DNA of 64,000 nt, from contig NZ_CP082286.1 in assembly GCF_019880245.1 (NCBI RefSeq), positions 1,506,521 to 1,570,520 on the forward strand, given 5' to 3'. The notes beneath the pieces were generated by a model. The model did no database searches. It worked only from the letters and a program-made list of their open reading frames with translations, and was not told the origin of the DNA. The DNA is from Halobaculum roseum (GTDB lineage Archaea > Halobacteriota > Halobacteria > Halobacteriales > Haloferacaceae). The translations under genes were made by a program, and so were the position numbers. Positions 1 to 64,000 of the stretch are shown here, piece by piece (within the stretch, counting starts at the first letter, position 1; every line of letters starts with the position of its first letter).

Positions 1-2
1 AC

Positions 3-383
3 GGCGTCCAGGTGTCGTTCATCCGCAAGTGGGCCCGCGTGCACGACCTTCCCGAATCGGTCCGCCGGCACGTCGCCCGCGGCCACATCGCGCCGACGGC
101 CGCGAAACACATCGCGCGCGTCGCCGGCGACGCGCGCTTCGACCTCGCGTGGGCGGTCCTCGACGGCGGCCTCACCGTCCGCGAGGTGCGGCGCGCGGCC
201 AGCGCGATCAACGACGGCACCGCCCCCGAGGCGGCGCTCCGGGCCGAAGGTGTCGCACCCGGAACCCTCAGCGTCGACCTGCCGCTCGACGTCTACCGCC
301 GGCTGCGTGACCGCGCGTCGCTGGAGAACCGCGAGCCCGGCGACGTGATCGCCGACTCGCTCGACGCCGCCCGGAAGGACTGA
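3..383 (+). CDS. haloarchaeal conserved protein, C-terminal part (DUF7119-like)
   Basis: The frame is open from the window edge and ends at TGA 381-383, so the 5' end is missing. A GTG at 12 could start translation, but the sequence before it (Gly-Val-Gln) reads like an internal part of the family. The visible 123 residues contain a helical stretch 'RHVARGHIAPTAAKHIARV' followed by a small alpha-helical domain and a basic tail. I recall this family from haloarchaea as DUF7119, but that name is unverified. The look is that of a ParB/HTH-like DNA-binding domain; the function is unknown. Confidence 0.65.
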   Translation, partial: GVQVSFIRKWARVHDLPESVRRHVARGHIAPTAAKHIARVAGDARFDLAWAVLDGGLTVREVRRAASAINDGTAPEAALRAEGVAPGTLSVDLPLDVYRRLRDRASLENREPGDVIADSLDAARKD

Positions 384-452
384 CCGGCCGAGGCCGGTCG
401 ATTCCGTCGCGGTCGCGTCGTCGTCTTCGCCGTCGCCGTCACCTACGACGGC

Positions 453-1721
453 TCAGTCGCCCGCGAGGAACCCCGCGGCGGCGTCACGGATCACCCCCCG
501 AGCCGTCTCCACCTCCGCCCAGCGGACCGTCTCGTCCGGGAAGTGCGCCCGCTCGACGCTCCCGGGCCCGAACACGACCGTCGGGACCCCCGCGGCGACG
601 TAGTGGCGGTTGTCCGCGCCGTACGTCGCGCCAACGGGTGCGGTGTCGGACAGCCCCGCGTCGGTCATCGCCGCCCGCAACGACCGGACCACGGGTTCGT
701 CGGCGTCGATCTCGGCCGGTTCGAACATGATCGAGAACCGGTCGAACTCGGGCGGGTGCTCGCGCAGCCAGTCGTCCTCCGCCACGATCCGTGCGAGCCG
801 TTCCTCGAACTCCGCCTCCACCTCGTCGACCGTCTCGCCGGGGGCGACGCCGATCCGCCACTCGGCGGTCAGCGTTCCCGGCACGGTCGAGGCCCACGAC
901 CCCGCCTCGACGCGGCCGCAGACGACGGGCCACGGCACGTCGTACTCCCCGTACAGCGGATGGGTGACGCGCTCGCACCGCTCGGCCTCCAGGTCGGTGA
1001 ACGCCCGCCTGATCTCCTCGAACAGGGGGAGCGTGTCGACGCCGTTCCACCGCGTCGCGGCGTGGGCGCTCCGGCCCGCGATCTCCAGACGCTTCATCAC
1101 GGTTCCCTCCGTCGCCGTGACGGCGCGGAGCTCGGTCGGCTCCGCGACGAGGGCGGCGTCGCGGTCGAAGGGGTACGGCGAGTCGAGCGCCGCCGCGGCC
1201 GCGCCGATGCCGCCCTCCTCCTCGCCGGCGACCGCCTCGACGACGACCCGGCCGTCGATGCTCAGATCGCCCGACTCGACCGCCTCCCGGAGGTCGAGCG
1301 CGGCGTGGACGCAGGCGGCGACGGCGGCCTTCATGTCGACGGCGCCCCGGCAGGTGAGCGTCTCCGCGCCGTCGTCGGCCTCGCCCCACACGGGATCGAA
1401 GGGGTCGCTCGTCCAGAGGTCGTCGTCCGCGGGTACCACGTCGAGGTGGCCGTTGAGGACGACCGTTCGGCCGGCGGCGGGGTCGCCGAACGGGAGGACG
1501 CCCGCGACGCTCGGACGCCCGGCCGCGTCGATGTCGGCCGGGTCATTCGGGAACGACGAGTGCTCGGCGAGTCGTTCGGGGTCGGCTTCCCACGTGTAGG
1601 TCTCGAAGCCGGCGTCGGCGAGGCGGTCGCGGAGCCACTGGGCGGCGGCCGCCTCGTCGCCGTCGGTGGTCTCGAACGAGCACAGCCGGGTCGCGAGGTC
1701 CCGCAGATCGGGGACGGTCAT
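453..1721 (-). CDS. M20 family zinc peptidase/deacylase (ArgE/DapE/ACY1 type)
   Basis: 422-residue cytoplasmic metallohydrolase that probably removes an acyl group or amino acid from a small peptide-like substrate. Metal ligands are visible: H92 and D94 in 'GHLDVVP', D129 in 'AVDMK', the general base and ligand pair in 'GEEEGG' (about 167-169), E194 in 'AEPTE' and H393 near the C-terminus. A dimerisation domain with 'GRSAHAA' lies between about 205 and 320. Full length for the family, ATG start at 1721. The substrate cannot be read from the sequence: ArgE, DapE and carboxypeptidase members look alike. It stands alone, with a tRNA gene divergent upstream. Confidence 0.9.
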   Translation of the reverse strand: MTVPDLRDLATRLCSFETTDGDEAAAAQWLRDRLADAGFETYTWEADPERLAEHSSFPNDPADIDAAGRPSVAGVLPFGDPAAGRTVVLNGHLDVVPADDDLWTSDPFDPVWGEADDGAETLTCRGAVDMKAAVAACVHAALDLREAVESGDLSIDGRVVVEAVAGEEEGGIGAAAAALDSPYPFDRDAALVAEPTELRAVTATEGTVMKRLEIAGRSAHAATRWNGVDTLPLFEEIRRAFTDLEAERCERVTHPLYGEYDVPWPVVCGRVEAGSWASTVPGTLTAEWRIGVAPGETVDEVEAEFEERLARIVAEDDWLREHPPEFDRFSIMFEPAEIDADEPVVRSLRAAMTDAGLSDTAPVGATYGADNRHYVAAGVPTVVFGPGSVERAHFPDETVRWAEVETARGVIRDAAAGFLAGD

Positions 1722-1822
1722 GGGTGTCGGTCGGCGGCCGTCGATAAGGTCGTGTGGGTGGCGGCCGGGCCGTCGCCGTCGTTCGTAAACGCTTATGCGC
1801 GCACGACGGTATGGTCGGGTGA

Positions 1823-1930
1823 GGGCTGGTAGCTCAGTTAGGGAGAGCGTCCGGCTTTTAACCCGTTCGGACGGCGCGTGCGTGCGGGGAAGTCACCGGA
1901 CGGTCGGGGGTTCGAATCCCTCCCAGCCCG
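1823..1930 (+). tRNA. tRNA-Lys(UUU) containing a 34-nt intron
   Basis: The acceptor stem pairs GGGCTGG (1823-1829) with CCAGCCC (1923-1929), and G1930 is the discriminator. The D arm is 1832-1848. The anticodon stem pairs TCCGG (1850-1854) with CCGGA (1896-1900). The T arm contains GGTTCGAATCC. Loop residues before the intron are C1855, T1856, anticodon TTT 1857-1859 and A1860; the loop closes at A1895. An intron at 1861-1894 sits between positions 37 and 38. No CCA is encoded. A TATA-like GCTTATG lies about 28 nt upstream (near 1790). Lys(UUU) reads AAA and AAG codons. Confidence 0.93.
1861..1894 (+). other. tRNA-Lys intron with bulge-helix-bulge splice motif
   Basis: The canonical archaeal splicing motif can be drawn by hand. 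The central 4-bp helix is CTTT (1855-1858) with GAAG (1889-1892). The 5' bulge is TAA (1859-1861), cut after A1860. The 3' bulge is TCA (1893-1895), cut after C1894. The intron helix is CCCG (1862-1865) with CGGG (1885-1888). The tRNA splicing endonuclease EndA is known to cut such bulges after the second nucleotide, which would leave a normal 7-nt anticodon loop. Confidence 0.9.
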
Positions 1931-2040
1931 CTATTCCTGCGAGCGTCAGCGAGCAGTGAATAGCGCCGGCTGGAGGGATTCGAAGTAGACGGCGGCGAGC
2001 GGAGCGAGCCGACGGCGTGGTTCGAATCCCTCCCAGCCCG
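1930..2040 (+). repeat. tRNA-Lys 3'-end duplicates, direct and inverted, with a hairpin
   Basis: The last 22 bases of the tRNA (1909-1930) recur exactly at 2019-2040. An inverted near-copy with one C missing lies at 1968-1984, so 1968-1984 can pair with 2021-2037 as a hairpin of about 17 bp. A second palindrome spans 1930-1964, with arms GCTATTC and GAATAGC and an inner CTGC/GCAG. Repeated tRNA 3' ends are the usual footprint of tyrosine-recombinase integration, but only about 90 bp lies between the copies and no integrase is present. It may be a relic att site or a local repeat family. Confidence 0.75.
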
Positions 2041-2096
2041 TTTCTGTGTGCCGCACGCGACGAGCGAAGCGAGGAGCCGCGGTGACGCTCGGGGTC

Positions 2097-2555
2097 CTAT
2101 CCCTCGCCGTGGTACGTGCCGTCGTAGTGGCCCTCGTGGTCGGCGGCCGCGAGAACGAACTGCGCCACGCGGGCGCCGGGTTCGATCTCGATCCGGTGGC
2201 CCACCTGAAGCAGCCCCTCGCCGCGGCCCTCGTAGCCGGCGTCCCACACCGCGGTGTTCAGCATACAGGAGTTGCGCAGCAGCGTCGACCGCGGGTAGAC
2301 GAAGCCGACGTGGTCGTCGGGGATCCGCAGGCGCTCGCCGTACTGCAGCACGTACGCGCCGGGGTCGAGGCGGTACAGGCCGTCCTCCGGCTCGATCTCG
2401 GCCCGGTCACCGACGCGCTTCCCGTCGCGGGTGATCCGGCCCGCTTCGGCCTGTTCGTACAGGGCGTCGACGGTCAGATCGACGCCGTTCGGCTGGATCT
2501 GGTCGTCGTCGACGGGATCGATGTGGTTCGCGACGGCGGCACCCGATTCGAACAT
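2097..2555 (-). CDS. dut: dUTPase/dCTP deaminase superfamily protein, probably dUTP nucleotidohydrolase
   Basis: 152 residues from the ATG at 2555, which gives the family-like N-terminus 'MFESGAAVANHI'; a longer frame reaches 2600. The trimeric dUTPase fold signatures are present: 'QIQPNGVDLTV' (about 19-29), 'PRSTLLR' (88-94) and 'DAGYEGRG' (105-112), where D105 would activate the water. dCTP deaminases have a catalytic Glu shortly after this last motif; here that place reads 'GLLQV', with Gln at 117. I therefore favour dUTP hydrolysis to dUMP and pyrophosphate, keeping uracil out of DNA, over deamination. It is divergent from aconitase and shares an intergenic region of about 230 bp with it. 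Confidence 0.8.
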   Translation of the reverse strand: MFESGAAVANHIDPVDDDQIQPNGVDLTVDALYEQAEAGRITRDGKRVGDRAEIEPEDGLYRLDPGAYVLQYGERLRIPDDHVGFVYPRSTLLRNSCMLNTAVWDAGYEGRGEGLLQVGHRIEIEPGARVAQFVLAAADHEGHYDGTYHGEG

Positions 2556-2751
2556 ACCCGAGGGAGAGACAGGCCGACCGAAAAGCCCGCCGGTCGACAA
2601 GCGACCCCGACCACGCGGATGCGACCGTTCAGGAACGCCGGCGACGAGGGATCATTCGACCAGAATGGGAGGCAATACTCGCGTCGACTGTGCAAAAATT
2701 ACCGGACGGAGCGGCGGTCTATCACGAACGTCGGGGTGGAAACTCGCCGGA

Positions 2752-2758
2752 TTTATAT
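2752..2758 (+). promoter_or_regulatory. TATA box of the aconitase gene
   Basis: TTTATAT is centred about 30 nt before the ATG at 2785, inside an otherwise GC-rich stretch. The spacing predicts a transcript that begins at or next to the start codon, the common leaderless arrangement in haloarchaea. Confidence 0.75.
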
Positions 2759-2784
2759 CCGCCGAGCGAGGATACGCGGACGAT

Positions 2785-4770
2785 ATGGGACAGACGATTA
2801 CGGAGCAGATTCTCGACGATCACCTCGTCGAGGGAGAGCTGACACCCGGCGAGGAGATCGGGATCGAGATCGACCAGGTCCTCACGCAGGACACCACGGG
2901 GACGATGGTGTGGCTGCAGTTCGAGGCGCTGGACCTCGACGAGGTTCAGACGGAACTGGCCGCGCAGTACTGCGACCACCAGACGTACCAGTTCGACTTC
3001 AAGAACACCGACGACCACCGCTTCCTCCGCTCTGCGGCGGGCACCTTCGGCGCGTACTTCTCCCGCCCCGGTAACGGCATCTGCCACCAGGTCCACAAGG
3101 AGAACTTCGCCGCGCCCGGCAAGACGCTGCTGGGCTCGGACTCGCACACGCCGACCCCCGGCGGCCTCGGCCAGCTGGCGATCGGCGCGGGCGGCCTCGA
3201 CATCGCGGTCGCGATGGGCGGCGGGCCCTACTACGTCGAGATGCCGGAGGTCGTGAACGTCCAGCTGACCGGCGAACTCCCCGACTGGGCCACCGCGAAG
3301 GACGTCGCGCTCCACCTGCTGGGCGAGCTGACCGTCAAGGGCGGCGTCGGCAAGGTGCTGGAGTACACCGGCCCGGGCGTCGAGGAGCTCACCATCCCCG
3401 AGCGGACGACCATCACGAACCTCGGCACCGAGCTGGGCGCCACGTCCTCGATCTTCGGCACCGACGAGAAGACGAAGGACTGGCTGGCGCGCCAGGACCG
3501 CGAGGAGGAGTACGTCGACCTCTCGCCCGACGAGGACGCCGAGTACGCCGAGACCATCGAGGTCGACCTCTCGTCGCTGGAGCCGCTCATCGCCAAGCCG
3601 TCGATGCCCGACAACGTCGTGCCCGTCCGCGAGGTCGCGGGCGAGGACGTCGAGCAGGTCATCATCGGCTCCTGTACGAACGGCGCCTACGAGGACATCC
3701 TCCCCGGCGCGAAGATGCTGGAGGGCCGCGAGGTCGCCAAGAAGACCGAGATGATCGTCGCGCCCGGCTCGAAGCAGGCCTCCGAGATGCTCGCCCGCGA
3801 GGGCTGGACGGCCGAGATGATGGCCGCCGGCGTCAACTTCTCCGAGGCGACCTGTGGCGCCTGTATCGGCATCGGCCACGTGCCCGCCTCCGACTCCGTG
3901 TCGCTGCGCACCTTCAACCGCAACTTCGAGGGCCGCTCGGGCATCGAGGACGACTCGGTGTACCTGTGCTCGCCCGAGGTCGCGACCGCCGCGGCCATCA
4001 CCGGCGAGATCGTCGACCCGCGTGACCTCGCCGACGAGCTCGGCGACCTCGAGGCGCCCGGCCTCGAGATGGGCACGAAGTACGGCCCCGGCATGGGCGA
4101 GTCCGACCCGGACATCATCAGCCCCGACGAGGCCGTCGACGACGACCTCATCAAGGGCCCGAACATCGGCGACGTGCCCCTGAAGGACGAGCTCGCCTCC
4201 GACATCGAGGGCGAGGCGCTCCTGAAGATGGAGGACAACATCACGACCGACCACATCATCCCGGCGACGGCGGACATCCTCAAGTTCCGCTCGAACATCG
4301 AGAAGCTCTCGGAGTTCACGCTCTCGCGTGTGGACGACACGTTCGCCCAGCGCGCGCTGGACGCCGACGGCGGCTTCCTCGTGGCCGGCGAGAACTACGG
4401 CCAGGGCTCCTCGCGTGAGCACGCGGCCCTGTGCCCGATGTTCCTCGGCGTGGAGGGCGTGCTCGCACAGAGCTTCGCCCGCATCCACAAGGCGAACCTG
4501 TTCAACTTCGGTCTCGTGCCCCTCACGATCGACGAGGAGACGTACGAGAACATCGACCAGGGCGACGACGTCGAGATCGTCGACGACGTGGGCGAGGGCG
4601 TCCGCAACGGCGCCACCGAGTTCACGGTCCGCGTGAACGACGACTGGGAGGCCACGGCGCACCTCGACGCCTCCGAGCGCGAGCGCAAGATCCTCGCGGC
4701 CGGCGGGAAGCTCTCGTGGACGAAGCAGCAGCACGAGTCCGGCAGCGGCGCGGCGCCCGCCGACGACTGA
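2785..4770 (+). CDS. acnA: aconitate hydratase (aconitase)
   Basis: 661-residue TCA-cycle enzyme that isomerises citrate and isocitrate through cis-aconitate on a [4Fe-4S] cluster. Cluster cysteines sit in 'GSCTNG' and 'TCGACIG'. Substrate-site signatures include 'GSDSHTPTPGG' and, in the swivel domain, 'GENYGQGSSREHA'. The ATG at 2785 is chosen because a TATA box lies 27-33 nt upstream and the family N-terminus 'MGQTITEQILDDHL' begins there; the open frame runs further upstream without merit. The length suits the short archaeal/mitochondrial-like aconitases. Monocistronic, followed by a tandem repeat. Confidence 0.95.
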   Translation: MGQTITEQILDDHLVEGELTPGEEIGIEIDQVLTQDTTGTMVWLQFEALDLDEVQTELAAQYCDHQTYQFDFKNTDDHRFLRSAAGTFGAYFSRPGNGICHQVHKENFAAPGKTLLGSDSHTPTPGGLGQLAIGAGGLDIAVAMGGGPYYVEMPEVVNVQLTGELPDWATAKDVALHLLGELTVKGGVGKVLEYTGPGVEELTIPERTTITNLGTELGATSSIFGTDEKTKDWLARQDREEEYVDLSPDEDAEYAETIEVDLSSLEPLIAKPSMPDNVVPVREVAGEDVEQVIIGSCTNGAYEDILPGAKMLEGREVAKKTEMIVAPGSKQASEMLAREGWTAEMMAAGVNFSEATCGACIGIGHVPASDSVSLRTFNRNFEGRSGIEDDSVYLCSPEVATAAAITGEIVDPRDLADELGDLEAPGLEMGTKYGPGMGESDPDIISPDEAVDDDLIKGPNIGDVPLKDELASDIEGEALLKMEDNITTDHIIPATADILKFRSNIEKLSEFTLSRVDDTFAQRALDADGGFLVAGENYGQGSSREHAALCPMFLGVEGVLAQSFARIHKANLFNFGLVPLTIDEETYENIDQGDDVEIVDDVGEGVRNGATEFTVRVNDDWEATAHLDASERERKILAAGGKLSWTKQQHESGSGAAPADD

Positions 4771-4771
4771 A

Positions 4772-4958
4772 GCGAGGTCGAGCGGAGCGAGGCCTCGTAG
4801 AACGGCGGTGAGGTCCGAACGGCCGAACCGCCAACGAACAGGGCGAGGTCGAGCGGAGCGAGACCTCGTAGAACGGCGGTGAGGTCCGAACGGCCGAACC
4901 GCCAACGAACAGGGCGAGGTCGAGCGGAGCGAGACCTCGTAGAACGGCGGTGAGGTCC
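4772..4958. repeat. 71-bp tandem direct repeat, about 2.6 copies
   Basis: Units start at 4772, 4843 and 4914; the third breaks off near 4958. Each unit opens with a palindrome whose arms GAGGTC and GACCTC (GGCCTC in the first unit) flank GAGCGGAGCGA, followed by a GAACGGC segment. The array fills the space between the convergent aconitase and membrane-protein genes, so the hairpins could act as terminators for both. A related single unit lies at 40611-40648. No variable spacers are present, so this is not a CRISPR. Confidence 0.9.
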
Positions 4959-5039
4959 CGTGCCGCTCCGCCCACGAAACCGACCGTTCGTTCGGCCAAC
5001 GCGACCGACGACGCCGAGAACCGTCGCGCTCTCGGCCGC

Positions 5040-5900
5040 TCACAGCGAGACGTCGGCCGATTCGACCGGCCGTGCGGCCCGCCTCGACGCCTCGTTCCGA
5101 ACCGCCCGCTCGTAGGAGCCGACGAGCGCGAGCGACCACACCACCGACAGCGCCGCCCACAGCGGACTCAATCCTGACATCGTGGGGTTGAACACGGAAC
5201 TGACGGCGAGCATCGTGGCGAGCAGGGCGGCGGCGTACACCGACGGGCGACCGCGCGTCCCGAACGCGCCGAGCACCGCGAGCGCGACGAGGCTCAGCCC
5301 GTAGTAGCTCATCGTCGCGTAGTGGCCGAGCGCCCGGTGTTCGTCGGTCAGGACGGCCCGGAGCGTCAGTTGTCCGGAGACGTACAGGAGCACGGGAACG
5401 ACGGCGAGGAGTGCGATCCCGAGCACGACGGGCTTGGCGGCGTCGCCGTCGAGTCCGCCCAGCGGGATCAGTTCGGCGCGCGCCGGGTGGAGCGCGGCCG
5501 CGAGGTACACCGGCGCGAAGAACAGGAGCACCGAGGGGTCGAACGCGCCCTCGATCGCCGCGAGCGCGAGCGCGAGCCCGAAGTCGATGCTCGTGAGCAG
5601 GAGCGCGATCCGCATGGCGGCGACGCGCTTGGCGGGCCGGTACAACTGCACCAGCATCGCGGCACCCCAGATCCACACCCACGTCGCCAAGGCGATGTCG
5701 TGGACGAAGTGGATCGTGTCCGCGAGCACCGGGTCGACCCACGCGAGGAACACCCCGCGCAGGACGAAGTCGAACGCGAGCAGCCAGAGGAACACGAACG
5801 CGAGCACCGAGAGGGAGAACACGGCGGTGCGAGCGAGGGCGAACACGCTCCGCTCGCGGAGCGACTGTACCGTCGATGCGGCCGCCGACTGTGTTGCCAT
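5040..5900 (-). CDS. multi-spanning membrane protein, unknown function
   Basis: 286 residues with about seven or eight hydrophobic segments (roughly 25-50, 65-90, 95-115, 120-140, 155-180, 195-215, 220-240, 245-265). There is a short polar N-terminus and a charged C-terminus, so it is an integral membrane protein. I recognise no catalytic motif or family. The start ATG at 5900 has a TATA-like element (CTATATC on the plus strand, about 5922-5928) some 24-28 nt upstream, pointing to a leaderless transcript. It converges on aconitase through the 71-bp repeats. Confidence 0.7.
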   Translation of the reverse strand: MATQSAAASTVQSLRERSVFALARTAVFSLSVLAFVFLWLLAFDFVLRGVFLAWVDPVLADTIHFVHDIALATWVWIWGAAMLVQLYRPAKRVAAMRIALLLTSIDFGLALALAAIEGAFDPSVLLFFAPVYLAAALHPARAELIPLGGLDGDAAKPVVLGIALLAVVPVLLYVSGQLTLRAVLTDEHRALGHYATMSYYGLSLVALAVLGAFGTRGRPSVYAAALLATMLAVSSVFNPTMSGLSPLWAALSVVWSLALVGSYERAVRNEASRRAARPVESADVSL

Positions 5901-6025
5901 TGCGGGAGAACGGACGCGACGTGTCTATATCATGATGCGTACTGGAATCCGTTCACGGAGTGAAACGGTCGTACCTCGGACAGGTGTTCGGTTCCTCCGG
6001 GGTATTCGCCGTCGGCGCGACCCGA

Positions 6026-6832
6026 TCAGTGTGGCTCCGCGATGCCCTGCACCCACACGATGCCGATGTGGATGGCGACGAGCGTCGTCACCACGAACGG
6101 GAGCAGGAACACGTGGACGATGTACATCCGCTGGAGGGTGGCCTGACTGGGCGAGAAGCCCCCGAACAGGAGTTGCGTGACCCACTCGCCGACGAGCGGG
6201 ATGGAGAGGAACAACTCGACGCCGATCTGACCGGCCCAGAACGCCAGTTGGTCCCACGGGAGCAGGTAGCCCGTGTAGCCGAACAGCATCGTCAACGAGA
6301 TGAGTACGACGCCGAGCAGCCAATTGAGTTCGCGCGGTTCCTTGTAGGCGCCGGTGAAGTAGACGCGCAGCATGTGCAGGAACACCGCGGCGGTCATCAC
6401 CTGCGCGGACCACCGGTGGATGGAGCGCAACATGAAGCCGAACTGGAGGTCCTGCATGACGAACGCGATCTGCTCGTACGCGATCGACGCCTCGCCGGGG
6501 GCGGCCGATCCGACCGCCGGCACGTAGTAGAATCCGAGTAACGCGCCCGAGACGGCCGCGACGACGTACGAGAGGAGGCTGAAGAAGCCCAGCGAGTACA
6601 GCGGATACCAGTACCAGAACTTGTTGTCGAGATCGTACTGCTCCGTGTGGGACTTGGGGAACTGGAGGTTCGACCGGTAGTACAGCGACTCCAGCAGTTC
6701 GAGGTAGTCGACGACGCGGAGCCGCCGGTCCACCCATATCAGGATCCGCAGGTAGCCGGACTCGAGCGGCGTGAGGTCCTGTCCCGCGAGCCAGCCCTCG
6801 TGGTCGTGATCGCCCTTCCGTTCGAGGCTCAT
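6026..6832 (-). CDS. cytochrome b, N-terminal (b6-type) subunit
   Basis: 268-residue membrane diheme cytochrome b of the bc1/b6f superfamily, which moves electrons between quinol and a Rieske partner. Heme ligands pair as H139/H153 (14 apart) and H240/H255 (15 apart); the 15-residue spacing in the second helix is the b6 pattern. 'GYLLPWDQ' matches the b6 loop. The C-terminal PetD-like half is absent, and no Rieske or halocyanin gene is nearby. The start is the ATG at 6832. A regulator gene is divergent upstream, with about 280 bp between. Partners must be encoded elsewhere; haloarchaeal NarC-like proteins are an alternative assignment. Confidence 0.88.
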   Translation of the reverse strand: MSLERKGDHDHEGWLAGQDLTPLESGYLRILIWVDRRLRVVDYLELLESLYYRSNLQFPKSHTEQYDLDNKFWYWYPLYSLGFFSLLSYVVAAVSGALLGFYYVPAVGSAAPGEASIAYEQIAFVMQDLQFGFMLRSIHRWSAQVMTAAVFLHMLRVYFTGAYKEPRELNWLLGVVLISLTMLFGYTGYLLPWDQLAFWAGQIGVELFLSIPLVGEWVTQLLFGGFSPSQATLQRMYIVHVFLLPFVVTTLVAIHIGIVWVQGIAEPH

Positions 6833-7035
6833 GGCCGATACCGTGCCGGATCGGTCCCGGTGTCCGAGTGCATCGTATCCCTCGTGATCTCCGGGGTCCG
6901 AACGGCCATAATGATTCTCAGTGACATGTTTTCAGTCGGGGACGGGATTTCACTCCCTGAAAGGCGGCTCCGTCGCTCGAACCGCCCGCTGTTCCCCGGA
7001 AGAACGGCCGTATCGGACGTTCACGGAGACGTAAC

Positions 7036-7103
7036 TATATGCTGTCTCGCGTGAAACACTCACGACTGTATCGGGCCTAGTCGACCGGTCCCTCGGCGAG
7101 GGA
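7036..7103 (+). promoter_or_regulatory. TATA-like box and palindrome before the regulator gene
   Basis: A TATA-like CTATATG at 7036-7042 would place transcription start near 7066. A 15-nt palindrome at 7089-7103 has 7-base arms TCCCTCG and CGAGGGA around one G, and lies between the predicted start site and the coding region. It could be an autoregulatory operator. I see no second copy in front of the cytochrome b gene. Confidence 0.4.
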
Positions 7104-7109
7104 TCGGCC

Positions 7110-7994
7110 GTGGACGGTCCGGGGAGGCGCGACGTGACACCCGCCACACCGCTCGACGACGTGGAGTTCCTCGCCAGATCCAGCCACCGCGTCGAGGTGC
7201 TGCGGACGCTCGCGTCGGGCGCGCGGAGCCGGGCCGACCTCCACGACACGACCGGCATCTCCCAGCCGACGCTGGGGCGCATCCTCGGGGCTTTCGAGGA
7301 CCGCAACTGGGTGGAGCGTCCGAACGGGGAGTACGCGCTCACGCCGTGCGGCGAGTTGATCCGCGCGGAGTTCGACGGACTGCTCGACACGGTCGACACC
7401 GTGCAGCGACTCGGCGACGTGGTCGAGTCGTTGCCGTTCGCGGACCTGGACATCGACGTCGGGGAGTTCGGGGACGCGACCGTGACGAGGCCGGAGAACG
7501 GGAACGCGTTCCTGCACCTCCGCCGGATCGAGGAACTGTACTACGGGGCCGACCGCGCCCGGATCCTGAGTCCGACGGTCGCGCCAGGGTCGATCGAGGA
7601 GCACCGGAGCCGGATGGCGGAGTTCCTCCACAGCGACAGACACAACGAGGCCATCGTCTCCCCGGAGGCGATGAGTCAGGAACTGACGAACGGGAGCCTG
7701 AGTTGGGAGCCGACGGGCGGGCCGTCCGAGGGTCCGCCGCCGGACGAGGAGACCGCCGAGTTGATCCGCGAGGCGCTCGAGACGGGGCGCGTGGGTTCGT
7801 ACCTGTACGAGGGGGAGATCCCGTTCATGCTGGGGGTGGCCGACGACGTGACCATGATCGCCCCGACGGACGAGCGGGGCGTCCCGACGGCGGTCGTCGA
7901 GACGACCAACGCAACGGCCCGCTCGTGGGCGGAAGACCTGCTCGACGACTACCGGGACCGATCGGTGAAGCTGACGGCCGAGACGTTCCTGTAG
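7110..7994 (+). CDS. winged helix transcriptional regulator, FilR1-like
   Basis: 294 residues from GTG 7110; a second GTG at 7134 would give 286 and an equally good N-terminus. Residues about 15-75 form a winged helix-turn-helix ('LHDTTGISQPTLGRIL' as the recognition region). The rest resembles the FilR1 middle/sensor domain of archaeal regulators, a ligand- or signal-sensing fold without visible catalytic residues. It is divergent from the solitary cytochrome b and may control it; that link is inference from position alone. A palindrome just upstream suggests self-control. Confidence 0.75.
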   Translation: MDGPGRRDVTPATPLDDVEFLARSSHRVEVLRTLASGARSRADLHDTTGISQPTLGRILGAFEDRNWVERPNGEYALTPCGELIRAEFDGLLDTVDTVQRLGDVVESLPFADLDIDVGEFGDATVTRPENGNAFLHLRRIEELYYGADRARILSPTVAPGSIEEHRSRMAEFLHSDRHNEAIVSPEAMSQELTNGSLSWEPTGGPSEGPPPDEETAELIREALETGRVGSYLYEGEIPFMLGVADDVTMIAPTDERGVPTAVVETTNATARSWAEDLLDDYRDRSVKLTAETFL

Positions 7995-8040
7995 CTCCGT
8001 CGGCGCGTTCGCCATCGGGCTTATCCCTCACAACTTCGTT

Positions 8041-8631
8041 ATGCGAGGCGTGACTACCTCGCGCGGATCCGCCGCCGGCGACGACGCGGACGGCGAGGCG
8101 CGGATCCGCCCGGTCGACCGCGCGGACCTGCTCGGCGTGTTCCGCATCGAGAAGGCCGTGTTCACCCAGCCGTGGCCGTACGCGGCCTTCGAGGGGCTGC
8201 TCGACGCGCCGGGGTTTCTCGTCGCCGAGGGCGAGCCGGGCGGCGACGGTCGGCCGGACGCGGGCGGGAACGCGATCGACGAGGCCATCGACGCCGGCGA
8301 CGTGGTCGGCTACGTCGTCGGCGACGTGACGCCGAACCACGGACAGGACATCGGCCACATCAAGGACCTCGCGGTGCGTCCCGACGCGCAGGGACGGGGG
8401 CTCGGCCGGCGACTGCTCCGGGCGTCGCTGTCGGAGCTGGCGGCGGCGGGCGCGAGCGTGGTGAAGCTGGAGGTGCGCGAGAGCAACCACCGCGCCCAGG
8501 ACCTGTACGACGACGAGGGGTTCCGGCCGGGGCGGCGGATCCCGCGGTACTACGGCGACGGCGAGGCGGCGTTCGTGATGCGACTCGACCTGGGCGAGTG
8601 GGTCCGCGAGCGCAACGCGGGCGAGTCGTAA
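8041..8631 (+). CDS. rimI: N-alpha-acetyltransferase, RimI/Ard1 type
   Basis: 196-residue GNAT protein expected to transfer acetyl from acetyl-CoA to protein N-termini. The acetyl-CoA loop reads 'AQGRGLGRRLL', preceded by the beta-strand 'IKDLAVRP'. The family ending 'NHRAQDLYDDEGF' and 'RIPRYYGDGEAAFVM' is typical of archaeal NatA-like enzymes. The first 25 residues are a halophile extension. The acidic insert about 78-92 is unusual but lies in a loop. It is followed directly by an AT-richer island. Confidence 0.88.
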   Translation: MRGVTTSRGSAAGDDADGEARIRPVDRADLLGVFRIEKAVFTQPWPYAAFEGLLDAPGFLVAEGEPGGDGRPDAGGNAIDEAIDAGDVVGYVVGDVTPNHGQDIGHIKDLAVRPDAQGRGLGRRLLRASLSELAAAGASVVKLEVRESNHRAQDLYDDEGFRPGRRIPRYYGDGEAAFVMRLDLGEWVRERNAGES

Positions 8632-8797
8632 GCTGAAGCCACGGGGCGGACGATGACCATGATCCGGGTGAACATTCCTTTGGGTGGTCAGAACTGCTTC
8701 AACGACACAATACGGACTAAGTGAAGACCACTTCCACTACGCGTACCTTACGAACCGCGGGTATTTTATCCAACCGAGAAGATTTGTTGGCAATTGA

Positions 8798-9460
8798 ATG
8801 GATGCGTTCGGGGATGCATCGGGCGATCTACGTAGTCTGTTGACGAAAGACTGTGATGTGTATGTCGCGGCTGTCGTTTGGGGCGATCGGATGTCATGTG
8901 CCAGGTGCGCGAACAAGACAGTCCGGCGGGTAACCGACGTTGCAGAGGCGAAGTGGAGGGATATGAATGATGTCCAGAAGCGGCGGATGATGGGGTGCTT
9001 CAGTGATAACGACCATCTGCAGTTCGGATATGCGAAATTCGAGCGTCATCAGCTACAATCCCTCCAGTTAAGCCATCTACTGTATCAGAATGTTTGTCTT
9101 CCACCGGACTGGGATCTCGCTCTTGAGGGATTCGCATATGGCGAAGTCTTGTTCGAGATGGGTGCTCCAGAAGAGCAACGCGCGACGTTTACATTCGATC
9201 GTGTAGCGTCAACACCTCAGTGTAAAGCGGTCAGAGATCATGTCCTCGAATTCGTGGGGGATGTTGAGGTGTCATATAAAGGCTCACGGAAAGAGGGAGG
9301 AATACAAGCTGCAGACTGTTTTGCAGGTGCTGTCGCTGAGGATCTGAAACGAGACACTGATTGGCTATCGTATATCGACGAGAGGCGGATCACTGAGAGT
9401 AGTTTCTCTTCACTCGCACAGCTCGAGAATAAGCTTCACGAGTATGAAACCGGACCGTGA
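8798..9460 (+). CDS. DUF3800-like protein in a lower-GC island
   Basis: 220 residues, ATG at 8798. A TATA element (TATTTTAT, 8762-8769) sits 29-36 nt upstream, supporting this start and a leaderless message. The N-terminal 'DASGD' (D6-D10) and the late 'QAADCFAGAV' resemble the conserved acidic motifs of DUF3800, an RNase H-like family often found in defence and mobile regions. The first strand before DASG is shorter than usual. Base and codon use is clearly AT-richer than that of both neighbours, which argues for recent transfer. No toxin, antitoxin or transposase lies beside it. Function unknown. Confidence 0.65.
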   Translation: MDAFGDASGDLRSLLTKDCDVYVAAVVWGDRMSCARCANKTVRRVTDVAEAKWRDMNDVQKRRMMGCFSDNDHLQFGYAKFERHQLQSLQLSHLLYQNVCLPPDWDLALEGFAYGEVLFEMGAPEEQRATFTFDRVASTPQCKAVRDHVLEFVGDVEVSYKGSRKEGGIQAADCFAGAVAEDLKRDTDWLSYIDERRITESSFSSLAQLENKLHEYETGP

Positions 9461-9779
9461 TTGGCCTCCCACCCGCCAGCCCGACCGGGTGACGTCCCCA
9501 AAGTACGGAATGTCTACCCAGCCAGACGAGGTGATTTTCTCACCTATGCGAGGTCATCGCCCTCTCACGGCTTTATCGGTATCATACACTACATTGTGTT
9601 GAGTAAAGGGTTTTTTGGTTATTCTGTCAGTAGTGGATATCAAGCGAGTCGCGAGCAACGCGGACGATCAGGTTGCAGCCTACGTCGAAGTCACTCCCAA
9701 TGATCCTGATAGATCGGATCGCAGTGATGCGGCGACCGCGGACGGCAGTCGTTTTCACGCTCGGCGCCCCAGTCGGCGT
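9461..9779. other. AT-richer intergenic region, no gene seen
   Basis: This is the right flank of the lower-GC island. I see no convincing coding frame. It includes a T-run at about 9610-9616, a plausible terminator for the DUF3800-like gene. GC rises again close to 9720, just before the DUF5810 gene. No terminal inverted repeats or target duplications could be found by eye. Confidence 0.6.
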
Positions 9780-10241
9780 ATGGGATACGCCTGTCCGGTG
9801 TGCGAGACGCCCCAGCGCGACGGCGAGCACCTCGCGAACCACCTGGCGTTCACGGCGATGCTCCACGGCGACGAGCACGAGGACTGGCTGGACGAGCACG
9901 TCGACGACTGGGGCGACCGCACGCCCGCGGACCTGGCGTCGGCGGCGACCGAGTTCGCCGAGGAGACCGAGTACGACGAGGTGTTCGAGGATACGACGGG
10001 CAATGGGCACGGCCACCACGACCACGCGCACGGCGACCCCGCACGGTCGGACGTGACCGGCGACCCGACGGGCGGCGCCGCCGAGGCGGTCGTCGACGAG
10101 GCGGTCGAGTCGGTACTGGAGGAGGCCCAGGAGTTGACCGAGGAGATGTACGGGTTGGACGAGGACGGCGACGCCGACGGCGACGACGGCGGACCCCCGA
10201 AGGGAGCAGGCGACGAAGCCGACGACGCGACCGAGGAGTAG
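9780..10241 (+). CDS. haloarchaeal zinc-ribbon-like protein, DUF5810
   Basis: 153 residues from ATG 9780; the open frame runs further upstream into non-coding AT-richer DNA and is rejected as the start. The N-terminus 'MGYACPVCETPQRDGEHL' carries a CxxC and is the recognisable start of the family. It is followed by a helical segment and a long Asp/Glu-rich tail with a short His-rich patch ('GHGHHDHAHG'), which may bind metal. It is paired with the DUF5809 gene 56 bp downstream, an arrangement I recall as common in haloarchaea. Function unknown. Confidence 0.8.
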   Translation: MGYACPVCETPQRDGEHLANHLAFTAMLHGDEHEDWLDEHVDDWGDRTPADLASAATEFAEETEYDEVFEDTTGNGHGHHDHAHGDPARSDVTGDPTGGAAEAVVDEAVESVLEEAQELTEEMYGLDEDGDADGDDGGPPKGAGDEADDATEE

Positions 10242-10297
10242 CCGGCCGCGGTCCCGGAAGGGAACGACTCTTGGCTCGCACGCCCGCACCGACGGGT

Positions 10298-10885
10298 ATG
10301 GATACCGAAGGGACGCTCGCGCCGGCGACGCCCGCGGAGGCCCGCGAGGAGTACGAGACGCTCGTGCCCGCCGCGAAGGTCGCCGTCCGCGAGGCGGCGA
10401 AGGCGATGGAGTTCGACCGCGAGGAGTACGCCGACCGCGTCACCGGCGAGGTGATCGAGACGGTTCGCGACGCGCTGTTCGCGTCGCTGCTGGAGGTTCA
10501 CGTCGGCACGCGCGAGGAGTACGAGGCGTGGCTCGACGACCACCCCGAGTACGAGCCGGACATGGCCGGCAGCGACAACGTCGACAACGTCGTCTGGCAC
10601 CCGGTCGCGTTCGCGCCCGACAGCGAGGGCGAGCGAAGCGAGTCCTCGGGGCGAGCGGGGAGCGGTGCGGGGCGCGAGCAAAGCGAGCGCCCCGAGAAGT
10701 CGAGCGGGGAGCGGGGCGACCCGCGAGACGGAGAAGCGACCCGCGAGCGCACCAAGCCCGTCGTCGCGGCGACGTGGCAGGCCGAGCGCGAGGCCGCGCT
10801 CGGAACGCTCCGGCGGCGCGCGTTCGGCCGGGCGTACCGACCCGTCGTCGACGGCGGCGGCGAAACCGGAAGCGACGAGGCATAA
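10298..10885 (+). CDS. haloarchaeal conserved protein, DUF5809
   Basis: 195 residues from ATG 10298. It has an alpha-helical N-terminal region ('EEYETLVPAAKVAVREAAKA') and a conserved C-terminal helix ('AEREAALGTLRRRAFGRAY'). Between about 108 and 155 lies a Ser/Gly/Arg/Glu-rich stretch encoded by GAGCGAAGCGAG-like repeat DNA; it looks like an in-frame insertion that the protein tolerates. Probably co-transcribed with the DUF5810 gene. Function unknown. Confidence 0.78.
   Translation: MDTEGTLAPATPAEAREEYETLVPAAKVAVREAAKAMEFDREEYADRVTGEVIETVRDALFASLLEVHVGTREEYEAWLDDHPEYEPDMAGSDNVDNVVWHPVAFAPDSEGERSESSGRAGSGAGREQSERPEKSSGERGDPRDGEATRERTKPVVAATWQAEREAALGTLRRRAFGRAYRPVVDGGGETGSDEA
10625..10755. 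repeat. GAGCGAAGCGAG-type repeat DNA inside the DUF5809 gene
   Basis: The segment is built of short GCGAGCGAAGCGAG, GCGAGCAAAGCGAG and GAGCGGGGAGCGGGGCGA units and near-palindromes (GGGGCGCGAGC with GCGAGCGCCCC at about 10669-10695). The same flavour of repeat occurs between genes elsewhere in the window, for example at 2057-2075 and in the 71-bp array. Here it stays in frame and adds roughly 45 residues. Confidence 0.65.
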
Positions 10886-10916
10886 CGCGTTTGCGCCGTC
10901 GTCCCCTACCGCGCCC

Positions 10917-11318
10917 ATGCGACCGGTCACCCGGAAATTCCTCGTCGGCATCGTCGCCGTCGTCCTCCTCCTGCTCGCGCTCGGGGCGCTCCCGTCGTAT
11001 CTGGGTTCGGGCGACCCGTACTACCTGGAGGCGACCCCCGCGGCCGAGGCCGAGGGCCCCGCCTACGAGCTGAACGCGACCGAGGGCGGCATCGCCGAAC
11101 AGCGGTTCCGGTACTTCTTCTCGGCGGTCGAGTCGGACGACGGGCGCTCGGAGGCGTACCGCCGGGGGCCGTACGGCCTGAAGGAGGAGTTCAGCCACTC
11201 GCCGTTCGACGAGCTGTCGACGTTCCGGGAGTTCGCGCCCGCGGGCGCCGTCGACGGCGACGCCGTCTTCGTCCGGTACAACGATACCCGTTACCGCGTA
11301 ACCGTCGTCCAACCGTGA
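10917..11318 (+). CDS. small membrane-anchored exported protein, unknown function
   Basis: 133 residues from ATG 10917. Residues 8-28 form one hydrophobic segment ('FLVGIVAVVLLLLALGAL'), a signal anchor, followed by an acidic extracellular domain of about 100 residues with no cysteines. Its stop codon overlaps the GTG start of the Nudix gene by 4 bp, so the two are translationally coupled. I do not recognise the family. Confidence 0.75.
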   Translation: MRPVTRKFLVGIVAVVLLLLALGALPSYLGSGDPYYLEATPAAEAEGPAYELNATEGGIAEQRFRYFFSAVESDDGRSEAYRRGPYGLKEEFSHSPFDELSTFREFAPAGAVDGDAVFVRYNDTRYRVTVVQP

Positions 11319-12013
11319 ACGACGACAGCCGCGACGCCCACGACGGCGCGAACAGCGCGAACGACGCGAACGGTGCAACCGACGCGAGCGGTGCGAACCG
11401 GGCGACCGGCTCGGAGGGGGACGCCGACGAGTGGACATCCGACGAACCCGACTTCGGCGACGGCCGCCGCCACGACTGGCCGGGCGAGCCCGAGTGGCCC
11501 GTGCTGGAGACGGCGGTGGAGTACGAGACGGGCTGGGTGACGGCCGGCTACGACCTCGTCGAACACCCCGACGGGTCGACGAAGAAGTACTACTGGTCGG
11601 AACTGGCGACGGCCGTGGTCGTCGTCGCCCGCGCCGGCGACGACCTCCTCATGGTCGAGCAGTACCGCCCGACCGTCCGCAACACGCAGCTGGAGCTCCC
11701 CGCGGGCATCGTCGAGGCCGGCGAGTCGTACACCGGGGCGGGCCGACGGGAACTCCGCGAGGAGACCGGATTCGCGGCCGACTCGCTCTCCGTGCTCGGC
11801 GAGGTGCAGTGTACGACCGGGCTGCTTCGCCACACCCGCGGGTTCGTCTTCGCGGAGGGGCTCGAACCCGTCGGACAGGAGCTCGACGACAACGAGTACC
11901 TCGTCCCCCGGGCGGTCCCCGTCGACGAGGCGGTCGACGTGGTTCGCTCGCCGCCGACCAACGACGCGACCCTGGAGGGCGTGCTGCTCGCCCGCGAGGA
12001 GGGGCTGCTGTAG
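11315..12013 (+). CDS. Nudix hydrolase, ADP-ribose pyrophosphatase-like
   Basis: 232 residues. The Nudix box is complete at 131-153 (G131, E137, 'RELREETGF'), so it should cleave a nucleoside diphosphate linked to another moiety with Mg2+. The 'GWVTAGYDLVEHPDGSTKKYYW' strand pattern and 'VEQYRPTV' resemble ADP-sugar pyrophosphatases. The first 40 residues are a low-complexity Asn/Ala/Asp stretch. The GTG start overlaps the preceding stop as GTGA. Substrate is inferred only at subfamily level. Confidence 0.85.
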   Translation: MNDDSRDAHDGANSANDANGATDASGANRATGSEGDADEWTSDEPDFGDGRRHDWPGEPEWPVLETAVEYETGWVTAGYDLVEHPDGSTKKYYWSELATAVVVVARAGDDLLMVEQYRPTVRNTQLELPAGIVEAGESYTGAGRRELREETGFAADSLSVLGEVQCTTGLLRHTRGFVFAEGLEPVGQELDDNEYLVPRAVPVDEAVDVVRSPPTNDATLEGVLLAREEGLL

Positions 12014-12095
12014 GGGCGCCGACCGGCGATCGACGGGCTCCGACGGGGTCGCCGACGGCGGAGCGCTTTTCACCCGGCGACGGCTCCCCACGGGC

Positions 12096-12473
12096 ATGGA
12101 CGGCGAGATCACGCCCGACGAGGTCGAGCGGCTCCTCGCGGAGGACGCGGACGTCCGCGTCGTCGACATCCGCTCGCCGGGGGCGTACGAGCGCGGCCAC
12201 ATCCCCGGCTCCGAGAACGTCCCGTTTCAGGACCTGCCCGACCGGGTGGCGTCGCTGACCGGGAGCGAGCACATCGTGACGGTGTGCCCGCACGGCAAGG
12301 CGAGCGTCCAGGCGGCGAACCTCATCACGTCGTTCGAGGGAACGACCGAGGCGCGCGTCGAGAGCATGGCCGGCGGGCTGGAGGCGTGGGACGGCGAGCT
12401 CGAAGCCGGCGCCGGCGACGACGAACCCGCGGACGCGCGCGAGGCCGACGAGGGCCCGCAGTCACCCTTCTGA
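12096..12473 (+). CDS. rhodanese-like sulfurtransferase
   Basis: 125-residue single-domain rhodanese. The active-site loop is 'VCPHGKAS' with catalytic C64, and the conserved 'VDIRSPGAYERGHIPG' lies at about 23-38. It probably carries persulfide sulfur in the cytoplasm. An acidic Ala/Glu tail follows residue 105. Its 3' end overlaps the convergent metallopeptidase-like gene by 12 bp. Confidence 0.9.
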   Translation: MDGEITPDEVERLLAEDADVRVVDIRSPGAYERGHIPGSENVPFQDLPDRVASLTGSEHIVTVCPHGKASVQAANLITSFEGTTEARVESMAGGLEAWDGELEAGAGDDEPADAREADEGPQSPF

Positions 12474-14669
12474 CCGGCGCCCCCGCAGGGCCGCCAGCGC
12501 GAGCGCGACCGCCAGCGACGCCGCGGCCGCGCCGACGCCGAATCCGGGGGCGGAGACGCCGAGGTCCCCGCCCGCGTCGCCACCGCTCGCGTCGTCTCCC
12601 CCGCTCCCTCCGTTCGCCGCCTCGACGGTGAGCGACGCCGTCGCGTCGCCGACCGACACGGTGTAGGTGCCCGGTTCGTCGACGCGGATCGGTACCCGCA
12701 GCGTCGCTGCGTCGTCGGGCGCGACGCGGACGCGCTCGGTCGCGACCGTGCGGCCGTCGACGCGGACCGCGAGGTCGCCCGCGGCGGGAACCTCCCCGTC
12801 CGCGACGACCTCGGCGCTCACCAGCACCGCGTCGCCGGCGGCGACGGTCGTCCGGTTCAGCGACACCGAGGCGACAGCGGGCGTCGACGGTTCCTCGACG
12901 AGCACCTCGTAGGTGTGCCCGCGCACCGTCAGCGCGTACGTCCCGGGCTCGGTCGGCGTCCACGACAGCGACACGGTCGCGTTCTCCCCCGCCGCGAGCG
13001 TCCCGTTGGCGACGGCGACCGTCCGGTCGTTCGCCGCGAGCGCGACCCGGTAGTCGCCGTCGGCGCCGCCGTCGTTCGAGACCGACAGCGGGACGGTCAG
13101 CGTCTCGCCGACGGCGACCGTGACCGGCGGCGCGAGGCTCGCGTTTCGGTACTCGCCCTCGACGCCGACCTCCGCCGGCGATTCGACCGCGATGCGGGCG
13201 ACGGGGGTGCCGAACGCCGTCTCGTGGCCCGACGCCGACCACATCTCGGGCGCGGCGTCCGTCCGGACGAACCGCCCGGTCTCGTCGGCGACCGATTCGT
13301 CGCCGGCCTCCGCGACGAGCGCGAGGAAGCGGTCTCCGGAGACGGGCTCGGAGTCGGCGTTTAGGCGCGTGAACACCGTGTCGAAGCTGGCGCCGCCGTC
13401 GGCGGCCAGCCGGACCCGACGGTCGGTCTCCCCGACGACGAGCGAGCCCTTGCGGTAGGGCGTGGCCGTCGTCCACGTGCGCTGGTCGGCGAGCACGTCG
13501 TCGGCGTACGGCGCCTCGGCGCCGCGTTCGAGGTGGTCTGCGAACGCCGGGAAGTCGATCAACCCCTGTCGGAGCGCGAGCAGGGCGGCGTAGTAGTCGG
13601 CCGAGCCCTCGATCACCCAGCGCGTCTCGGCGGTCGTCGCGAACGACTGCCGCGTGTGGACGTACTCGTGGAGCCAGGCGCTTCGGGGGTCCGCGAGCGG
13701 CTCGTCCGCGCGAACCCACGCGTCGGCGTCGCCCGTCTGGATCCCGGCGACCGCCCAGTCAACGCCGGTCGGCGCGGCGACGAGGAACACCGACTCGTCG
13801 CGGTCGCCGACGCGGAGCGTCTTCGAGGCCGACGCCAGCGAGTCGAGCACGCGGTCCGGCGGCGCCCGCATCGCGTCGGCCGACTCGGCGGGGACGACGA
13901 GCCGGAACGTCTGTCCGTTCGCGCTGTGCTCGCGGACGGTGTGCTCGCCGAGGAACGCCACGCGCTCGCCGACGGCGCCCGGTCCGTCGGTCGTCGTGTC
14001 CCGCGAGAGCCCCACGGTGTCGCCGCGGTAGCGCCACGACACGCCCGTCCCCGGAACCTGTACGAGCGCCCAGGGACCGGGGTCGGCGAACACGTATCCC
14101 TCGTCGCCGGCGGCGGAGGCGGAGTCAGTGGTTCCCTCCGGCGATCCACCAGAGTGTAGCTCGGTCCGGGCGAGTCGCCCCGACGTGGTCGTCCGGTTGA
14201 CCGGGAGGCGATAGCGGATCGTCGGCGACGCCGTCTCGCCGTCCCACTCGTAGGTGTCGCCGTCGGTCGCGTCGAACCCGTCGGTCGTCACCGACTCGGC
14301 GTCCGCGGCGAGTTGGGCCTCGATGGCGGTGACGCGGTCGGGGGACTCGAACCGGAGCGTGACCGCGACCGATCCCGGCCGATCGGGGGTGAGCGCGAGC
14401 GTCGTCGTGAGCCGGATGTCGTCGCCGGCGGCGGTCGAGGCGGCCGTCGGCGACGACGACGCCGAGGCGGTTCTCGGCGACGACGCGGAGCCGATCGCCG
14501 TCGGGGGATCGGAACCGATCGCCGTCGGAGGCTCGACGGGAGCGATAGCTACGGCGTCAGCGTCGGCGTCGCGGCCGGCGTCCGCCGCCGGCGCGGCCGC
14601 GACCGCGGGCGCGACGAGCGACGTGACGAGGCAGACGACGACGAGCGCGACGAGGCCTCGCTGCTGCAT
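12462..14669 (-). CDS. secreted gluzincin-like protein with PGF-CTERM anchor
   Basis: 735 residues. An N-terminal signal peptide (about 1-26) is followed by a linker with a duplicated 'PPTAIGS'. A metallopeptidase-like region holds 'HEYVH' near 332-336 and a downstream 'IEGSADYYA' Glu that fits a gluzincin third ligand. Two Ig/CARDB-like repeats follow (about 500-680), then a Gly/Asp linker, 'PGFGVGA', a transmembrane helix and 'RGRRSEG'. That ending is the PGF-CTERM signal, which archaeosortase A is known to process for lipid anchoring at the cell surface. Peptidase activity is inferred; substrate unknown. Confidence 0.8.
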   Translation of the reverse strand: MQQRGLVALVVVCLVTSLVAPAVAAAPAADAGRDADADAVAIAPVEPPTAIGSDPPTAIGSASSPRTASASSSPTAASTAAGDDIRLTTTLALTPDRPGSVAVTLRFESPDRVTAIEAQLAADAESVTTDGFDATDGDTYEWDGETASPTIRYRLPVNRTTTSGRLARTELHSGGSPEGTTDSASAAGDEGYVFADPGPWALVQVPGTGVSWRYRGDTVGLSRDTTTDGPGAVGERVAFLGEHTVREHSANGQTFRLVVPAESADAMRAPPDRVLDSLASASKTLRVGDRDESVFLVAAPTGVDWAVAGIQTGDADAWVRADEPLADPRSAWLHEYVHTRQSFATTAETRWVIEGSADYYAALLALRQGLIDFPAFADHLERGAEAPYADDVLADQRTWTTATPYRKGSLVVGETDRRVRLAADGGASFDTVFTRLNADSEPVSGDRFLALVAEAGDESVADETGRFVRTDAAPEMWSASGHETAFGTPVARIAVESPAEVGVEGEYRNASLAPPVTVAVGETLTVPLSVSNDGGADGDYRVALAANDRTVAVANGTLAAGENATVSLSWTPTEPGTYALTVRGHTYEVLVEEPSTPAVASVSLNRTTVAAGDAVLVSAEVVADGEVPAAGDLAVRVDGRTVATERVRVAPDDAATLRVPIRVDEPGTYTVSVGDATASLTVEAANGGSGGDDASGGDAGGDLGVSAPGFGVGAAAASLAVALALAALRGRRSEG

Positions 14670-14874
14670 TGGCTCCCGGTAGCGCGAGGGCGGCTAAAGC
14701 CGTTGGCGTCTCGGTGGCGTCGGTCGGCGGATCCCGGACGGGGTCGAGACAGCGGTGTTCCGGCGGTGTTCGACGACGGTGAGCGACGGTTCGCGACGAC
14801 GCAGTAGCTCGCGGCGTCGAAAACGGGAGAACGGAACGCGACTGCTCGAGTGCGGTGTCAGGTCGGTCCGATGG

Positions 14875-15180
<306 letters not shown>

Positions 15181-15292
15181 CTACAAGAGCGCCGTATTAA
15201 ATCCTGTCGGGTGTTCGCATACGGATTTCGACCCACGGGCGCGCGGTCGCCGAGAGTCGGGAGGGACGCGGAGGCGGCGGCCGGATCGTCGA

Positions 15293-17638
15293 TCACGTCG
15301 GCTTGCCGGCACCGCCCAAGCGCCGGAGGACCGGGGCGTGGCGGCGGACCAGGTCGTCGGCCGCCTCGACGGCCCGCCGGGCCTCCGCCTCGTCGACGCC
15401 GCCCCCGTAGCGGGCGCGCTCGTACGCCTCCGCGACGGTGCGGGCGGACTCGCCGAACCGGTCGCGAGAGAGCGCCCCGACGTACTGCCGGGGCGTCTCG
15501 CCCGGGCGACGCGGTCGGTAGACGACCGACGCGAGGTACTCCAGGCGCCGGAACGCCCGCTCGGCGTCCGTGTCGGGGTCGGCGCTGGACTGGTGGAGCA
15601 GCCAGACCGTCCGTCGGACCCGCCCCGTCAGGCCGAGGCGGCGCGCGCCGGCGACGACGCCGACCAGCGCGGCGGCGCCGACGACGACGTCCTCGCGGGT
15701 GGGCGTCCATCCCTCGTCGCCGTCGCCGCCGCCGGATCCGCCGCCGGCGGGCGTCGCGTTCGCGGTGAGGCCGCCGGGGCCGGCGGTGGCGACCGTCGCG
15801 TTGCCGAACTGGTCGATGCCGGGGTCGACCGCCTCGGCGCCGGGGTCCGAGTTGGCGGGAGTGGAGCCGGCGTCGGGTGTCGCGGTCGGCGTCTCGTAGC
15901 TCCCGTCCTCCGAGCCCGCGGCGTCGACGTTCTCGGTTCCCTCCTCGCGGGCGGACTCGACGCTCGCCTGTTCGGCGGTCTCGCGCGGGCCCGACGGGGT
16001 GGGGTCGAACCGGACCCAGCCGTGGCCGGGGAAGTACACCTCGACCCACGCGTGGGAGTCGAGGCCCCGGACGACCCACTCGTCCTCGGCGACGCGCTGG
16101 CCGGACGTGTAGCCGGTGACGAACCGGGCCGGGACGCCCTGGGTTCGCAACATCGCGACCATCGTCGTCGCGTAGTAGACGCAGTAGCCCGCGTCCATCT
16201 CGAACAGGAAGCTGTCGGCGGTGTTGCCCTGCGGGGGCGGCACGTCCAGCGAGTACTCCTTCGTCCGTTCGAGGTACCGCTCGACGGCGACGGCCGCCTC
16301 GTAGGGGTTCGACGCGTCCGCCCGGTCGATCACCTCGGCGGTGCGCTCGCCGACGCGATCGGGCGTGCTCTCGGGCAACTGCGTGTACCGCGAGGAGACC
16401 GACGACGGGTAGTCCGTCCCGGCGCGGCGGAGTTCCCCGGCGGTCGCGTTCGGGCGCTGGCTGACGACGGTGTAGGTGTCGTTCTCCAGCAGCGTCGTCC
16501 CGGGCTTGAGCCCGCCGTGGTCGGTCACCTGCGCGGTGTCTGCCGCGCGGCCGCGGAGTTCGACGGGCTTCCACGCCGCCGGCAGCGCGTCCATCTGCCC
16601 GCGCGCGGTCACCCGCTGGGTGAGGCGGTCGCTCTCGCCGGCCGGCTCGCCGAGCGATCCGGATCCGGAGTAGGGACTCGTCTCGCCCGTTCTGACCCAC
16701 CTTCCGCCCGTGTAGCGGTCGTACGAGCCGACGCGCCAGTAGGCGGGCTCGTCGGCCTCGACGGTGAAGCGGACCTCGGGCGAGAGGCGGATGCTCCCGA
16801 GCACGCCGACGGAGTCGGTGTTCGCCACCAAGCTCGACTCGACGGTCGGGGAGTCGCCGCCGGGGAGCACGGGGTTCGTCGCGCTCCCGGGGACGACGGT
16901 GACGACGGAGGTGACGACGACCATCGCGGCGACGACGACCGCGAGCGTGTCCCACTGGGCGAGCACGCCCGAGCGCCCGGCGGCGGCCAGCTCGGAGAAG
17001 CCGATCGCGAGCGTGACCCCGACCGCGGCCGCGAGGGCGACGCCGACGCCGGCGTCGCCGGTGAGGACGAAGAAGCCGGTCGTGGCCGCGCCGACCGTCG
17101 CGGCCGCCGGGTAGCGCCGGCGGACGAGGAAGTACGTCGAGAGGAACGTCGGCACGGGGACGAGAAACAGCGCCCACGCGCCGGCGTTGAGCAGCCGCAG
17201 CACCGACAGCCCCGTGAGCAGCGCGAGCACGTCGCCGGCGACGCGCCCGGCGGTGAACAGCGCGCGCGCCGACGGCGGCACCGACATGAAGTAGCCGACC
17301 AGCGCGAGCGCGAAGCCGACGGCGGCGAGGCCGACGGCGGTCCGCTCGCGGAGGAAGCCCCCGAGCCACGCGGCCGCCGCCGCGACGACCGCCACCTCCA
17401 TCAGGAGGAACGTCGCGCCCCCGACCACGTCGACGACGTGGTGGAACACCGCGAGAAAGGACGCGACCGCGAGGGCGACGCCGGCAGCCGCCGGAGTTCG
17501 GACCGCCGCGGCGACCGAGTAACGGCCGGCGGCGTCCCCGTCGTCGCCTCCGGAACCCCCGCCGCGGTCGGCGGAGCCGTCGCCGGCGGTCCGTCCGGAT
17601 CCCATCCCGCCGAACCGGTTTCCGACGGGCGTGCTCAC
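15293..17638 (-). CDS. membrane transglutaminase-like protein (TgpA-like)
   Basis: 781 residues. Several transmembrane helices occupy about 30-245. An extracellular transglutaminase-like domain follows with catalytic Cys in 'DAGYCVYYATTM' (about 485), His in 'DSHAWVEVYFPGHGW' (about 529) and Asp in 'VRFDPTPSG' (about 543). A disordered linker, one more transmembrane helix near 650 and a cytoplasmic helical tail follow. Its start overlaps the DUF58 stop by 4 bp. With MoxR and DUF58 upstream this is the widespread MoxR-DUF58-transglutaminase module, thought to act in cell-envelope protein maturation. Activity (crosslinking or proteolysis) is not decided by sequence. Confidence 0.88.
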   Translation of the reverse strand: MSTPVGNRFGGMGSGRTAGDGSADRGGGSGGDDGDAAGRYSVAAAVRTPAAAGVALAVASFLAVFHHVVDVVGGATFLLMEVAVVAAAAAWLGGFLRERTAVGLAAVGFALALVGYFMSVPPSARALFTAGRVAGDVLALLTGLSVLRLLNAGAWALFLVPVPTFLSTYFLVRRRYPAAATVGAATTGFFVLTGDAGVGVALAAAVGVTLAIGFSELAAAGRSGVLAQWDTLAVVVAAMVVVTSVVTVVPGSATNPVLPGGDSPTVESSLVANTDSVGVLGSIRLSPEVRFTVEADEPAYWRVGSYDRYTGGRWVRTGETSPYSGSGSLGEPAGESDRLTQRVTARGQMDALPAAWKPVELRGRAADTAQVTDHGGLKPGTTLLENDTYTVVSQRPNATAGELRRAGTDYPSSVSSRYTQLPESTPDRVGERTAEVIDRADASNPYEAAVAVERYLERTKEYSLDVPPPQGNTADSFLFEMDAGYCVYYATTMVAMLRTQGVPARFVTGYTSGQRVAEDEWVVRGLDSHAWVEVYFPGHGWVRFDPTPSGPRETAEQASVESAREEGTENVDAAGSEDGSYETPTATPDAGSTPANSDPGAEAVDPGIDQFGNATVATAGPGGLTANATPAGGGSGGGDGDEGWTPTREDVVVGAAALVGVVAGARRLGLTGRVRRTVWLLHQSSADPDTDAERAFRRLEYLASVVYRPRRPGETPRQYVGALSRDRFGESARTVAEAYERARYGGGVDEAEARRAVEAADDLVRRHAPVLRRLGGAGKPT

Positions 17639-18729
17639 GCGATCACCTCCCCGTCGCCGGCGGCCTCGCGACTCCCTCGGGCGCGATCGAGGCGCGGGTC
17701 GGGGCGCGAGACGCCGTACGTCGCGGGCCGGTCCGAGCGGAAGTCGGCGAACTCGTGGTCCTCGCCGGCGACGGAGACGCGGACGCCGTCGGCCTCGCCG
17801 TAGACGGTGACGTCCGCGTCGGCGTCGGCGACGCGTCCGGGTCCGATCACCGCCAGCCGCTCCAGCAGGCGCACCTGGCTGCCGCGCTCGCCGGTGACGG
17901 TGAGCGTTCCGTCGGGGAGGGACACGTCGACCGGGACGCCGTCCTCGACGAGTGCGAGCGCGATGCTCGCGGTCGCCTCGGCCATGCCGTCGGCGGCGCC
18001 GGGCGCCGCGGCCGCGCCGGCGGCGACCGAGACCGCCTCCGTCTCCGCCTCCGCGGAGAACTCCTTGACGATGAGGTCGTCGCGCTTGGCGGTCGACTTC
18101 CAGTGCACGTCGCGCAGCGAGTCGCCGCGGTCGTACTCGCGGAGGCGGTCGAACTCGCGGCGCTCCTCGTGGACGCCCGTCTCGTGGAGCGCGCGCAGGT
18201 CGCGGCGCGCCCAGCCGGCGATGGCGTGGACCGCGGGGTAGACGAGCACCTCGCTCGTCTCCGTCGTCGAGAGGTCGGTCTCCGCGAGCCCGAGCGCGTC
18301 GCGGGCGGTCACGCCGGCCGGGCCGAGGCGGTGGCGTCCGCGCGACTCGTAGGTAACGTCGTACTCGACGGGGACGGCGCCGACGACCGTCTCGAAGACG
18401 ACCCGGTCGGCGTCGACGCCGTCGCCGACCCGCTCGCGGACGCGGCCGGCGAACGGGCGGTCCATTCCCTCGTCGGCGCTCGGGCGGGGGCCGTCGCGGT
18501 CGCCGAAGAACAGCCGGACCGGATACGTCCGGCCGACGTGGTCGTCCGGCGGCACGTCGCGCGCGACCGCCGGGGGCTCGACCCAGCGTAGCTGAAGGTA
18601 GGCGGCGCTCAACGCGACGATCGCGGGCACGACGACGGCGTTGAGCGATCGCGGGCCGAACGCGAGCCCGGAGGCGACCGCGACGACCGCGACGGCGACG
18701 ACCGCCTTCCCGCGTCGGGTGAGCCGCAT
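17635..18729 (-). CDS. DUF58 membrane protein
   Basis: 364 residues. Two N-terminal transmembrane segments (about 8-26 and 29-47) precede a beta-rich region, then the signature 'REYDRGDSLRDVHWKSTAKRD' at about 197-217 and a degenerate von Willebrand A-like region. DUF58 proteins are usually substrates or partners of MoxR AAA ATPases. It is the middle gene of an operon: the MoxR stop lies 2 bp upstream and its own stop overlaps the transglutaminase start. Confidence 0.9.
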   Translation of the reverse strand: MRLTRRGKAVVAVAVVAVASGLAFGPRSLNAVVVPAIVALSAAYLQLRWVEPPAVARDVPPDDHVGRTYPVRLFFGDRDGPRPSADEGMDRPFAGRVRERVGDGVDADRVVFETVVGAVPVEYDVTYESRGRHRLGPAGVTARDALGLAETDLSTTETSEVLVYPAVHAIAGWARRDLRALHETGVHEERREFDRLREYDRGDSLRDVHWKSTAKRDDLIVKEFSAEAETEAVSVAAGAAAAPGAADGMAEATASIALALVEDGVPVDVSLPDGTLTVTGERGSQVRLLERLAVIGPGRVADADADVTVYGEADGVRVSVAGEDHEFADFRSDRPATYGVSRPDPRLDRARGSREAAGDGEVIA

Positions 18730-18731
18730 CG

Positions 18732-19730
18732 CTACTCGACGGGCACCGACGAGAGGGCGTCCTCGACCACGTCGAGGCCGGACTCGCTGCCGGTCCGGGG
18801 ACGGACGCGGTGGGCGAACACCGACGGCGCCTCCGTCTGCACGTCGTCGGGGACGACGTAGTCGCGGCCGTCGATGACGGCGCGCGCCTGCGAGGCGCGC
18901 ACGAGGGCGATGCTTCCGCGGGGACTCACGCCGAGCTGGGCGTGATCGCGGGTGTAGGTGGCGAGGTCGGTGACGTACTCGCGGACGGGTTCCGAGACGC
19001 CGACCTCGCCGACGGTGGCGCGGGCGCGGCGAAGCTCCTCGGTGGTCGCTACCGGCTCCAGCGACTCGATCGGGTGCTCGCCGGCCGTGCGGTCCAGCAT
19101 CTCCGTCTCGTCGGCCCGGTCCGGGTAGCCGAGCCGGAGCTTCTTCATGAACCGGTCGATCTCCGCAAGCGGGAGCTCGTAGGTGCGCCCGGGCTCGACG
19201 TCGTTCTGGGTCGCGATGACGGTGAAGGGGTCGGGGAGCTCGCGGGTGACGCCGTCGACGGTGACCTGCCCCTCCTCCATCGCCTCCAGCAGCGCCGACT
19301 GCGTCTTCGGCGGCGCGCGGTTGATCTCGTCGCCGAGGACGATGTTCGCGAACACCGGCCCCGGGCGGAACTCGAACTCGCCGGTCTTCTGGTTGTACAC
19401 GTTGATTCCGGTCACGTCCGACGGGAGGAGGTCGGGCGTGAACTGGACGCGCTTGAACTCGCAGTCGACCGAGGTCGCAAGCGAGCGCGCGAGCATCGTC
19501 TTGCCGACGCCGGGCACGTCCTCGAGGAGGAGGTGGCCCCGGCCGAGCACGGTCACGAGGATGTGCTCGACGGCGGCGTCGTTGCCGACGATGACGCGGG
19601 CGACGTTGTCGGCGACGCGGTCGACGAGGTCGGCCGCCTCCGATACCGGAAGCGGCGCGAGGTCGTGGGGGGTCCCCTCCGGGTCCGCGCCGTCGCGGTC
19701 GGTCTCGGGCTCGGCCTCCGCGTCGCTCAC
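18732..19730 (-). CDS. MoxR-family AAA ATPase
   Basis: 332 residues from GTG 19730, chosen over the longer frame (to 19796) because a TATA-like GTGTATTC lies 20-27 nt upstream and the earlier residues are unlike the family. Walker A reads 'EDVPGVGKT', Walker B 'VLGDEINRAPPKTQSALLE', and sensor 1 'VIATQND'. This is a chaperone-like ATPase that remodels partner complexes. It is first in an operon with DUF58 and transglutaminase genes, which are likely its clients. Confidence 0.92.
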   Translation of the reverse strand: MSDAEAEPETDRDGADPEGTPHDLAPLPVSEAADLVDRVADNVARVIVGNDAAVEHILVTVLGRGHLLLEDVPGVGKTMLARSLATSVDCEFKRVQFTPDLLPSDVTGINVYNQKTGEFEFRPGPVFANIVLGDEINRAPPKTQSALLEAMEEGQVTVDGVTRELPDPFTVIATQNDVEPGRTYELPLAEIDRFMKKLRLGYPDRADETEMLDRTAGEHPIESLEPVATTEELRRARATVGEVGVSEPVREYVTDLATYTRDHAQLGVSPRGSIALVRASQARAVIDGRDYVVPDDVQTEAPSVFAHRVRPRTGSESGLDVVEDALSSVPVE

Positions 19731-20068
19731 GCGTCGTACACCCCGGCGGGAGAATACACCCGGATGCGGGCTGTCTGGGTGTCGTTCACAGACCACGTCA
19801 AGGGCCGAACGGACCTAACTCTGCCGCATGCGGACGTACGTCATACCGAACCGTCACGGCGTCGCCGCCGTACCGTTCCGGGGGTCTATCGAGCCGTCCG
19901 GATCCGAACTGAGGGGCGACGAGCCGATCGAACGGAACACGAGCCGTGCGGAACGAGCCCGATCGCTTCGGGTGGAACCCGGCCGCCGACCGTCCGGACC
20001 GCGGTCGGTCGACTGAGAAAGGATTAGGTAGGTCCGATTTCGAGAGATAGCCGATTCGGGTGCGAGAC
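19731..20068. other. divergent intergenic region, promoters only
   Basis: About 340 bp separates the MoxR operon from the methyltransferase-like gene. I see a TATA-like element for moxR (near 19750-19758, minus strand) and GGATTAGGTA near 20021-20030 for the rightward gene. Short open frames here lack conserved character. Nothing else is recognised. Confidence 0.6.
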
Positions 20069-22312
20069 ATGTCAGGTGCCCCACGCGGTTCGTACGGACA
20101 GGGCTTCGTTGAGCGCGTCGTCGAGGCGGCCGACCGGGCCGAGGCGACGCTCGGCGCCGACGCCGGCGCCGAGACCGTCGCGGCGACGCTGTGTGCGGCG
20201 CTGTTCGGCGACGTGCTGGGGTACGACCCCGACGCGTACGATCTGGACGGTCGCGTCGGGCGGCTCCGCGACGACGACGGCGCCGTGAGCGCGACGTTCG
20301 CGGCGGTCGGACGCGACGCCGAGAACGTGGGCGCCGCGGTGGTCGCGGCGTTCGAGGCCGCCAGCGCCGAGCCGACGGCCCGATACGTCGTCGCGGGGGG
20401 GTTCGACCGGCTGCTCGTCTTCGAGCGCGTCGACCGCGAGGGAGCCGAGAAGGGAGGGGACGGCGGAAGCGCCGGGGACATCGAGAACGCCGAGGACGGC
20501 GAGAGCACAGAGGAGGTCCGGACCGTCGCGGGCGTCTCCGCGGTCACCCACACCGCGATCCCGCTGGCGCGGATCGTCGACGCCGGGCGCCAGGGGCGGC
20601 TCTCGCAGACGCTCCGGCCGGCCCAACAGCTCGCCGTCGCGAAGCTGACCGCGTTGCGGCCGGCGGAGCTGTCCGCGGTCGACGACGCGGGGGATGTCGA
20701 CGACGCCGACGGCGTCGGTACGTCCGGGCGCCACGCCGTCGCCGACGACGACGGGCTCGACACGCTCGTCGGGACGCTGCGCGACTGCCTCGGCGACCTG
20801 CTCGCGCCGGCCGTCGAGTCGGCACAGGCGCGGCTCGTCGACGACCTCGACGGGTACGACGAGCGCGCGGCCGACCTCCGGGACGCGGTCCGCGCCGCCC
20901 GCCGCGGCGACGGCGACGAGACCGCCGCCGGGCCGGCACGCGCGCGACTGCTCGCCCACGAGCGCGACCACGCCGACGCGCGGGCGCTGCGTGCCGCCTA
21001 CGGCACGTGGGTCCGCGGCGCCGGCCGGACGGGATTCACGCCCTCGGAGAACCGCCGGGCGTTCGCCCGCGTCGTCGCCTTCCAGCTCGTCGAGGAGGCG
21101 CTGCTGGAGCGGGTGTTCGCGGGGATGGACCTCCTCGACGAGGCGCTCACCGGCGACGCACTCGAGCGGTTCGGGGAGTTCGCCGAGGGGATGGGCGTCG
21201 AGCGCGACGCGGGCGACCTGCTCGGGCTGGCCCGCGAGCGCCGCGCGGACGCCTACGACCGGCGTGCGCCGGACTTGGCCGGCTGGGCGCTCGACGACGA
21301 CGGGGTCACGGCGGCGATCTCGCGGACGGTCGGGTACCTCGATCACTTCTCGTTCGAGGGCGACCCCGACCGCGCGGTCGCCGCCTACGACCGCCTGCTT
21401 TCTGTCGCGGGCCTGCATGGGATCGAGACGGACCCCGCCGCTCCGGACCCGCTTCCCGAGGCCCTGCTCGATGCGGCCGGCTACGACGCCTCGACGGACG
21501 CGGGCCTGCACGGGATCGAGGGCGACCTCCTCGACCCCGCCGTCGGCGACGGGCGGTACCTGCTCGCGGCCGCGGAGCGGCTCCGTTCGGGATTCGCGGA
21601 CGCCGAGCCGGCCGACCGACTGCGGACCCTCGGCGAGCGGCTGACGGGCGCGAGCCCGGACCCGCTGGCGTGTCGCGTGACCGAGACGCGGCTGTTGCTG
21701 CGGCTGCTCGGCGACTACCGCGAGGCGCGGTGGGAGGACCCGACGTTCACGCTCGACTCCCTCCCGGTATACTGCACGAACCCCCTGATCCGAGACGGCC
21801 ACGAGCCGGCCGCCCTGGCCCGGGAGGACTACGACTACGTGGTCGGCGCGCCGCCGGCGACGCTGCGGCGCGACGTGGCCGACGGCCCGGTCGCCGACGC
21901 GTACGCCGACTACGACGCGGCGTACTACACCTACGACACCTCCGCGCTGTACGTCGAGCGCGCGAGCGACTGGCTCGCCGAGAACGGGACGCTCGCGCTC
22001 CGGGTCGCCGGCCGGTTCCGCGACACGCGGTTCGGGGAGAAGCTCCGCGAACGCATCCCGCAGTGGTACCGGCTGGAGGCGCTTCGGGAGGTCCCGGGCG
22101 AGGCGGCCGGCGGCACCCCGGTCCTGCTGGTCGCGCGGCGCTTCCGGAGGAACGAGTCCTTCGTCGACCCCGACGAGTACGAGCCGCCGACGTACGGCTT
22201 CACCTACGCCGAGGGGCTCGCCGACGGGGGCGTGCGGCGCTCGTCGGCCCGGCTGACCGCCGAGCACTGGGAGTGGGACGCCGACGGCGACGACGACGAG
22301 ATCGGGATCTGA
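20069..22312 (+). CDS. N6-adenine methyltransferase-like protein with degenerate catalytic motif
   Basis: 747 residues from ATG 20069 (a GTG at 20060 is in frame). The order of parts recalls type IIG/Eco57I-like methylases: an N-terminal domain with a degenerate nuclease-like region, helical middle, then motif I as 'DPAVGDGRYLL' (about 489) and motif IV as 'DYDYVVGAPPA' (about 588). Active N6-adenine methylases need (N/D)PP(Y/F/W); here the Asn and aromatic residues are replaced. So it may bind DNA or S-adenosylmethionine without methylating. It precedes mutS by 70 bp on the same strand. No restriction or specificity subunit is nearby. Confidence 0.6.
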   Translation: MSGAPRGSYGQGFVERVVEAADRAEATLGADAGAETVAATLCAALFGDVLGYDPDAYDLDGRVGRLRDDDGAVSATFAAVGRDAENVGAAVVAAFEAASAEPTARYVVAGGFDRLLVFERVDREGAEKGGDGGSAGDIENAEDGESTEEVRTVAGVSAVTHTAIPLARIVDAGRQGRLSQTLRPAQQLAVAKLTALRPAELSAVDDAGDVDDADGVGTSGRHAVADDDGLDTLVGTLRDCLGDLLAPAVESAQARLVDDLDGYDERAADLRDAVRAARRGDGDETAAGPARARLLAHERDHADARALRAAYGTWVRGAGRTGFTPSENRRAFARVVAFQLVEEALLERVFAGMDLLDEALTGDALERFGEFAEGMGVERDAGDLLGLARERRADAYDRRAPDLAGWALDDDGVTAAISRTVGYLDHFSFEGDPDRAVAAYDRLLSVAGLHGIETDPAAPDPLPEALLDAAGYDASTDAGLHGIEGDLLDPAVGDGRYLLAAAERLRSGFADAEPADRLRTLGERLTGASPDPLACRVTETRLLLRLLGDYREARWEDPTFTLDSLPVYCTNPLIRDGHEPAALAREDYDYVVGAPPATLRRDVADGPVADAYADYDAAYYTYDTSALYVERASDWLAENGTLALRVAGRFRDTRFGEKLRERIPQWYRLEALREVPGEAAGGTPVLLVARRFRRNESFVDPDEYEPPTYGFTYAEGLADGGVRRSSARLTAEHWEWDADGDDDEIGI

Positions 22313-22382
22313 TCGGCGGCGCGCTCGGCGAGGCGGTGCGAAACCCTTTCGCCGCTCGCCCGCCCGCTGGCAACCAACGACT

Positions 22383-25087
<2,705 letters not shown>

Positions 25088-25091
<4 letters not shown>

Positions 25092-26776
25092 GCGAGGAGT
25101 CGTCCGGCACAGCGGTCCGCGAACTGTCCGAGGACACCGTCGAGCGCATCGCCGCGGGCGAGGTGATCACCCGGCCCGCCCGCGTCGTCGCCGAGCTGGT
25201 GGAGAACGCGCTCGACGCCGGCGCCGACCGGATCGAGGTGGCCGTCGACGGCGACGGCACCGACCGGATCCGCGTCGCCGACGACGGCCGCGGGATGGGC
25301 CGCGAGGACGCCGCCCGCGCGGTCGAGCCGCACACGACGAGCAAGATCCGTGCGGCCGACGACCTCCGAACGGCGACTACGATGGGCTTTCGCGGGGAGG
25401 CGCTGGCGGCGATCGCCGACGCCGGCGACCTCGAACTCGTGACGAGCGACGGCGCCGCGGTCGGAACGCGGGTGACCGTCGCGGACGGCGAGAAGACCGT
25501 CGAGGACGCCGGGCGCGGGCGCGGCACCACGGCCGTCGTGACGGACCTGTTCGGCGACCGGCCCGCCCGCCGGGAGTCGCTGGCGTCGCCCGCGCGGGAG
25601 TTCGGCCGGATCTCCGAGCTGCTCACGGCGTACGGGCTCGCCCGGCCCGAGGTGGCGTTCTCGCTCGAACACGACGGCCGCGAGACGGCGTCGACGCCGG
25701 GCACCGGGCTCCGGGACGCGCTCGTCGCGCTGTACGGCCGGGAGACCGGCGGCGAGTCGACGGCGGTCACCCACCGCGCCGGCGTCGATCTGGCAGACCG
25801 GTCGGCCGACCTCGCGGTCGAGGGGCGGCTCTGCTATCCGTCGACGACCAGGTCGACCCGGGAACACGTCCACGTCGCCGTGAACGGCCGGCCCGTCCGC
25901 GACGACGACCTCCGGCGGGCCGTCGCGCGCGGGTACGGGAACCTGCTTCCCGGCGGACGGGAGCCGGTCGCCGTCGTCCGCCTCGACCTACCGGCGTGGG
26001 CGGTCGACCCGAACGTCCACCCCGCGAAGGAGCGCGTCGCGATCCGCGGGGGCGACGCCGTCGCCGACGCGGTCGAGGCCGGGGTTCGGGAGGCGCTGAC
26101 GACCGCCGACCTCCGCAGGTCCGGCGAGGTGGCGATGGATCTCGACTCCTCGCTTTCGCCCGCGGAGGCGACGGAGTCGGACTTCGCCGACGCGACCGTG
26201 CTCGGCGTCTTCCGTGACCTGTACGTCGTCTGCGAGTCGGGCGACGACCTGCTCGTGGTCGACCAGCACGCCGCCCACGAGCGCGTCAACTTCGAGCGCC
26301 TGCGGGAGGCCCTCGCGGACGAGGCGGTGCCGTCGGCCGAGTTGGACCCCGCGGAGACGGTGACGCTGGATCCGCCGACCGCGGCGGCCGTGGAGGAGCA
26401 CCGCGAGGCGCTCGCGGCGCTCGGCTTCTCAGTCGACCCGTTCGGCGGGACGACCTACCGAGTCACGGCGGTGCCGGCGCCGCTGGGACGCGTCGCCGAC
26501 GCGGACTCGCTGCGGGGGGTCGCGACTGACCTCCGGGAGTCGGGCGGCCGCGGGGGCGACGCCGCGGCGGCCCTGCGGGAGGGTCTGCTCGCGGACCTCG
26601 CCTGTCACCCGTCGCTGAAGGCGGGCGACGCGCTCGACCGCGAGACGGCGGGTCGGCTGGTCGAGCGACTCGGCGAGTGCGAGCAGCCGTACGCCTGTCC
26701 GCACGGCCGGCCGACGGTGCTGTCGGTCGGGGCGTCGACGCTGGCGGACGGGTTCGAGCGCCACGGCTCGCGGTGA
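25088..26776 (+). CDS. mutL: DNA mismatch repair protein MutL, endonuclease type
   Basis: 562 residues. The N-terminal GHKL ATPase has 'AELVENALDAGA' (catalytic E36, Mg-binding N40), 'DDGRGM' and 'GFRGEAL'. The C-terminal domain keeps the nicking-endonuclease metal motif 'DQHAAHERVNFE' (about 391-402) along with 'ACHPSLKAGD' and 'CPHGRP'. It should therefore nick the discontinuous strand itself, as expected in organisms without MutH. GTG start at 25088 overlaps the mutS stop by 4 bp. Confidence 0.95.
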
Positions 26777-26797
26777 TCCTCCGGGGCGACGCCCCGC

Positions 26798-27073
26798 TCA
26801 CCACTCCTTGCAGTCGCCGCAGACGTAGTCGCCGTCGTCGCGCCAGCGACGGGTTACCGACTCGCCGCAGGCGTCGCAGGCGGCGCCGTCGGGCGAGTAG
26901 TCGTACGTCGGGGTCGCGGGGTCGACGGTGTCTACTGCCTCCGCGTCCGCGCCGGCGTCGGTGTCGGCCTCCGCGTCCGCGTTCGTGTCGGCGTCCGCGT
27001 CCAGCTCGGCGCCGGCGAACTCCTCCAGCGATCGGTCTTCGGGCACGGTCGAACCGAGCGCCGCCCGGGGCAT
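26798..27073 (-). CDS. small acidic zinc-ribbon protein (DUF7573-like)
   Basis: 91 residues from ATG 27073. A GTG at 27046 would start at 'PEDRSLEEFAG', which I think is the more family-like N-terminus. The C-terminus is a zinc ribbon with CxxC pairs 'CDACG' and 'CGDC' and ends 'CKEW'. Between them is an Ala/Asp/Glu-rich spacer. The DUF number is from memory and unverified. It converges on mutL and is divergent from the small membrane protein gene. Confidence 0.7.
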   Translation of the reverse strand: MPRAALGSTVPEDRSLEEFAGAELDADADTNADAEADTDAGADAEAVDTVDPATPTYDYSPDGAACDACGESVTRRWRDDGDYVCGDCKEW

Positions 27074-27167
27074 AACTCCGGCGCGAGGCGGTCGCGACCC
27101 CACGGCCCATGCTCGCGCCGTCGCCGACACATCAACGCTCAAGTCCCCGCGGGTCCGAGCGCCGAGC

Positions 27168-27413
27168 ATGGTAACCGTCATCGACTTCCTCACGCGGCTG
27201 GTCACCAGCGTCGTCGACCTGATCGTCATCTTCGTGACGGACGTGGCGCTTCGGGACCCGCTGTCGTTCGTCTCGTTCCTGTTCGGCGCCGCGTTCGTCG
27301 GCGGCGCGTCGCTGGTGATGGGCTATCTCGCGCTCGGCGCGCTGGGGTACGAGTTCGGCATCGGCAACCTCGCGGCGAAGAGCCAGCGCGAACGCGCCCG
27401 CGGCCAGCGCTGA
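27168..27413 (+). CDS. small two-helix membrane protein
   Basis: 81 residues from ATG 27168. Hydrophobic segments at about 5-27 and 35-58 are separated by a short polar turn, and a basic C-terminus ('KSQRERARGQR') suggests a cytoplasmic tail. No motif that I recognise. It shares a roughly 95-bp divergent spacer with the zinc-ribbon gene. Confidence 0.65.
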   Translation: MVTVIDFLTRLVTSVVDLIVIFVTDVALRDPLSFVSFLFGAAFVGGASLVMGYLALGALGYEFGIGNLAAKSQRERARGQR

Positions 27414-27454
27414 ACCGACCGGCCAGAACGACTTCTCCGCCGTCCTGTTCCGTC

Positions 27455-28492
27455 CTACTCCGTCGCACGAGCGGCCGCCTCGGCCGCCAGCTCGATCGCC
27501 GCGTCGAGATCCGGTCCCAGCGGCGAGCCGATGACCAGCGAGTCGGCGTGCTCCAGCACCGCGGCCATGCGCTCGGCGACCGCGTCGGCGTCGCCGGCCA
27601 TGCAGAAGGCGTCGACCATCGCGGGCGTGACTAACTCGAACGCCTCCGAAAAGTCGCCGGCGGAGATCCGGTCGCCGATGTCACCCGCCAGGTCGGCGTC
27701 GAGCCCGTGGCGGTCCAGCACCGGCGGGGCGGCGCCGGCGGCGATGAACGCGACCGGGGGGCGGGCGGCCTCCCGGGCGGCCTCGGCGTCCTCGGCGACG
27801 CTGACGGCGGCGTAGGCCGCGAGGTCGAAGTCGCCGCGGGAGTCGGGGCGGTCGGCCGTGCCTTGCTCGACCTGGCCTCTGGCCCACGCGAGGTCGTCGG
27901 GGTGCGAGCCGTTGAACAGCAGGCCGTCGGCGTGCTTCCCCGCCATCCTGCACATGTGGGGCCCCTCGCCGCCGACGTACACCGGGATGTCGGCGCCCTG
28001 CGGGGGCCGGTAGTTTAGCCCCGCGTCGGCGGCGTCGAAGGTCGAGGCGCCGTCGACGCGCTCGCCGGCCCACAGCTTCTGTGCGGTCTTGAACGCCTCC
28101 AGCACCGGCCGGAGGCCCCGCTCGTCGCCGAGGCCGAGGTTGCGGAGGGTGGAGGGGTCGCCGGGGCCGACGCCGAAGACGGCGCGGCCGCCGCTGGCCT
28201 CGTCCAGCGTCGCCACCTTCGAGGCGAGCGTCGCGGGGTGGAACTCCAGCGGGTTGACGACGCCGGGGCCGAGCCGGGCGGTGTCGGTCGCAGCGGCCAA
28301 CTGCGAGAGCACGGAGAAGGCGTCGCGGTTGTTGTAGTGGTGGGAGACGAACAGCGAGTCGAATCCGGCGTCCTCGGCGAGCGTCCCGAGTTCGACCATC
28401 CGGTCGACTGAGTGTTCTGGCGCGAGTTCGATGCCGAGCATCGGCGGGGCGGCGTCCGTCGACTCGTCGCCGGCGTCGATCGGGCTATCCAT
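27455..28492 (-). CDS. mer: F420-dependent 5,10-methylenetetrahydromethanopterin reductase-like (LLM family)
   Basis: 345-residue TIM-barrel oxidoreductase of the bacterial luciferase-like superfamily. 'LFVSHHYNNRDAFSVLSQLAAATDTARLG' and 'GVVNPLEFHPA' follow the Mer pattern, as does the non-prolyl cis-peptide region. It transfers hydride between F420H2 and a C1-folate-type carrier; haloarchaea use a folate-like carrier rather than methanogenesis. It overlaps cofE by 8 bp, and cofE makes the F420 tail, so the pair couples cofactor maturation with its use. Exact substrate is inferred. Confidence 0.85.
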   Translation of the reverse strand: MDSPIDAGDESTDAAPPMLGIELAPEHSVDRMVELGTLAEDAGFDSLFVSHHYNNRDAFSVLSQLAAATDTARLGPGVVNPLEFHPATLASKVATLDEASGGRAVFGVGPGDPSTLRNLGLGDERGLRPVLEAFKTAQKLWAGERVDGASTFDAADAGLNYRPPQGADIPVYVGGEGPHMCRMAGKHADGLLFNGSHPDDLAWARGQVEQGTADRPDSRGDFDLAAYAAVSVAEDAEAAREAARPPVAFIAAGAAPPVLDRHGLDADLAGDIGDRISAGDFSEAFELVTPAMVDAFCMAGDADAVAERMAAVLEHADSLVIGSPLGPDLDAAIELAAEAAARATE

Positions 28493-29240
28493 CGAACTCC
28501 CACCCCCGAACCGCCTGGCGGATCAGGTCGCCGTCAACGTCCCGGAAGTGCGCGTCGCTCTCCGCGTGGTCCCCCCACTCGAAACCGCGGACGACGACGA
28601 CCGGGGTTCCGTCGTCGCCCTCGCCGGCGACGAGGTTGGCGGCCGCCGCGAGTTCGTCGGCGACGTTCTCGACGGTCACCCCGAGTTCGCGGCCGTCGCG
28701 GTCCGACTCGCCGCGCCAGTCGCGGGCCGGCGCCATCCCGGCCCAGCCGACGGCGACGCCGCGCTGGCCGTGACGGAACGGCCGCCCGCAGGTATCGGTG
28801 ACGAGCACGCGGTCGGCGGGCAGTCCCTCACGGATGCGCTCGGCCGAGTCGGAGGGACGCTCCGGCAACAGGAGGAGGTCGCCCTCGGGGACGTTCGAGC
28901 GGTCGATGCCGGCGTTGACGCCGACGTGGCCGAACCGGCTCTCGGTGAGCAGGAACGGCGCCTCCATGATCACCTCCGTCGACTCCTCCAGGACGGCCTG
29001 TGCGAATCGGGGGTCCTTCTCGTCGCCCGAGATCTCCGAGAGGCGGTCGGCGATCTCCCGCGCTCGCGGGCCGGCAGGGAAGTCGTCGAGGTCGAACGCG
29101 CGGCCCTCGGCCTTCGAGACGACCGTCGAGGCGACGCAGACCACGTCGTCGGGACGGAGGTCGACCCGGTCGCGGACGAGCGCCGCGAGGTCGTCCCCCT
29201 CCCGGATCTCGGGGAGCTCGGGGACGGCGAACAGTTCCAT
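28485..29240 (-). CDS. cofE: coenzyme F420-0:L-glutamate ligase
   Basis: 251 residues from ATG 29240; upstream in-frame codons are not family-like. CofE adds glutamates to F420-0 using GTP. Typical segments are 'VPELPEIREGDDLAALV' at the N-terminus, 'VVSKAEGR', 'VGVNAGIDRSNVPEGDLLLLP' and 'VTDTCGRPFRHGQRGVAVGWAG'. Length fits archaeal CofE. Operon with mer, which starts inside its last codons. Confidence 0.93.
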   Translation of the reverse strand: MELFAVPELPEIREGDDLAALVRDRVDLRPDDVVCVASTVVSKAEGRAFDLDDFPAGPRAREIADRLSEISGDEKDPRFAQAVLEESTEVIMEAPFLLTESRFGHVGVNAGIDRSNVPEGDLLLLPERPSDSAERIREGLPADRVLVTDTCGRPFRHGQRGVAVGWAGMAPARDWRGESDRDGRELGVTVENVADELAAAANLVAGEGDDGTPVVVVRGFEWGDHAESDAHFRDVDGDLIRQAVRGWEFDG

Positions 29241-29389
29241 ACCCGCCCTGCGGTCGTCGCCCGCAAAAGCGCGCCGGTGGTGGTACTCGTATCCGGTGTT
29301 CGCGTCCACACCGCCGCGGCGACCCGGTCGCGACCGCCGTTCGGGCCGCCGTCGGTACCTCGAAGTCGCCGGCGCGTCCAGTGTGGCAC

Positions 29390-30766
29390 ATGGCACACGT
29401 CGTCACCGCCTTCCTCCGCGACCGCGGCGAGGTGCTCCTCGTCCGCCGGGGCGACGCCGTCGGCACCTACTCGGGGCGCTGGGGCGGCGTCTCGGGGTAC
29501 GTCGAGGACGAGACCGACGACCCGGTCGACGACGCGCTCCGGGAGATCCGAGAGGAAACCGGCATCGGCAAGACGGACCTGACGCTCGTCCGCCGCGGCG
29601 ACACGGTCGCCGTCCACGACGCCGAGGGGGCGTTCACCGTCCACCCGTTCCTGTTCGACTGCGACACGCGGGCCGTGGAGCCGAACGAGGAGCTGGCCGC
29701 GACCGAGTGGGTCCAGCCGCCGGCGATGCTGGAGCGGGAGACGGTGCCGCGGCTGTGGGACGCTTACCGCGCCGTCGGCCCGACCGCCGAGACCGTGGCC
29801 GCCGACCGAACGCACGGCTCCGCGTCCGTCTCGGTCCGCGCGCTGGAGGCGCTTCGCGACGAGGCCGCCGACGCGACGCTCGCGGGCCACCCGTGGGAGT
29901 CGGTCGCCGACGCCGCCCGCGCCCTGCGGGACGCCCGGCCGGGAATGACCGCGCTCGCGACGCGAGTGAACCGCGTGATGAGCGAGGCCGACCGAAGGGA
30001 GGCCTCGACACGAACGGGGAACACAGTGACCCGTGAGGGGAACGAGGCCGATCGGACGCCGGCGGCGGTCCGGGACCGGGCGGTCGCCGCCGTCGCCGAC
30101 GCGGTCGCGGCCGACGACCTGGCGGCACGGGAGACGGCCGCGGTGCTGGCCGACCACGGGGACGGCGACGACGGCGGGTCGCCGGCGCTGCTCACGCTGT
30201 CGCGCTCGGGCACCGTCGCCGAGGTGCTGTCCGACGCCGACGGCCCGGTGTTCGTCGCCGAGTCCGAGCCGGGCGGCGAGGGACGCGAGGTGGCCGCGTC
30301 GCTGGCGGCCGGCGACGACGAGCCGGCGACCGACGACCGCGCGGTGACGCTCCTCCCGGATTCGGCGGTCGCGTCGCTGCTCGCCGACGGCCGCGTCGAC
30401 GCCGCGCTCGTCGGCGCCGACGCGGTGTTCCCGGACGGCGGCGTCGCCAACAAGGTCGGCACCCGCGGGCTGGCGCTGGCGGCCGCCCGCGAGGGCGTGC
30501 CGGTGTACGCGGCGACCGCGCGCGACAAGGTGGTCCCCGCCGGGGCGGCGTTCCACCCGGAGGAGGCACCCTTCGAGGCGGCCGAAGGCGTGGAGACGTA
30601 CGCGCCGCTGTTCGACCGCGCGCCGGCCGACTGCGTGACCGTCGTGACCGAGGACGGCCCGCTCGACCCCGAGACGGTGCGTGCGATGGCCGAGGAACAC
30701 CGCGCGCTGGCGGCGTGGGACCGCGACGGCGACGCGGACCGCGGCGACGACGATGGGAAGGAGTGA
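29390..30766 (+). CDS. Nudix hydrolase fused to an eIF2B/MtnA-like domain
   Basis: 458 residues from ATG 29390; GTG 29381 is also in frame. Residues 1-130 are a Nudix fold. The box 'GYVEDETDDPVDDALREIREETG' begins near 36 and has Asp where the first conserved Glu is usual, plus one extra residue. Residues 160-440 are an eIF2B alpha/ribose-1,5-bisphosphate isomerase-like domain with 'GADAVFPDGGVANKVGTRG' near 342-360. The isomerases' catalytic Cys (in a THC-type motif) is absent: 'LTLSRSGTV' is found instead. A nucleotide-sugar or AMP-salvage link is plausible; the reaction is unknown. Confidence 0.78.
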   Translation: MAHVVTAFLRDRGEVLLVRRGDAVGTYSGRWGGVSGYVEDETDDPVDDALREIREETGIGKTDLTLVRRGDTVAVHDAEGAFTVHPFLFDCDTRAVEPNEELAATEWVQPPAMLERETVPRLWDAYRAVGPTAETVAADRTHGSASVSVRALEALRDEAADATLAGHPWESVADAARALRDARPGMTALATRVNRVMSEADRREASTRTGNTVTREGNEADRTPAAVRDRAVAAVADAVAADDLAARETAAVLADHGDGDDGGSPALLTLSRSGTVAEVLSDADGPVFVAESEPGGEGREVAASLAAGDDEPATDDRAVTLLPDSAVASLLADGRVDAALVGADAVFPDGGVANKVGTRGLALAAAREGVPVYAATARDKVVPAGAAFHPEEAPFEAAEGVETYAPLFDRAPADCVTVVTEDGPLDPETVRAMAEEHRALAAWDRDGDADRGDDDGKE

Positions 30767-31163
30767 TACGCGCCGGTCAGGGCCCAGTTCAACGTGCCCT
30801 CTCTACCGACCAAACACCGTCGCCCCCCACGGAGATAGACGGGGTTTTACTTGTCCGAGCAGGGATCCTACTCGTGGTGGCAATGACGAGCGTTACCCCC
30901 GCAGAGCCCCTTGTGACGATACTCTTTAACTGAGCCACCACTCTCTCAGCAGTTACAGTCGAATCCCTGGAGAGACGTGTCTCGGACCGCCGTATCTACT
31001 TCGTCGGGATCAATGTCCGCTTTGCGGAAGTGCAAGGAGAAAGCCCCGAGCTTCAGGGCGGGGAGGATCCGACACGCTCTTTCACAGTCCACCGCTCGAT
31101 GGCACGGTTAGATATTCTACGCTAATCCAAATTATTAAATCATATTTATTACGTATATCATGT
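30767..31163. other. intergenic region with transposon relics, left flank of the TnpB element
   Basis: About 400 bp without an intact gene. On the minus strand a short frame from about 31070 to the stop at 30946 ends 'SLQGFDCNC', which may be the tail of a broken gene. A transposon-end-like hairpin lies at 31041-31073. From about 31100 the DNA becomes AT-rich and contains CATATTTATTAC (about 31139-31150), a likely TATA box for tnpB. Confidence 0.55.
31041..31073 (+). repeat. solitary TnpB-type right-end hairpin (relic)
   Basis: AAAGCCCCGAGCTTCAGGGC followed by GGGGAGGATCC forms a hairpin (CCCC...GGGG with a GAAGCT-like loop region) followed by GAGGAT. Haloarchaeal TnpB elements commonly end with this kind of hairpin plus GAGGATGTCA. 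It lies upstream of the present tnpB in the orientation of a 3' end, so it probably belongs to an older, lost element. Confidence 0.45.
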
Positions 31164-32444
31164 ATGGCGAATCAGGTCGTCACCCGCACCTATACTGCTT
31201 CCATTCGGAATCAGCCACAGGTGTCCGACGACCTTGATTCGCTCGGGTTCTCTGCCTCGAAACTCTGGAACGTTGGACGGTGGGTTTGCGACCGCGTCTG
31301 GTCAGAGATCGGCTACATACCCGGTCACAACGAACTCACTTCGTACCTCAAGTCCCACGAACGCTACGATGATCTGCATTCTCAGTCAAGTCAGCGCGTT
31401 CTTCAGGAACTCGCTGAGGCGTTCCGTAGCTGGTACGGCAAACGACGCAACGGAGATACGAGAGCGAATCCACCGAAGTACCGCAAGCACGGCGACGACC
31501 ACCCACGAAGCACGGTCACGTTCAAGCAGAAAGGCTTCAAACTCGACGCCCAGTACGACCGGGTCCGACTCAGCAAAGGGTCGAACCTGAAAGAATACTG
31601 GTCGGACTTCATCCTCTGCGAGTATCAGACCAGACCTGACGTTGACCTCTCCACCGTAGAGAACGTCCAACAGGTACGAGCTGTCTGGACTGGTGACGAG
31701 TGGGAACTCCATTTCGTTTGCAACGTCGAAATCGACGTATCCGAAGCACCCGGTCTGAAGACCGTGGGCGTTGACCTCGGTATCAACAACTTCGCCGCCC
31801 TCGCCTACGAAGGCGGCCACAGCGAACTGTACCCGTTGAACTGTTTGAAGCAGGACGACTACTACTTCAGCAAGCGACTCGCTCGATGTGACGATTCGGA
31901 CTCCGAGCAGGCCACGCGGCTGAACCAAAAGAAGTCAGCTCGCCGCACCCACTACTTCCACACGCTCGCCAAACACATCGTCCAACGATGTGTGGACGAA
32001 GGTGTTGGAACGATTGTGGTGGGTGACCTCTCCGGTATCCGCAAGGACGAGGAGAACGGGGAGTCGAAGGACTGGGGAAAGCACGGTAACCTGGACCTAC
32101 ACTCGTGGGCGTTCGACCGCTTCACAGACCTACTCACCTACAAGGGCGAGATGGAGGGTATCACGGTCGAGCAGGTGTCTGAGCGAGATACGTCCAAGTC
32201 GTGTTCGTGTTGTGGAAGAATGCGTGACGCGAACCGTGTTGAACGCGGACTGTACGTGTGCGATGACTGCGGTACGGTGGCGAACGCTGACGTCAACGGT
32301 GCCGAGAACATTCGACAGAAAGTATCTCCGAGTCTCGCCTGTGATGGGGGAGATAGGAGTAACGGCTGGTTGGCACAGCCATCGACGTACCTGTTCCACA
32401 AGGAAACTGGTGCATTCGCACCTCAAGAACGGATCACGTCGTAA
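31164..32444 (+). CDS. tnpB: TnpB RNA-guided nuclease-like protein
   Basis: 426 residues, full length. A helical/WED N-terminal half is followed by a RuvC fold with D204 in 'GVDLGINN', a second motif 'VVGDLSGIR' (about 285-293), a zinc finger with C347/C350 and C366/C369, and D376 in 'NADVNGAENI'. TnpB proteins of this kind use an RNA from the element's right end to cut the donor site. The middle RuvC Glu position reads Gly-Asp, so activity should be tested rather than assumed. ATG at 31164 with a TATA about 20 nt upstream. GC is lower than in flanking genes. Confidence 0.93.
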   Translation: MANQVVTRTYTASIRNQPQVSDDLDSLGFSASKLWNVGRWVCDRVWSEIGYIPGHNELTSYLKSHERYDDLHSQSSQRVLQELAEAFRSWYGKRRNGDTRANPPKYRKHGDDHPRSTVTFKQKGFKLDAQYDRVRLSKGSNLKEYWSDFILCEYQTRPDVDLSTVENVQQVRAVWTGDEWELHFVCNVEIDVSEAPGLKTVGVDLGINNFAALAYEGGHSELYPLNCLKQDDYYFSKRLARCDDSDSEQATRLNQKKSARRTHYFHTLAKHIVQRCVDEGVGTIVVGDLSGIRKDEENGESKDWGKHGNLDLHSWAFDRFTDLLTYKGEMEGITVEQVSERDTSKSCSCCGRMRDANRVERGLYVCDDCGTVANADVNGAENIRQKVSPSLACDGGDRSNGWLAQPSTYLFHKETGAFAPQERITS

Positions 32445-32495
32445 ACCAGAAGATCCCAACGTGGGAATCCTCGACTACGGGAGAGGAGGATGTCA
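32380..32495 (+). ncRNA. putative omega RNA 3' end (right end of the TnpB element)
   Basis: The end of tnpB and the 50 bp beyond it should encode the TnpB guide-RNA scaffold. The downstream part has an imperfect hairpin (TCCTC at 32468-32472 with GAGGA at 32485-32489) and the terminal GAGGATGTCAA. The flanking bases 32496-32515 would then be the guide. The 5' limit is arbitrary. Confidence 0.4.
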
Positions 32496-32659
32496 ACCCC
32501 ACCGAGCCCCGTTGACGAGGGATTCACCCGAGCCGCCCGATACCGACTCCCGAGCCGCGGCTGTGTGGCGTACACGTGAGGGCTCGCGGTGTGTTACATC
32601 ACGAGCGACTGCCCTCGTCTCCGTAGAAGAACCTTCGCCGGGAGCGCTGCGTCCGTCGG

Positions 32660-33892
32660 CTACTCTGCCGCCTCGCCCGCGGCGCCCTCCTCCCGCGCGC
32701 CCAAGTGGCTCCGCAGCGTGTCCACGTCCTTGTTCCCGGCGCCGGTGTTGAGCAGGACGACCGTGTCGTCCTCCCCCAGTTCGCCGCGCTCGGCGAGCTC
32801 GAACGCCCCCGACACCGCCGACGCGCACGTCGCGCCGACCTCGATCCCTTCCGCCTGCGCGACCTCGATCGCGGCATCGAGGATGGCCCGGTCGCTCGTG
32901 GCGACGGCGCCGCCGCCGGACTCCTCGATCGCGTCGAGGATCCACGGCGACGCGCCCGGGTCGGGCACCGCGATGCCGTTACAGACGGTGGTGATGTCCG
33001 CCCACGCCTCGTGGACCTCGGCACCCTCCTCGAAGGCGCGCACGACCGGCGCACAGCCCTCGGCCTGCGCGGCGTACATCCCGGGCAGGTCGTCGATGAG
33101 ACCCAGCTCGCGGAACTCCGTCGCGGCCTTGTGCATCCCGATCAGGCCGACGCCGCCGCCGGTGGGGTACACGACCGCGTCGGGCACGTCCCAGTCGAGC
33201 TGCTCGATGGTCTCGTAGGCCATCGTCTTCTTCACGTCGTGGCGATACGGCGTCACGAACGTCTTCGTGGAGTACCAGCCGGCCGCGTCGCCCTCGGCCC
33301 CGGGCTCCATCGCGGCGGCGTACTCGGCGCCGGCGTCGGTGATCTCCCCCTCGGCGACCCGGAGGTCGCCGCCGTGGACCTCCGTCATCGCCTTCTGAGT
33401 GAAGCCGGCGCGGTCGGGGAGGAACACGTGCGAGTCCAGTCCCGCGCGGGCGGCGTAGGCGCTGGCGGCCTGTCCCGCGTTGCCGGCGCTGTTGAGCGCG
33501 ATCGCGTCGGCGCCGTGTTCGACCGCGGCGGTGACGGCGCCCGTCTGGCCGCGGTCCTTGAACGTCCCCGTCGGGTTGCGCCCCTCGTCCTTGATGTAGA
33601 CGGCGCCGACGCCCATGCGGTCGGCGAGCCTCGGACACTCGACGAGCGGCGTCGCGCCCTCGCCCAACGAGACGGCGACCTCGCGGGAGAACGGGAGCAG
33701 CTCCTCGTAGCGCCACAGCGAGTCGAACGGGCGCGATTCGAGTGCCTCCCGGGAGAGGTCGACCGCGTCGAGGTCGTACTCGGGGTCGGTGATGCCGCCG
33801 CAGTCGGGACAGCGGTGGGTCACCTCGCTCGGGTCGTGGCGCGCGTCGCAGTCGATACAGCGCAGCGCGACGAAGGCGTCGGTGGTTCGCAT
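32660..33892 (-). CDS. thrC: threonine synthase
   Basis: 410 residues. A PLP enzyme converting O-phosphohomoserine to threonine. An N-terminal zinc ribbon (C12, C15, C28, C31) is typical of archaeal ThrC. The PLP lysine is K112 in 'NPTGTFKDRGQ'; 'SAGNAGQAASAYAARAG' and 'YPTGGGVGLIG' bind the cofactor phosphate. Start ATG at 33892. Monocistronic. Related cysteate or diaminopropionate enzymes are less likely given the ribbon. Confidence 0.92.
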   Translation of the reverse strand: MRTTDAFVALRCIDCDARHDPSEVTHRCPDCGGITDPEYDLDAVDLSREALESRPFDSLWRYEELLPFSREVAVSLGEGATPLVECPRLADRMGVGAVYIKDEGRNPTGTFKDRGQTGAVTAAVEHGADAIALNSAGNAGQAASAYAARAGLDSHVFLPDRAGFTQKAMTEVHGGDLRVAEGEITDAGAEYAAAMEPGAEGDAAGWYSTKTFVTPYRHDVKKTMAYETIEQLDWDVPDAVVYPTGGGVGLIGMHKAATEFRELGLIDDLPGMYAAQAEGCAPVVRAFEEGAEVHEAWADITTVCNGIAVPDPGASPWILDAIEESGGGAVATSDRAILDAAIEVAQAEGIEVGATCASAVSGAFELAERGELGEDDTVVLLNTGAGNKDVDTLRSHLGAREEGAAGEAAE

Positions 33893-33998
33893 GGGTGCCG
33901 GCTCGGCGGGGCGCGACTAACCCCTTGTGCATCCGGCGGTCCGCACGGTGAATCGAGGCTGTGGTCGGGTCACGCCGGCTCGACGGCGGTGACTCGCC

Positions 33999-34766
33999 TC
34001 ACTCCACGCGCGTCACGATCCCGCGAACCTCCCTGCGGTACGCGTCGGGCGTGAGGCCCAGGTCCACGTCGACGGTGACGGTGATCGCCTCCGAGAGCTC
34101 CTGATCGACGGCCCGTGTGACGTTCTCCGCGGGGTAGGCGCCGCCGGCGATCAGGAGGCCGCCGTCGTGGATCCACGAGGCGAGCAGCCCCTCGACGGCG
34201 ACGCTGCCGCCCTCGACGGTGACCGTCTCCCCGCGCACGTCGAACGAGAGCGCGTCGAACTCGAAGGCCGCGCGGTACTCGGTGAGCGCGGCGTCCTCCC
34301 CCGTCTCGACCGTCAGCGTCCCGGCGTCGCTCGCCGAGATGTCGGTGAGGCCGGCCGACGAGAGCTGCGACTCGAACTGGCCGCGGGCGACCTCGCCCGC
34401 GCGGGCCGCGAGTTCCTCCCGCGCCGACTCCACCGGAACGTCGGCGAGGTTCGGCGAAAAGGCGATCCGGCTGGCGAAGACGTTCGACAGCGGCGCGTCG
34501 AGCGCCCCCAGGGTCTTCTCGGAGACCTCGGCGCGCAGCGCCGCGTCGTCGTACACGCGGGTGACCGCCGTCGCGGTCACGTCGACGCCGGCGACCGTCC
34601 GCGAGAGCACCTCCTCGGTGTCGGCGCGCGTGCGCTCCCATCCCCCCTCCTCCAGCCGGTCCGCCGGCAGCGACGGGGCCCGGACGGTCCCCGACGCGGT
34701 CCCGCAGCCGGCCAGCCCCGCGACGCCGGCGGCGGCCGCGCCCGCGAGGAATCGTCGTCTGTCCAT
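33999..34766 (-). CDS. Tat-exported lipoprotein, DUF6517 family
   Basis: 255 residues from ATG 34766, giving the Tat signal 'MDRRRFLAGAAAAGVAGLAGCG' style start with a lipobox Cys; the 8 residues before it are not needed. The mature part is a mixed alpha/beta domain with 'VYDDAALRAEVSEKTLGALDAP' and no catalytic motif. I recall the family as haloarchaeal DUF6517. Surface-located, function unknown. Confidence 0.8.
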   Translation of the reverse strand: MDRRRFLAGAAAAGVAGLAGCGTASGTVRAPSLPADRLEEGGWERTRADTEEVLSRTVAGVDVTATAVTRVYDDAALRAEVSEKTLGALDAPLSNVFASRIAFSPNLADVPVESAREELAARAGEVARGQFESQLSSAGLTDISASDAGTLTVETGEDAALTEYRAAFEFDALSFDVRGETVTVEGGSVAVEGLLASWIHDGGLLIAGGAYPAENVTRAVDQELSEAITVTVDVDLGLTPDAYRREVRGIVTRVE

Positions 34767-34891
34767 GCAGGCGGGGAGCCGACGCGACACAAAAGCCCGT
34801 CGTCGCGGGTATCACCCCCGATAGCGACCGATCCGTTCCGGGTTACCCCACGGGTGCGAGCGCTTTTGTCCGTCCGGTCCCGCGCCCCGGT

Positions 34892-35857
34892 ATGGAGTTC
34901 GGCTTCGAGTTGGCGCTGTGTGCCCACCTCGAGCGGGCGACCGACTGGGTGCTCGCGCGCCAGCTCGGCGGCGCAGTCGCCGCCCCCGGGAGCCGCGTCG
35001 TCGACGTTGTCGGGCTCGTCCCCGGCCCGTCGTTCGAGGAGCGCGCCCGCATCACCGACCGGACGATCCCGCCGAAGGCCGTCGAGAGCGACGCGGGCGT
35101 CGCCGAGGCGGTGCCGGTCACCGAGGCCGTCGACGCCCACCCGGACCGCGCGCGCGGCATCGTCGACGCCGCCGTCGACCGCGGCTTCTTCACCGAGGAG
35201 CGTCGCGGCGGGCGGCGCTACGTCCGCAAGGCGACGTGCTACCCCGACGACTGGGTCGACGAGCTGGTCGCCGTCGAGAACAAGCCCGACCTCGGGCGCC
35301 CGGGCGACCTCCGGCGACAGCTCCGGGTCGACGCCAGCCTCGCGCTGTTCGACCGGGTCGTCCTCGCGACAGCGAGCCACGTCACCGGCGCGCATCTGAA
35401 CCGGATCCCCGAGGCCGTCGGCGTCTGGCGCTTCCGCCCGGAGACGGGCGAGCGACGGGTGATCCGCGAGGCGACCCCGCTCGACGCCGACGGCCCGGGC
35501 GTGGAACTGCTCGCCGAGCACCCCGGCCGCGCGGACGTGGCGCTCGTGAGCGCCGCCGAGAAGGCCGAGAAGCGCCGCCGGATCGCCGAGCGCGCCTACG
35601 GGAAGGGCTGGCGGACCTACGAGTTCCCGGCCTGCGGCAACTGCGAGGCGACCGCCGACGGGCGGCCCCGCTGTGCCCACTTCGACCGCGTCGTCGACCC
35701 CGCGAGCGACTGCGGGGAGTCGTGTCCGGGGTGGGAGCCGGACGAACCGGCCGCCGACGGCGACGACGCCGCGGCGCTGCGCGACGCGCGGACCCCCTGG
35801 ACGCGCGACCCGCCCGGCGTCGCGCGCCGGCAGGCGGGACTGGATCGGTTCGGCTGA
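34892..35857 (+). CDS. DUF5787 protein, PD-(D/E)XK nuclease-like with cysteine cluster
   Basis: 321 residues. A putative nuclease core can be traced: D38 in 'VVDVVGLV', E129-x-K131 in 'VAVENKPD', and Q143 in 'RRQLRVD', followed by a strand and 'ATASH'. Cysteines C10, C248, C251, C261, C274 and C278 bracket this core, much like the Fe-S clasp of Cas4 and AddB nucleases. The family name is from memory. There are no cas or recombination genes nearby. Proposed role, DNA end processing, is inference. Confidence 0.65.
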   Translation: MEFGFELALCAHLERATDWVLARQLGGAVAAPGSRVVDVVGLVPGPSFEERARITDRTIPPKAVESDAGVAEAVPVTEAVDAHPDRARGIVDAAVDRGFFTEERRGGRRYVRKATCYPDDWVDELVAVENKPDLGRPGDLRRQLRVDASLALFDRVVLATASHVTGAHLNRIPEAVGVWRFRPETGERRVIREATPLDADGPGVELLAEHPGRADVALVSAAEKAEKRRRIAERAYGKGWRTYEFPACGNCEATADGRPRCAHFDRVVDPASDCGESCPGWEPDEPAADGDDAAALRDARTPWTRDPPGVARRQAGLDRFG

Positions 35858-35916
35858 CCGTCGGGCGGGGGTCCGAGGCGAGCGAACCGGCGCGATCGAA
35901 CCGCCACCGGATCCGC

Positions 35917-36756
35917 TCAGTGGATGTCCGCGCGCTCGAAGCGCCACAGGCCGAGCGCGAGCGGCACGACCGCCCACGCCGCCAGCACGACGAAGCCCAT
36001 CCAGTCGCCGAGGTACCACGCGCTCCCCTGCGGGTAGAAGGTGAGCGCCTCGTACTCGGGGATCACCGTCCGAACCGCGTGCATGAACGCCGTCGAGGGG
36101 TTCACCAGCCCGATGAACTTGAACCAGTCGGGGAGCCCGGCCTCCGGGATCTCGTTGCCGTAGATCGCCAACTGGAGCGCGAGCAACAGCACGTCCCACC
36201 CGAGGATGAACAGGGCGTACAGCCCGCCCGCGCCCGAGAGCGCCCGGAGCCGGGAGTCCATCGCCGCGGAGAACCCCGTCGCGAGCGCGACGTACACCGC
36301 GCCGTAGCCGACCGTGAGAACCGTGTACAGCGCGAACACCCGCACGTCGAACGACTCGTACGTCGCCAGCGCGATGGCGCCCGCGACCGCGTAGGCGACG
36401 CCGATCGCGACGGCGATCACGCCGGTCCGGCCGATGAACTTCCCGAGCACGGCGTTGTGTCTGGCGTTCGGTAGACCGAGGAGGAGCCGGAGGCTGCCGT
36501 CCTCGCGCTCCCCCGCGAGGGTGTCGTACGCGATCAGCAGCCCGATCAGCGGGATCATGAACACCGTCGGCTGGCGCATGCTGTTCAACAGCGCCAGCGT
36601 GCTCGTGGTCGCCGTGCTCGATCCGTACAGGTCGGGAACCCACTGGATCGCGGCGAGGAACGCCGCGAAGCAAACGAACAGCAGCGTGGTCGACGCCAGC
36701 GTGAACGACCGGATCGAGTCCGTGAAGTCCTTTCGGACGACCGCCTGGAGGGACAT
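35917..36756 (-). CDS. ABC-2 type transporter permease
   Basis: 279 residues from ATG 36756. Six hydrophobic segments follow a short N-terminal amphipathic stretch ('VVRKDFTDSIRS'), and 'LAGEREDGSLRLLLGLP' is the characteristic cytoplasmic loop of haloarchaeal ABC-2 permeases. The matching ATP-binding subunit is not adjacent, which is unusual because these are normally paired. Cargo unknown. It is downstream of the arylsulfotransferase gene with an 80-bp gap. Confidence 0.85.
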   Translation of the reverse strand: MSLQAVVRKDFTDSIRSFTLASTTLLFVCFAAFLAAIQWVPDLYGSSTATTSTLALLNSMRQPTVFMIPLIGLLIAYDTLAGEREDGSLRLLLGLPNARHNAVLGKFIGRTGVIAVAIGVAYAVAGAIALATYESFDVRVFALYTVLTVGYGAVYVALATGFSAAMDSRLRALSGAGGLYALFILGWDVLLLALQLAIYGNEIPEAGLPDWFKFIGLVNPSTAFMHAVRTVIPEYEALTFYPQGSAWYLGDWMGFVVLAAWAVVPLALGLWRFERADIH

Positions 36757-36836
36757 ACCCCCCGGATCTCCGCCGAGGATTATTGAACTACTGATACGAG
36801 GGCCGTCCGAGCGGTCGCGGCGCGGCGACGACCGAT

Positions 36837-38300
36837 CTACTCTCGGCTCCGGCGCCGAACCGCGACGAGGCCCGCGAGCGCGACGGCCGCGACGAGCGCG
36901 GTCAGCGCGGCCGGGACGCCGAATCCGGGCGTCTCGACGATCGACTCGTCCGGGACGGTCGTCCACTCGCGGTCGGTCGAGTCCGCGTCGCCGCCGGCGT
37001 CGTTCGTGCCCGAGCCGTCGCCGGGCGTCGCCGCCTCGCCCAGCTCGCCGCCGTCGCCCCACAGCTCGTCGTCGGGGACGAGCCGGTCGCGCTCGACGCC
37101 GGTGAGGTACGCGTAACACGACTCGATCTCGGCGGTGTCGAAGACCGTCCCGCCTGTCATTTCCCGGTCGCCCTCGGCGCCGACCTGGCGCATCGTCGGC
37201 CCCTCCGATCCGGGGTCGGTGCCGACGCGCTCGGCGTCGTACGGCTGCCACGGGGTGTACACCTCCCAGACGACCTCGCCGCGCGGGGTGACCTCCAGCA
37301 CGCGGTGCCCGCGGCGGTCGGTGACGAGCGTGTTGCCGTTCGGCAGGCGGTCGGCGTCGCGGGGCTCGTGGAGGCCGCCGCCCGAGAGCGACCACGTGCG
37401 CTCCCACTCGCCGTCGTCGGTCCGGCTGTACTCGACGACGCGGTCGTTCTCGGAGTCGGCGACGATGACCGTCGTGCGGCCGTCCTCGCCCTCGATGAAG
37501 TCGGGGTTGTGCTGTTCGTTGAGGATGTCGTAGTCGTCGTCCTCGCCGAGCGTCCACTTCACCTCCTTCGTGTCGCGGTCGATGGCGATCACCTGGTCGA
37601 AGTTGCGGACGGAGACGAGCAGCGTGTCGTTGCCGATGGGGTCCACGTCGTTGACGTGGGTCCAGTCCTCGCCGTAGGGGCCGCCGCCCTCCCGCGGGAA
37701 GCGGTCGGTGTGCTCGTCGAAGCGCCAATGCCAGACGATCTCGCCGGACTCGTCGAAGATCACCACGCGGTTGCGCTCGTCGCCCTTGTCGACGGTGACG
37801 TACTCCCCGTCGCCGAGGTAGTCGACGTCGTGGGCGTCCTCGACGTTCCGCAGGCGGATGGTCTCGGTCGTCTCGCCCGTCGCCGGGTCGATCCGCTCGA
37901 TCACGGAGATGCCGGGCTCGGTCGTCGCCATCAGCAGCTCGCCGTTCGGAAGCGGGTCCACGTCGTAGGACCACCAGCGGCCGTCGGCGGTGTCGTTGTG
38001 GACGCCGTGGACCGAGCCGTTCGGCGCGAAGCCGACCAGCATCGCGGCCGTCTTGTCGCCGGCGCGCGCGCCCTGGATCGACACGAGCGTCGTCGTGTCC
38101 GGGCGGCGGTCCTCGTCGACGGTTCCCACGCAGGGGTTGAGGCCGTCCGATTGAGCGTTCGGAGCGCCGGACCCGCCGACCGCGTGCGCGCCGCTCGGCG
38201 CGGTACCGGTCGTCGCCGCGCCGACCGCGGGAGCGACGCCCGCGACAACGAGCGCGAGCGCCGCCAGAAGCGCGAGCCCGCCGGTTCTGCGCCGGCTCAT
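36837..38300 (-). CDS. arylsulfotransferase-like beta-propeller with PGF-CTERM anchor
   Basis: 487 residues from ATG 38300. A signal peptide (1-28) is followed by a six-bladed propeller with repeated 'HDVDYLGDGEYV', 'HVNDVDPIGNDTLLVS' and 'EPRDADRLPNGNTLVTD' motifs, the ASST pattern. An acidic linker ends in 'ETPGFGVPAALTAL' plus a transmembrane helix and 'RRRSRE', a PGF-CTERM archaeosortase signal. ASST enzymes transfer sulfate between phenols, but many archaeal members have no proven activity. It overlaps the dehydrogenase gene by 4 bp. Confidence 0.82.
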   Translation of the reverse strand: MSRRRTGGLALLAALALVVAGVAPAVGAATTGTAPSGAHAVGGSGAPNAQSDGLNPCVGTVDEDRRPDTTTLVSIQGARAGDKTAAMLVGFAPNGSVHGVHNDTADGRWWSYDVDPLPNGELLMATTEPGISVIERIDPATGETTETIRLRNVEDAHDVDYLGDGEYVTVDKGDERNRVVIFDESGEIVWHWRFDEHTDRFPREGGGPYGEDWTHVNDVDPIGNDTLLVSVRNFDQVIAIDRDTKEVKWTLGEDDDYDILNEQHNPDFIEGEDGRTTVIVADSENDRVVEYSRTDDGEWERTWSLSGGGLHEPRDADRLPNGNTLVTDRRGHRVLEVTPRGEVVWEVYTPWQPYDAERVGTDPGSEGPTMRQVGAEGDREMTGGTVFDTAEIESCYAYLTGVERDRLVPDDELWGDGGELGEAATPGDGSGTNDAGGDADSTDREWTTVPDESIVETPGFGVPAALTALVAAVALAGLVAVRRRSRE

Positions 38301-39664
38301 TCGCTCGCCTCCAGCCGAACGAGCACGTCGTGGTTCTCCTTGGGGAACTCCTCGGTGGAGCGCCCGTCCCGGTTCGACGTGATCGCGTACAGCTCGCCGT
38401 CGACGCCCTGCTCGACGTGGCGGATCCGGCCGAGCACGTCGGTCAACATCGGGTGGGCGGTGGCGGTGTAGCCGTCGTCGAGCCAGTCGGCGTCGAACCG
38501 GCGGCCGTCCTCGCCCGGCGGCGGCAGCTCGGCCTCCGGGGGCGACAGCGTGACGACGATCAGCTGCTGGCTGCCCAACCCGCCGATTATCAGGCGGTTG
38601 CGCCACGAGGGGACGGTCTCGCCCGTGTAGAACAGCGCCCCCGTGGGCGCCCAGGTGCTCCCGCCGGTGTTCGCCAGCGGGCGTCGCACGTCGCTGTCCT
38701 CGGGCAGGCCGCGGTACTCCTCGGCCGTCCGGGTGTCGGGCCAGCCGTAGAAGCCGCCGGGGACCAGTCGGTTGATCTCGTCGCGACCGGAGGGGCCGTG
38801 CTCGGTCGCGACGGGCGTGCCGTCGGGGAGCCAGACCAGGCCCTGGGGGTTGCGGTGACCGTAGGTGAACACCCGCGGGTCGCCGCCGTCGATGTCGGGA
38901 TTGTCCGGCGCGGGCTCGCCGTTGACCGTGACGCGCAGCACCGACCCCGGAAGCTCGCCGGGGTCGGCCGCCATCGCCTCCTCGCCGGCGTCGCCGGTGG
39001 TGATCCACAGATAGCCGCGGGGACCGAACGCGATCCGGCCGCCGTTGTGGAAGTTGTTCGCGGCCATGTCGCTGACGACGACCTCCTCGGTCGCGGCGGG
39101 GTCGTCGGCCGAGAGGTCGAACCGCGAGACGCGGTTCACCCGCTCGTCGCCGCCGACGCTGGCGGTGTAGTAGACGTACAGCACCTCCACGTCTGGGTAG
39201 TCCGGGTGGACCGCGACGCCGAGGGTGCCGCCCTCGCCGCCCTCGACCCACCACTGCTGTTCCTGCGGCTCGGAGGCGATGGAGCCGGCGTCGATCGCGT
39301 CCTCGGGGGAAAACACGGTGTCGAGGTCGCCGCCGGCGACGCGGCTGACGCGGCCGACGCGCTCGGTGACGAACAGGTCGCCGTTGTCCGCGACTGAGAT
39401 GTCCCAGGGGACCTCCAGGTTCTCAACGAGGACGGTGCGCTCGACGTCGCTCGTCGGCGCGTCGGTCGGGGCGCTCCACTCCGCGGGCGTGAACGAGGTG
39501 TCGGGCTCGGGGACGGGCGTCGGCTCCGGCGTCGGCGTTCCGTTCGACCCGTCGGCGGGGTCGTCGCCGGCGGGCTCGTCGGAGGGTGCCGAGCCGCTAC
39601 AGCCGGCTAACAGCGCCGCGCCGGCGGCCGCGAGGGTCCGACGACGGGACCAAGAGTTCGTCAT
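38297..39664 (-). CDS. PQQ-dependent sugar dehydrogenase-like lipoprotein
   Basis: 455 residues from ATG 39664, which begins a Tat lipoprotein signal ('SWSRRRTLAAAGAALLAGCSG'). A Thr/Pro linker leads to a six-bladed propeller of the glucose/sorbosone dehydrogenase family with 'PWDISVADNGDLFVTERVGR', 'LGVAVHPDYP', 'GYLWITTGDAG' and 'YGHRNPQGL'. It is probably a surface oxidoreductase, and PQQ synthesis genes are not seen here. It is first in a two-gene operon with the propeller sulfotransferase, so both are exported together. Confidence 0.85.
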   Translation of the reverse strand: MTNSWSRRRTLAAAGAALLAGCSGSAPSDEPAGDDPADGSNGTPTPEPTPVPEPDTSFTPAEWSAPTDAPTSDVERTVLVENLEVPWDISVADNGDLFVTERVGRVSRVAGGDLDTVFSPEDAIDAGSIASEPQEQQWWVEGGEGGTLGVAVHPDYPDVEVLYVYYTASVGGDERVNRVSRFDLSADDPAATEEVVVSDMAANNFHNGGRIAFGPRGYLWITTGDAGEEAMAADPGELPGSVLRVTVNGEPAPDNPDIDGGDPRVFTYGHRNPQGLVWLPDGTPVATEHGPSGRDEINRLVPGGFYGWPDTRTAEEYRGLPEDSDVRRPLANTGGSTWAPTGALFYTGETVPSWRNRLIIGGLGSQQLIVVTLSPPEAELPPPGEDGRRFDADWLDDGYTATAHPMLTDVLGRIRHVEQGVDGELYAITSNRDGRSTEEFPKENHDVLVRLEASE

Positions 39665-39742
39665 GTGGATCGGGAGCGAACACGTCCGCAAGTGTCTTCG
39701 GGTATTTCCCGTGTCCGCGAGGCCGGCCTCGGCGCCGGCGGC

Positions 39743-40567
39743 TCACAGGTCGTACGTCTCGCCGTCGACCGCGAGCGGCTCGGCGAACGCCTCCTCGGGC
39801 GGGTAGTAATGCGCGAGGTGGACCAGCCGCGTCTCGGCGGCGTCGAGGTCGTCGGCGAACGCCAGCGCGCCCTCCCGGGTCATGTGCTTGGTTCCGAAGG
39901 TGTACGGCGTCCCGTCGGGTCCCTCGTCCTTCCCGCCCATCGGGTGGTACTCGCAGAAGCGCGCCGGAACGATGCCGTCGGCCAGCAGGAGGTCCGGGTC
40001 CGCGAGCGTCGATCGCGACTCGTCGGGCACGTCGTAGCTCGTGTCGCCCGACAGCGACAGCTTCGCGCCCGTCTCGGGGTCCTCGACGCACAGCCCGTAG
40101 CACACCAGCGGCGGGTGATCGACCGGGACGAGCGTCACGTCGAGCCCGCAGATCCGGGTCGGCTCCAGCGGCGCGGTATCGTGGACGGTGACGCGGTCGA
40201 GGTAGTCGTACTTCGAGCGGATCGTGTCGGCGACCGACTCGCCGGTGACGGGGTCGAACTCGTCGGCGGCGTACACCGGGAGGTCGTCGAACAGGCGGTA
40301 GGCGTTGCCGAGGCCGTCGAGGTGGTCGAAGTGGATGTGCGAGACGATCCCGGCGTCCGGGAGCGGAACGTCGTGGGTGAGGAACTGCTGTCGGAAGTCC
40401 GGCGAGAAGTCGATCAGGAGGCTCTCGCCGGTGCGGTCGTTCTCGACGTGGACCGAGAAGCGCGAGCGCTCGATCCCGCGCTCGCGTGCCGCCTCGCAAG
40501 TGTCGCAGTCGCAGCCGACGGTGGGGGTGCCGGTGGTGTCGCCCGTGCCCAGGAGCGTGACGCGCAT
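39743..40567 (-). CDS. metallo-beta-lactamase fold phosphodiesterase (PhnP-like)
   Basis: 274 residues. Metal ligands are in 'SHIHFDHLDG' (H77, H79, D81, H82), with later His in 'SGDTSYD' and 'HLAHYY'. The extra 'GCDCDTC' (C19, C21, C24) is the structural zinc site of PhnP, which opens cyclic ribose phosphates. No phosphonate genes are nearby, so the substrate may be another cyclic nucleotide or phosphodiester. ATG at 40567. Confidence 0.85.
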   Translation of the reverse strand: MRVTLLGTGDTTGTPTVGCDCDTCEAARERGIERSRFSVHVENDRTGESLLIDFSPDFRQQFLTHDVPLPDAGIVSHIHFDHLDGLGNAYRLFDDLPVYAADEFDPVTGESVADTIRSKYDYLDRVTVHDTAPLEPTRICGLDVTLVPVDHPPLVCYGLCVEDPETGAKLSLSGDTSYDVPDESRSTLADPDLLLADGIVPARFCEYHPMGGKDEGPDGTPYTFGTKHMTREGALAFADDLDAAETRLVHLAHYYPPEEAFAEPLAVDGETYDL

Positions 40568-40610
40568 CTATCGGAGGGTGGGGGAGGGGCGACTAAGCGG
40601 TGTCGGGAGC

Positions 40611-40690
40611 GAGGTCGAGTGAAACGAGACCTCGCTGCGAACGGCAAAGGGGTGAGCCGTGAGCGCAGCGACCCGTGAAGTGGGTGCGTC
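40611..40690. repeat. dispersed palindromic repeat related to the 71-bp array
   Basis: GAGGTC and GACCTC arms around GAGTGAAACGA (40611-40633), then CTGCGAACGGC, match the head of the units at 4772-4958. A second GTGAGCGCAGCGACCCGTGAAG segment follows. It sits between the 3' end of the AAA ATPase gene and the start of the PhnP-like gene, so a terminator role is possible. Confidence 0.7.
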
Positions 40691-40705
40691 GTCGATCGAT
40701 CGTCG

Positions 40706-42103
40706 TCAGTCGTCGTGACTGTGATCGTGGTCGTGGTCGTGGTCCTGATCGTGATCGTGATCGTGACCGCCGCCGTCGCCGACGACCTCCGCGCCCTCGC
40801 CGTCGATCATGTCCATGTTCTTGAGGTTGTCGCGCTCCTCGAAGTCCTGGACGGCGTCCATGATGTCCTCCTGTGTGATCTCCATTCGATCGTCGGTAAG
40901 CGCCTCGAGGACGGCCTCCCGGAGCACGAGCCGGAGGTCGCTCCCGGTGAGCCCCTCCGTGCGATCGGCGACCTCGTCGGGATCGAAGCTCGCGATCTCC
41001 ATCTGCCGGGTGATGACTCGGAGGATGTCCGAGCGCATCTGCCGGTCGGGCTTGGGGAAGTTGACGATCTCGTCGAAACGCCGCCAGGCGGCGGCGTCGA
41101 GCTGGTCGGGGTGGTTCGTCGCCGAGATGAGCAGCACCTCGTCGCGCACGAGCGAGATGTCGTCGATCGACTTGAGGAGGGTGTTGACCGCGCGCTTGAG
41201 CGCGGCGTGCTCGTCGGACTTGCGCGTCTTGGCGACGGAGTCGAACTCGTCGATGAAGAGGATACAGGGGGCCAGCCGCTTGGCGACCTCGAACGTCTTC
41301 TCGACGTTCTTGGCGGTCTCGCCGAGGTACTGGCTCGTCACCATCGAGAGCTTCACCTCGACGAACGGGAGGCCGAGCTCGTGTGCGAGCGCGCGGGCGG
41401 CGGTCGTCTTCCCCGTGCCGGGCGGGCCGACGAACAGGAGCTTGCCGATCTCCCGGAGCCCGATGGTGGCGAGGTACTCGCGGTGCTCGATCGCCTTCAT
41501 CAGCTTGCGTATCTCGCCCTCCTGGTCCTCGGTGAGCACCAGGTCGTGCAGCGTCATCTCGATCTCCTCGGGCGCCTTCACCGTGACGAGATCGAGCATC
41601 TCGGCGTCCTCCTCCTCGTCGAAGTACTCGCCCAGCAGGGCGTCGATCCACACGCGGTCGGCGCGCACGGGGCGGTTCTCCCCGCGCGCCTCCTCGTGGG
41701 AGACGGTGAACTCGGCGTCGTGCTCGACCTCGGGGTCCTCGGCGATCGCAGCGAGCACGGGGTTCTCGCGGAGGTTCTCGTCGTCGATGCGCTCCAGCAG
41801 CCAGTCGACGGCCATCTCCGGCTGCGACAGCGACACCTCCCCGGAGAACTCCTTGCGCTGGGTGAACAGCAGATCCGAGATCGCATCCCACGGGCGCTCG
41901 ACGCCCGTGGCGGTTTTCGCGTTCGATTCTGTCACGTGGAGCGGGCGCTCCACGCCGCCCGGTCCGTCCTCCTCTTCCGGCGATTCGCTCCAGAAGACCT
42001 GGCGGTACCGCGGCGGTAGGTCGTCGGCGTCGAGGTCGCGGTCCTCGTTGTACCGGTGGACGGTTACGAGAAGCTCGACCACGTCCTCTGCCGGGTCACT
42101 CAT
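40706..42103 (-). CDS. AAA+ ATPase with His-Asp-rich C-terminal tail
   Basis: 465 residues. An acidic N-terminal domain of unknown fold (1-185) precedes one AAA module: Walker A 'GPPGTGKT' at 226-233, Walker B 'LFIDEF' near 282-287, sensor 1 'SATNHPD', and an arginine-finger region 'AAWRRFDE'. The lid follows to about 430. The last 20 residues are almost only His and Asp and probably bind divalent metal. Single-module AAA proteins of this type are common in haloarchaea; partner proteins are unknown. Not the proteasome ATPase, since the N-terminal coiled coil and HbYX end are missing. Confidence 0.88.
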   Translation of the reverse strand: MSDPAEDVVELLVTVHRYNEDRDLDADDLPPRYRQVFWSESPEEEDGPGGVERPLHVTESNAKTATGVERPWDAISDLLFTQRKEFSGEVSLSQPEMAVDWLLERIDDENLRENPVLAAIAEDPEVEHDAEFTVSHEEARGENRPVRADRVWIDALLGEYFDEEEDAEMLDLVTVKAPEEIEMTLHDLVLTEDQEGEIRKLMKAIEHREYLATIGLREIGKLLFVGPPGTGKTTAARALAHELGLPFVEVKLSMVTSQYLGETAKNVEKTFEVAKRLAPCILFIDEFDSVAKTRKSDEHAALKRAVNTLLKSIDDISLVRDEVLLISATNHPDQLDAAAWRRFDEIVNFPKPDRQMRSDILRVITRQMEIASFDPDEVADRTEGLTGSDLRLVLREAVLEALTDDRMEITQEDIMDAVQDFEERDNLKNMDMIDGEGAEVVGDGGGHDHDHDQDHDHDHDHSHDD

Positions 42104-42250
42104 CCCCCAGGGATTGCCGCCGGAGGCTGTTAAGCGCGTCGAAGCGGCGGAAACGACGCGTGCGAGGCACACGCACACGCCGGGATAAACCCGCGGCCAC
42201 GTACGGGCGGTTCTCCCGGATTTATCAGGCAGGACCGCCGAGTGCGATCC

Positions 42251-43384
42251 ATGGCAACGCCCGTCATCGCGGCCGCGTACCGGACCCCGTTCGGCAGGCA
42301 GGACGGCGTCTTCGCGGACACACGCAGCGAGGATCTCTCGGTCACGCTCATCGATCACATCCTGGAGGAACACGATCTGGACGCCGACGACGTGGACGAC
42401 CTCATGTGGGGGGTCGCCCAGCAGCGCGGCGAGCAGGACAACAACGTCGCGCGGGTCATCGCGCTCCTCTCGGAGCTGGGCGAGGGGACGCCCGCGACGA
42501 GCATCAACCGCTGGTGTGCCTCCTCGATGCAGGCGATCATCTCGGCGTCGGACGCCGTCGCCGCCGGCAACCGCGAGTGCATCGTCGCCGGCGGCGTCGA
42601 GAGCATGAGCCGCGTCCCGATGGACGGCGACTCCTATCAGCACCTCCACCCCGAACTCTCCGAGCAGTACAACGTCTTCCAACTGCAGATGGGGATGACC
42701 GCCGAGAAGGTCGCCGACGAGTACGGCGTGAGCCGCGAGGCGCAAGACGAGTTCGCCGCGCGCTCGCACCACCGCGCCGCCGAGGCGACCGAGACCGGCC
42801 GCTTCGACGACGAGATCGTCCCCGTCGAAACCGACGACGGCGTCGTCACCGAGGACGAGGGCATCCGCCCGGACACCGACGCGGAGACGCTCGCGGGGCT
42901 GTCGCCGGCGTTCACCGGCGACGGGACCGTCACGGCGGGCAACTCCTCGCAGATCACCGACGGCGCGGCCGCGACGCTCGTGTGTTCGAAGGAGTTCGCC
43001 GACGAGCACGGGCTCGACGTGCTCGCGGAGGTCGGCACGAACAACGTCGCCGGCGTCGACCCGACCGTCATGGGCATCGGTCCGGTCCCGGCGACCCGGG
43101 GGCTGCTGGAGCGCGCCGGCAGCGACATCGACGACTACGGGCTGGTCGAGGTGAACGAGGCGTTCGCCTCCCAGTGTGAGTACTCCCGGCGCGAGCTGGG
43201 CGTCGACGAGGACAAGTTCAACGTCAACGGCGGCGCGATCGCGCTCGGGCACCCGCTGGGGGCCTCGGGCGCGCGCCTGCCGGTGACGCTGATCCACGAG
43301 ATGATCAAACGGGACGTGGACCGCGGGCTGGCGTCGCTGTGCGTCGGGTTCGGGCAGGGCGCCGCGATCGAGTTCAGCCGGTAG
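42251..43384 (+). CDS. thiolase family acetyl-CoA acyltransferase
   Basis: 377 residues from ATG 42251; TTTAT at 42221-42225 fits a leaderless transcript. It catalyses reversible Claisen condensation or thiolysis of acyl-CoA. The nucleophile C89 is in 'NRWCASSMQ', His334 region in 'GGAIALGHPLGASGAR', and C364 in 'CVGFGQG', where the usual third residue is Gly. 'VNEAFA' is also present. Whether it degrades (beta-oxidation) or builds (e.g. polyhydroxyalkanoate or mevalonate precursors) cannot be told; no partner genes adjoin it. Confidence 0.92.
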   Translation: MATPVIAAAYRTPFGRQDGVFADTRSEDLSVTLIDHILEEHDLDADDVDDLMWGVAQQRGEQDNNVARVIALLSELGEGTPATSINRWCASSMQAIISASDAVAAGNRECIVAGGVESMSRVPMDGDSYQHLHPELSEQYNVFQLQMGMTAEKVADEYGVSREAQDEFAARSHHRAAEATETGRFDDEIVPVETDDGVVTEDEGIRPDTDAETLAGLSPAFTGDGTVTAGNSSQITDGAAATLVCSKEFADEHGLDVLAEVGTNNVAGVDPTVMGIGPVPATRGLLERAGSDIDDYGLVEVNEAFASQCEYSRRELGVDEDKFNVNGGAIALGHPLGASGARLPVTLIHEMIKRDVDRGLASLCVGFGQGAAIEFSR

Positions 43385-43738
43385 ATCGGATCGGATTCGC
43401 TCCGGTCTCGTTCTCGATTCGAGCGGTGAAAGGTTCGCACCGTGTGAGACCACGCCGCCGGGACACGGTTCCTGAACGCCCCCGCGACCGCGTTCAATCT
43501 CACCCGCCGAGACCGCACTTCAACGATCCGGACGTGTTGAATTCCGTTCGTCGCGGACGTTCGATACTCTCGACCGATACGCGCCCTCCGTCTCGCACGC
43601 ATCGGATCACGCTATCCGGGGACGGTTCGGACGGTCGTGCGTTAGACGGGGGAGCGATCTCCCTCGGCGAACCTGCACTATCGTCGGTCACGCTATCTTT
43701 ATGCGCTCGCGAGTCCTCCATGATAGTTGGTGTAGAAA
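43385..43738. other. intergenic region, promoter only
   Basis: About 350 bp with mixed composition and no convincing coding frame. TATCTTTATG at about 43694-43703 may be the TATA region for the next gene, giving a leader of roughly 10 nt. I see no tRNA-like or repeat structure. Confidence 0.55.
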
Positions 43739-44038
43739 ATGGCGTACATACTCGGAAAAGCGGCGGTCGAGGACTTCAACGCGTGGAAATCGGCGTTCGA
43801 CAGGTTCGATTCCTTCCGGACTGACAACGGACAAGAGGGATATCAGGTCTTTCAGGGAGTGGACGACCCGAACGAGGCCGTCGTCCTTTTCGAGTGGGCC
43901 GACGACGAGGACCCTCGTGCGTTCTTCGCGTCCGAGGAGATGCGCGAGCGGTTGGAGGAGGCGGGCGTGAAAGGCCGCCCCGAACTGACCGAGCTTGAGT
44001 TCATCGATCGGAGATCAACTCAGCACCCGTCCGCGTAG
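43739..44038 (+). CDS. small dimeric alpha-beta barrel protein (monooxygenase/cyclase-like)
   Basis: 99 residues. The pattern 'VEDFNAWKSAFDRFDSFR', 'GYQVFQGVDDPNEAVVLFEW' and 'ARAFFASEEMRERLEEAGV'-like helices is that of a common small family with the dimeric ferredoxin-like barrel seen in antibiotic-biosynthesis monooxygenases and EthD-like proteins. No cofactor site is visible. The first ATG is used. Function unknown, possibly a stress protein. Confidence 0.75.
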   Translation: MAYILGKAAVEDFNAWKSAFDRFDSFRTDNGQEGYQVFQGVDDPNEAVVLFEWADDEDPRAFFASEEMRERLEEAGVKGRPELTELEFIDRRSTQHPSA

Positions 44039-44424
44039 ATCACAGACGGATGCACCCGATGTCTCGTTCGGGGTCGGATCACGACCCGTTTTTGCCCTGA
44101 TCGTTTCGACTGGGTTGGAACCATTCCCTATAGGACAAATCGTCCGTGGTCCGGAAGATACTGTGGGTACCCTGGCCGAGTTCAGTATCGCGATCACGGG
44201 TGTCCAGATCGCGTTCCAACGCCCGCTTCCGCTGTGGGTGATGCTATTGATCAGTCCGACCGCAGTCGTGGCCGTTACGATATCCAGCAACGGAGTTTGT
44301 GGAACGTCAACCAGATTGTATGACAGGGTTTCCCCGGCGGTACTCGATGAGGACGCGAACGGGTGAAATATTTCTAATCATGTGGTACTAACGAACAATA
44401 GCTGAGAGAGCGTCCGTTCGTCCG
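44039..44424. other. lower-GC intergenic region without a convincing gene
   Basis: Open frames on both strands (91 and 123 codons) overlap here. Neither has family character, and the plus-strand frame runs through the end of the previous gene. One short hydrophobic stretch appears on the plus strand near 44235-44290. GAAATATTTC at about 44365-44374 is a good TATA-like element facing right. Confidence 0.5.
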
Positions 44425-44562
44425 GTGAGCAGCGTGAGCAAGAACGCCGTCCCTGTCGGACAGACCCCGGTTCAGCGGTACGCGAACTGGGCCGAGCACC
44501 GCGCGGAGATGCGTCGTGACGCCGCGGCGAACCGCCGCAAACGTCGCCCCGTCCGGGCGTAG
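44425..44562 (+). CDS. possible small basic protein of 45 residues
   Basis: GTG at 44425 (or 44434) opens a frame ending at TAG 44560-44562, with GC-biased third positions like a real gene. A TATA-like AAATATTT lies about 55 nt upstream, predicting a start of transcription near 44398. The product ends in 'RRDAAANRRKRRPVRA', strongly basic, which is unusual in a halophile. No family recognised. Confidence 0.35.
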   Translation: MSSVSKNAVPVGQTPVQRYANWAEHRAEMRRDAAANRRKRRPVRA

Positions 44563-44648
44563 TTCGACCCCGATTTTCGATGACCGGCGTGTGAACGAGT
44601 GGAACGGACCCGACACGGTTTAGGCGGAACCGCCGGAATCCCCACCAA

Positions 44649-46028
44649 ATGATTTCGAGGCAGTACCTCCGCGAGCACCCCGAGGAGGTTCGCGAGGGGA
44701 TCGAGAACAAGGGGGTCGACGTCGACCTCGACCGAGTTCTCGAACTCGACGAGGAGTGGCGCGACCTGAAGGGCCGCGGCGACACCCTCCGCCACGAGCG
44801 CAACGAAGTCTCGTCGAAGATCGGCCAGTTGAAACAGGAGGGCAAGGAGGAGGAGGCCCAGGAGGCGATCGAGAAGAGCCAGGACCTCAAGCAGGAACTC
44901 CAGGAGATCGAGGAGCGCGCCGACGAGCTGGAGGCGGACCTCCACGAGGCGATGCTGCACCTCCCGCAGATCCCCGACGACGACGTGCCCGTCGGCGCCG
45001 ACGAGTCGGAGAACGTCGAGCGCCGCCGCGAGGGGTTCGACGACCTCCGCGACCTCCCCGAGGAGGTGACCCCGCACTACGACCTGGGCGAGGACCTGGA
45101 CATCCTCGACTTCGACCGCGGGGCAAAGGTGTCGGGCGGCGGGTTCTACTTCGCGAAGGGCGAGGGCGCGATGCTGGAGCACGCGCTCATCCAGTTCTTC
45201 CTCGAGGTCCACCGCGAGCAGGGGTACACCGACGTGTTCCCCCCGATCCCGGTGAACTCGAAGTCGATGGAGGGTACCGGCCAGTTCCCGAAGTTCGTCG
45301 AGGACGCCTACCGCGTCGGCGACGAGAACGCCGACGAGATCGACGACGACGACCTCTGGCTCCTGCCGACGGCGGAGGTGCCGGTGACGAACATGTACCG
45401 CGACGAGATCTTGCTGGACGACGACCTCCCCGTCAAGCATCAGGCGTACTCGCCGAACTTCCGCCGGGAGGCCGGCGAGCACGGCACCGAGACGCGCGGC
45501 ATCGTTCGCGTCCACCAGTTCAACAAGGTGGAGATGGTGAACTTCGTCCGTCCGGAGAACAGCGAGGAGCGCTTCGAGCGCCTCGTCGAGGAGGCCGAGG
45601 AGGTGCTGAAACGCCTCGGGCTCCCGTACCGCATCCTGGAGATGTGTACCGGCGACCTGGGGTTCACGCAGGCGAAGAAGTACGACATCGAGGTATGGGC
45701 CCCCGGCGACGACATGGCCGACGGCCCCGAGCAGGGCGGCCGCTGGCTCGAGGTCTCGTCGGTGTCGAACTTCCGCGACTTCCAGGCGCGGCGCGCCGGC
45801 CTGCGGTTCCGGCCCGAACGCCACGAGAGCGCGGAGTACCTTCACACGCTCAACGGCTCGGGCGTCGCGGTCCCACGGGTCGTCGTCGCGATCTTAGAGT
45901 ACTACCAGAACGACGACGGCACCGTCGACGTTCCCGAGCCCCTGCAGCCGTACATGGGCGGCAGAGAAGTCATCGAGGGGGGCGAGAAGGTCGGCGAGAG
46001 CGCGGTCGGCGCCGGCGAGAAGGAGTAA
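44649..46028 (+). CDS. serS: seryl-tRNA synthetase
   Basis: 459 residues. It charges tRNA-Ser with serine. The N-terminal long coiled-coil arm (about 30-105) reaches the tRNA variable arm. The class II core has motif 2 'FRREAGEHGTETRGIVRVHQF', 'EMCTGDLGFTQAKKYDIEVW', 'EVSSVSNFRDFQARR' and motif 3 'LNGSGVAVPRVVVAILE'. This is the common type, not the rare methanogen form. ATG at 44649. Confidence 0.96.
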   Translation: MISRQYLREHPEEVREGIENKGVDVDLDRVLELDEEWRDLKGRGDTLRHERNEVSSKIGQLKQEGKEEEAQEAIEKSQDLKQELQEIEERADELEADLHEAMLHLPQIPDDDVPVGADESENVERRREGFDDLRDLPEEVTPHYDLGEDLDILDFDRGAKVSGGGFYFAKGEGAMLEHALIQFFLEVHREQGYTDVFPPIPVNSKSMEGTGQFPKFVEDAYRVGDENADEIDDDDLWLLPTAEVPVTNMYRDEILLDDDLPVKHQAYSPNFRREAGEHGTETRGIVRVHQFNKVEMVNFVRPENSEERFERLVEEAEEVLKRLGLPYRILEMCTGDLGFTQAKKYDIEVWAPGDDMADGPEQGGRWLEVSSVSNFRDFQARRAGLRFRPERHESAEYLHTLNGSGVAVPRVVVAILEYYQNDDGTVDVPEPLQPYMGGREVIEGGEKVGESAVGAGEKE

Positions 46029-46074
46029 GCGCGGGCCGACCGCCGGGCCCCACCGGGCCCCGCTTCTCGGCTTC

Positions 46075-46473
46075 TCAGTCGGTGTACGTCGTGAGGTGCG
46101 CGACGGCCGCGTCCGAATCCGGCGACGCGAACTCGAACACGTCGACGAAGCCGAACAGCTCCCCGCCCTCGTCGTCGAGGAGTCGCCCGCGGACCGCGAC
46201 CTCGGTGGCGGCCCCGTCGCCGTCGCGGTCGCCACGGACGAGACCGCCGCCGTCGTCGTCCGCGCCCGAGTCGACGTACACCCCGTCGATCCGGTGTTCG
46301 GTGTCCGTCCGCGGGCGCTCTTCGCGCATGAACCGGACGAACTCCTCGCGTCCCGAGAGCGTTCGATCGGGGCGGTCGTGGACGAACGCGGGCGCGAGCA
46401 GCGCCGAGAGGTCGTCGTACGCCGCCGCGTCGATGGCGCGGTAGTAGGCTCGGGCGGTCGCCTCGTGTGACAC
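46075..46473 (-). CDS. SnoaL/NTF2-like protein
   Basis: 132 residues from GTG 46473, where the family-like 'SHEATARAYYRAIDAAAYDDL' begins; the frame runs upstream to 46542 without conserved residues. A cone-shaped NTF2 fold is expected from the 'LLAPAFVHDRPDRTLSGREEFVRFM' pattern. Such proteins bind or isomerise small hydrophobic molecules. No catalytic dyad can be named. Confidence 0.72.
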   Translation of the reverse strand: MSHEATARAYYRAIDAAAYDDLSALLAPAFVHDRPDRTLSGREEFVRFMREERPRTDTEHRIDGVYVDSGADDDGGGLVRGDRDGDGAATEVAVRGRLLDDEGGELFGFVDVFEFASPDSDAAVAHLTTYTD

Positions 46474-46595
46474 GTCCGGATCGGCGGGCGCGGGCGGCTT
46501 GAATCGGTCGGCGCCGGTGGTTCCCCCGCCGCGACGGCGCACCGTCGGTCCGCCACTCCGGGGCGCTTATTCGCCCGCGTCGCCTCGCCCGGATC

Positions 46596-47096
46596 GTGGA
46601 CCTGCACGTCCGGTACGAGGGCGACGACGACCCCGACAAGTGCACGGCCCGGAAGCTCGCGCGCTTCGATCTGGCGGAACTGCACCGCTCGGACGCGGCG
46701 ACGCCGTACGGGGTCGTGCTCAACCCCCACGCCGAGCGCGCGCTGTCGCCGGCCGACCGCGACGTGGCCGACGGCGAGACGCTCGTCGCGCTCGACTGTT
46801 CGTGGGAGTCGGCCGGGGAGGCGATGTTCTCGCTGCCGGGGGAACACCGCGCGCTCCCGTACCTCGTCGCCGCCAACCCCGTGAACTTCGGCCGGCCGAT
46901 GCAGCTGACGACGGTCGAGGCGTTCGCGGCCGCGCTCCACGTCCTCGGCGAACCCGAGCAGGCGGAGGCGGTGCTCGCGAAGTTCACCTGGGGGGAGACG
47001 TTCCTCGAACTCAACGAGGAGCCGCTGCGGCGGTACAGCGAGTGCGACGACTCCTCGGAGGTCGTCGCGATCCAGCAGGAGTACCTCGATCGCTGA
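46596..47096 (+). CDS. tsr3: 18S/16S rRNA aminocarboxypropyltransferase Tsr3 (DUF367)
   Basis: 166 residues from GTG 46596. Tsr3 transfers the aminocarboxypropyl group of S-adenosylmethionine to a hypermodified uridine in the small-subunit rRNA. The N-terminal '[13 protein letters not shown]' is followed by '[10 protein letters not shown]' and '[18 protein letters not shown]', all diagnostic, and '[12 protein letters not shown]' near the end. Slightly short but complete. Confidence 0.92.
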
Positions 47097-47105
47097 AGCC
47101 GAACC

Positions 47106-47471
47106 CTACTCCGCGAGCACGGCGCCGATCGCGCCGGCGATGGCCGAGTCGATCGCGAACACGAGCGTGATCACGATCCCGAGAACCAGGATACCCGCGC
47201 CGCCGAGGAGCCCGCCGAGCGGACCGCCGCCCGCGAGTCCGAGAACACCGCCAAGCAGCGCGAACAGGAGCGTGTAGGCGACGCCGGTCACCGAGCCCGC
47301 GAGCAGGCCGTGCCACGCGCCGTTGCCGAGGCCGCCGCCGGCGAGATAGCCCGCGACGGCGCCCCCGACGAGCCCGGCGCCGAGCTGGCCGACGATCGGA
47401 ACGGCGGTGCCGAACGCCGCGATGACGAAGAAGACGACCGCGCCCCACGCGACCGCACGCCAGTCAGTCAT
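47106..47471 (-). CDS. glycine-rich membrane protein, DUF5518 family
   Basis: 121 residues, nearly all hydrophobic and Gly-rich. About four membrane segments (10-30, 32-48, 60-85, 90-118) are separated by 'YLAGGGLGNGAWHGLLAGSVTG', the family hallmark. Common in haloarchaea, function unknown. It converges on tsr3 with 9 bp between. Confidence 0.78.
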   Translation of the reverse strand: MTDWRAVAWGAVVFFVIAAFGTAVPIVGQLGAGLVGGAVAGYLAGGGLGNGAWHGLLAGSVTGVAYTLLFALLGGVLGLAGGGPLGGLLGGAGILVLGIVITLVFAIDSAIAGAIGAVLAE

Positions 47472-47498
47472 ACCCCGACGTAGGCGCGACGGCGGTAT

Positions 47499-48584
47499 CT
47501 ACCTGTCGTCGCGGTCGGCGTTCAAATCGTGATCGTCGCCGCCGGCGTCGCCGTCGGCATCGCTGTCGCCGTCGCCGTCGCCGTCGTCGCGGTCGAACGC
47601 GGCCGCGCCGTCGATGACCCGACCGCCGTCCTCCGCGTCCGAATCAGCGTCGTCGCCGTCGCTTCCTTGAACCGCGTACTCCGGGAGGTCCGCGGCCTCG
47701 ATATCGCCCGCGATCAGGTCGTCCGGGTCGATGTCGGCGAGGCCGTCCGGGTCCGAGTCCCGATCCGAACTCGGGTCCGGATCGTCGCCGGCGGCGTCGG
47801 TATGGTCGGTGCCGTCGGTGGCGGCGGACTCCTCCGTGTCGGTCTCGCTGCCGCTCCCGTCCCCCTCCTCGCTTGCCTCCCGCGCGGCCGCCAGTTGGTC
47901 GGTCGTCGGGACGAACAGCCGGTCGGTTTCGGGGTCGTACGGGCCGTCCGGGACGCCGTCGCGCGCCTCCGCCCGGAGCCCGGCGGCGGCCTCCGGCGCC
48001 GGGTCGGGGGCCTTCTCGGCGTTCGCGCGGACGCGCTCGGCGCTGACACCCCGGAGGTCGGCCCAGTCGTCGGGGTCGGCGCCCGCGGCGTCGACGGCCC
48101 ACGCGTCCAGCGCGGCCGCCGGCGACGACCCGGACTCCAGCAGCCCGACAAGCGATCGCAGGGCGCGCGTCTCGGCCTCGCGCCACCAGTCGGGCTTGGC
48201 GACGTAGACGGGATAGAAGAACGGCGTGTCGCTGGCGTCGGCCAGGTCGCGGGGGAACGAGACGGTTCGGTCGTGGACCTCCTGGAAGACGGTCATGTTG
48301 ACGGCGGCGACCGCCGCGAGCAGGTCGGCGTCCATCTCGTAGCCGGCTGCCTCCAGTTCCGAGCGCAGGTCGGCGAAGGCGAACGCGAACCACGCCGACT
48401 CGGCGTCGTCGGTCAGCAGGTGGTTCGGCGTCGAGTCGTCGCGGGCGCGGCGGTACTGCTCGACGATTCGGTCCCGGACCGCGTCGTGGAGGACGCGCAG
48501 GCCGATGCGCACGTCGTCGACGGCGAAGTCGGTGCGCTCGGCGACCTCCTCGATGTAGGCGTCGGGAACCGCCGGGCGATGCAT
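47499..48584 (-). CDS. haloarchaeal hypothetical protein with long acidic tail
   Basis: 361 residues. Residues 1-215 are a helical domain starting 'AYIEEVAERTDFAVDDVRIGLRVLH', reminiscent of a small DNA- or protein-binding helix bundle. The remaining 145 residues are Asp/Gly/Ser/Glu-rich and low in complexity. No catalytic motif. It shares the strand with the DUF5518 gene but is 28 bp apart. Confidence 0.7.
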   Translation of the reverse strand: MHRPAVPDAYIEEVAERTDFAVDDVRIGLRVLHDAVRDRIVEQYRRARDDSTPNHLLTDDAESAWFAFAFADLRSELEAAGYEMDADLLAAVAAVNMTVFQEVHDRTVSFPRDLADASDTPFFYPVYVAKPDWWREAETRALRSLVGLLESGSSPAAALDAWAVDAAGADPDDWADLRGVSAERVRANAEKAPDPAPEAAAGLRAEARDGVPDGPYDPETDRLFVPTTDQLAAAREASEEGDGSGSETDTEESAATDGTDHTDAAGDDPDPSSDRDSDPDGLADIDPDDLIAGDIEAADLPEYAVQGSDGDDADSDAEDGGRVIDGAAAFDRDDGDGDGDSDADGDAGGDDHDLNADRDDR

Positions 48585-48946
48585 TGTGGGGGGATGCGTC
48601 AGTTTCCGGGTTAAGGGTTCGCCTTCTCGCGATCGGTTCGCTCTGGTGTGCGCTTCCCCGGTGTCGTTGTGAACAGCACCGCCGAGGCGGCGGAGTTGAC
48701 TACCGCGAAAGCCCCCGGCGCGTTCGGGTCGGTGCGGCCGGCGCGCTCCTCGTCGCTCGGCGACGCCTCGCTCCTGCGGTGCTCACCGGTCCGCGCCTTC
48801 CCCGAACGCGCCGGCCCCTTTCAGTCCCACCCGACGGTCGGACGGGCGTCGTCGCGACGGCGGTTCTTCTGGGTCGGGTCGTCACGGACACCCGCTCGTG
48901 TCGCTGTGGGGGTGTCGGGGATCGTCGAAGCGGTTCAGTCCCCGCC
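48585..48946. other. intergenic region holding a large inverted-repeat element
   Basis: About 360 bp between a hypothetical gene (promoter side) and the 3' end of hemB. No coding frame is convincing. The middle is taken up by the palindromic element described separately (48707-48822). Confidence 0.7.
48707..48822. repeat. 116-bp element with 22-bp imperfect terminal inverted repeats
   Basis: The left arm begins GAAAGCCCCCGGCGCGTTCGGG and the right arm ends CCCGAACGCGCCGGCCCCTTTC. They pair except for a 4-base block, leaving GGCGCGTTCGGG as a perfect 12-bp stem. The inner region is GC-rich with CTCGTCGCTCGGCGACG. From memory, similar GAAAG...CTTTCAGTCCCACCC stretches are scattered between genes in Halorubrum genomes. 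No transposase. Confidence 0.75.
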
Positions 48947-49927
48947 TCAGAGCCGGTCGGCGATGTCCTCCGCGAAGTACGTGAGGATCAGGTCCGCGCC
49001 GGCGCGCTTCATCGAGAGGAGGGACTCGTGAGCGGTCTCCTCCAGGTCGAGCCACCCGCGGTCGGCGGCGGCGTGCAACATCGCGTACTCGCCGGAGACG
49101 TTGTAGGCGGCGACCGGCAGGTCGGAGTGCTCGCGCACGTCGCGAACGATGTCGAGGTACGGCAGGCCGGGCTTGACCATCAGCACGTCCGCGCCCTCCT
49201 CGGCGTCGAGGCGGGCCTCCCGCAGCGCCTCCCGGCGGTTCGCGGGGTCCATCTGGTAGTGCCGGCGGTCGCCGAAGGCGGGCGCGCCGTCGGCGGCGTC
49301 GCGGAACGGCCCGTAGAAGGCCGACTCGTACTTCACGGCGTAGCTCATGATCGGCACCTCCGCGAAGCCCGCCTCGTCCAGACCCTCGCGGATTGCGCCG
49401 ACCATCCCGTCGGTCATCGAGGAGGGCGCGACCATGTCCGCGCCGGCCTCGGCGTGCGAGACGGCCGTGTTCGAGAGGAGTTCGAGCGTCTCGTCGTTGC
49501 GGACGGTGAGCGTCGGGTCGTCGGCCGCTTCGTCCTCCAGGACGCCGCAGTGGCCGTGGTCGGTGTACTCACAGAGGCACACGTCCGTGATGACGTACGC
49601 GTCCGTCTCGGCGGCGATATCGCGGACCGCGCGCTGGACGACGCCGTCCTCGGCGTACGCCCGCGAGCCGACCTCGTCCTTCGATTCGGGGATGCCGAAC
49701 ACCATCACCGCCTCGACACCCGTCGCCAGCACCTCCTCGACGCGGTCGACCGCCTCGCTCACGGGCACGCGCTCGTGGCCGGGCATCGACTCGATGGCGA
49801 CGCGCTCGTCGGTCGTCGCGTCGACGAACACCGGCGCGATCAGGTCCGACGCCGAGAGGGCCGTCTCGGAGACGAGGGGCCGGACGCCGTCCGTGCGCAG
49901 GCGGCGCGGCCGGTCGGTCGGGAACAT
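48947..49927 (-). CDS. hemB: delta-aminolevulinic acid dehydratase (porphobilinogen synthase)
   Basis: 326 residues from ATG 49927. It joins two 5-aminolevulinates into porphobilinogen in heme and cobalamin synthesis. The Schiff-base lysines are K199 ('[17 protein letters not shown]') and K252 ('[11 protein letters not shown]'). The active-site metal cysteines C117, C119 and C127 ('[14 protein letters not shown]') indicate the zinc-dependent form. No other heme gene adjoins it here. Confidence 0.96.
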
Positions 49928-50084
49928 GCCTGAGCGTCGGCCCGCGTGGGAGGTAAACCCGACGCTCGCGGCCGTCGACGCGGCGACGCTGTCAGCGCGG
50001 CGCCGCCGGGGTGACGCCGGCGACCGCCGTCGTCGCACGGCGAATCACACAAACCCTATATCCGGAGACGGGCAAGCGGGATCC

Positions 50085-50612
50085 GTGACGCTCTCGCCCC
50101 TCCAGGTCGGCGCGATGCCCCCGTGGCTGGAGTCGATGCTGGCCTCGGAGTACGCCTACCTCGCGCTGTTCGCCGTCTTCGTGCTGGAGGGGGCGATGCT
50201 GATGTACTTCATGCCGAGCGAGCTGATCGTCCCCGGGTCGCTCATCCTCTTCGGCCACTCCCCGGGGACCGTCGTCGCGGTGATCGGGATCGCGGTGCTC
50301 GGCGCGACCGTGGGACAGGTGGTGCTGTTCACCGTCGCCCAGCGGGGCGGTCGGGAGTGGCTCCTGCAGAAGCGCTGGTTCCGCGTGAGCGAGGACAGCC
50401 TCGACCGCTTCGACGGCTGGTTCGATCGCTGGGGTCCGGTCGTCGTGCCCGTCTCGAACGCGCTGTTGTTCACCCGCGGGATGCTCACCGTCCCCGCGGG
50501 GCTGGCGGAGATGGACCGCCGCCGGTTCGTCGTGCTCTCGGCGCTCGGCACGCTGGTGTTCGAGTCGGCGCTCGCGGGGCTGTACGTGTTCGGCGTGGAC
50601 GTGCTGTGGTAA
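50085..50612 (+). CDS. DedA/VTT-domain membrane protein
   Basis: 175 residues from GTG 50085, 24-29 nt after CTATAT (50056-50061), so probably leaderless. Four to five membrane helices surround the DedA signatures 'FMPSELIVPGSLILFG' and 'FDRWGPVVVPVSNALLFTRG' with the re-entrant-loop arginine. Members of the family act in lipid scrambling or undecaprenyl/polyprenyl carrier recycling. The specific role here is not known. Confidence 0.85.
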   Translation: MTLSPLQVGAMPPWLESMLASEYAYLALFAVFVLEGAMLMYFMPSELIVPGSLILFGHSPGTVVAVIGIAVLGATVGQVVLFTVAQRGGREWLLQKRWFRVSEDSLDRFDGWFDRWGPVVVPVSNALLFTRGMLTVPAGLAEMDRRRFVVLSALGTLVFESALAGLYVFGVDVLW

Positions 50613-50649
50613 GGAGGGGACGAACCGCGGGGACCGACGGCCGTCCGTC

Positions 50650-50823
50650 TCAGGACTCCCGGTCGGCCTGCGTCACGTCGACCTGTTCCCGGAGCGCCTC
50701 GAGGCCCTCGCTCTCGGCGAGTTCCTCGACGCGGTCGCGGAAGTGCGACTCGCACAGGCCGACCGTGACCCCGCCGCGCTCGGCGGCGTACGCCGCCTCC
50801 CGGTCGCAGTAGTGACACTGCAT
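50650..50823 (-). CDS. 57-residue zinc-finger protein, DUF6757-like
   Basis: ATG at 50823, stop at 50650-50652. The product begins 'MQCHYCDREAAYAAERGG' and continues 'VTVGLCESHFRDRVEELAES', with CxxC and a later CxxH as a zinc site. I recall this start as a very widespread haloarchaeal mini-protein (DUF6757), name unverified. It converges on the DedA gene. Function unknown, perhaps a nucleic-acid or protein adaptor. Confidence 0.82.
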   Translation of the reverse strand: MQCHYCDREAAYAAERGGVTVGLCESHFRDRVEELAESEGLEALREQVDVTQADRES

Positions 50824-50912
50824 ACCCGGATCGAGGGGCTCGATCGTACTTAACCCCGCGCCTCCCGTGGCCGGTCAGGGTTCCGGCAACCGATCACGGC
50901 CCCGGAAACCGA

Positions 50913-51710
50913 TCACGGCCCCGGTAGCCGCTCGCGCACCGCGACCCACCGCCGGGCGTCGAGCCCGTCGACCGCGAGTTCCTTCCCGTGAGCGTCGCTC
51001 CCCCCGGTCAACAGGAGGTCGTGCTCGCGCGCCAGCGACTCCACCGCGTCGGGGTCGTCCTCGACGGCGTCGGCGTACGGGTAGAACCGCTCCACGGCGT
51101 CGAGGTCGTACTCGACGAGGAGGTCGAGGGCGGCCGCCGGGTCGTCGTACCGGAACGGGTGCGCGAGGCCGACGACGGCGCAGGCGTCCCCGAGGAGGTC
51201 GACGCCGCGCTCGACGGGCGTGACCGCGCGGGGGACGAAGCAGGGACCGTCGTCGCCGATCAGGTGCGCGAAGGCGTCCTCGTAGTCGTATGCTGCGTCG
51301 CTCTCGTCGATCGCGCGGGCGATGTGCGGCCGGCCGAGCCCGGCGCGGGCCTCGACGTCGAGGTCGACGCCGAGGTGCTCCTCGACGCGCTCGATGATCC
51401 GCCGACCGCGCTCGCGACGGTCACGCTGGAGGCGGTCGCACTCGGCGCGCAGGTCGGGGTCGTCGTCGACGCCGTAGCCGAGGAGGTCGACGCGCTCGCC
51501 GTCCGGCAGCTCCACGCGCAGCTCGATGCCCCGCACGACCGTCACGCCGTCGCGGTCGACGACGGGCGCGTCGAGGTCGGGGTGGATCCGGTCGTGGTCG
51601 GTGACGGCGACGGCGTCGAGGTCGGCCTCCCGGGCCGTCGAGACCAGCGTGTCGAGCGTGAACGTCCCGTCGGAGACGGTCGTGTGCGCGTGGAGGTCCG
51701 CGACTACCAT
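50913..51710 (-). CDS. PHP-domain metal-dependent phosphoesterase
   Basis: 265 residues. The metal-binding residues H7, H9, D14, H39 ('VTDHDRI') and E63 region ('GIELRVE') and late 'GLAHPFRY' and 'GGSDAHGKE' define the PHP family, usually a trinuclear metal site that cleaves phosphate monoesters such as 3'-phosphoadenosine 5'-phosphate or nucleotide phosphates. The 'GRPHIARAI' insert is typical of the TrpH/YciV group. ATG at 51710. Confidence 0.88.
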   Translation of the reverse strand: MVVADLHAHTTVSDGTFTLDTLVSTAREADLDAVAVTDHDRIHPDLDAPVVDRDGVTVVRGIELRVELPDGERVDLLGYGVDDDPDLRAECDRLQRDRRERGRRIIERVEEHLGVDLDVEARAGLGRPHIARAIDESDAAYDYEDAFAHLIGDDGPCFVPRAVTPVERGVDLLGDACAVVGLAHPFRYDDPAAALDLLVEYDLDAVERFYPYADAVEDDPDAVESLAREHDLLLTGGSDAHGKELAVDGLDARRWVAVRERLPGP

Positions 51711-51808
51711 TGCCGGATCGGGGGCGCGCGGCGCGCAAGGGCGTTCCGGTCGGCCGCGCGCCGGACGGCAGGGACGACGATCACGCGATGAAAGGCCATA
51801 ATAATACG

Positions 51809-51881
51809 TTATATTCTACCGTTCCCACGAAGGTCGTACATGGACAATCATTACATACTCGGCTCGCGTCCGACCAGTTGA
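51809..51881 (+). promoter_or_regulatory. TATA box and 13-codon leader ORF overlapping the DUF5789 start
   Basis: GTTATATTC (51809-51817) puts the predicted transcription start at about 51840, exactly at an ATG. That ATG opens a 13-codon frame (MDNHYILGSRPTS) whose TGA at 51879-51881 overlaps the ATG at 51881 as TGATG. The arrangement predicts a leaderless upstream ORF with translational coupling to the DUF5789 gene. Confidence 0.5.
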
Positions 51882-52165
51882 TGCGCCTGAACGGCACGGA
51901 AGACGAGCTATCCGCCCACGAGTACCCCGCGACGAGCGGCGAACTCATCGACGCGTACGGCGATACCCGTATCGAACTGCAGGACGGGAGCGAGACGATC
52001 GGCGCGGTACTCGGTCGCCTGGGTTCGGAGACCTTCCACTCCGCCGACGACGTGTGGATGACCCTCCGCGGCGGCGTCGGCCACGAGGCCGTCGGTCGCC
52101 GCTTCTACAGCGATCGCGACGCGCCGGCGGTCGGCGAGGACGGACCGGATCCCGTCTCGTTCTGA
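51881..52165 (+). CDS. small acidic protein, DUF5789 family
   Basis: 94 residues from ATG 51881. The pattern 'HEYPATSGELIDAYGDTRIEL' then 'TIGAVLGRLGSETFHSADDVWMTL' and 'VGHEAVGRRFYSD' matches DUF5789 as I remember it: a strand-helix mini-domain common in haloarchaea. The frame upstream is open to 51788, but no family residues lie there. Function unknown; a relative of the DUF5786 protein 1.3 kb away in being a small acidic halophile protein. Confidence 0.78.
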   Translation: MRLNGTEDELSAHEYPATSGELIDAYGDTRIELQDGSETIGAVLGRLGSETFHSADDVWMTLRGGVGHEAVGRRFYSDRDAPAVGEDGPDPVSF

Positions 52166-52280
52166 TCGCCACCCCGCGGCGGCCCGCCACCGCCGCGGCC
52201 ACACACCACCGCCATGCATCCGGCTCCGGTCCGGCTCAGTCACCAGCGTTCCGGGGCCACACCTTCTGCCGACTGCCGTC

Positions 52281-53321
52281 TCAGACCCACTCCAGCGCCG
52301 CGTCCAGCTCCAGCGGGACGCTCCCCGTGCTGTACGCCTCGGTCCGGCCGTCGGGACGCGAGCGGAACACCACCGCCGGCCGGTGGCCCACCTCGGGGCG
52401 CTCCCCGCGGACGGCGAACCAGTCGTCGTCGGGGAACGACGAGCAGTCGACGAACAGCGTGATGCCGCCGCCGTGGGCCTCCAGCTGCCCGCTCGTCTTC
52501 GTCTCGACGGTGTCGCGCACGGCCGCCGACGGGGTGCCGGCCGAGCGCCGGTTGGGCGCGACCGGCCGGGTCACCTCGACGAGCGTCGAGGTGCCGTCCG
52601 CGCGGGTCGCACGGTAGTCGATGACGTGGTCGGTCGACACCTCGATCTCCGGCTCGATGTCGTAGCCGGCGTTCACCAGCAGGCGCGCCACGTCGAACTC
52701 GCCCATCGTCGCGGTCATGCGGGTGAGGTCCATGTACTCGCTCGTGCCGAGCTTGCTCGCCATCTCCTCGCGCTCGTCGTCCATGACGCCGGTCGCGAGG
52801 AACTGCTCGTAGAAGCCCAGCGCCTCGAACCGGTCGACGTCGGGGAACCCCGCCGCGTGCTCGCGGAAGAACTCGCGGGTGGTCTCGGCGCCGTCCTTCG
52901 AGCACAGCACGGGGAGGAAGTACCACGCGAGATGCGGGAAGTCCTCGAGCCACGGCTCCTCCTCGTAGAGCACGGCCGTCAGCTCGCGTTCTGCCCACCG
53001 CGTCACCGGGAACGGCACGTCCGCGAACGCGTACTTCTCGGTGCGCCACAGCGCCGACGGCGTCTCCGTGTTGCCGAGCCAGTAGGCGCCGGGGCCGCCG
53101 CCGACGCCCGCCGGACCCTCGCCGTCGTCCGTCCAGCAGAACAGCGCGAGACTGCCGTCGTCCATGTCGAACCGTCGGGCCTCGTAGCCCGCCGGCGGCG
53201 CGAACCACGGGTCGCGCTCGGTCGCCCCGAGGTTGGCGTCGAGCGGCCCGTAGAGGTCGTCGCGGATCCGGGACGCCGACCAGGAGCCGGGAGCGTATCT
53301 GAACCGTAGGGGACGTGCCAC
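52281..53321 (-). CDS. haloarchaeal protein DUF5784
   Basis: 346 residues from GTG 53321 ('ARPLRFRYAPGSWSASRIRDDL'), the family N-terminus. The N-terminal region has 'YWLGNTETPSALWRTEKYAF'. The C-terminal third has 'DHVIDYRATRADGTSTLVEVTRP' and 'ITLFVDCSSFPDDDW', which looks like a restriction-endonuclease-type fold (D...ExT variant). I remember the family as strongly conserved in haloarchaea. No partner gene adjoins it. Role unknown. Confidence 0.82.
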   Translation of the reverse strand: MARPLRFRYAPGSWSASRIRDDLYGPLDANLGATERDPWFAPPAGYEARRFDMDDGSLALFCWTDDGEGPAGVGGGPGAYWLGNTETPSALWRTEKYAFADVPFPVTRWAERELTAVLYEEEPWLEDFPHLAWYFLPVLCSKDGAETTREFFREHAAGFPDVDRFEALGFYEQFLATGVMDDEREEMASKLGTSEYMDLTRMTATMGEFDVARLLVNAGYDIEPEIEVSTDHVIDYRATRADGTSTLVEVTRPVAPNRRSAGTPSAAVRDTVETKTSGQLEAHGGGITLFVDCSSFPDDDWFAVRGERPEVGHRPAVVFRSRPDGRTEAYSTGSVPLELDAALEWV

Positions 53322-53447
53322 ACCGGAACTGGTCGGGCCGGCGGTTTGAAGCCTCCGCTCGTGGCGCCGAGCCCGGCGGCGGGGTACCGGTATCCCACGA
53401 ACGACCGATACATATATTACACACAATTTGTTACGTCATGTCGTACC

Positions 53448-53618
53448 ATGTCAATGGGTGCCTACGACGAGGACGAGCACGAACGTCGCGAATCGAAGAC
53501 CCGCCTCGACGGCGACTTCGCGGAGGCTCGAAGCGAGTACCGCGGGAGGGTCACCTACGACTCCGGCGAATCCGCGGAGGCACTCCTCGACCAGTTCGAG
53601 TCGATCAAGGACGACTGA
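53448..53618 (+). CDS. 56-residue acidic protein, DUF5786 family
   Basis: ATG 53448 (a second at 53454). A TATA element (ATATATT, 53412-53418) is 30-36 nt upstream. The sequence 'GAYDEDEHERRESKTRLDGD' and ending 'SAEALLDQFESIKDD' follow the DUF5786 pattern of very abundant small halophile proteins. No structure or activity is known to me. It is divergent from DUF5784. Confidence 0.82.
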   Translation: MSMGAYDEDEHERRESKTRLDGDFAEARSEYRGRVTYDSGESAEALLDQFESIKDD

Positions 53619-53678
53619 ACCCGACAGCGATTACTGCACGGTCGTCGACCGTCGACCGTCGGTCGTCGTTCTCCGCCA

Positions 53679-53741
53679 CTACTCCGTCGCCAGCGACAGC
53701 TACCCCGCCGCCAACGACACCTACTCCGCCGCCAACGACAG
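53679..53741 (-). repeat. three tandem 21-bp units, each ending in an in-frame TAG
   Basis: Read on the minus strand, 53741-53721, 53720-53700 and 53699-53679 encode LSLAAE-stop, VSLAAG-stop and LSLATE-stop. The first is the true end of the membrane-protein gene; the next two repeat its last seven codons in phase. Confidence 0.9.
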
Positions 53742-54542
53742 CGCGATCGCCGCCCCCGAGACGACGGTGACGGCGATGACGTGGCCCACCAGCGCGGCCA
53801 GCAACACCGGACGGTCGGCGACGAACGGGACCAGCGCGAGCTGGACGAACGCGAACCCGACGTTGAGCGCGTCCAGCCGACGGAAGCGTGGACGGGTTCC
53901 GGGGCCACACTCCAGGCGGAGCTCGCGGTACAGCGAGACGACCGCGGTCCACCAGGAGGTTCCGATCCGGTAACACAGGTCCCACACGACGACGAGCGCG
54001 AGGAAGACGGCCGGCGCCGGCGGCCGCTCGCCGAACAGCTCCGCGACGATCGGCTCCCCCGCCGGCGCCACTGCGACCGGGAGCAGGCGGAGGAGGACCG
54101 CCGGCGGGCCGGCCGCCGCCGGGTCGACGACGAACAGGTGGGTGACCACCCCCGAGAACGCCAGCACCGCGAGCACCACCTCGATGCTCGATCCGAACAG
54201 CAGCCGGTAGTATCTCGGCGACACGTCGAGCGTCCGGTTCTCGTCGCCGAGGGTGAGCATGAGGAGGCTCCCGACGGCTGCGACGCCGACCGCGACGGTC
54301 CCGACCGGGACGGCGTCCCACAGGTCGTACGCCGCCGCGAGCGCGAGGATCCCCGCCTCGAAGACGACGATCTGGAGGCCGATGGCGACGGGCGCCGAGA
54401 GGGCCGCCCCCGGCACCGCGCCGACGATGCTCTCGTACACCCACGCGTCGCCGAAGTCGGCACGCAGCGGGGGGTCCTCCGCCGCCGGTCCGCCGGCGGG
54501 CCGGTCCGTGCGGCCCTCGTCGCCCGCGGTCGGTCCGCTCAC
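53721..54542 (-). CDS. haloarchaeal membrane protein, unknown (DUF7530-like)
   Basis: 273 residues from GTG 54542. About seven membrane helices with a polar N-terminus and the conserved 'RYYRLLFGSSIEVVLAVLAFSGVVTH' and 'YRIGTSWWTAVVSLYREL' segments. I only vaguely recall a DUF7530 label. The start overlaps the SDR gene stop by 4 bp, so the two are co-translated. The 3' end is triplicated (see repeat). Confidence 0.72.
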   Translation of the reverse strand: MSGPTAGDEGRTDRPAGGPAAEDPPLRADFGDAWVYESIVGAVPGAALSAPVAIGLQIVVFEAGILALAAAYDLWDAVPVGTVAVGVAAVGSLLMLTLGDENRTLDVSPRYYRLLFGSSIEVVLAVLAFSGVVTHLFVVDPAAAGPPAVLLRLLPVAVAPAGEPIVAELFGERPPAPAVFLALVVVWDLCYRIGTSWWTAVVSLYRELRLECGPGTRPRFRRLDALNVGFAFVQLALVPFVADRPVLLAALVGHVIAVTVVSGAAIALSLAAE

Positions 54543-55687
54543 GTGGACCTCTCGGAGTCCGCCGAGTCATCGGTCGCCGTCCGTGGCCGGTCTGCGGCGT
54601 CGCCGTCCGCCCCGCCGGCGGCGCCCCCGGCGGGTTCGGTCGTCCGCTCGTCGGAGGGGTCGGCCCGGTCGTCTCGATCCTCTCGGTCGCCCGGATCGAT
54701 CCGGTCGTCCCGCCGCGCGAGCGCGGTTCGGACCGCCTCGTCGAACGGCGTCAGCTCGACCGGGACCAGCTCGCGGATGGCGGCGTCGTCGGCGACGACC
54801 GGCGTCCGGAGGCCGTCGACGAGGGGGTCGACCACGCCCCTCGGCACGTCGGTGACGAGCCTGACCCACCGGGACGACAGGCGTGGCGTGAGCACCGGGA
54901 CCGGGACCACGAACAGCCGCCCGCCCAGCGCCTCCCGGGTCCGGCGGAGCACCTCCTCGTAGGTGAGCACGTCCGGCCCGCCGATGTCGTAGACGCCGCC
55001 CGCCGCCGCCGGGGCGTCGAGCACGCCGACGAGGTACGCGATCACGTCGTCGACGAAGATCGGCTGACACTCGGTCCGGACCCAGCGGGGGGTGACCATC
55101 ACGGGGAGCCGGGCGGCGAGCTGGCGGATGATCTCGAAGCTGGCGGAGCCGTCGCCGACGATCACCGCCGCGCGCAGCGTCACCAGGTCGTACTTCCCCT
55201 CCCCCAGGATCCGGCCGACCTCGCGGCGCGACCGGAGGTGCTCGGAGAGCTCCTCCTCGGCCTCGTCGCCGAGGCCCCCGAGGTAGATCACCCGATCGAG
55301 GCCGCCCTCGTCGGCGGCGGCTCGGAACGCCTCGGCCGCGCGGCGGTCGGTCTCCGCGAAGTCGTCGCTCTCGCCCATCGAGTGGACGAGGTAGTACGCG
55401 GCGTCACAGTCGAGGGCGGCGAGCCACCGCCCCAGCGGCTGGGGGGTCGTCTCCCCGGGCCCGGTGACGAGGCGAACATCCTCGGGCGCGAGGAGGTCGC
55501 CCTCGAGGACCCGGACCGCGGTGTCGGCGTCGTCCGGCCCGGATCGTCCGTCTGCGCCGGGGCTCTCGGTCCCGCCGTACCGATCGGCGTCGCGGACGAG
55601 AACGACCACCTCGTGTCCCGCCGCCCGCAGGGCGGGGACGAGGCGGCTCCCGATGAACCCGGTCGCGCCGGTCACGAGCACGCGCAT
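54539..55687 (-). CDS. atypical short-chain dehydrogenase/epimerase (NAD(P)-binding)
   Basis: 382 residues. The Rossmann motif 'VTGATGFIGSRLV' (5-17) binds NAD(P). An atypical SDR of the complex-I-assembly (NDUFA9-like) or NmrA-like type is suggested by 'AYYLVHSMGESDDFAETDRRAAE' and 'RLPVMVTPRWVRTECQPIFVDDV'. The C-terminal 50 residues are an acidic, repetitive tail (Asp/Arg/Thr) added for the halophile. It begins an operon with the membrane protein. Confidence 0.85.
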   Translation of the reverse strand: MRVLVTGATGFIGSRLVPALRAAGHEVVVLVRDADRYGGTESPGADGRSGPDDADTAVRVLEGDLLAPEDVRLVTGPGETTPQPLGRWLAALDCDAAYYLVHSMGESDDFAETDRRAAEAFRAAADEGGLDRVIYLGGLGDEAEEELSEHLRSRREVGRILGEGKYDLVTLRAAVIVGDGSASFEIIRQLAARLPVMVTPRWVRTECQPIFVDDVIAYLVGVLDAPAAAGGVYDIGGPDVLTYEEVLRRTREALGGRLFVVPVPVLTPRLSSRWVRLVTDVPRGVVDPLVDGLRTPVVADDAAIRELVPVELTPFDEAVRTALARRDDRIDPGDREDRDDRADPSDERTTEPAGGAAGGADGDAADRPRTATDDSADSERST

Positions 55688-55765
55688 ACGCTCCCCTCTC
55701 GGCGGGCGCCGATAACAGTTGGTCTCGGGGCCGGCGGGTCGGCGGGCCCCACGTTCTCGGCCGGG

Positions 55766-56644
55766 TCAGCTCTCCCAGTCGGTCGTCGCGGGCGCCCCGC
55801 GGTCGACCTCCACGCGCTCGGGGTCGGGCGCGTCGCCGACGCGGTCCCCGGGGTCGCCGGCGGCGGCGTCCCACTCGGCCGCGGCGTTGCCCACCCACGA
55901 GTCGGCCGCGAGCACGCGCTCGCGGGTCTGCTCGTAGCGGTCGTCGTTCACTGCGGCCGTGCCGGGCGCCGACGCGGCGGCCGCGGCGACGAACGCGGCC
56001 CGGTCGGCCGGCGTCGCCTCCCCGTCGATCAGCCGCCCGACGGCGCCCGAGTCGGCGAGTGCCTCGGGATCGTGGTGGAGGAACACTGTCGAGCCCAGCG
56101 CCCCCCGGCCCAGCGGGGGCGGCGGGAGGTCCTCGGGGACCGTGTCGTCGACGAGTCGGTCGCCCGCGTCGCCGTGGACGCGCTCGACGCGCTCGCACTC
56201 CGTCTCGGCGTCGAGTTCCAGGTTGTGGCCGGGGTACGTTCGACACCGGTCGGGGTAGCGGTCGGTGTCGTGGATCCGGCACTTCAGCGTGTCCGGGTCG
56301 AGGAAGGCGCACGCGTCGAGCCAGACACGCTCGCCCTCGAACGGCGCGACGGGCTTCGGGGGCTTGCGAATGCCGACCAGGAAGGCGGGGCGGCCGTCGA
56401 TCCCCGCGACCTCGTGCCCGTCGACCGTCGTGGCGCGGTCGCCGTCGGCCGCGAACAGCCGCGGGACGAGCGCGTCGCCGAGGCCCGCGTCGACGAACCC
56501 GCGGACCTCGTCGCGCGAGAGCGGGACGAGGTGGTACGCGTCGTCGAGCGCGCGGTAGCGTCCCTCGCGCTCGCGGTCGTCGGGGGCGCCCAGCGGCCGC
56601 CAGTCGAGACAGCAGCCGGCACAGCCCTCGCAGTTCACGTCCAT
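55766..56644 (-). CDS. YkgJ-family cysteine-cluster protein
   Basis: 292 residues. An N-terminal 'CEGCAGCC' (C5, C8, C11, C12) and later 'DACAFLD', 'KCRIHD' and 'DRCRTYPGHN' are the YkgJ/UPF0153 signature, thought to chelate zinc or iron. The domain ends near 150, and the remaining 140 residues are an Asp/Ala-rich haloarchaeal extension. It is divergent from the zinc-finger gene that follows. Role unproven. Confidence 0.83.
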   Translation of the reverse strand: MDVNCEGCAGCCLDWRPLGAPDDREREGRYRALDDAYHLVPLSRDEVRGFVDAGLGDALVPRLFAADGDRATTVDGHEVAGIDGRPAFLVGIRKPPKPVAPFEGERVWLDACAFLDPDTLKCRIHDTDRYPDRCRTYPGHNLELDAETECERVERVHGDAGDRLVDDTVPEDLPPPPLGRGALGSTVFLHHDPEALADSGAVGRLIDGEATPADRAAFVAAAAASAPGTAAVNDDRYEQTRERVLAADSWVGNAAAEWDAAAGDPGDRVGDAPDPERVEVDRGAPATTDWES

Positions 56645-56733
56645 GCCACCGCTAACTGACGCCGGCTCCGCGCAAGAAGCTGTCCCCGGTCGGCGAGCCG
56701 CGGGCTTATGCCCGCGCCGTCCCGAGCGGTTCC

Positions 56734-56955
56734 ATGAGCAAGCAGCGCTGCGACGGGTGCGACCGGCGCGTCCGTCTCGGCGGCGGGATCGGCGACCTCT
56801 GGTCGTTCGAGACCGGGAGCACCGACGGCCTGACGCTGGAGCTTTCGGACGGCTCCGAGCACTTCCTGTGTTACGACTGCATCGAGGGGCTGCCCGACGA
56901 CGAGGAGGTCACCCGCGGGCACGTCGAGGCGCTTCCGGGGGACGGCGACGAGTGA
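56734..56955 (+). CDS. 73-residue zinc-finger protein (DUF7561-like)
   Basis: ATG 56734. CxxC pairs in 'RCDGCDRRVRLGGG' and 'FLCYDCIEGLP' enclose a beta-hairpin, a treble-clef-like zinc site. The family label is from memory. It lies 91 bp upstream of the helicase gene on the same strand and may be transcribed with it. Confidence 0.75.
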   Translation: MSKQRCDGCDRRVRLGGGIGDLWSFETGSTDGLTLELSDGSEHFLCYDCIEGLPDDEEVTRGHVEALPGDGDE

Positions 56956-57046
56956 GGACCGCCGACGACGAGAACCGCTCGGGGCCGACGACGGGTTCCA
57001 CCATTCGACACGCTTACCCGCCGGCCGCCGATTCGGTCTGACGACC

Positions 57047-58969
57047 GTGGACCCCGATCGGATCGGCTCCGAGTTCCCCGCACCCTCCTTCCGCGGCGCC
57101 CAGGAGCGGGCGCTCTCGGACATCGCGGACGCGTTCGCCGCCGGCAACCGCGTCGTCCTCGTGCGCGCCCCGACCGGCAGCGGGAAGTCGCTGCTCGCGC
57201 GGGCCATCGCAGGCGCCGCCCGCGGCGTCGAGGAGGCGAGCCCCTCGGAGGCGACGGGCGCGTACTACACCACCCCGCAGGTGTCCCAGCTCGACGATGT
57301 GGCCGAGGACGACCTGCTCGACGACCTGAACGTGATCCGCGGGAAGTCCAACTACACCTGCATCCTCCCCGGCGAGGAGGACACGCCCGTGAACCGTGCG
57401 CCCTGCGCCCGCCAGCGAGGGTACGACTGCTCGGTCCAGCACCGCTGTCCGTACTACTCCGACCGCGCCATCGCCTCGAACCGCCCCATCGCCGCGATGA
57501 CGCTGGCGTACTTCATGCAGACGGCCGGCTCCGACGTGTTCCGGAAGCGCGACGTGGTCGTCGTCGACGAGGCCCACGGCCTCGCGGAGTGGGCGGAGAT
57601 GTACGCGACCATCGAGCTGTCGCCCACGACGGTACCCGTCTGGGACGACGTGGGCGTCCCCGACGTGCACAACGACGAGGTCGGCCCGCTCGAACGCACC
57701 GCGCGGTTCGTGAAGGCGCTGCTGGGCGTCTGCTCGAACGAGAAGGACGAGCTGCTCCGGCAGGGCGACCTGAGCCCCGAGGAGGCCGCGCGGCGCGACC
57801 GCCTCCAGGAGCTGATCTCGGATCTGAAGTGGTTCCTTGAGGACTACCGCGATACGGAGTCGGCGACGACGTGGGTCGTCGACCAGCCCGACGGCGAGGG
57901 CGGCGCGCTCACGATCAAGCCGCTGGACCCCGAGAAGTACCTGAAACACACCGTCTGGGACCGCGGCAACCGCTTCGCCCTGCTCTCGGCGACGATCCTC
58001 AGCAAGGAGTCGTTCTGCCGCGGCGTCGGGCTCGACCCCGAGGACGTCGCGCTCGTCGACGTGGAGCACACCTTCCCCGTCGAGAACCGACCGCTGTTCG
58101 ACACGACGCGGGGGAAAATGACGTACGAACACCGCGACGAGACGCTCCCGAAGGTCGCGCGCCTGTGCCTGCGGCTGATGGCGCGCCACCCCGACGAGAA
58201 GGGGCTGATCCACGCCCACAGCTACGCCATCGCGCGACAGTTGGCCGAGCGGTTCGACCAGTTCGGGGTCGCCGCCCGCGTGCGGAGCCACGACAGCGAC
58301 GACCGCGACGCCCAACTGGAGGCGTGGAAGGCCAGCGACGATCCCGAAGTCTTCGTCTCCGTGAAGATGGAGGAGGCGCTGGACCTGAAGGGAGACCTCT
58401 GTCGCTGGCAGGTGCTGTGTAAGGCGCCGTACCTCAACACCGGCGACTCCCGCGTCGCCGCCAGGCTGGAGGACGGCCAGTGGCCGTGGTACCACCGCGC
58501 CGCGCTCAGGACGGTGATCCAGGCGTGCGGCCGGGTCGTGCGCGCGCCCGACGACCACGGCGCGACGTACCTCGCGGATTCGAGCCTCCTGGACCTGTTC
58601 GAGCGCGCCGAGGCCGACACGCCGCCGTGGTTCCGCGACCAGATCGACCGCATGTCGACCCCCGATCTCCCCGAGTTCGACCCCGAGGCGGCGATGGCGG
58701 GGATGGACGCCGACCCAGGCCCGAGTTCGGGCGCCGGCCACGGGATCGGTCGCGGGCGCTCGGGCGGCGGCAGCGGTGGCACCAAGGGATTCAGCGGCGG
58801 ATCGGGAGGATCCGGCGGATCCGGCGGATCCGGCGGGGCTGGCCGGTCGTCCTCGTCGTCTTCCTCCTCGTCGCGAGCGGCGGGAGCCTCGGACGGCGGT
58901 ACCCGCGGCGGCGACGGCGACGAGGACCCGATGGCGGACCACCCGCTGTCGGACGTGTGGGGGGAGTAG
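57047..58969 (+). CDS. Fe-S superfamily 2 helicase (XPD/DinG-like)
   Basis: 640 residues from GTG 57047. Walker A 'APTGSGKS' at 41-48, 'VVVDEAH' at 171-177, and C105, C120, C128 and C134 as a four-cysteine [4Fe-4S] domain place it with XPD/Rad3/DinG. It should unwind DNA 5' to 3' using ATP. Motif VI-like 'QACGRVVRAPDDHG' is near 493. After about 555 the chain becomes a long Gly/Ser-rich repeat ('GGSGGSGGSGG') with a serine run and an acidic end. Such a linker is unusual for this family. Confidence 0.9.
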   Translation: MDPDRIGSEFPAPSFRGAQERALSDIADAFAAGNRVVLVRAPTGSGKSLLARAIAGAARGVEEASPSEATGAYYTTPQVSQLDDVAEDDLLDDLNVIRGKSNYTCILPGEEDTPVNRAPCARQRGYDCSVQHRCPYYSDRAIASNRPIAAMTLAYFMQTAGSDVFRKRDVVVVDEAHGLAEWAEMYATIELSPTTVPVWDDVGVPDVHNDEVGPLERTARFVKALLGVCSNEKDELLRQGDLSPEEAARRDRLQELISDLKWFLEDYRDTESATTWVVDQPDGEGGALTIKPLDPEKYLKHTVWDRGNRFALLSATILSKESFCRGVGLDPEDVALVDVEHTFPVENRPLFDTTRGKMTYEHRDETLPKVARLCLRLMARHPDEKGLIHAHSYAIARQLAERFDQFGVAARVRSHDSDDRDAQLEAWKASDDPEVFVSVKMEEALDLKGDLCRWQVLCKAPYLNTGDSRVAARLEDGQWPWYHRAALRTVIQACGRVVRAPDDHGATYLADSSLLDLFERAEADTPPWFRDQIDRMSTPDLPEFDPEAAMAGMDADPGPSSGAGHGIGRGRSGGGSGGTKGFSGGSGGSGGSGGSGGAGRSSSSSSSSSRAAGASDGGTRGGDGDEDPMADHPLSDVWGE

Positions 58970-59097
58970 GCCCTTCGATATCCACGACGATCCGAGTACG
59001 TCCTTATATCACGATCCCGGAGCGGCGCGGATCGCCACGCGTATCATGACATATTATCTCACGAAGGATTATGTATTCCCTTGTAGAAGGGAGAATC

Positions 59098-59283
59098 ATG
59101 ACGATCCACGGTGTCGACACCGCCCTGACGCTGTTCAAGGCCGGAACGCTCACACGGACGCAGGCCGCCCGGAAGGCCGGCGTCGACCTCGACCGCTTCG
59201 ACGAGCTGTGCCGCCGCCGCGGCATCGGATCCGCGGGGCCGTCGCTCGACCCGAGCGGCCCCTCACACGTCAACGCCGACTGA
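59098..59283 (+). CDS. small helix-turn-helix protein (DUF7317-like)
   Basis: 61 residues from ATG 59098; ATG 59071 is also in frame. GATTATGT (about 59067-59074) could be a TATA box 24-31 nt before 59098, which favours the shorter form. 'TLTRTQAARKAGVDLDRFDELCRRRGI' is a helix-turn-helix of the kind found in haloarchaeal DNA-binding mini-proteins. An operator-type antitoxin is another option; no toxin is adjacent. Confidence 0.7.
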   Translation: MTIHGVDTALTLFKAGTLTRTQAARKAGVDLDRFDELCRRRGIGSAGPSLDPSGPSHVNAD

Positions 59284-59339
59284 TCGGGCGTGCTTCGTTC
59301 ACTTCCTCCCCCACCGCCGAGCGACGCCCACGCCGTCGC

Positions 59340-59789
59340 CTACGGCTCGGGATCCCACGCGGCGTCCTCGACGACGCGCACGGACGCCGGGAGCGACGAG
59401 CGAAACCGGACCCCCACCCGGTAGCGGTCGACGCTCATGTCCGCCGTACAGCCGGGGCTGGGGACGGCGCCGAACCCGAACATCCCCTGCCTCCCGACGC
59501 CGACGCGGACGACGAGCGCGTCGTCGACGACGCGGGTCGACTCCAGGACCGCGCGGTCGCACGAGCCGGAGCCGACGTACATCGCCCCGTAGATCGTGAT
59601 CTCGCGGGACTCCGGGCGGCGCTCGATCACCGGGTCGCCGCCGGGGTCGGGCGCCCGACGGCCGCAGTCGCTCTCGAAGTCACAGATCCGGAACGAGCGG
59701 TCGGTTATCGGGCCGTCGCGCGCGCCGCAGCCGGCGACCGTCGCGGCCGGGAGCGTCGCGAGCGCGGCGAGGAGGGCGCGGCGCTGCAC
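59340..59789 (-). CDS. exported lipoprotein with cysteine pairs
   Basis: 149 residues from GTG 59789, which opens a short basic signal with lipobox 'AGCG' at about 19-22; the longer frame to 59852 is less likely. The mature domain is about 125 residues, beta-rich, with Cys in 'FRICDFESDCGRR', 'SGSCDRAV' and 'PSPGCTADM' that may form disulfides outside the cell. No family recognised. It is divergent from the Nudix gene. Confidence 0.7.
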   Translation of the reverse strand: MQRRALLAALATLPAATVAGCGARDGPITDRSFRICDFESDCGRRAPDPGGDPVIERRPESREITIYGAMYVGSGSCDRAVLESTRVVDDALVVRVGVGRQGMFGFGAVPSPGCTADMSVDRYRVGVRFRSSLPASVRVVEDAAWDPEP

Positions 59790-59881
59790 GGCGGGCTTGA
59801 CGCCTCGGGGGGAGATAACGATCGGGGACGGTCGACCGGGTGGGGGAAGCACTCAAGACGGCAGACCGAGCCCGTTCGCCC

Positions 59882-60427
59882 GTGAGCTACACCGTCGAGA
59901 CGTCGGCGGTCTCGTACTGTCCCGCCTGCGGCGCGTCGCTCGGCGCCCGCGAGACCCACGAGGGCGAGCGGCCGTACTGCCCCGACTGCGACCTGACGCT
60001 GTACCGGAACCCGATCCCGATGGCCCGCGCGACGGTGGTCGACGGCGACCGCGCGCTGCTGATCGAGATGGGCGAGGGCCGCGACGAGGGCGCGTGGGCG
60101 CTGGCGGGCGGTCACTGCCTCTGTGACGAGCCGCCGGCGGTCACGGCGGCGCGGGAACTGGAGGAGGAAACCGGCCTGTCCGTCGACCCGGCGGATCTGA
60201 CGCTCGTCGGCGACGGGTTCCTCCGGTTCGAGGACGGCGTGTCGATGGTCTCGTTCAACTACGCCGCCGCGGCCGCCGACGCGACCGGGACCGTCGAGGC
60301 GGCCGACGACGCCGCCGACGCGCGGTTCTGGACGCGAACCGAGATCGAGGGGTCGCCGCCGCTGCTGCGGGCGTCCGGGAGGGCGCAGGTGCTCGACGCG
60401 ATCGATCGACTCGGAAGGGACCGGTAG
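59882..60427 (+). CDS. Nudix hydrolase with zinc ribbon (NudC-like)
   Basis: 181 residues from GTG 59882; an alternative GTG lies at 59840. A zinc ribbon (C13, C16, C33, C36) precedes a Nudix domain whose box is 'GGHCLCDEPPAVTAARELEEETGL'-shaped with the REUxEE core intact. Ribbon-Nudix proteins of this layout are related to NADH pyrophosphatases that remove NAD caps, but the NudC-specific SQPWPFPxS region is missing, so the substrate is open. Confidence 0.85.
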   Translation: MSYTVETSAVSYCPACGASLGARETHEGERPYCPDCDLTLYRNPIPMARATVVDGDRALLIEMGEGRDEGAWALAGGHCLCDEPPAVTAARELEEETGLSVDPADLTLVGDGFLRFEDGVSMVSFNYAAAAADATGTVEAADDAADARFWTRTEIEGSPPLLRASGRAQVLDAIDRLGRDR

Positions 60428-60433
60428 CCGCCG

Positions 60434-61582
60434 CTACTCCCCGTCGACGGTGTCGTCCTCGGCCTCCCCGTCGTCCGGCACCACGTACAGTCCCGCGTCG
60501 GTCTTCACCGCCTCGACGCGCTCGGCCTCCTCGTCGACGCCCGACGGGCGCGCCACCGTCACCGCCTCGTACGTCTCGGGGTCGAGCACCTGCACCGCGT
60601 TGTCGTCCTCGACGGCCACGACGGTCGTCTCGACGGCGTCGTCGACGTGTCCGACCGTTTCGGCGTCGGGCGTCTCCCCCTCCTCGAAGCGGGCCTCGTA
60701 GGGCTCGCCGGTCGCCATGCGGACGCCCTTGAGGTTCCCCCGCACCGAGCGCACCAGCACCGGCCCCTCGCCGTCGTCGGGGTCGATCACGTCGCCGGGG
60801 CGGAACTTCGGCAGGCGGACCGCGAAGGTGACGCGGTACACCTCGTTGCCGTCGCCGTCCTCGGTGACGAGCGTCGGCGCCTCCGAGTAGCTTCCCCCTA
60901 ACTCCTCGGTGATCTGGGTCGCGACGGCCTTCCCGAGCTTGTTGGTGGAGAGCTTCACGTCCTTCCCCTCCGGCTGGTCGATCACCTCGGTGACGAACGA
61001 CTCGCGGTCGCCGTCGGCCTCGCGCTCGGCGACGAGCGACTCGGCGATCTCGACGGCCTTCGACTGCTCGGCGGGGTCGGGGACGCGGTCGCGACCGCGG
61101 ATCTGCACCACCGCGGCGTAGCTCCCGCCGGAGATGCGGCCGCATCGGTCGCAGGTGCCGCGGCTGATCTTCACCGGGACGACGACCTCCTCCTCGACGT
61201 GGACCCCGCGGACGACGCCCGCGAACGTGCAGTGCATCCGGATCGTGTTCCGGTCGACCTGCTCGGGGTCGACCCCCCACTGGATCTGTTCGGCCTTCAG
61301 GTGGACCGCCAGCGCCTCCGACACCTCGTCGACGGCCACGTCGGTGTAGTCGCGCGCGCCCACGTCGACCCAACGGTTGCCGCGGTGGACCGCCCCGCAG
61401 TGCGAACAGACGGTCACCTCGACGCGGTCGGGCGCGTCGACCAGTTCGAAGTCCTCGAGGTAGCAGGCGTCACAGAGCACGCGGTCGCGCTCGCGCGGCT
61501 CGCCCGGGAGCGGCTCCTCGCGCTCGGGCACCGGGTCGCCGCAGCGCGGGCAGAACTCCCGCGTGTCGCGTGTCTCGCTCAT
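60434..61582 (-). CDS. nmd3: archaeal NMD3, large-ribosomal-subunit biogenesis factor
   Basis: 382 residues. The N-terminal zinc-binding region carries four CxxC pairs (C11/C14, C37/C40, C59/C62 and 'CDRC' near 146). Then come the eIF5A-like and OB-type beta domains ('KLSTNKLGKAVATQI', 'FRPGDVIDPDDGEGPVLV'). NMD3 binds the nascent large subunit. The C-terminus is acidic and halophile-specific. ATG at 61582. Confidence 0.92.
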   Translation of the reverse strand: MSETRDTREFCPRCGDPVPEREEPLPGEPRERDRVLCDACYLEDFELVDAPDRVEVTVCSHCGAVHRGNRWVDVGARDYTDVAVDEVSEALAVHLKAEQIQWGVDPEQVDRNTIRMHCTFAGVVRGVHVEEEVVVPVKISRGTCDRCGRISGGSYAAVVQIRGRDRVPDPAEQSKAVEIAESLVAEREADGDRESFVTEVIDQPEGKDVKLSTNKLGKAVATQITEELGGSYSEAPTLVTEDGDGNEVYRVTFAVRLPKFRPGDVIDPDDGEGPVLVRSVRGNLKGVRMATGEPYEARFEEGETPDAETVGHVDDAVETTVVAVEDDNAVQVLDPETYEAVTVARPSGVDEEAERVEAVKTDAGLYVVPDDGEAEDDTVDGE

Positions 61583-61698
61583 TGGCGCCTCGGTACACGG
61601 CAGAGCCGGTTAAGCGGCGCGACTGGCGGACCGGGTCGCCGTCGCGGGCGCGGACGGGCGCGATCGGACGCGAACGTCGGGCCGACCTCCCGCCCGCG

Positions 61699-62850
61699 TC
61701 ACCCCGACTCGTAGGTCGACTCCCACTCCGGGTTCGCCTCCGCGCCGTTCTCGGCCTCGGGTTCGAGCATCTCGGCGACGGAGTCCAGCCCGAGCAGCTC
61801 CCGCTCGTCGTCGTCGAACGCCAGGGAGTCGAGCGCCGCCGAGTCCTGCACGTCCGATCCCGAGAGCTGTTCGCCGTAGCGGCCGAGCAGGCTCGTCAGC
61901 TCCTGCGGGATGACGAAGGTGGTGGACTCGCCCTGACCGATGGCCGCCAGCGTCTCCATCCCCTTGTCGACGATGGCGCGCTCGCCCATCGACTCCGCCG
62001 CGCGGGCGCGCAGGACGGTGGAGACGGCGTCGCCCTGCGCCTCCAGCACCGACGCGACCTTCTCGCCTTGTGCGGAGAGGACGTTCGCCGTGCGCTCGCC
62101 CTCGGCGGTCTCGACGGCGGCGCGGCGCTCGCCCTGCGCCTCGAGGATCATGGCGCGGCGGCGGCGCTCGGCGGAGGTCTGCTCCTCCATCGCGTCGAGG
62201 ACGCCCTGCGTGGGCAACACCTCCTTCACCTCGACCATCTCGACGTCGACGCCCCACTCGTCGGTCGGCCCCTGCAGGTTCGTCCGGATGCGGCGGTTGA
62301 TCTCGTCGCGCCGCGAGAGCGTCTCGTCGAGTTCCATGTCGCCGATGACCGCCCGAAGGGAGGTCTGCGCGAGCAGCGCGGTCGCCCGGCGGTAGTCCTC
62401 CACGTTGAGGAACGACCGCTCGGCGTCGACGACGCGGATGTACACGACCGCGTCGGCGGTGACCGGCGAGTTGTCGCGGGTGATCGCCTCCTGGGTCGGC
62501 ACGTCGATGGTCTGGGCCCGCCTGTCGAACCGGTAGGTCCGGGAGACGAACGGGGGGATCAGGTGGATCCCGGGGTCGAGGAGCCCGCTGTAGGAGCCGA
62601 GCACGGTGAGGGCGCGCTGCTCGTAGGCCTGCACGATCTCGACGGTCGACAGCAGCGTGACCAGCGCGAGGACGAGCACCATCCCCCCGATCGCGTACAT
62701 CATCGGGAGCACGGCCCACGCGAGGAGGGCGAGCGCGACGCCGAGACCGATCTGAACCCGGCCGTCGTCGGGGAGCAGGTCCGGGATGCCGACCTCGCCG
62801 GCGCTCATGCGACCCAGCGTCCGAAAGAATCGACCGCCGGCGTCGTTCAT
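61699..62850 (-). CDS. SPFH/Band 7 (stomatin-like) membrane protein
   Basis: 383 residues. Two N-terminal membrane segments (about 32-50 and 52-68), then an SPFH domain with 'VEIVQAYEQRALTVLGSYSGLLDPGIHLIPPFV' and 'VDVPTQEAITRDNSPVTADAVVYIRV'. A long Ala/Glu/Arg coiled coil ('GERRAAVETAEGERTANVLSAQGEK') follows to about 290. Such proteins oligomerise into membrane microdomain scaffolds and often pair with NfeD, which is not seen here. The acidic C-terminus is halophile-like. Confidence 0.92.
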   Translation of the reverse strand: MNDAGGRFFRTLGRMSAGEVGIPDLLPDDGRVQIGLGVALALLAWAVLPMMYAIGGMVLVLALVTLLSTVEIVQAYEQRALTVLGSYSGLLDPGIHLIPPFVSRTYRFDRRAQTIDVPTQEAITRDNSPVTADAVVYIRVVDAERSFLNVEDYRRATALLAQTSLRAVIGDMELDETLSRRDEINRRIRTNLQGPTDEWGVDVEMVEVKEVLPTQGVLDAMEEQTSAERRRRAMILEAQGERRAAVETAEGERTANVLSAQGEKVASVLEAQGDAVSTVLRARAAESMGERAIVDKGMETLAAIGQGESTTFVIPQELTSLLGRYGEQLSGSDVQDSAALDSLAFDDDERELLGLDSVAEMLEPEAENGAEANPEWESTYESG

Positions 62851-62976
62851 GGCTTCGAGTTGGACGACACGCTACTTACAGGTTTCGCGGGGTCGAACGG
62901 TCGCGGGTCGACGCCGGCGGTCGGAGAACGGTCCGATGTCGGCGTCCGAGAAGCGTCCGACGTGGGGGGTGTGATA

Positions 62977-63999
62977 TCAGCGGAGTGTGAGGTACCACCC
63001 GTCGTCGACACTGCGGTCGCCACCGTCGTCCCCGGGCGACTCGGTCGGGGTCGCGGTGCCGTCGTCGGGGGAGCCGTTTCCGTTCCCACGGCGCTCGTCG
63101 CCGCCGTCTGCGTCGTCGCTATCGGCGCCGCCGCCGGCGTTCGCCCCGTCGGACCCGTCGCCGGACCCGTTCCCGTCGCCGGCGTCCGTGGACCCGTCCG
63201 CGCCGCCGTCGGCGTGGTTCGCGTTCCCCCGGTCGTCGCCGGAGTCGTCCGCGTCATCCTGAGAACCCGGTGGGTCCCCGTCGTCGGTCCGGTTCCCGTC
63301 GCTCTCGCCGGCACCCGTCGTTCGGTTCCCGTTGCCGCGGTCCTCGGCCCCGTCGGCGTCTCCGGTCCCGTTGGCGCCGGCCTCGCCGTTCTCGCCCGCG
63401 GTCTCGCTCCCGTTCAGATTCCCGCGGTCGTTCGGTTTCCCGGCGGCACCCTCGCCGCGATCGTCCGCGTCCTCGTCGTCACCGTCGCCCGGTCCGGCGT
63501 CCTCGGGCGGACCGTCGTTCCCGTTGCCGGCGTCAGCGGGTGGGCCGGCGTCCTCGGGCGGACCGGGGTCGCCGGCGAGTCCCTTCCCGGTGTCGGCGCC
63601 GCCGATCCCGCGGGCCGCCTCCGCGACCTCGCCGCCGGCCATCTCCGAGGCGTTGCGGCGCAGCTCGTCGATCGCGGAGGCGTTCACGCCGCGCTCACGC
63701 AGCGTCTCCTCGGGGAGCCCCTCCGCGGCCGCCGCGGTGGCGTTCAGGCGGCGTTCGAGCGTCCGGATCTGGGCGCCGATGCGCGCGAGCTTGGACCGGT
63801 ACTCCCCGCGGGTGATCTCGCCGGACTCGTACCGCCGGTCCAGCGTCTCGCGGCGCTCGCGGAGCTCCGAGAGCTGCTGTCTGGCGTCCTCGGTCTCCCC
63901 GGCGACGACGGCCGCCTTCGAGGCGTTCGATTCGGCGTCGGCGAGGCGACGGTCGAGCGATCGCTGGGCGACCTCGCCCTCGACTTCCGCCCCCTGGAC
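62977..63999 (-). CDS. coiled-coil protein with Gly/Asp/Asn-rich tail, 5' end missing
   Basis: The frame is open to the window edge, so this is the last 340 residues of a longer protein; a GTG at 63687 is internal. The visible start is a coiled coil rich in Glu, Arg and Gln ('RQQLSELRERRETLDRRYE', 'RSKLARIGAQIRTLERR'). The last 200 residues are Asp/Gly/Asn repeats, and the protein ends 'DDGWYLTLR'. Probably exported. No known family that I can name; the missing N-terminus could decide it. Confidence 0.72.
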   Translation of the reverse strand, partial: VQGAEVEGEVAQRSLDRRLADAESNASKAAVVAGETEDARQQLSELRERRETLDRRYESGEITRGEYRSKLARIGAQIRTLERRLNATAAAAEGLPEETLRERGVNASAIDELRRNASEMAGGEVAEAARGIGGADTGKGLAGDPGPPEDAGPPADAGNGNDGPPEDAGPGDGDDEDADDRGEGAAGKPNDRGNLNGSETAGENGEAGANGTGDADGAEDRGNGNRTTGAGESDGNRTDDGDPPGSQDDADDSGDDRGNANHADGGADGSTDAGDGNGSGDGSDGANAGGGADSDDADGGDERRGNGNGSPDDGTATPTESPGDDGGDRSVDDGWYLTLR

Positions 64000-64000
64000 A

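Follow-up and report, generated by a model that had tools for sequence, protein, structure and literature searches.

The closest known system to the gene analysed here is the solitary type IIG or Eco57I-type 'N-6 DNA methylase' of haloarchaea, represented by WP_083687846.1 from a plasmid of Natronorubrum daqingense (loci L059-L066 and L106). On the Natronorubrum plasmid the long form is annotated as solitary and lies near an integrase; it is an ordinary type IIG-like enzyme. Long forms of this kind measure about 1,200 residues where complete and combine an N-terminal nuclease-like domain, a helical connector and a methylase domain. They carry a D...ExK signature in the HSDR_N-like N-terminus, GEFYTP as motif X, a GLDxNP-type motif II and NPPY as motif IV. 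In the three long forms scanned, Eco57I and TaqI_C domains are present and matches to HSDR_N are weak; the long-form profile matches BseCI and CamA-type structures. In a survey of haloarchaeal restriction-modification genes (PMC6471742), the terms Eco57I, NPPY, truncated and pseudogene are all missing from the main text.

The window studied is a stretch of 64,000 nucleotides of the Halobaculum roseum genome (contig NZ_CP082286.1, positions 1,506,521 to 1,570,520), containing a gene for a short form of these enzymes. Nearly the whole window protein is homologous to the long form, of which it has lost D...ExK, GEFYTP, GLDxNP, NPPY and TaqI_C (the latter as found in the long forms scanned). With PglX (BrxX) of BREX systems it shares the Eco57I-class methylase core and a weak NCBIfam match; however, the score is 21.5 bits against a cut-off of 400 bits and the catalytic motif is absent. 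No BREX genes are found among the immediate neighbours, which encode MoxR, DUF58, transglutaminase, MutS and MutL. Score and neighbours rule out an identity as PglX. METTL14-type pseudo-methyltransferases have retained the methylase fold after losing the (D/N)PP(Y/W) chemistry, and METTL14 is the defined partner of METTL3 on RNA. The window protein may be likened to METTL14 in this respect, but METTL14 differs in having a defined partner. The gene and its neighbours are the following.

15293-17638, reverse strand: TgpA-like transglutaminase with DUF4129
17635-18729, reverse strand: DUF58 protein
18732-19796, reverse strand: MoxR-type AAA ATPase, divergent from the gene and found next to it in each of the four genera that have the short form
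20069-22312, forward strand: Eco57I-like methylase relic, short form, 747 residues, a putatively dead type IIG enzyme (open reading frame, Pfam, PADLOC and hhalign)
22383-25091, forward strand: mutS
25088-26776, forward strand: mutL, named from its sequence and its conserved place after mutS

The open reading frame spans 20060-22312 on the forward strand without internal stops, and its start codon is most likely the ATG at 20069. The sole Pfam match of the protein is to Eco57I, with an E-value of 2.1e-5 and a score of 25.1 bits, below the gathering score of 25.3 bits. Residues 464-673 match the PADLOC models of type II methyltransferases (E 1.1e-12). The HMM-HMM comparison proposed with the original prediction, run with hhalign between the short-form profile and the long, NPPY-containing type IIG-like forms, aligned 753 columns with a probability of 100% and an E-value of 7e-89; the homology between short and long forms is thus not due to chance and is secure despite the sub-threshold Pfam score. 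Searching the PDB with the window protein as a single query gave no matches, and searching it with a profile gave weak matches only, to type I M-subunits and to BseCI. An AlphaFold model, calculated from an alignment of three close sequences, has a mean pLDDT of 39.6 and is too poor to use. The same gene is present in loci of H. gomorrense and H. saliterrae, with 79% and 74% identity, respectively.

Motifs were compared between 14 short forms, the window protein included, from four genera of one family, and 10 long forms. In the window, alignment places them as follows.

20246-20317, forward strand: region of the former PD-(D/E)xK nuclease motif, residues 60-83 (aligned with the 10 long forms)
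21524-21565, forward strand: motif I, DLLDPAVGDGRYLL, residues 486-499, retained
21641-21673, forward strand: motif II region, LTGASPDPLAC, residues 525-535, the acid of GLDLNP lost
21767-21790, forward strand: motif III region, VYCTNPLI, residues 567-574
21830-21868, forward strand: motif IV region, YDYVVGAPPATLR in place of NPPY, residues 588-600

The original prediction described a putative catalytically dead methylase with a recognisable motif I and GAPPA at the position of motif IV. Both motif readings are correct: in the 747-residue protein, motif I is DPAVGDGR and motif IV reads YVVGAPPATLR. NPPY is present in all ten long forms and in none of the 14 short ones. The broader (N/D/S)PP(Y/F/W)-type motif IV is likewise absent from all 14, its place being taken by GAPPA, GSPPA, GAPPT, GAFPA, GRFPA, GRFPT, SDPPN, SDAPT or TDAPT. 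A mutation of NPPY local to the window is ruled out by this absence, and since NPPY is not conserved in close homologues, the predicted deadness stands. The D...ExK of the nuclease, found in all ten long forms (for example as NDVRFFDEDRNPVVIVEGK) and in no short form, reads DGRVGRLRDDDGAVSATFAAVGRD in the window protein, with ExK replaced by AAVG and similar sequences among the short forms. Motif X is absent from the short forms, and the window protein ends about 60 residues past the methylase region, before TaqI_C, so that it has no specificity domain. With motif IV lost in all orthologues and the nuclease ExK lost as well, deadness is better supported than first stated, two active sites, rather than one, being predicted to be dead.

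Motif I is kept in every short form, with GDG replacing GSG, and its D, P, A, G, D and G are invariant across 12 aligned short forms. GDG is also found in BseCI; the motif I loop of the short forms may thus still bind SAM, although this is doubtful because motif X is gone and the acid of motif II has been lost in Halobaculum and in genus g6 (it is kept in genera g8 and g17). Among the short forms, the aspartate of motif III is changed to asparagine only in the window protein and in G146, its closest relative. The loop before motif I contains a duplication of GLHGIE, encoded by a near-exact 19-bp direct repeat, GGGCCTGCAyGGGATCGAG, at 21409-21427 and 21502-21520; G146 likewise has the motif in duplicate, as LHGID twice.

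The search for relatives covered 292 and 391 genomes of the class, 170 of the family and 11 of the genus. It yielded short forms, of around 730-840 residues, in just four genera, all from one family: Halobaculum, g6 (3), g8 (5) and g17 (1), absence elsewhere referring to the sampled genomes searched with the short-form profile at E-value thresholds of 1e-25 to 1e-40. Among the 11 Halobaculum genomes, the gene is intact in seven, frameshifted in one (G293) and missing from three. The frameshift is not counted as decay because nearby genes are also split in this less complete assembly. G139 and G184 lack the gene, while G292 keeps a relic (L045, 6098-6235) in which N-terminal codons 33-72 or so, about 40 in all, are joined to the last codons, apparently via GAC-rich repeats of the GACGACGACGGCG type. 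The absence from G139 and G184, together with this two-ended relic, indicates that the gene is dispensable.

In an unrooted tree of 25 rows, every short form is separated from every long form by a branch with 100/100 support. The short forms cluster by genus and are divided into Halobaculum, g6 and g17 versus g8. It is likely, but not proven by an unrooted tree with long branches, that the short forms derive from one decay event. No relative was found in viral contigs and no short form on plasmids, and mobile or viral carriage of the short form was rejected on these grounds.

The gene is divergent from the MoxR-DUF58-transglutaminase genes in all four genera. As noted in the original prediction, it lies 70 bp upstream of mutSL on the same strand, the mutS ATG being at 22383. 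This adjacency is conserved within the genus, in eight of the 11 Halobaculum genomes (one of them the frameshifted G293), and is absent outside it. In g6, the downstream neighbour is an inverted mutSL in G328, threonine synthase (named from sequence, here and below) in G327 and another gene in G026; in g8 it is threonine synthase, and in G174 neither of the two is found. Threonine synthase was considered as a shared downstream partner outside Halobaculum and rejected: present in g8 and G327, it is missing behind the gene in G026, G328 and G174 and is thus not a constant partner.

Many other genera of the family have mutS directly next to MoxR in divergent orientation. The starts of mutS and the transglutaminase gene are then only about 2.2-2.5 kb apart, a distance that leaves nothing sizeable inserted; in G022 this gene order was seen directly. 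The MoxR-mutS gap (19797-20068 in the window; L087, L093, L094) is a recurrent insertion slot, holding different, unrelated genes in different genera. In G121 these are, as named from their sequences, a CPBP-type protease and an HTH protein, and in G321 DedA-like, 2,3-diphosphoglycerate synthetase-like and carbamate kinase-like genes. Gaps that are empty or differently filled mark the space between the two core operons as a variable slot.

Alignment of upstream regions revealed two elements.

20017-20030, forward strand: promoter-like element, GAAAGGATTAGGTA
22336-22365, forward strand: mutS upstream element, GTGCGAAACCCTTTCGCCGCTCGCCCGCCC

The former precedes the ATG by about 40 bp and can be recognised in each of the five other aligned Halobaculum species that carry the gene. 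The core of the latter is conserved in all Halobaculum aligned, whether the gene is present or not: TGCGAAACCCTTTCGCC... is also kept upstream of mutS in the gene-less G292, G139 and G184, and the core is found in G121 and G328. As the element is present without the gene, mutS is probably independent of the gene for its promoter. The mutS element is very strongly conserved over its length and is longer than a usual promoter core.

Within Halobaculum, dN/dS (Nei-Gojobori) is 0.29-0.45 for the gene, compared with 0.22-0.31 for MutS, 0.10-0.26 for MutL, 0.05-0.25 for MoxR and 0.18-0.33 for the transglutaminase. The number of nonsynonymous changes falls far short of the neutral expectation from 4-fold sites of the same locus (P 1e-14 to 1e-53), a test that uses rates from a GC-rich genome and gives a sign of constraint, not an exact figure. 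The deficit reaches P 1e-14 even in the closest pair, and the frame is intact in other lineages at dS of up to 0.65. Substitution patterns thus indicate that the gene is under purifying selection, and with its catalytic residues evidently lost and its protein sequence constrained, it shows the pattern expected of a pseudoenzyme. The protein is probably produced and under constraint; purifying selection and the conserved promoter-like element suggest that it still does something. That dN/dS is somewhat above that of the core neighbours, and that three of the 11 Halobaculum genomes are without the gene, suggests that this function may be weak or fading.

We consider it likely (roughly 70%) that the gene encodes a vertically inherited, dispensable, dead type IIG pseudoenzyme, which would act, if at all, as a non-catalytic binding scaffold. 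The ancestor would have been a solitary haloarchaeal type IIG enzyme with a PD-ExK nuclease, a helical connector, an Eco57I-class N6-adenine methylase and a TaqI-like specificity domain. Judging from the alignment, the short-form lineage would have lost the nuclease residues, NPPY and the entire specificity domain; synteny and the tree suggest that the gene, located in the intergenic space 5' of the divergent MoxR-DUF58-transglutaminase operon, was then inherited vertically within four genera and lost several times. Because of the missing residues and domain, cutting, methylation and specific site reading by the parental mechanism should no longer be possible. What remains would most likely be a scaffold made of the methylase fold and the motif I loop, engaged in protein or non-specific nucleic-acid contacts. 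That a type IIG enzyme had decayed and been retained in a different role was one of the options in the original prediction, and the loss of nuclease, motif IV and specificity domain under purifying selection favours it.

The other option put forward there, an accessory factor working with MutS and MutL in strand or damage recognition, was suggested by the position upstream of mutS in eight of the 11 Halobaculum genomes. However, in g6, g8 and g17 mutS lies at another site or in the opposite orientation, whereas MoxR-DUF58-transglutaminase stays alongside in all four genera; mutS has its own upstream element in species with and without the gene, the same gap holds unrelated genes in other genera, and the gene-less Halobaculum species retain mutSL. 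The reading is further weakened by the dispensability of mutS and mutL for the genomic mutation rate of Halobacterium salinarum (PMC2816208). Synteny and the independent mutS element led us to reject the link, which appears extremely improbable: that the gene borders mutS is a local coincidence of gene arrangement, with no sign of a mismatch-repair role and no demonstrated link of the pseudoenzyme to MutS or MutL. Just as hard to credit is an active methylase with an unusual motif IV. Motif I is kept, and BseCI, the structure of which was solved as that of a modification methylase, also has GDG, but free drift among nine variants at motif IV, the missing motif X and the want of a specificity domain in the window protein all speak against activity.

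The protein might also assist active methylases or restriction enzymes without catalysis of its own, either as a METTL14-like subunit or as a decoy modulating full-length enzymes in the same cells. Related Eco57I-type genes with intact NPPY do occur in some of the same genomes, such as G088 and G146, but co-occurrence is inconsistent (G063, G109, G223 and G294 have no other relative at the threshold used) and there is no genetic linkage, making this reading improbable. Somewhat more weight, though still unlikely, can be given to a relic in slow erosion that no longer has any function, an old type IIG gene in which stops have yet to appear. The three Halobaculum genomes without the gene, one of which keeps about 40 N-terminal codons and the C-terminus, and the progressively worn motifs agree with erosion; intact frames at dS up to 0.65, dN/dS of 0.29-0.45, the nonsynonymous deficit in the closest pair and the conserved promoter-like element argue against it. 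Returning to the preferred pseudoenzyme, a more specific and rather doubtful version is that several haloarchaeal genera put it to use as a regulator or scaffold without catalysis, working with a new partner; candidates would be the products of the divergent MoxR-DUF58-transglutaminase genes, next to which its gene is always located.

Restriction-modification genes that have decayed would as a rule be expected to disappear. In this case, one that is apparently dead at both active sites is kept in frame in four genera under selection, offering a clean case for asking what the scaffold of a restriction enzyme can be reused for. The locus also cautions against inferring function from adjacency, as only one genus shows the striking mutS neighbourhood.

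Further along the window, the small conserved genes at 26798-27229 (reverse) and 26928-27413 (forward) overlap; they encode a DUF7573 protein and a small protein, and the assumed start of one of them is probably too far upstream. A CofE-like gene at 28485-29396 (reverse) has a dN of 0.078 and a dS of 0.242 between the window and G146, unusually high beside its neighbours, as if it had recombined.
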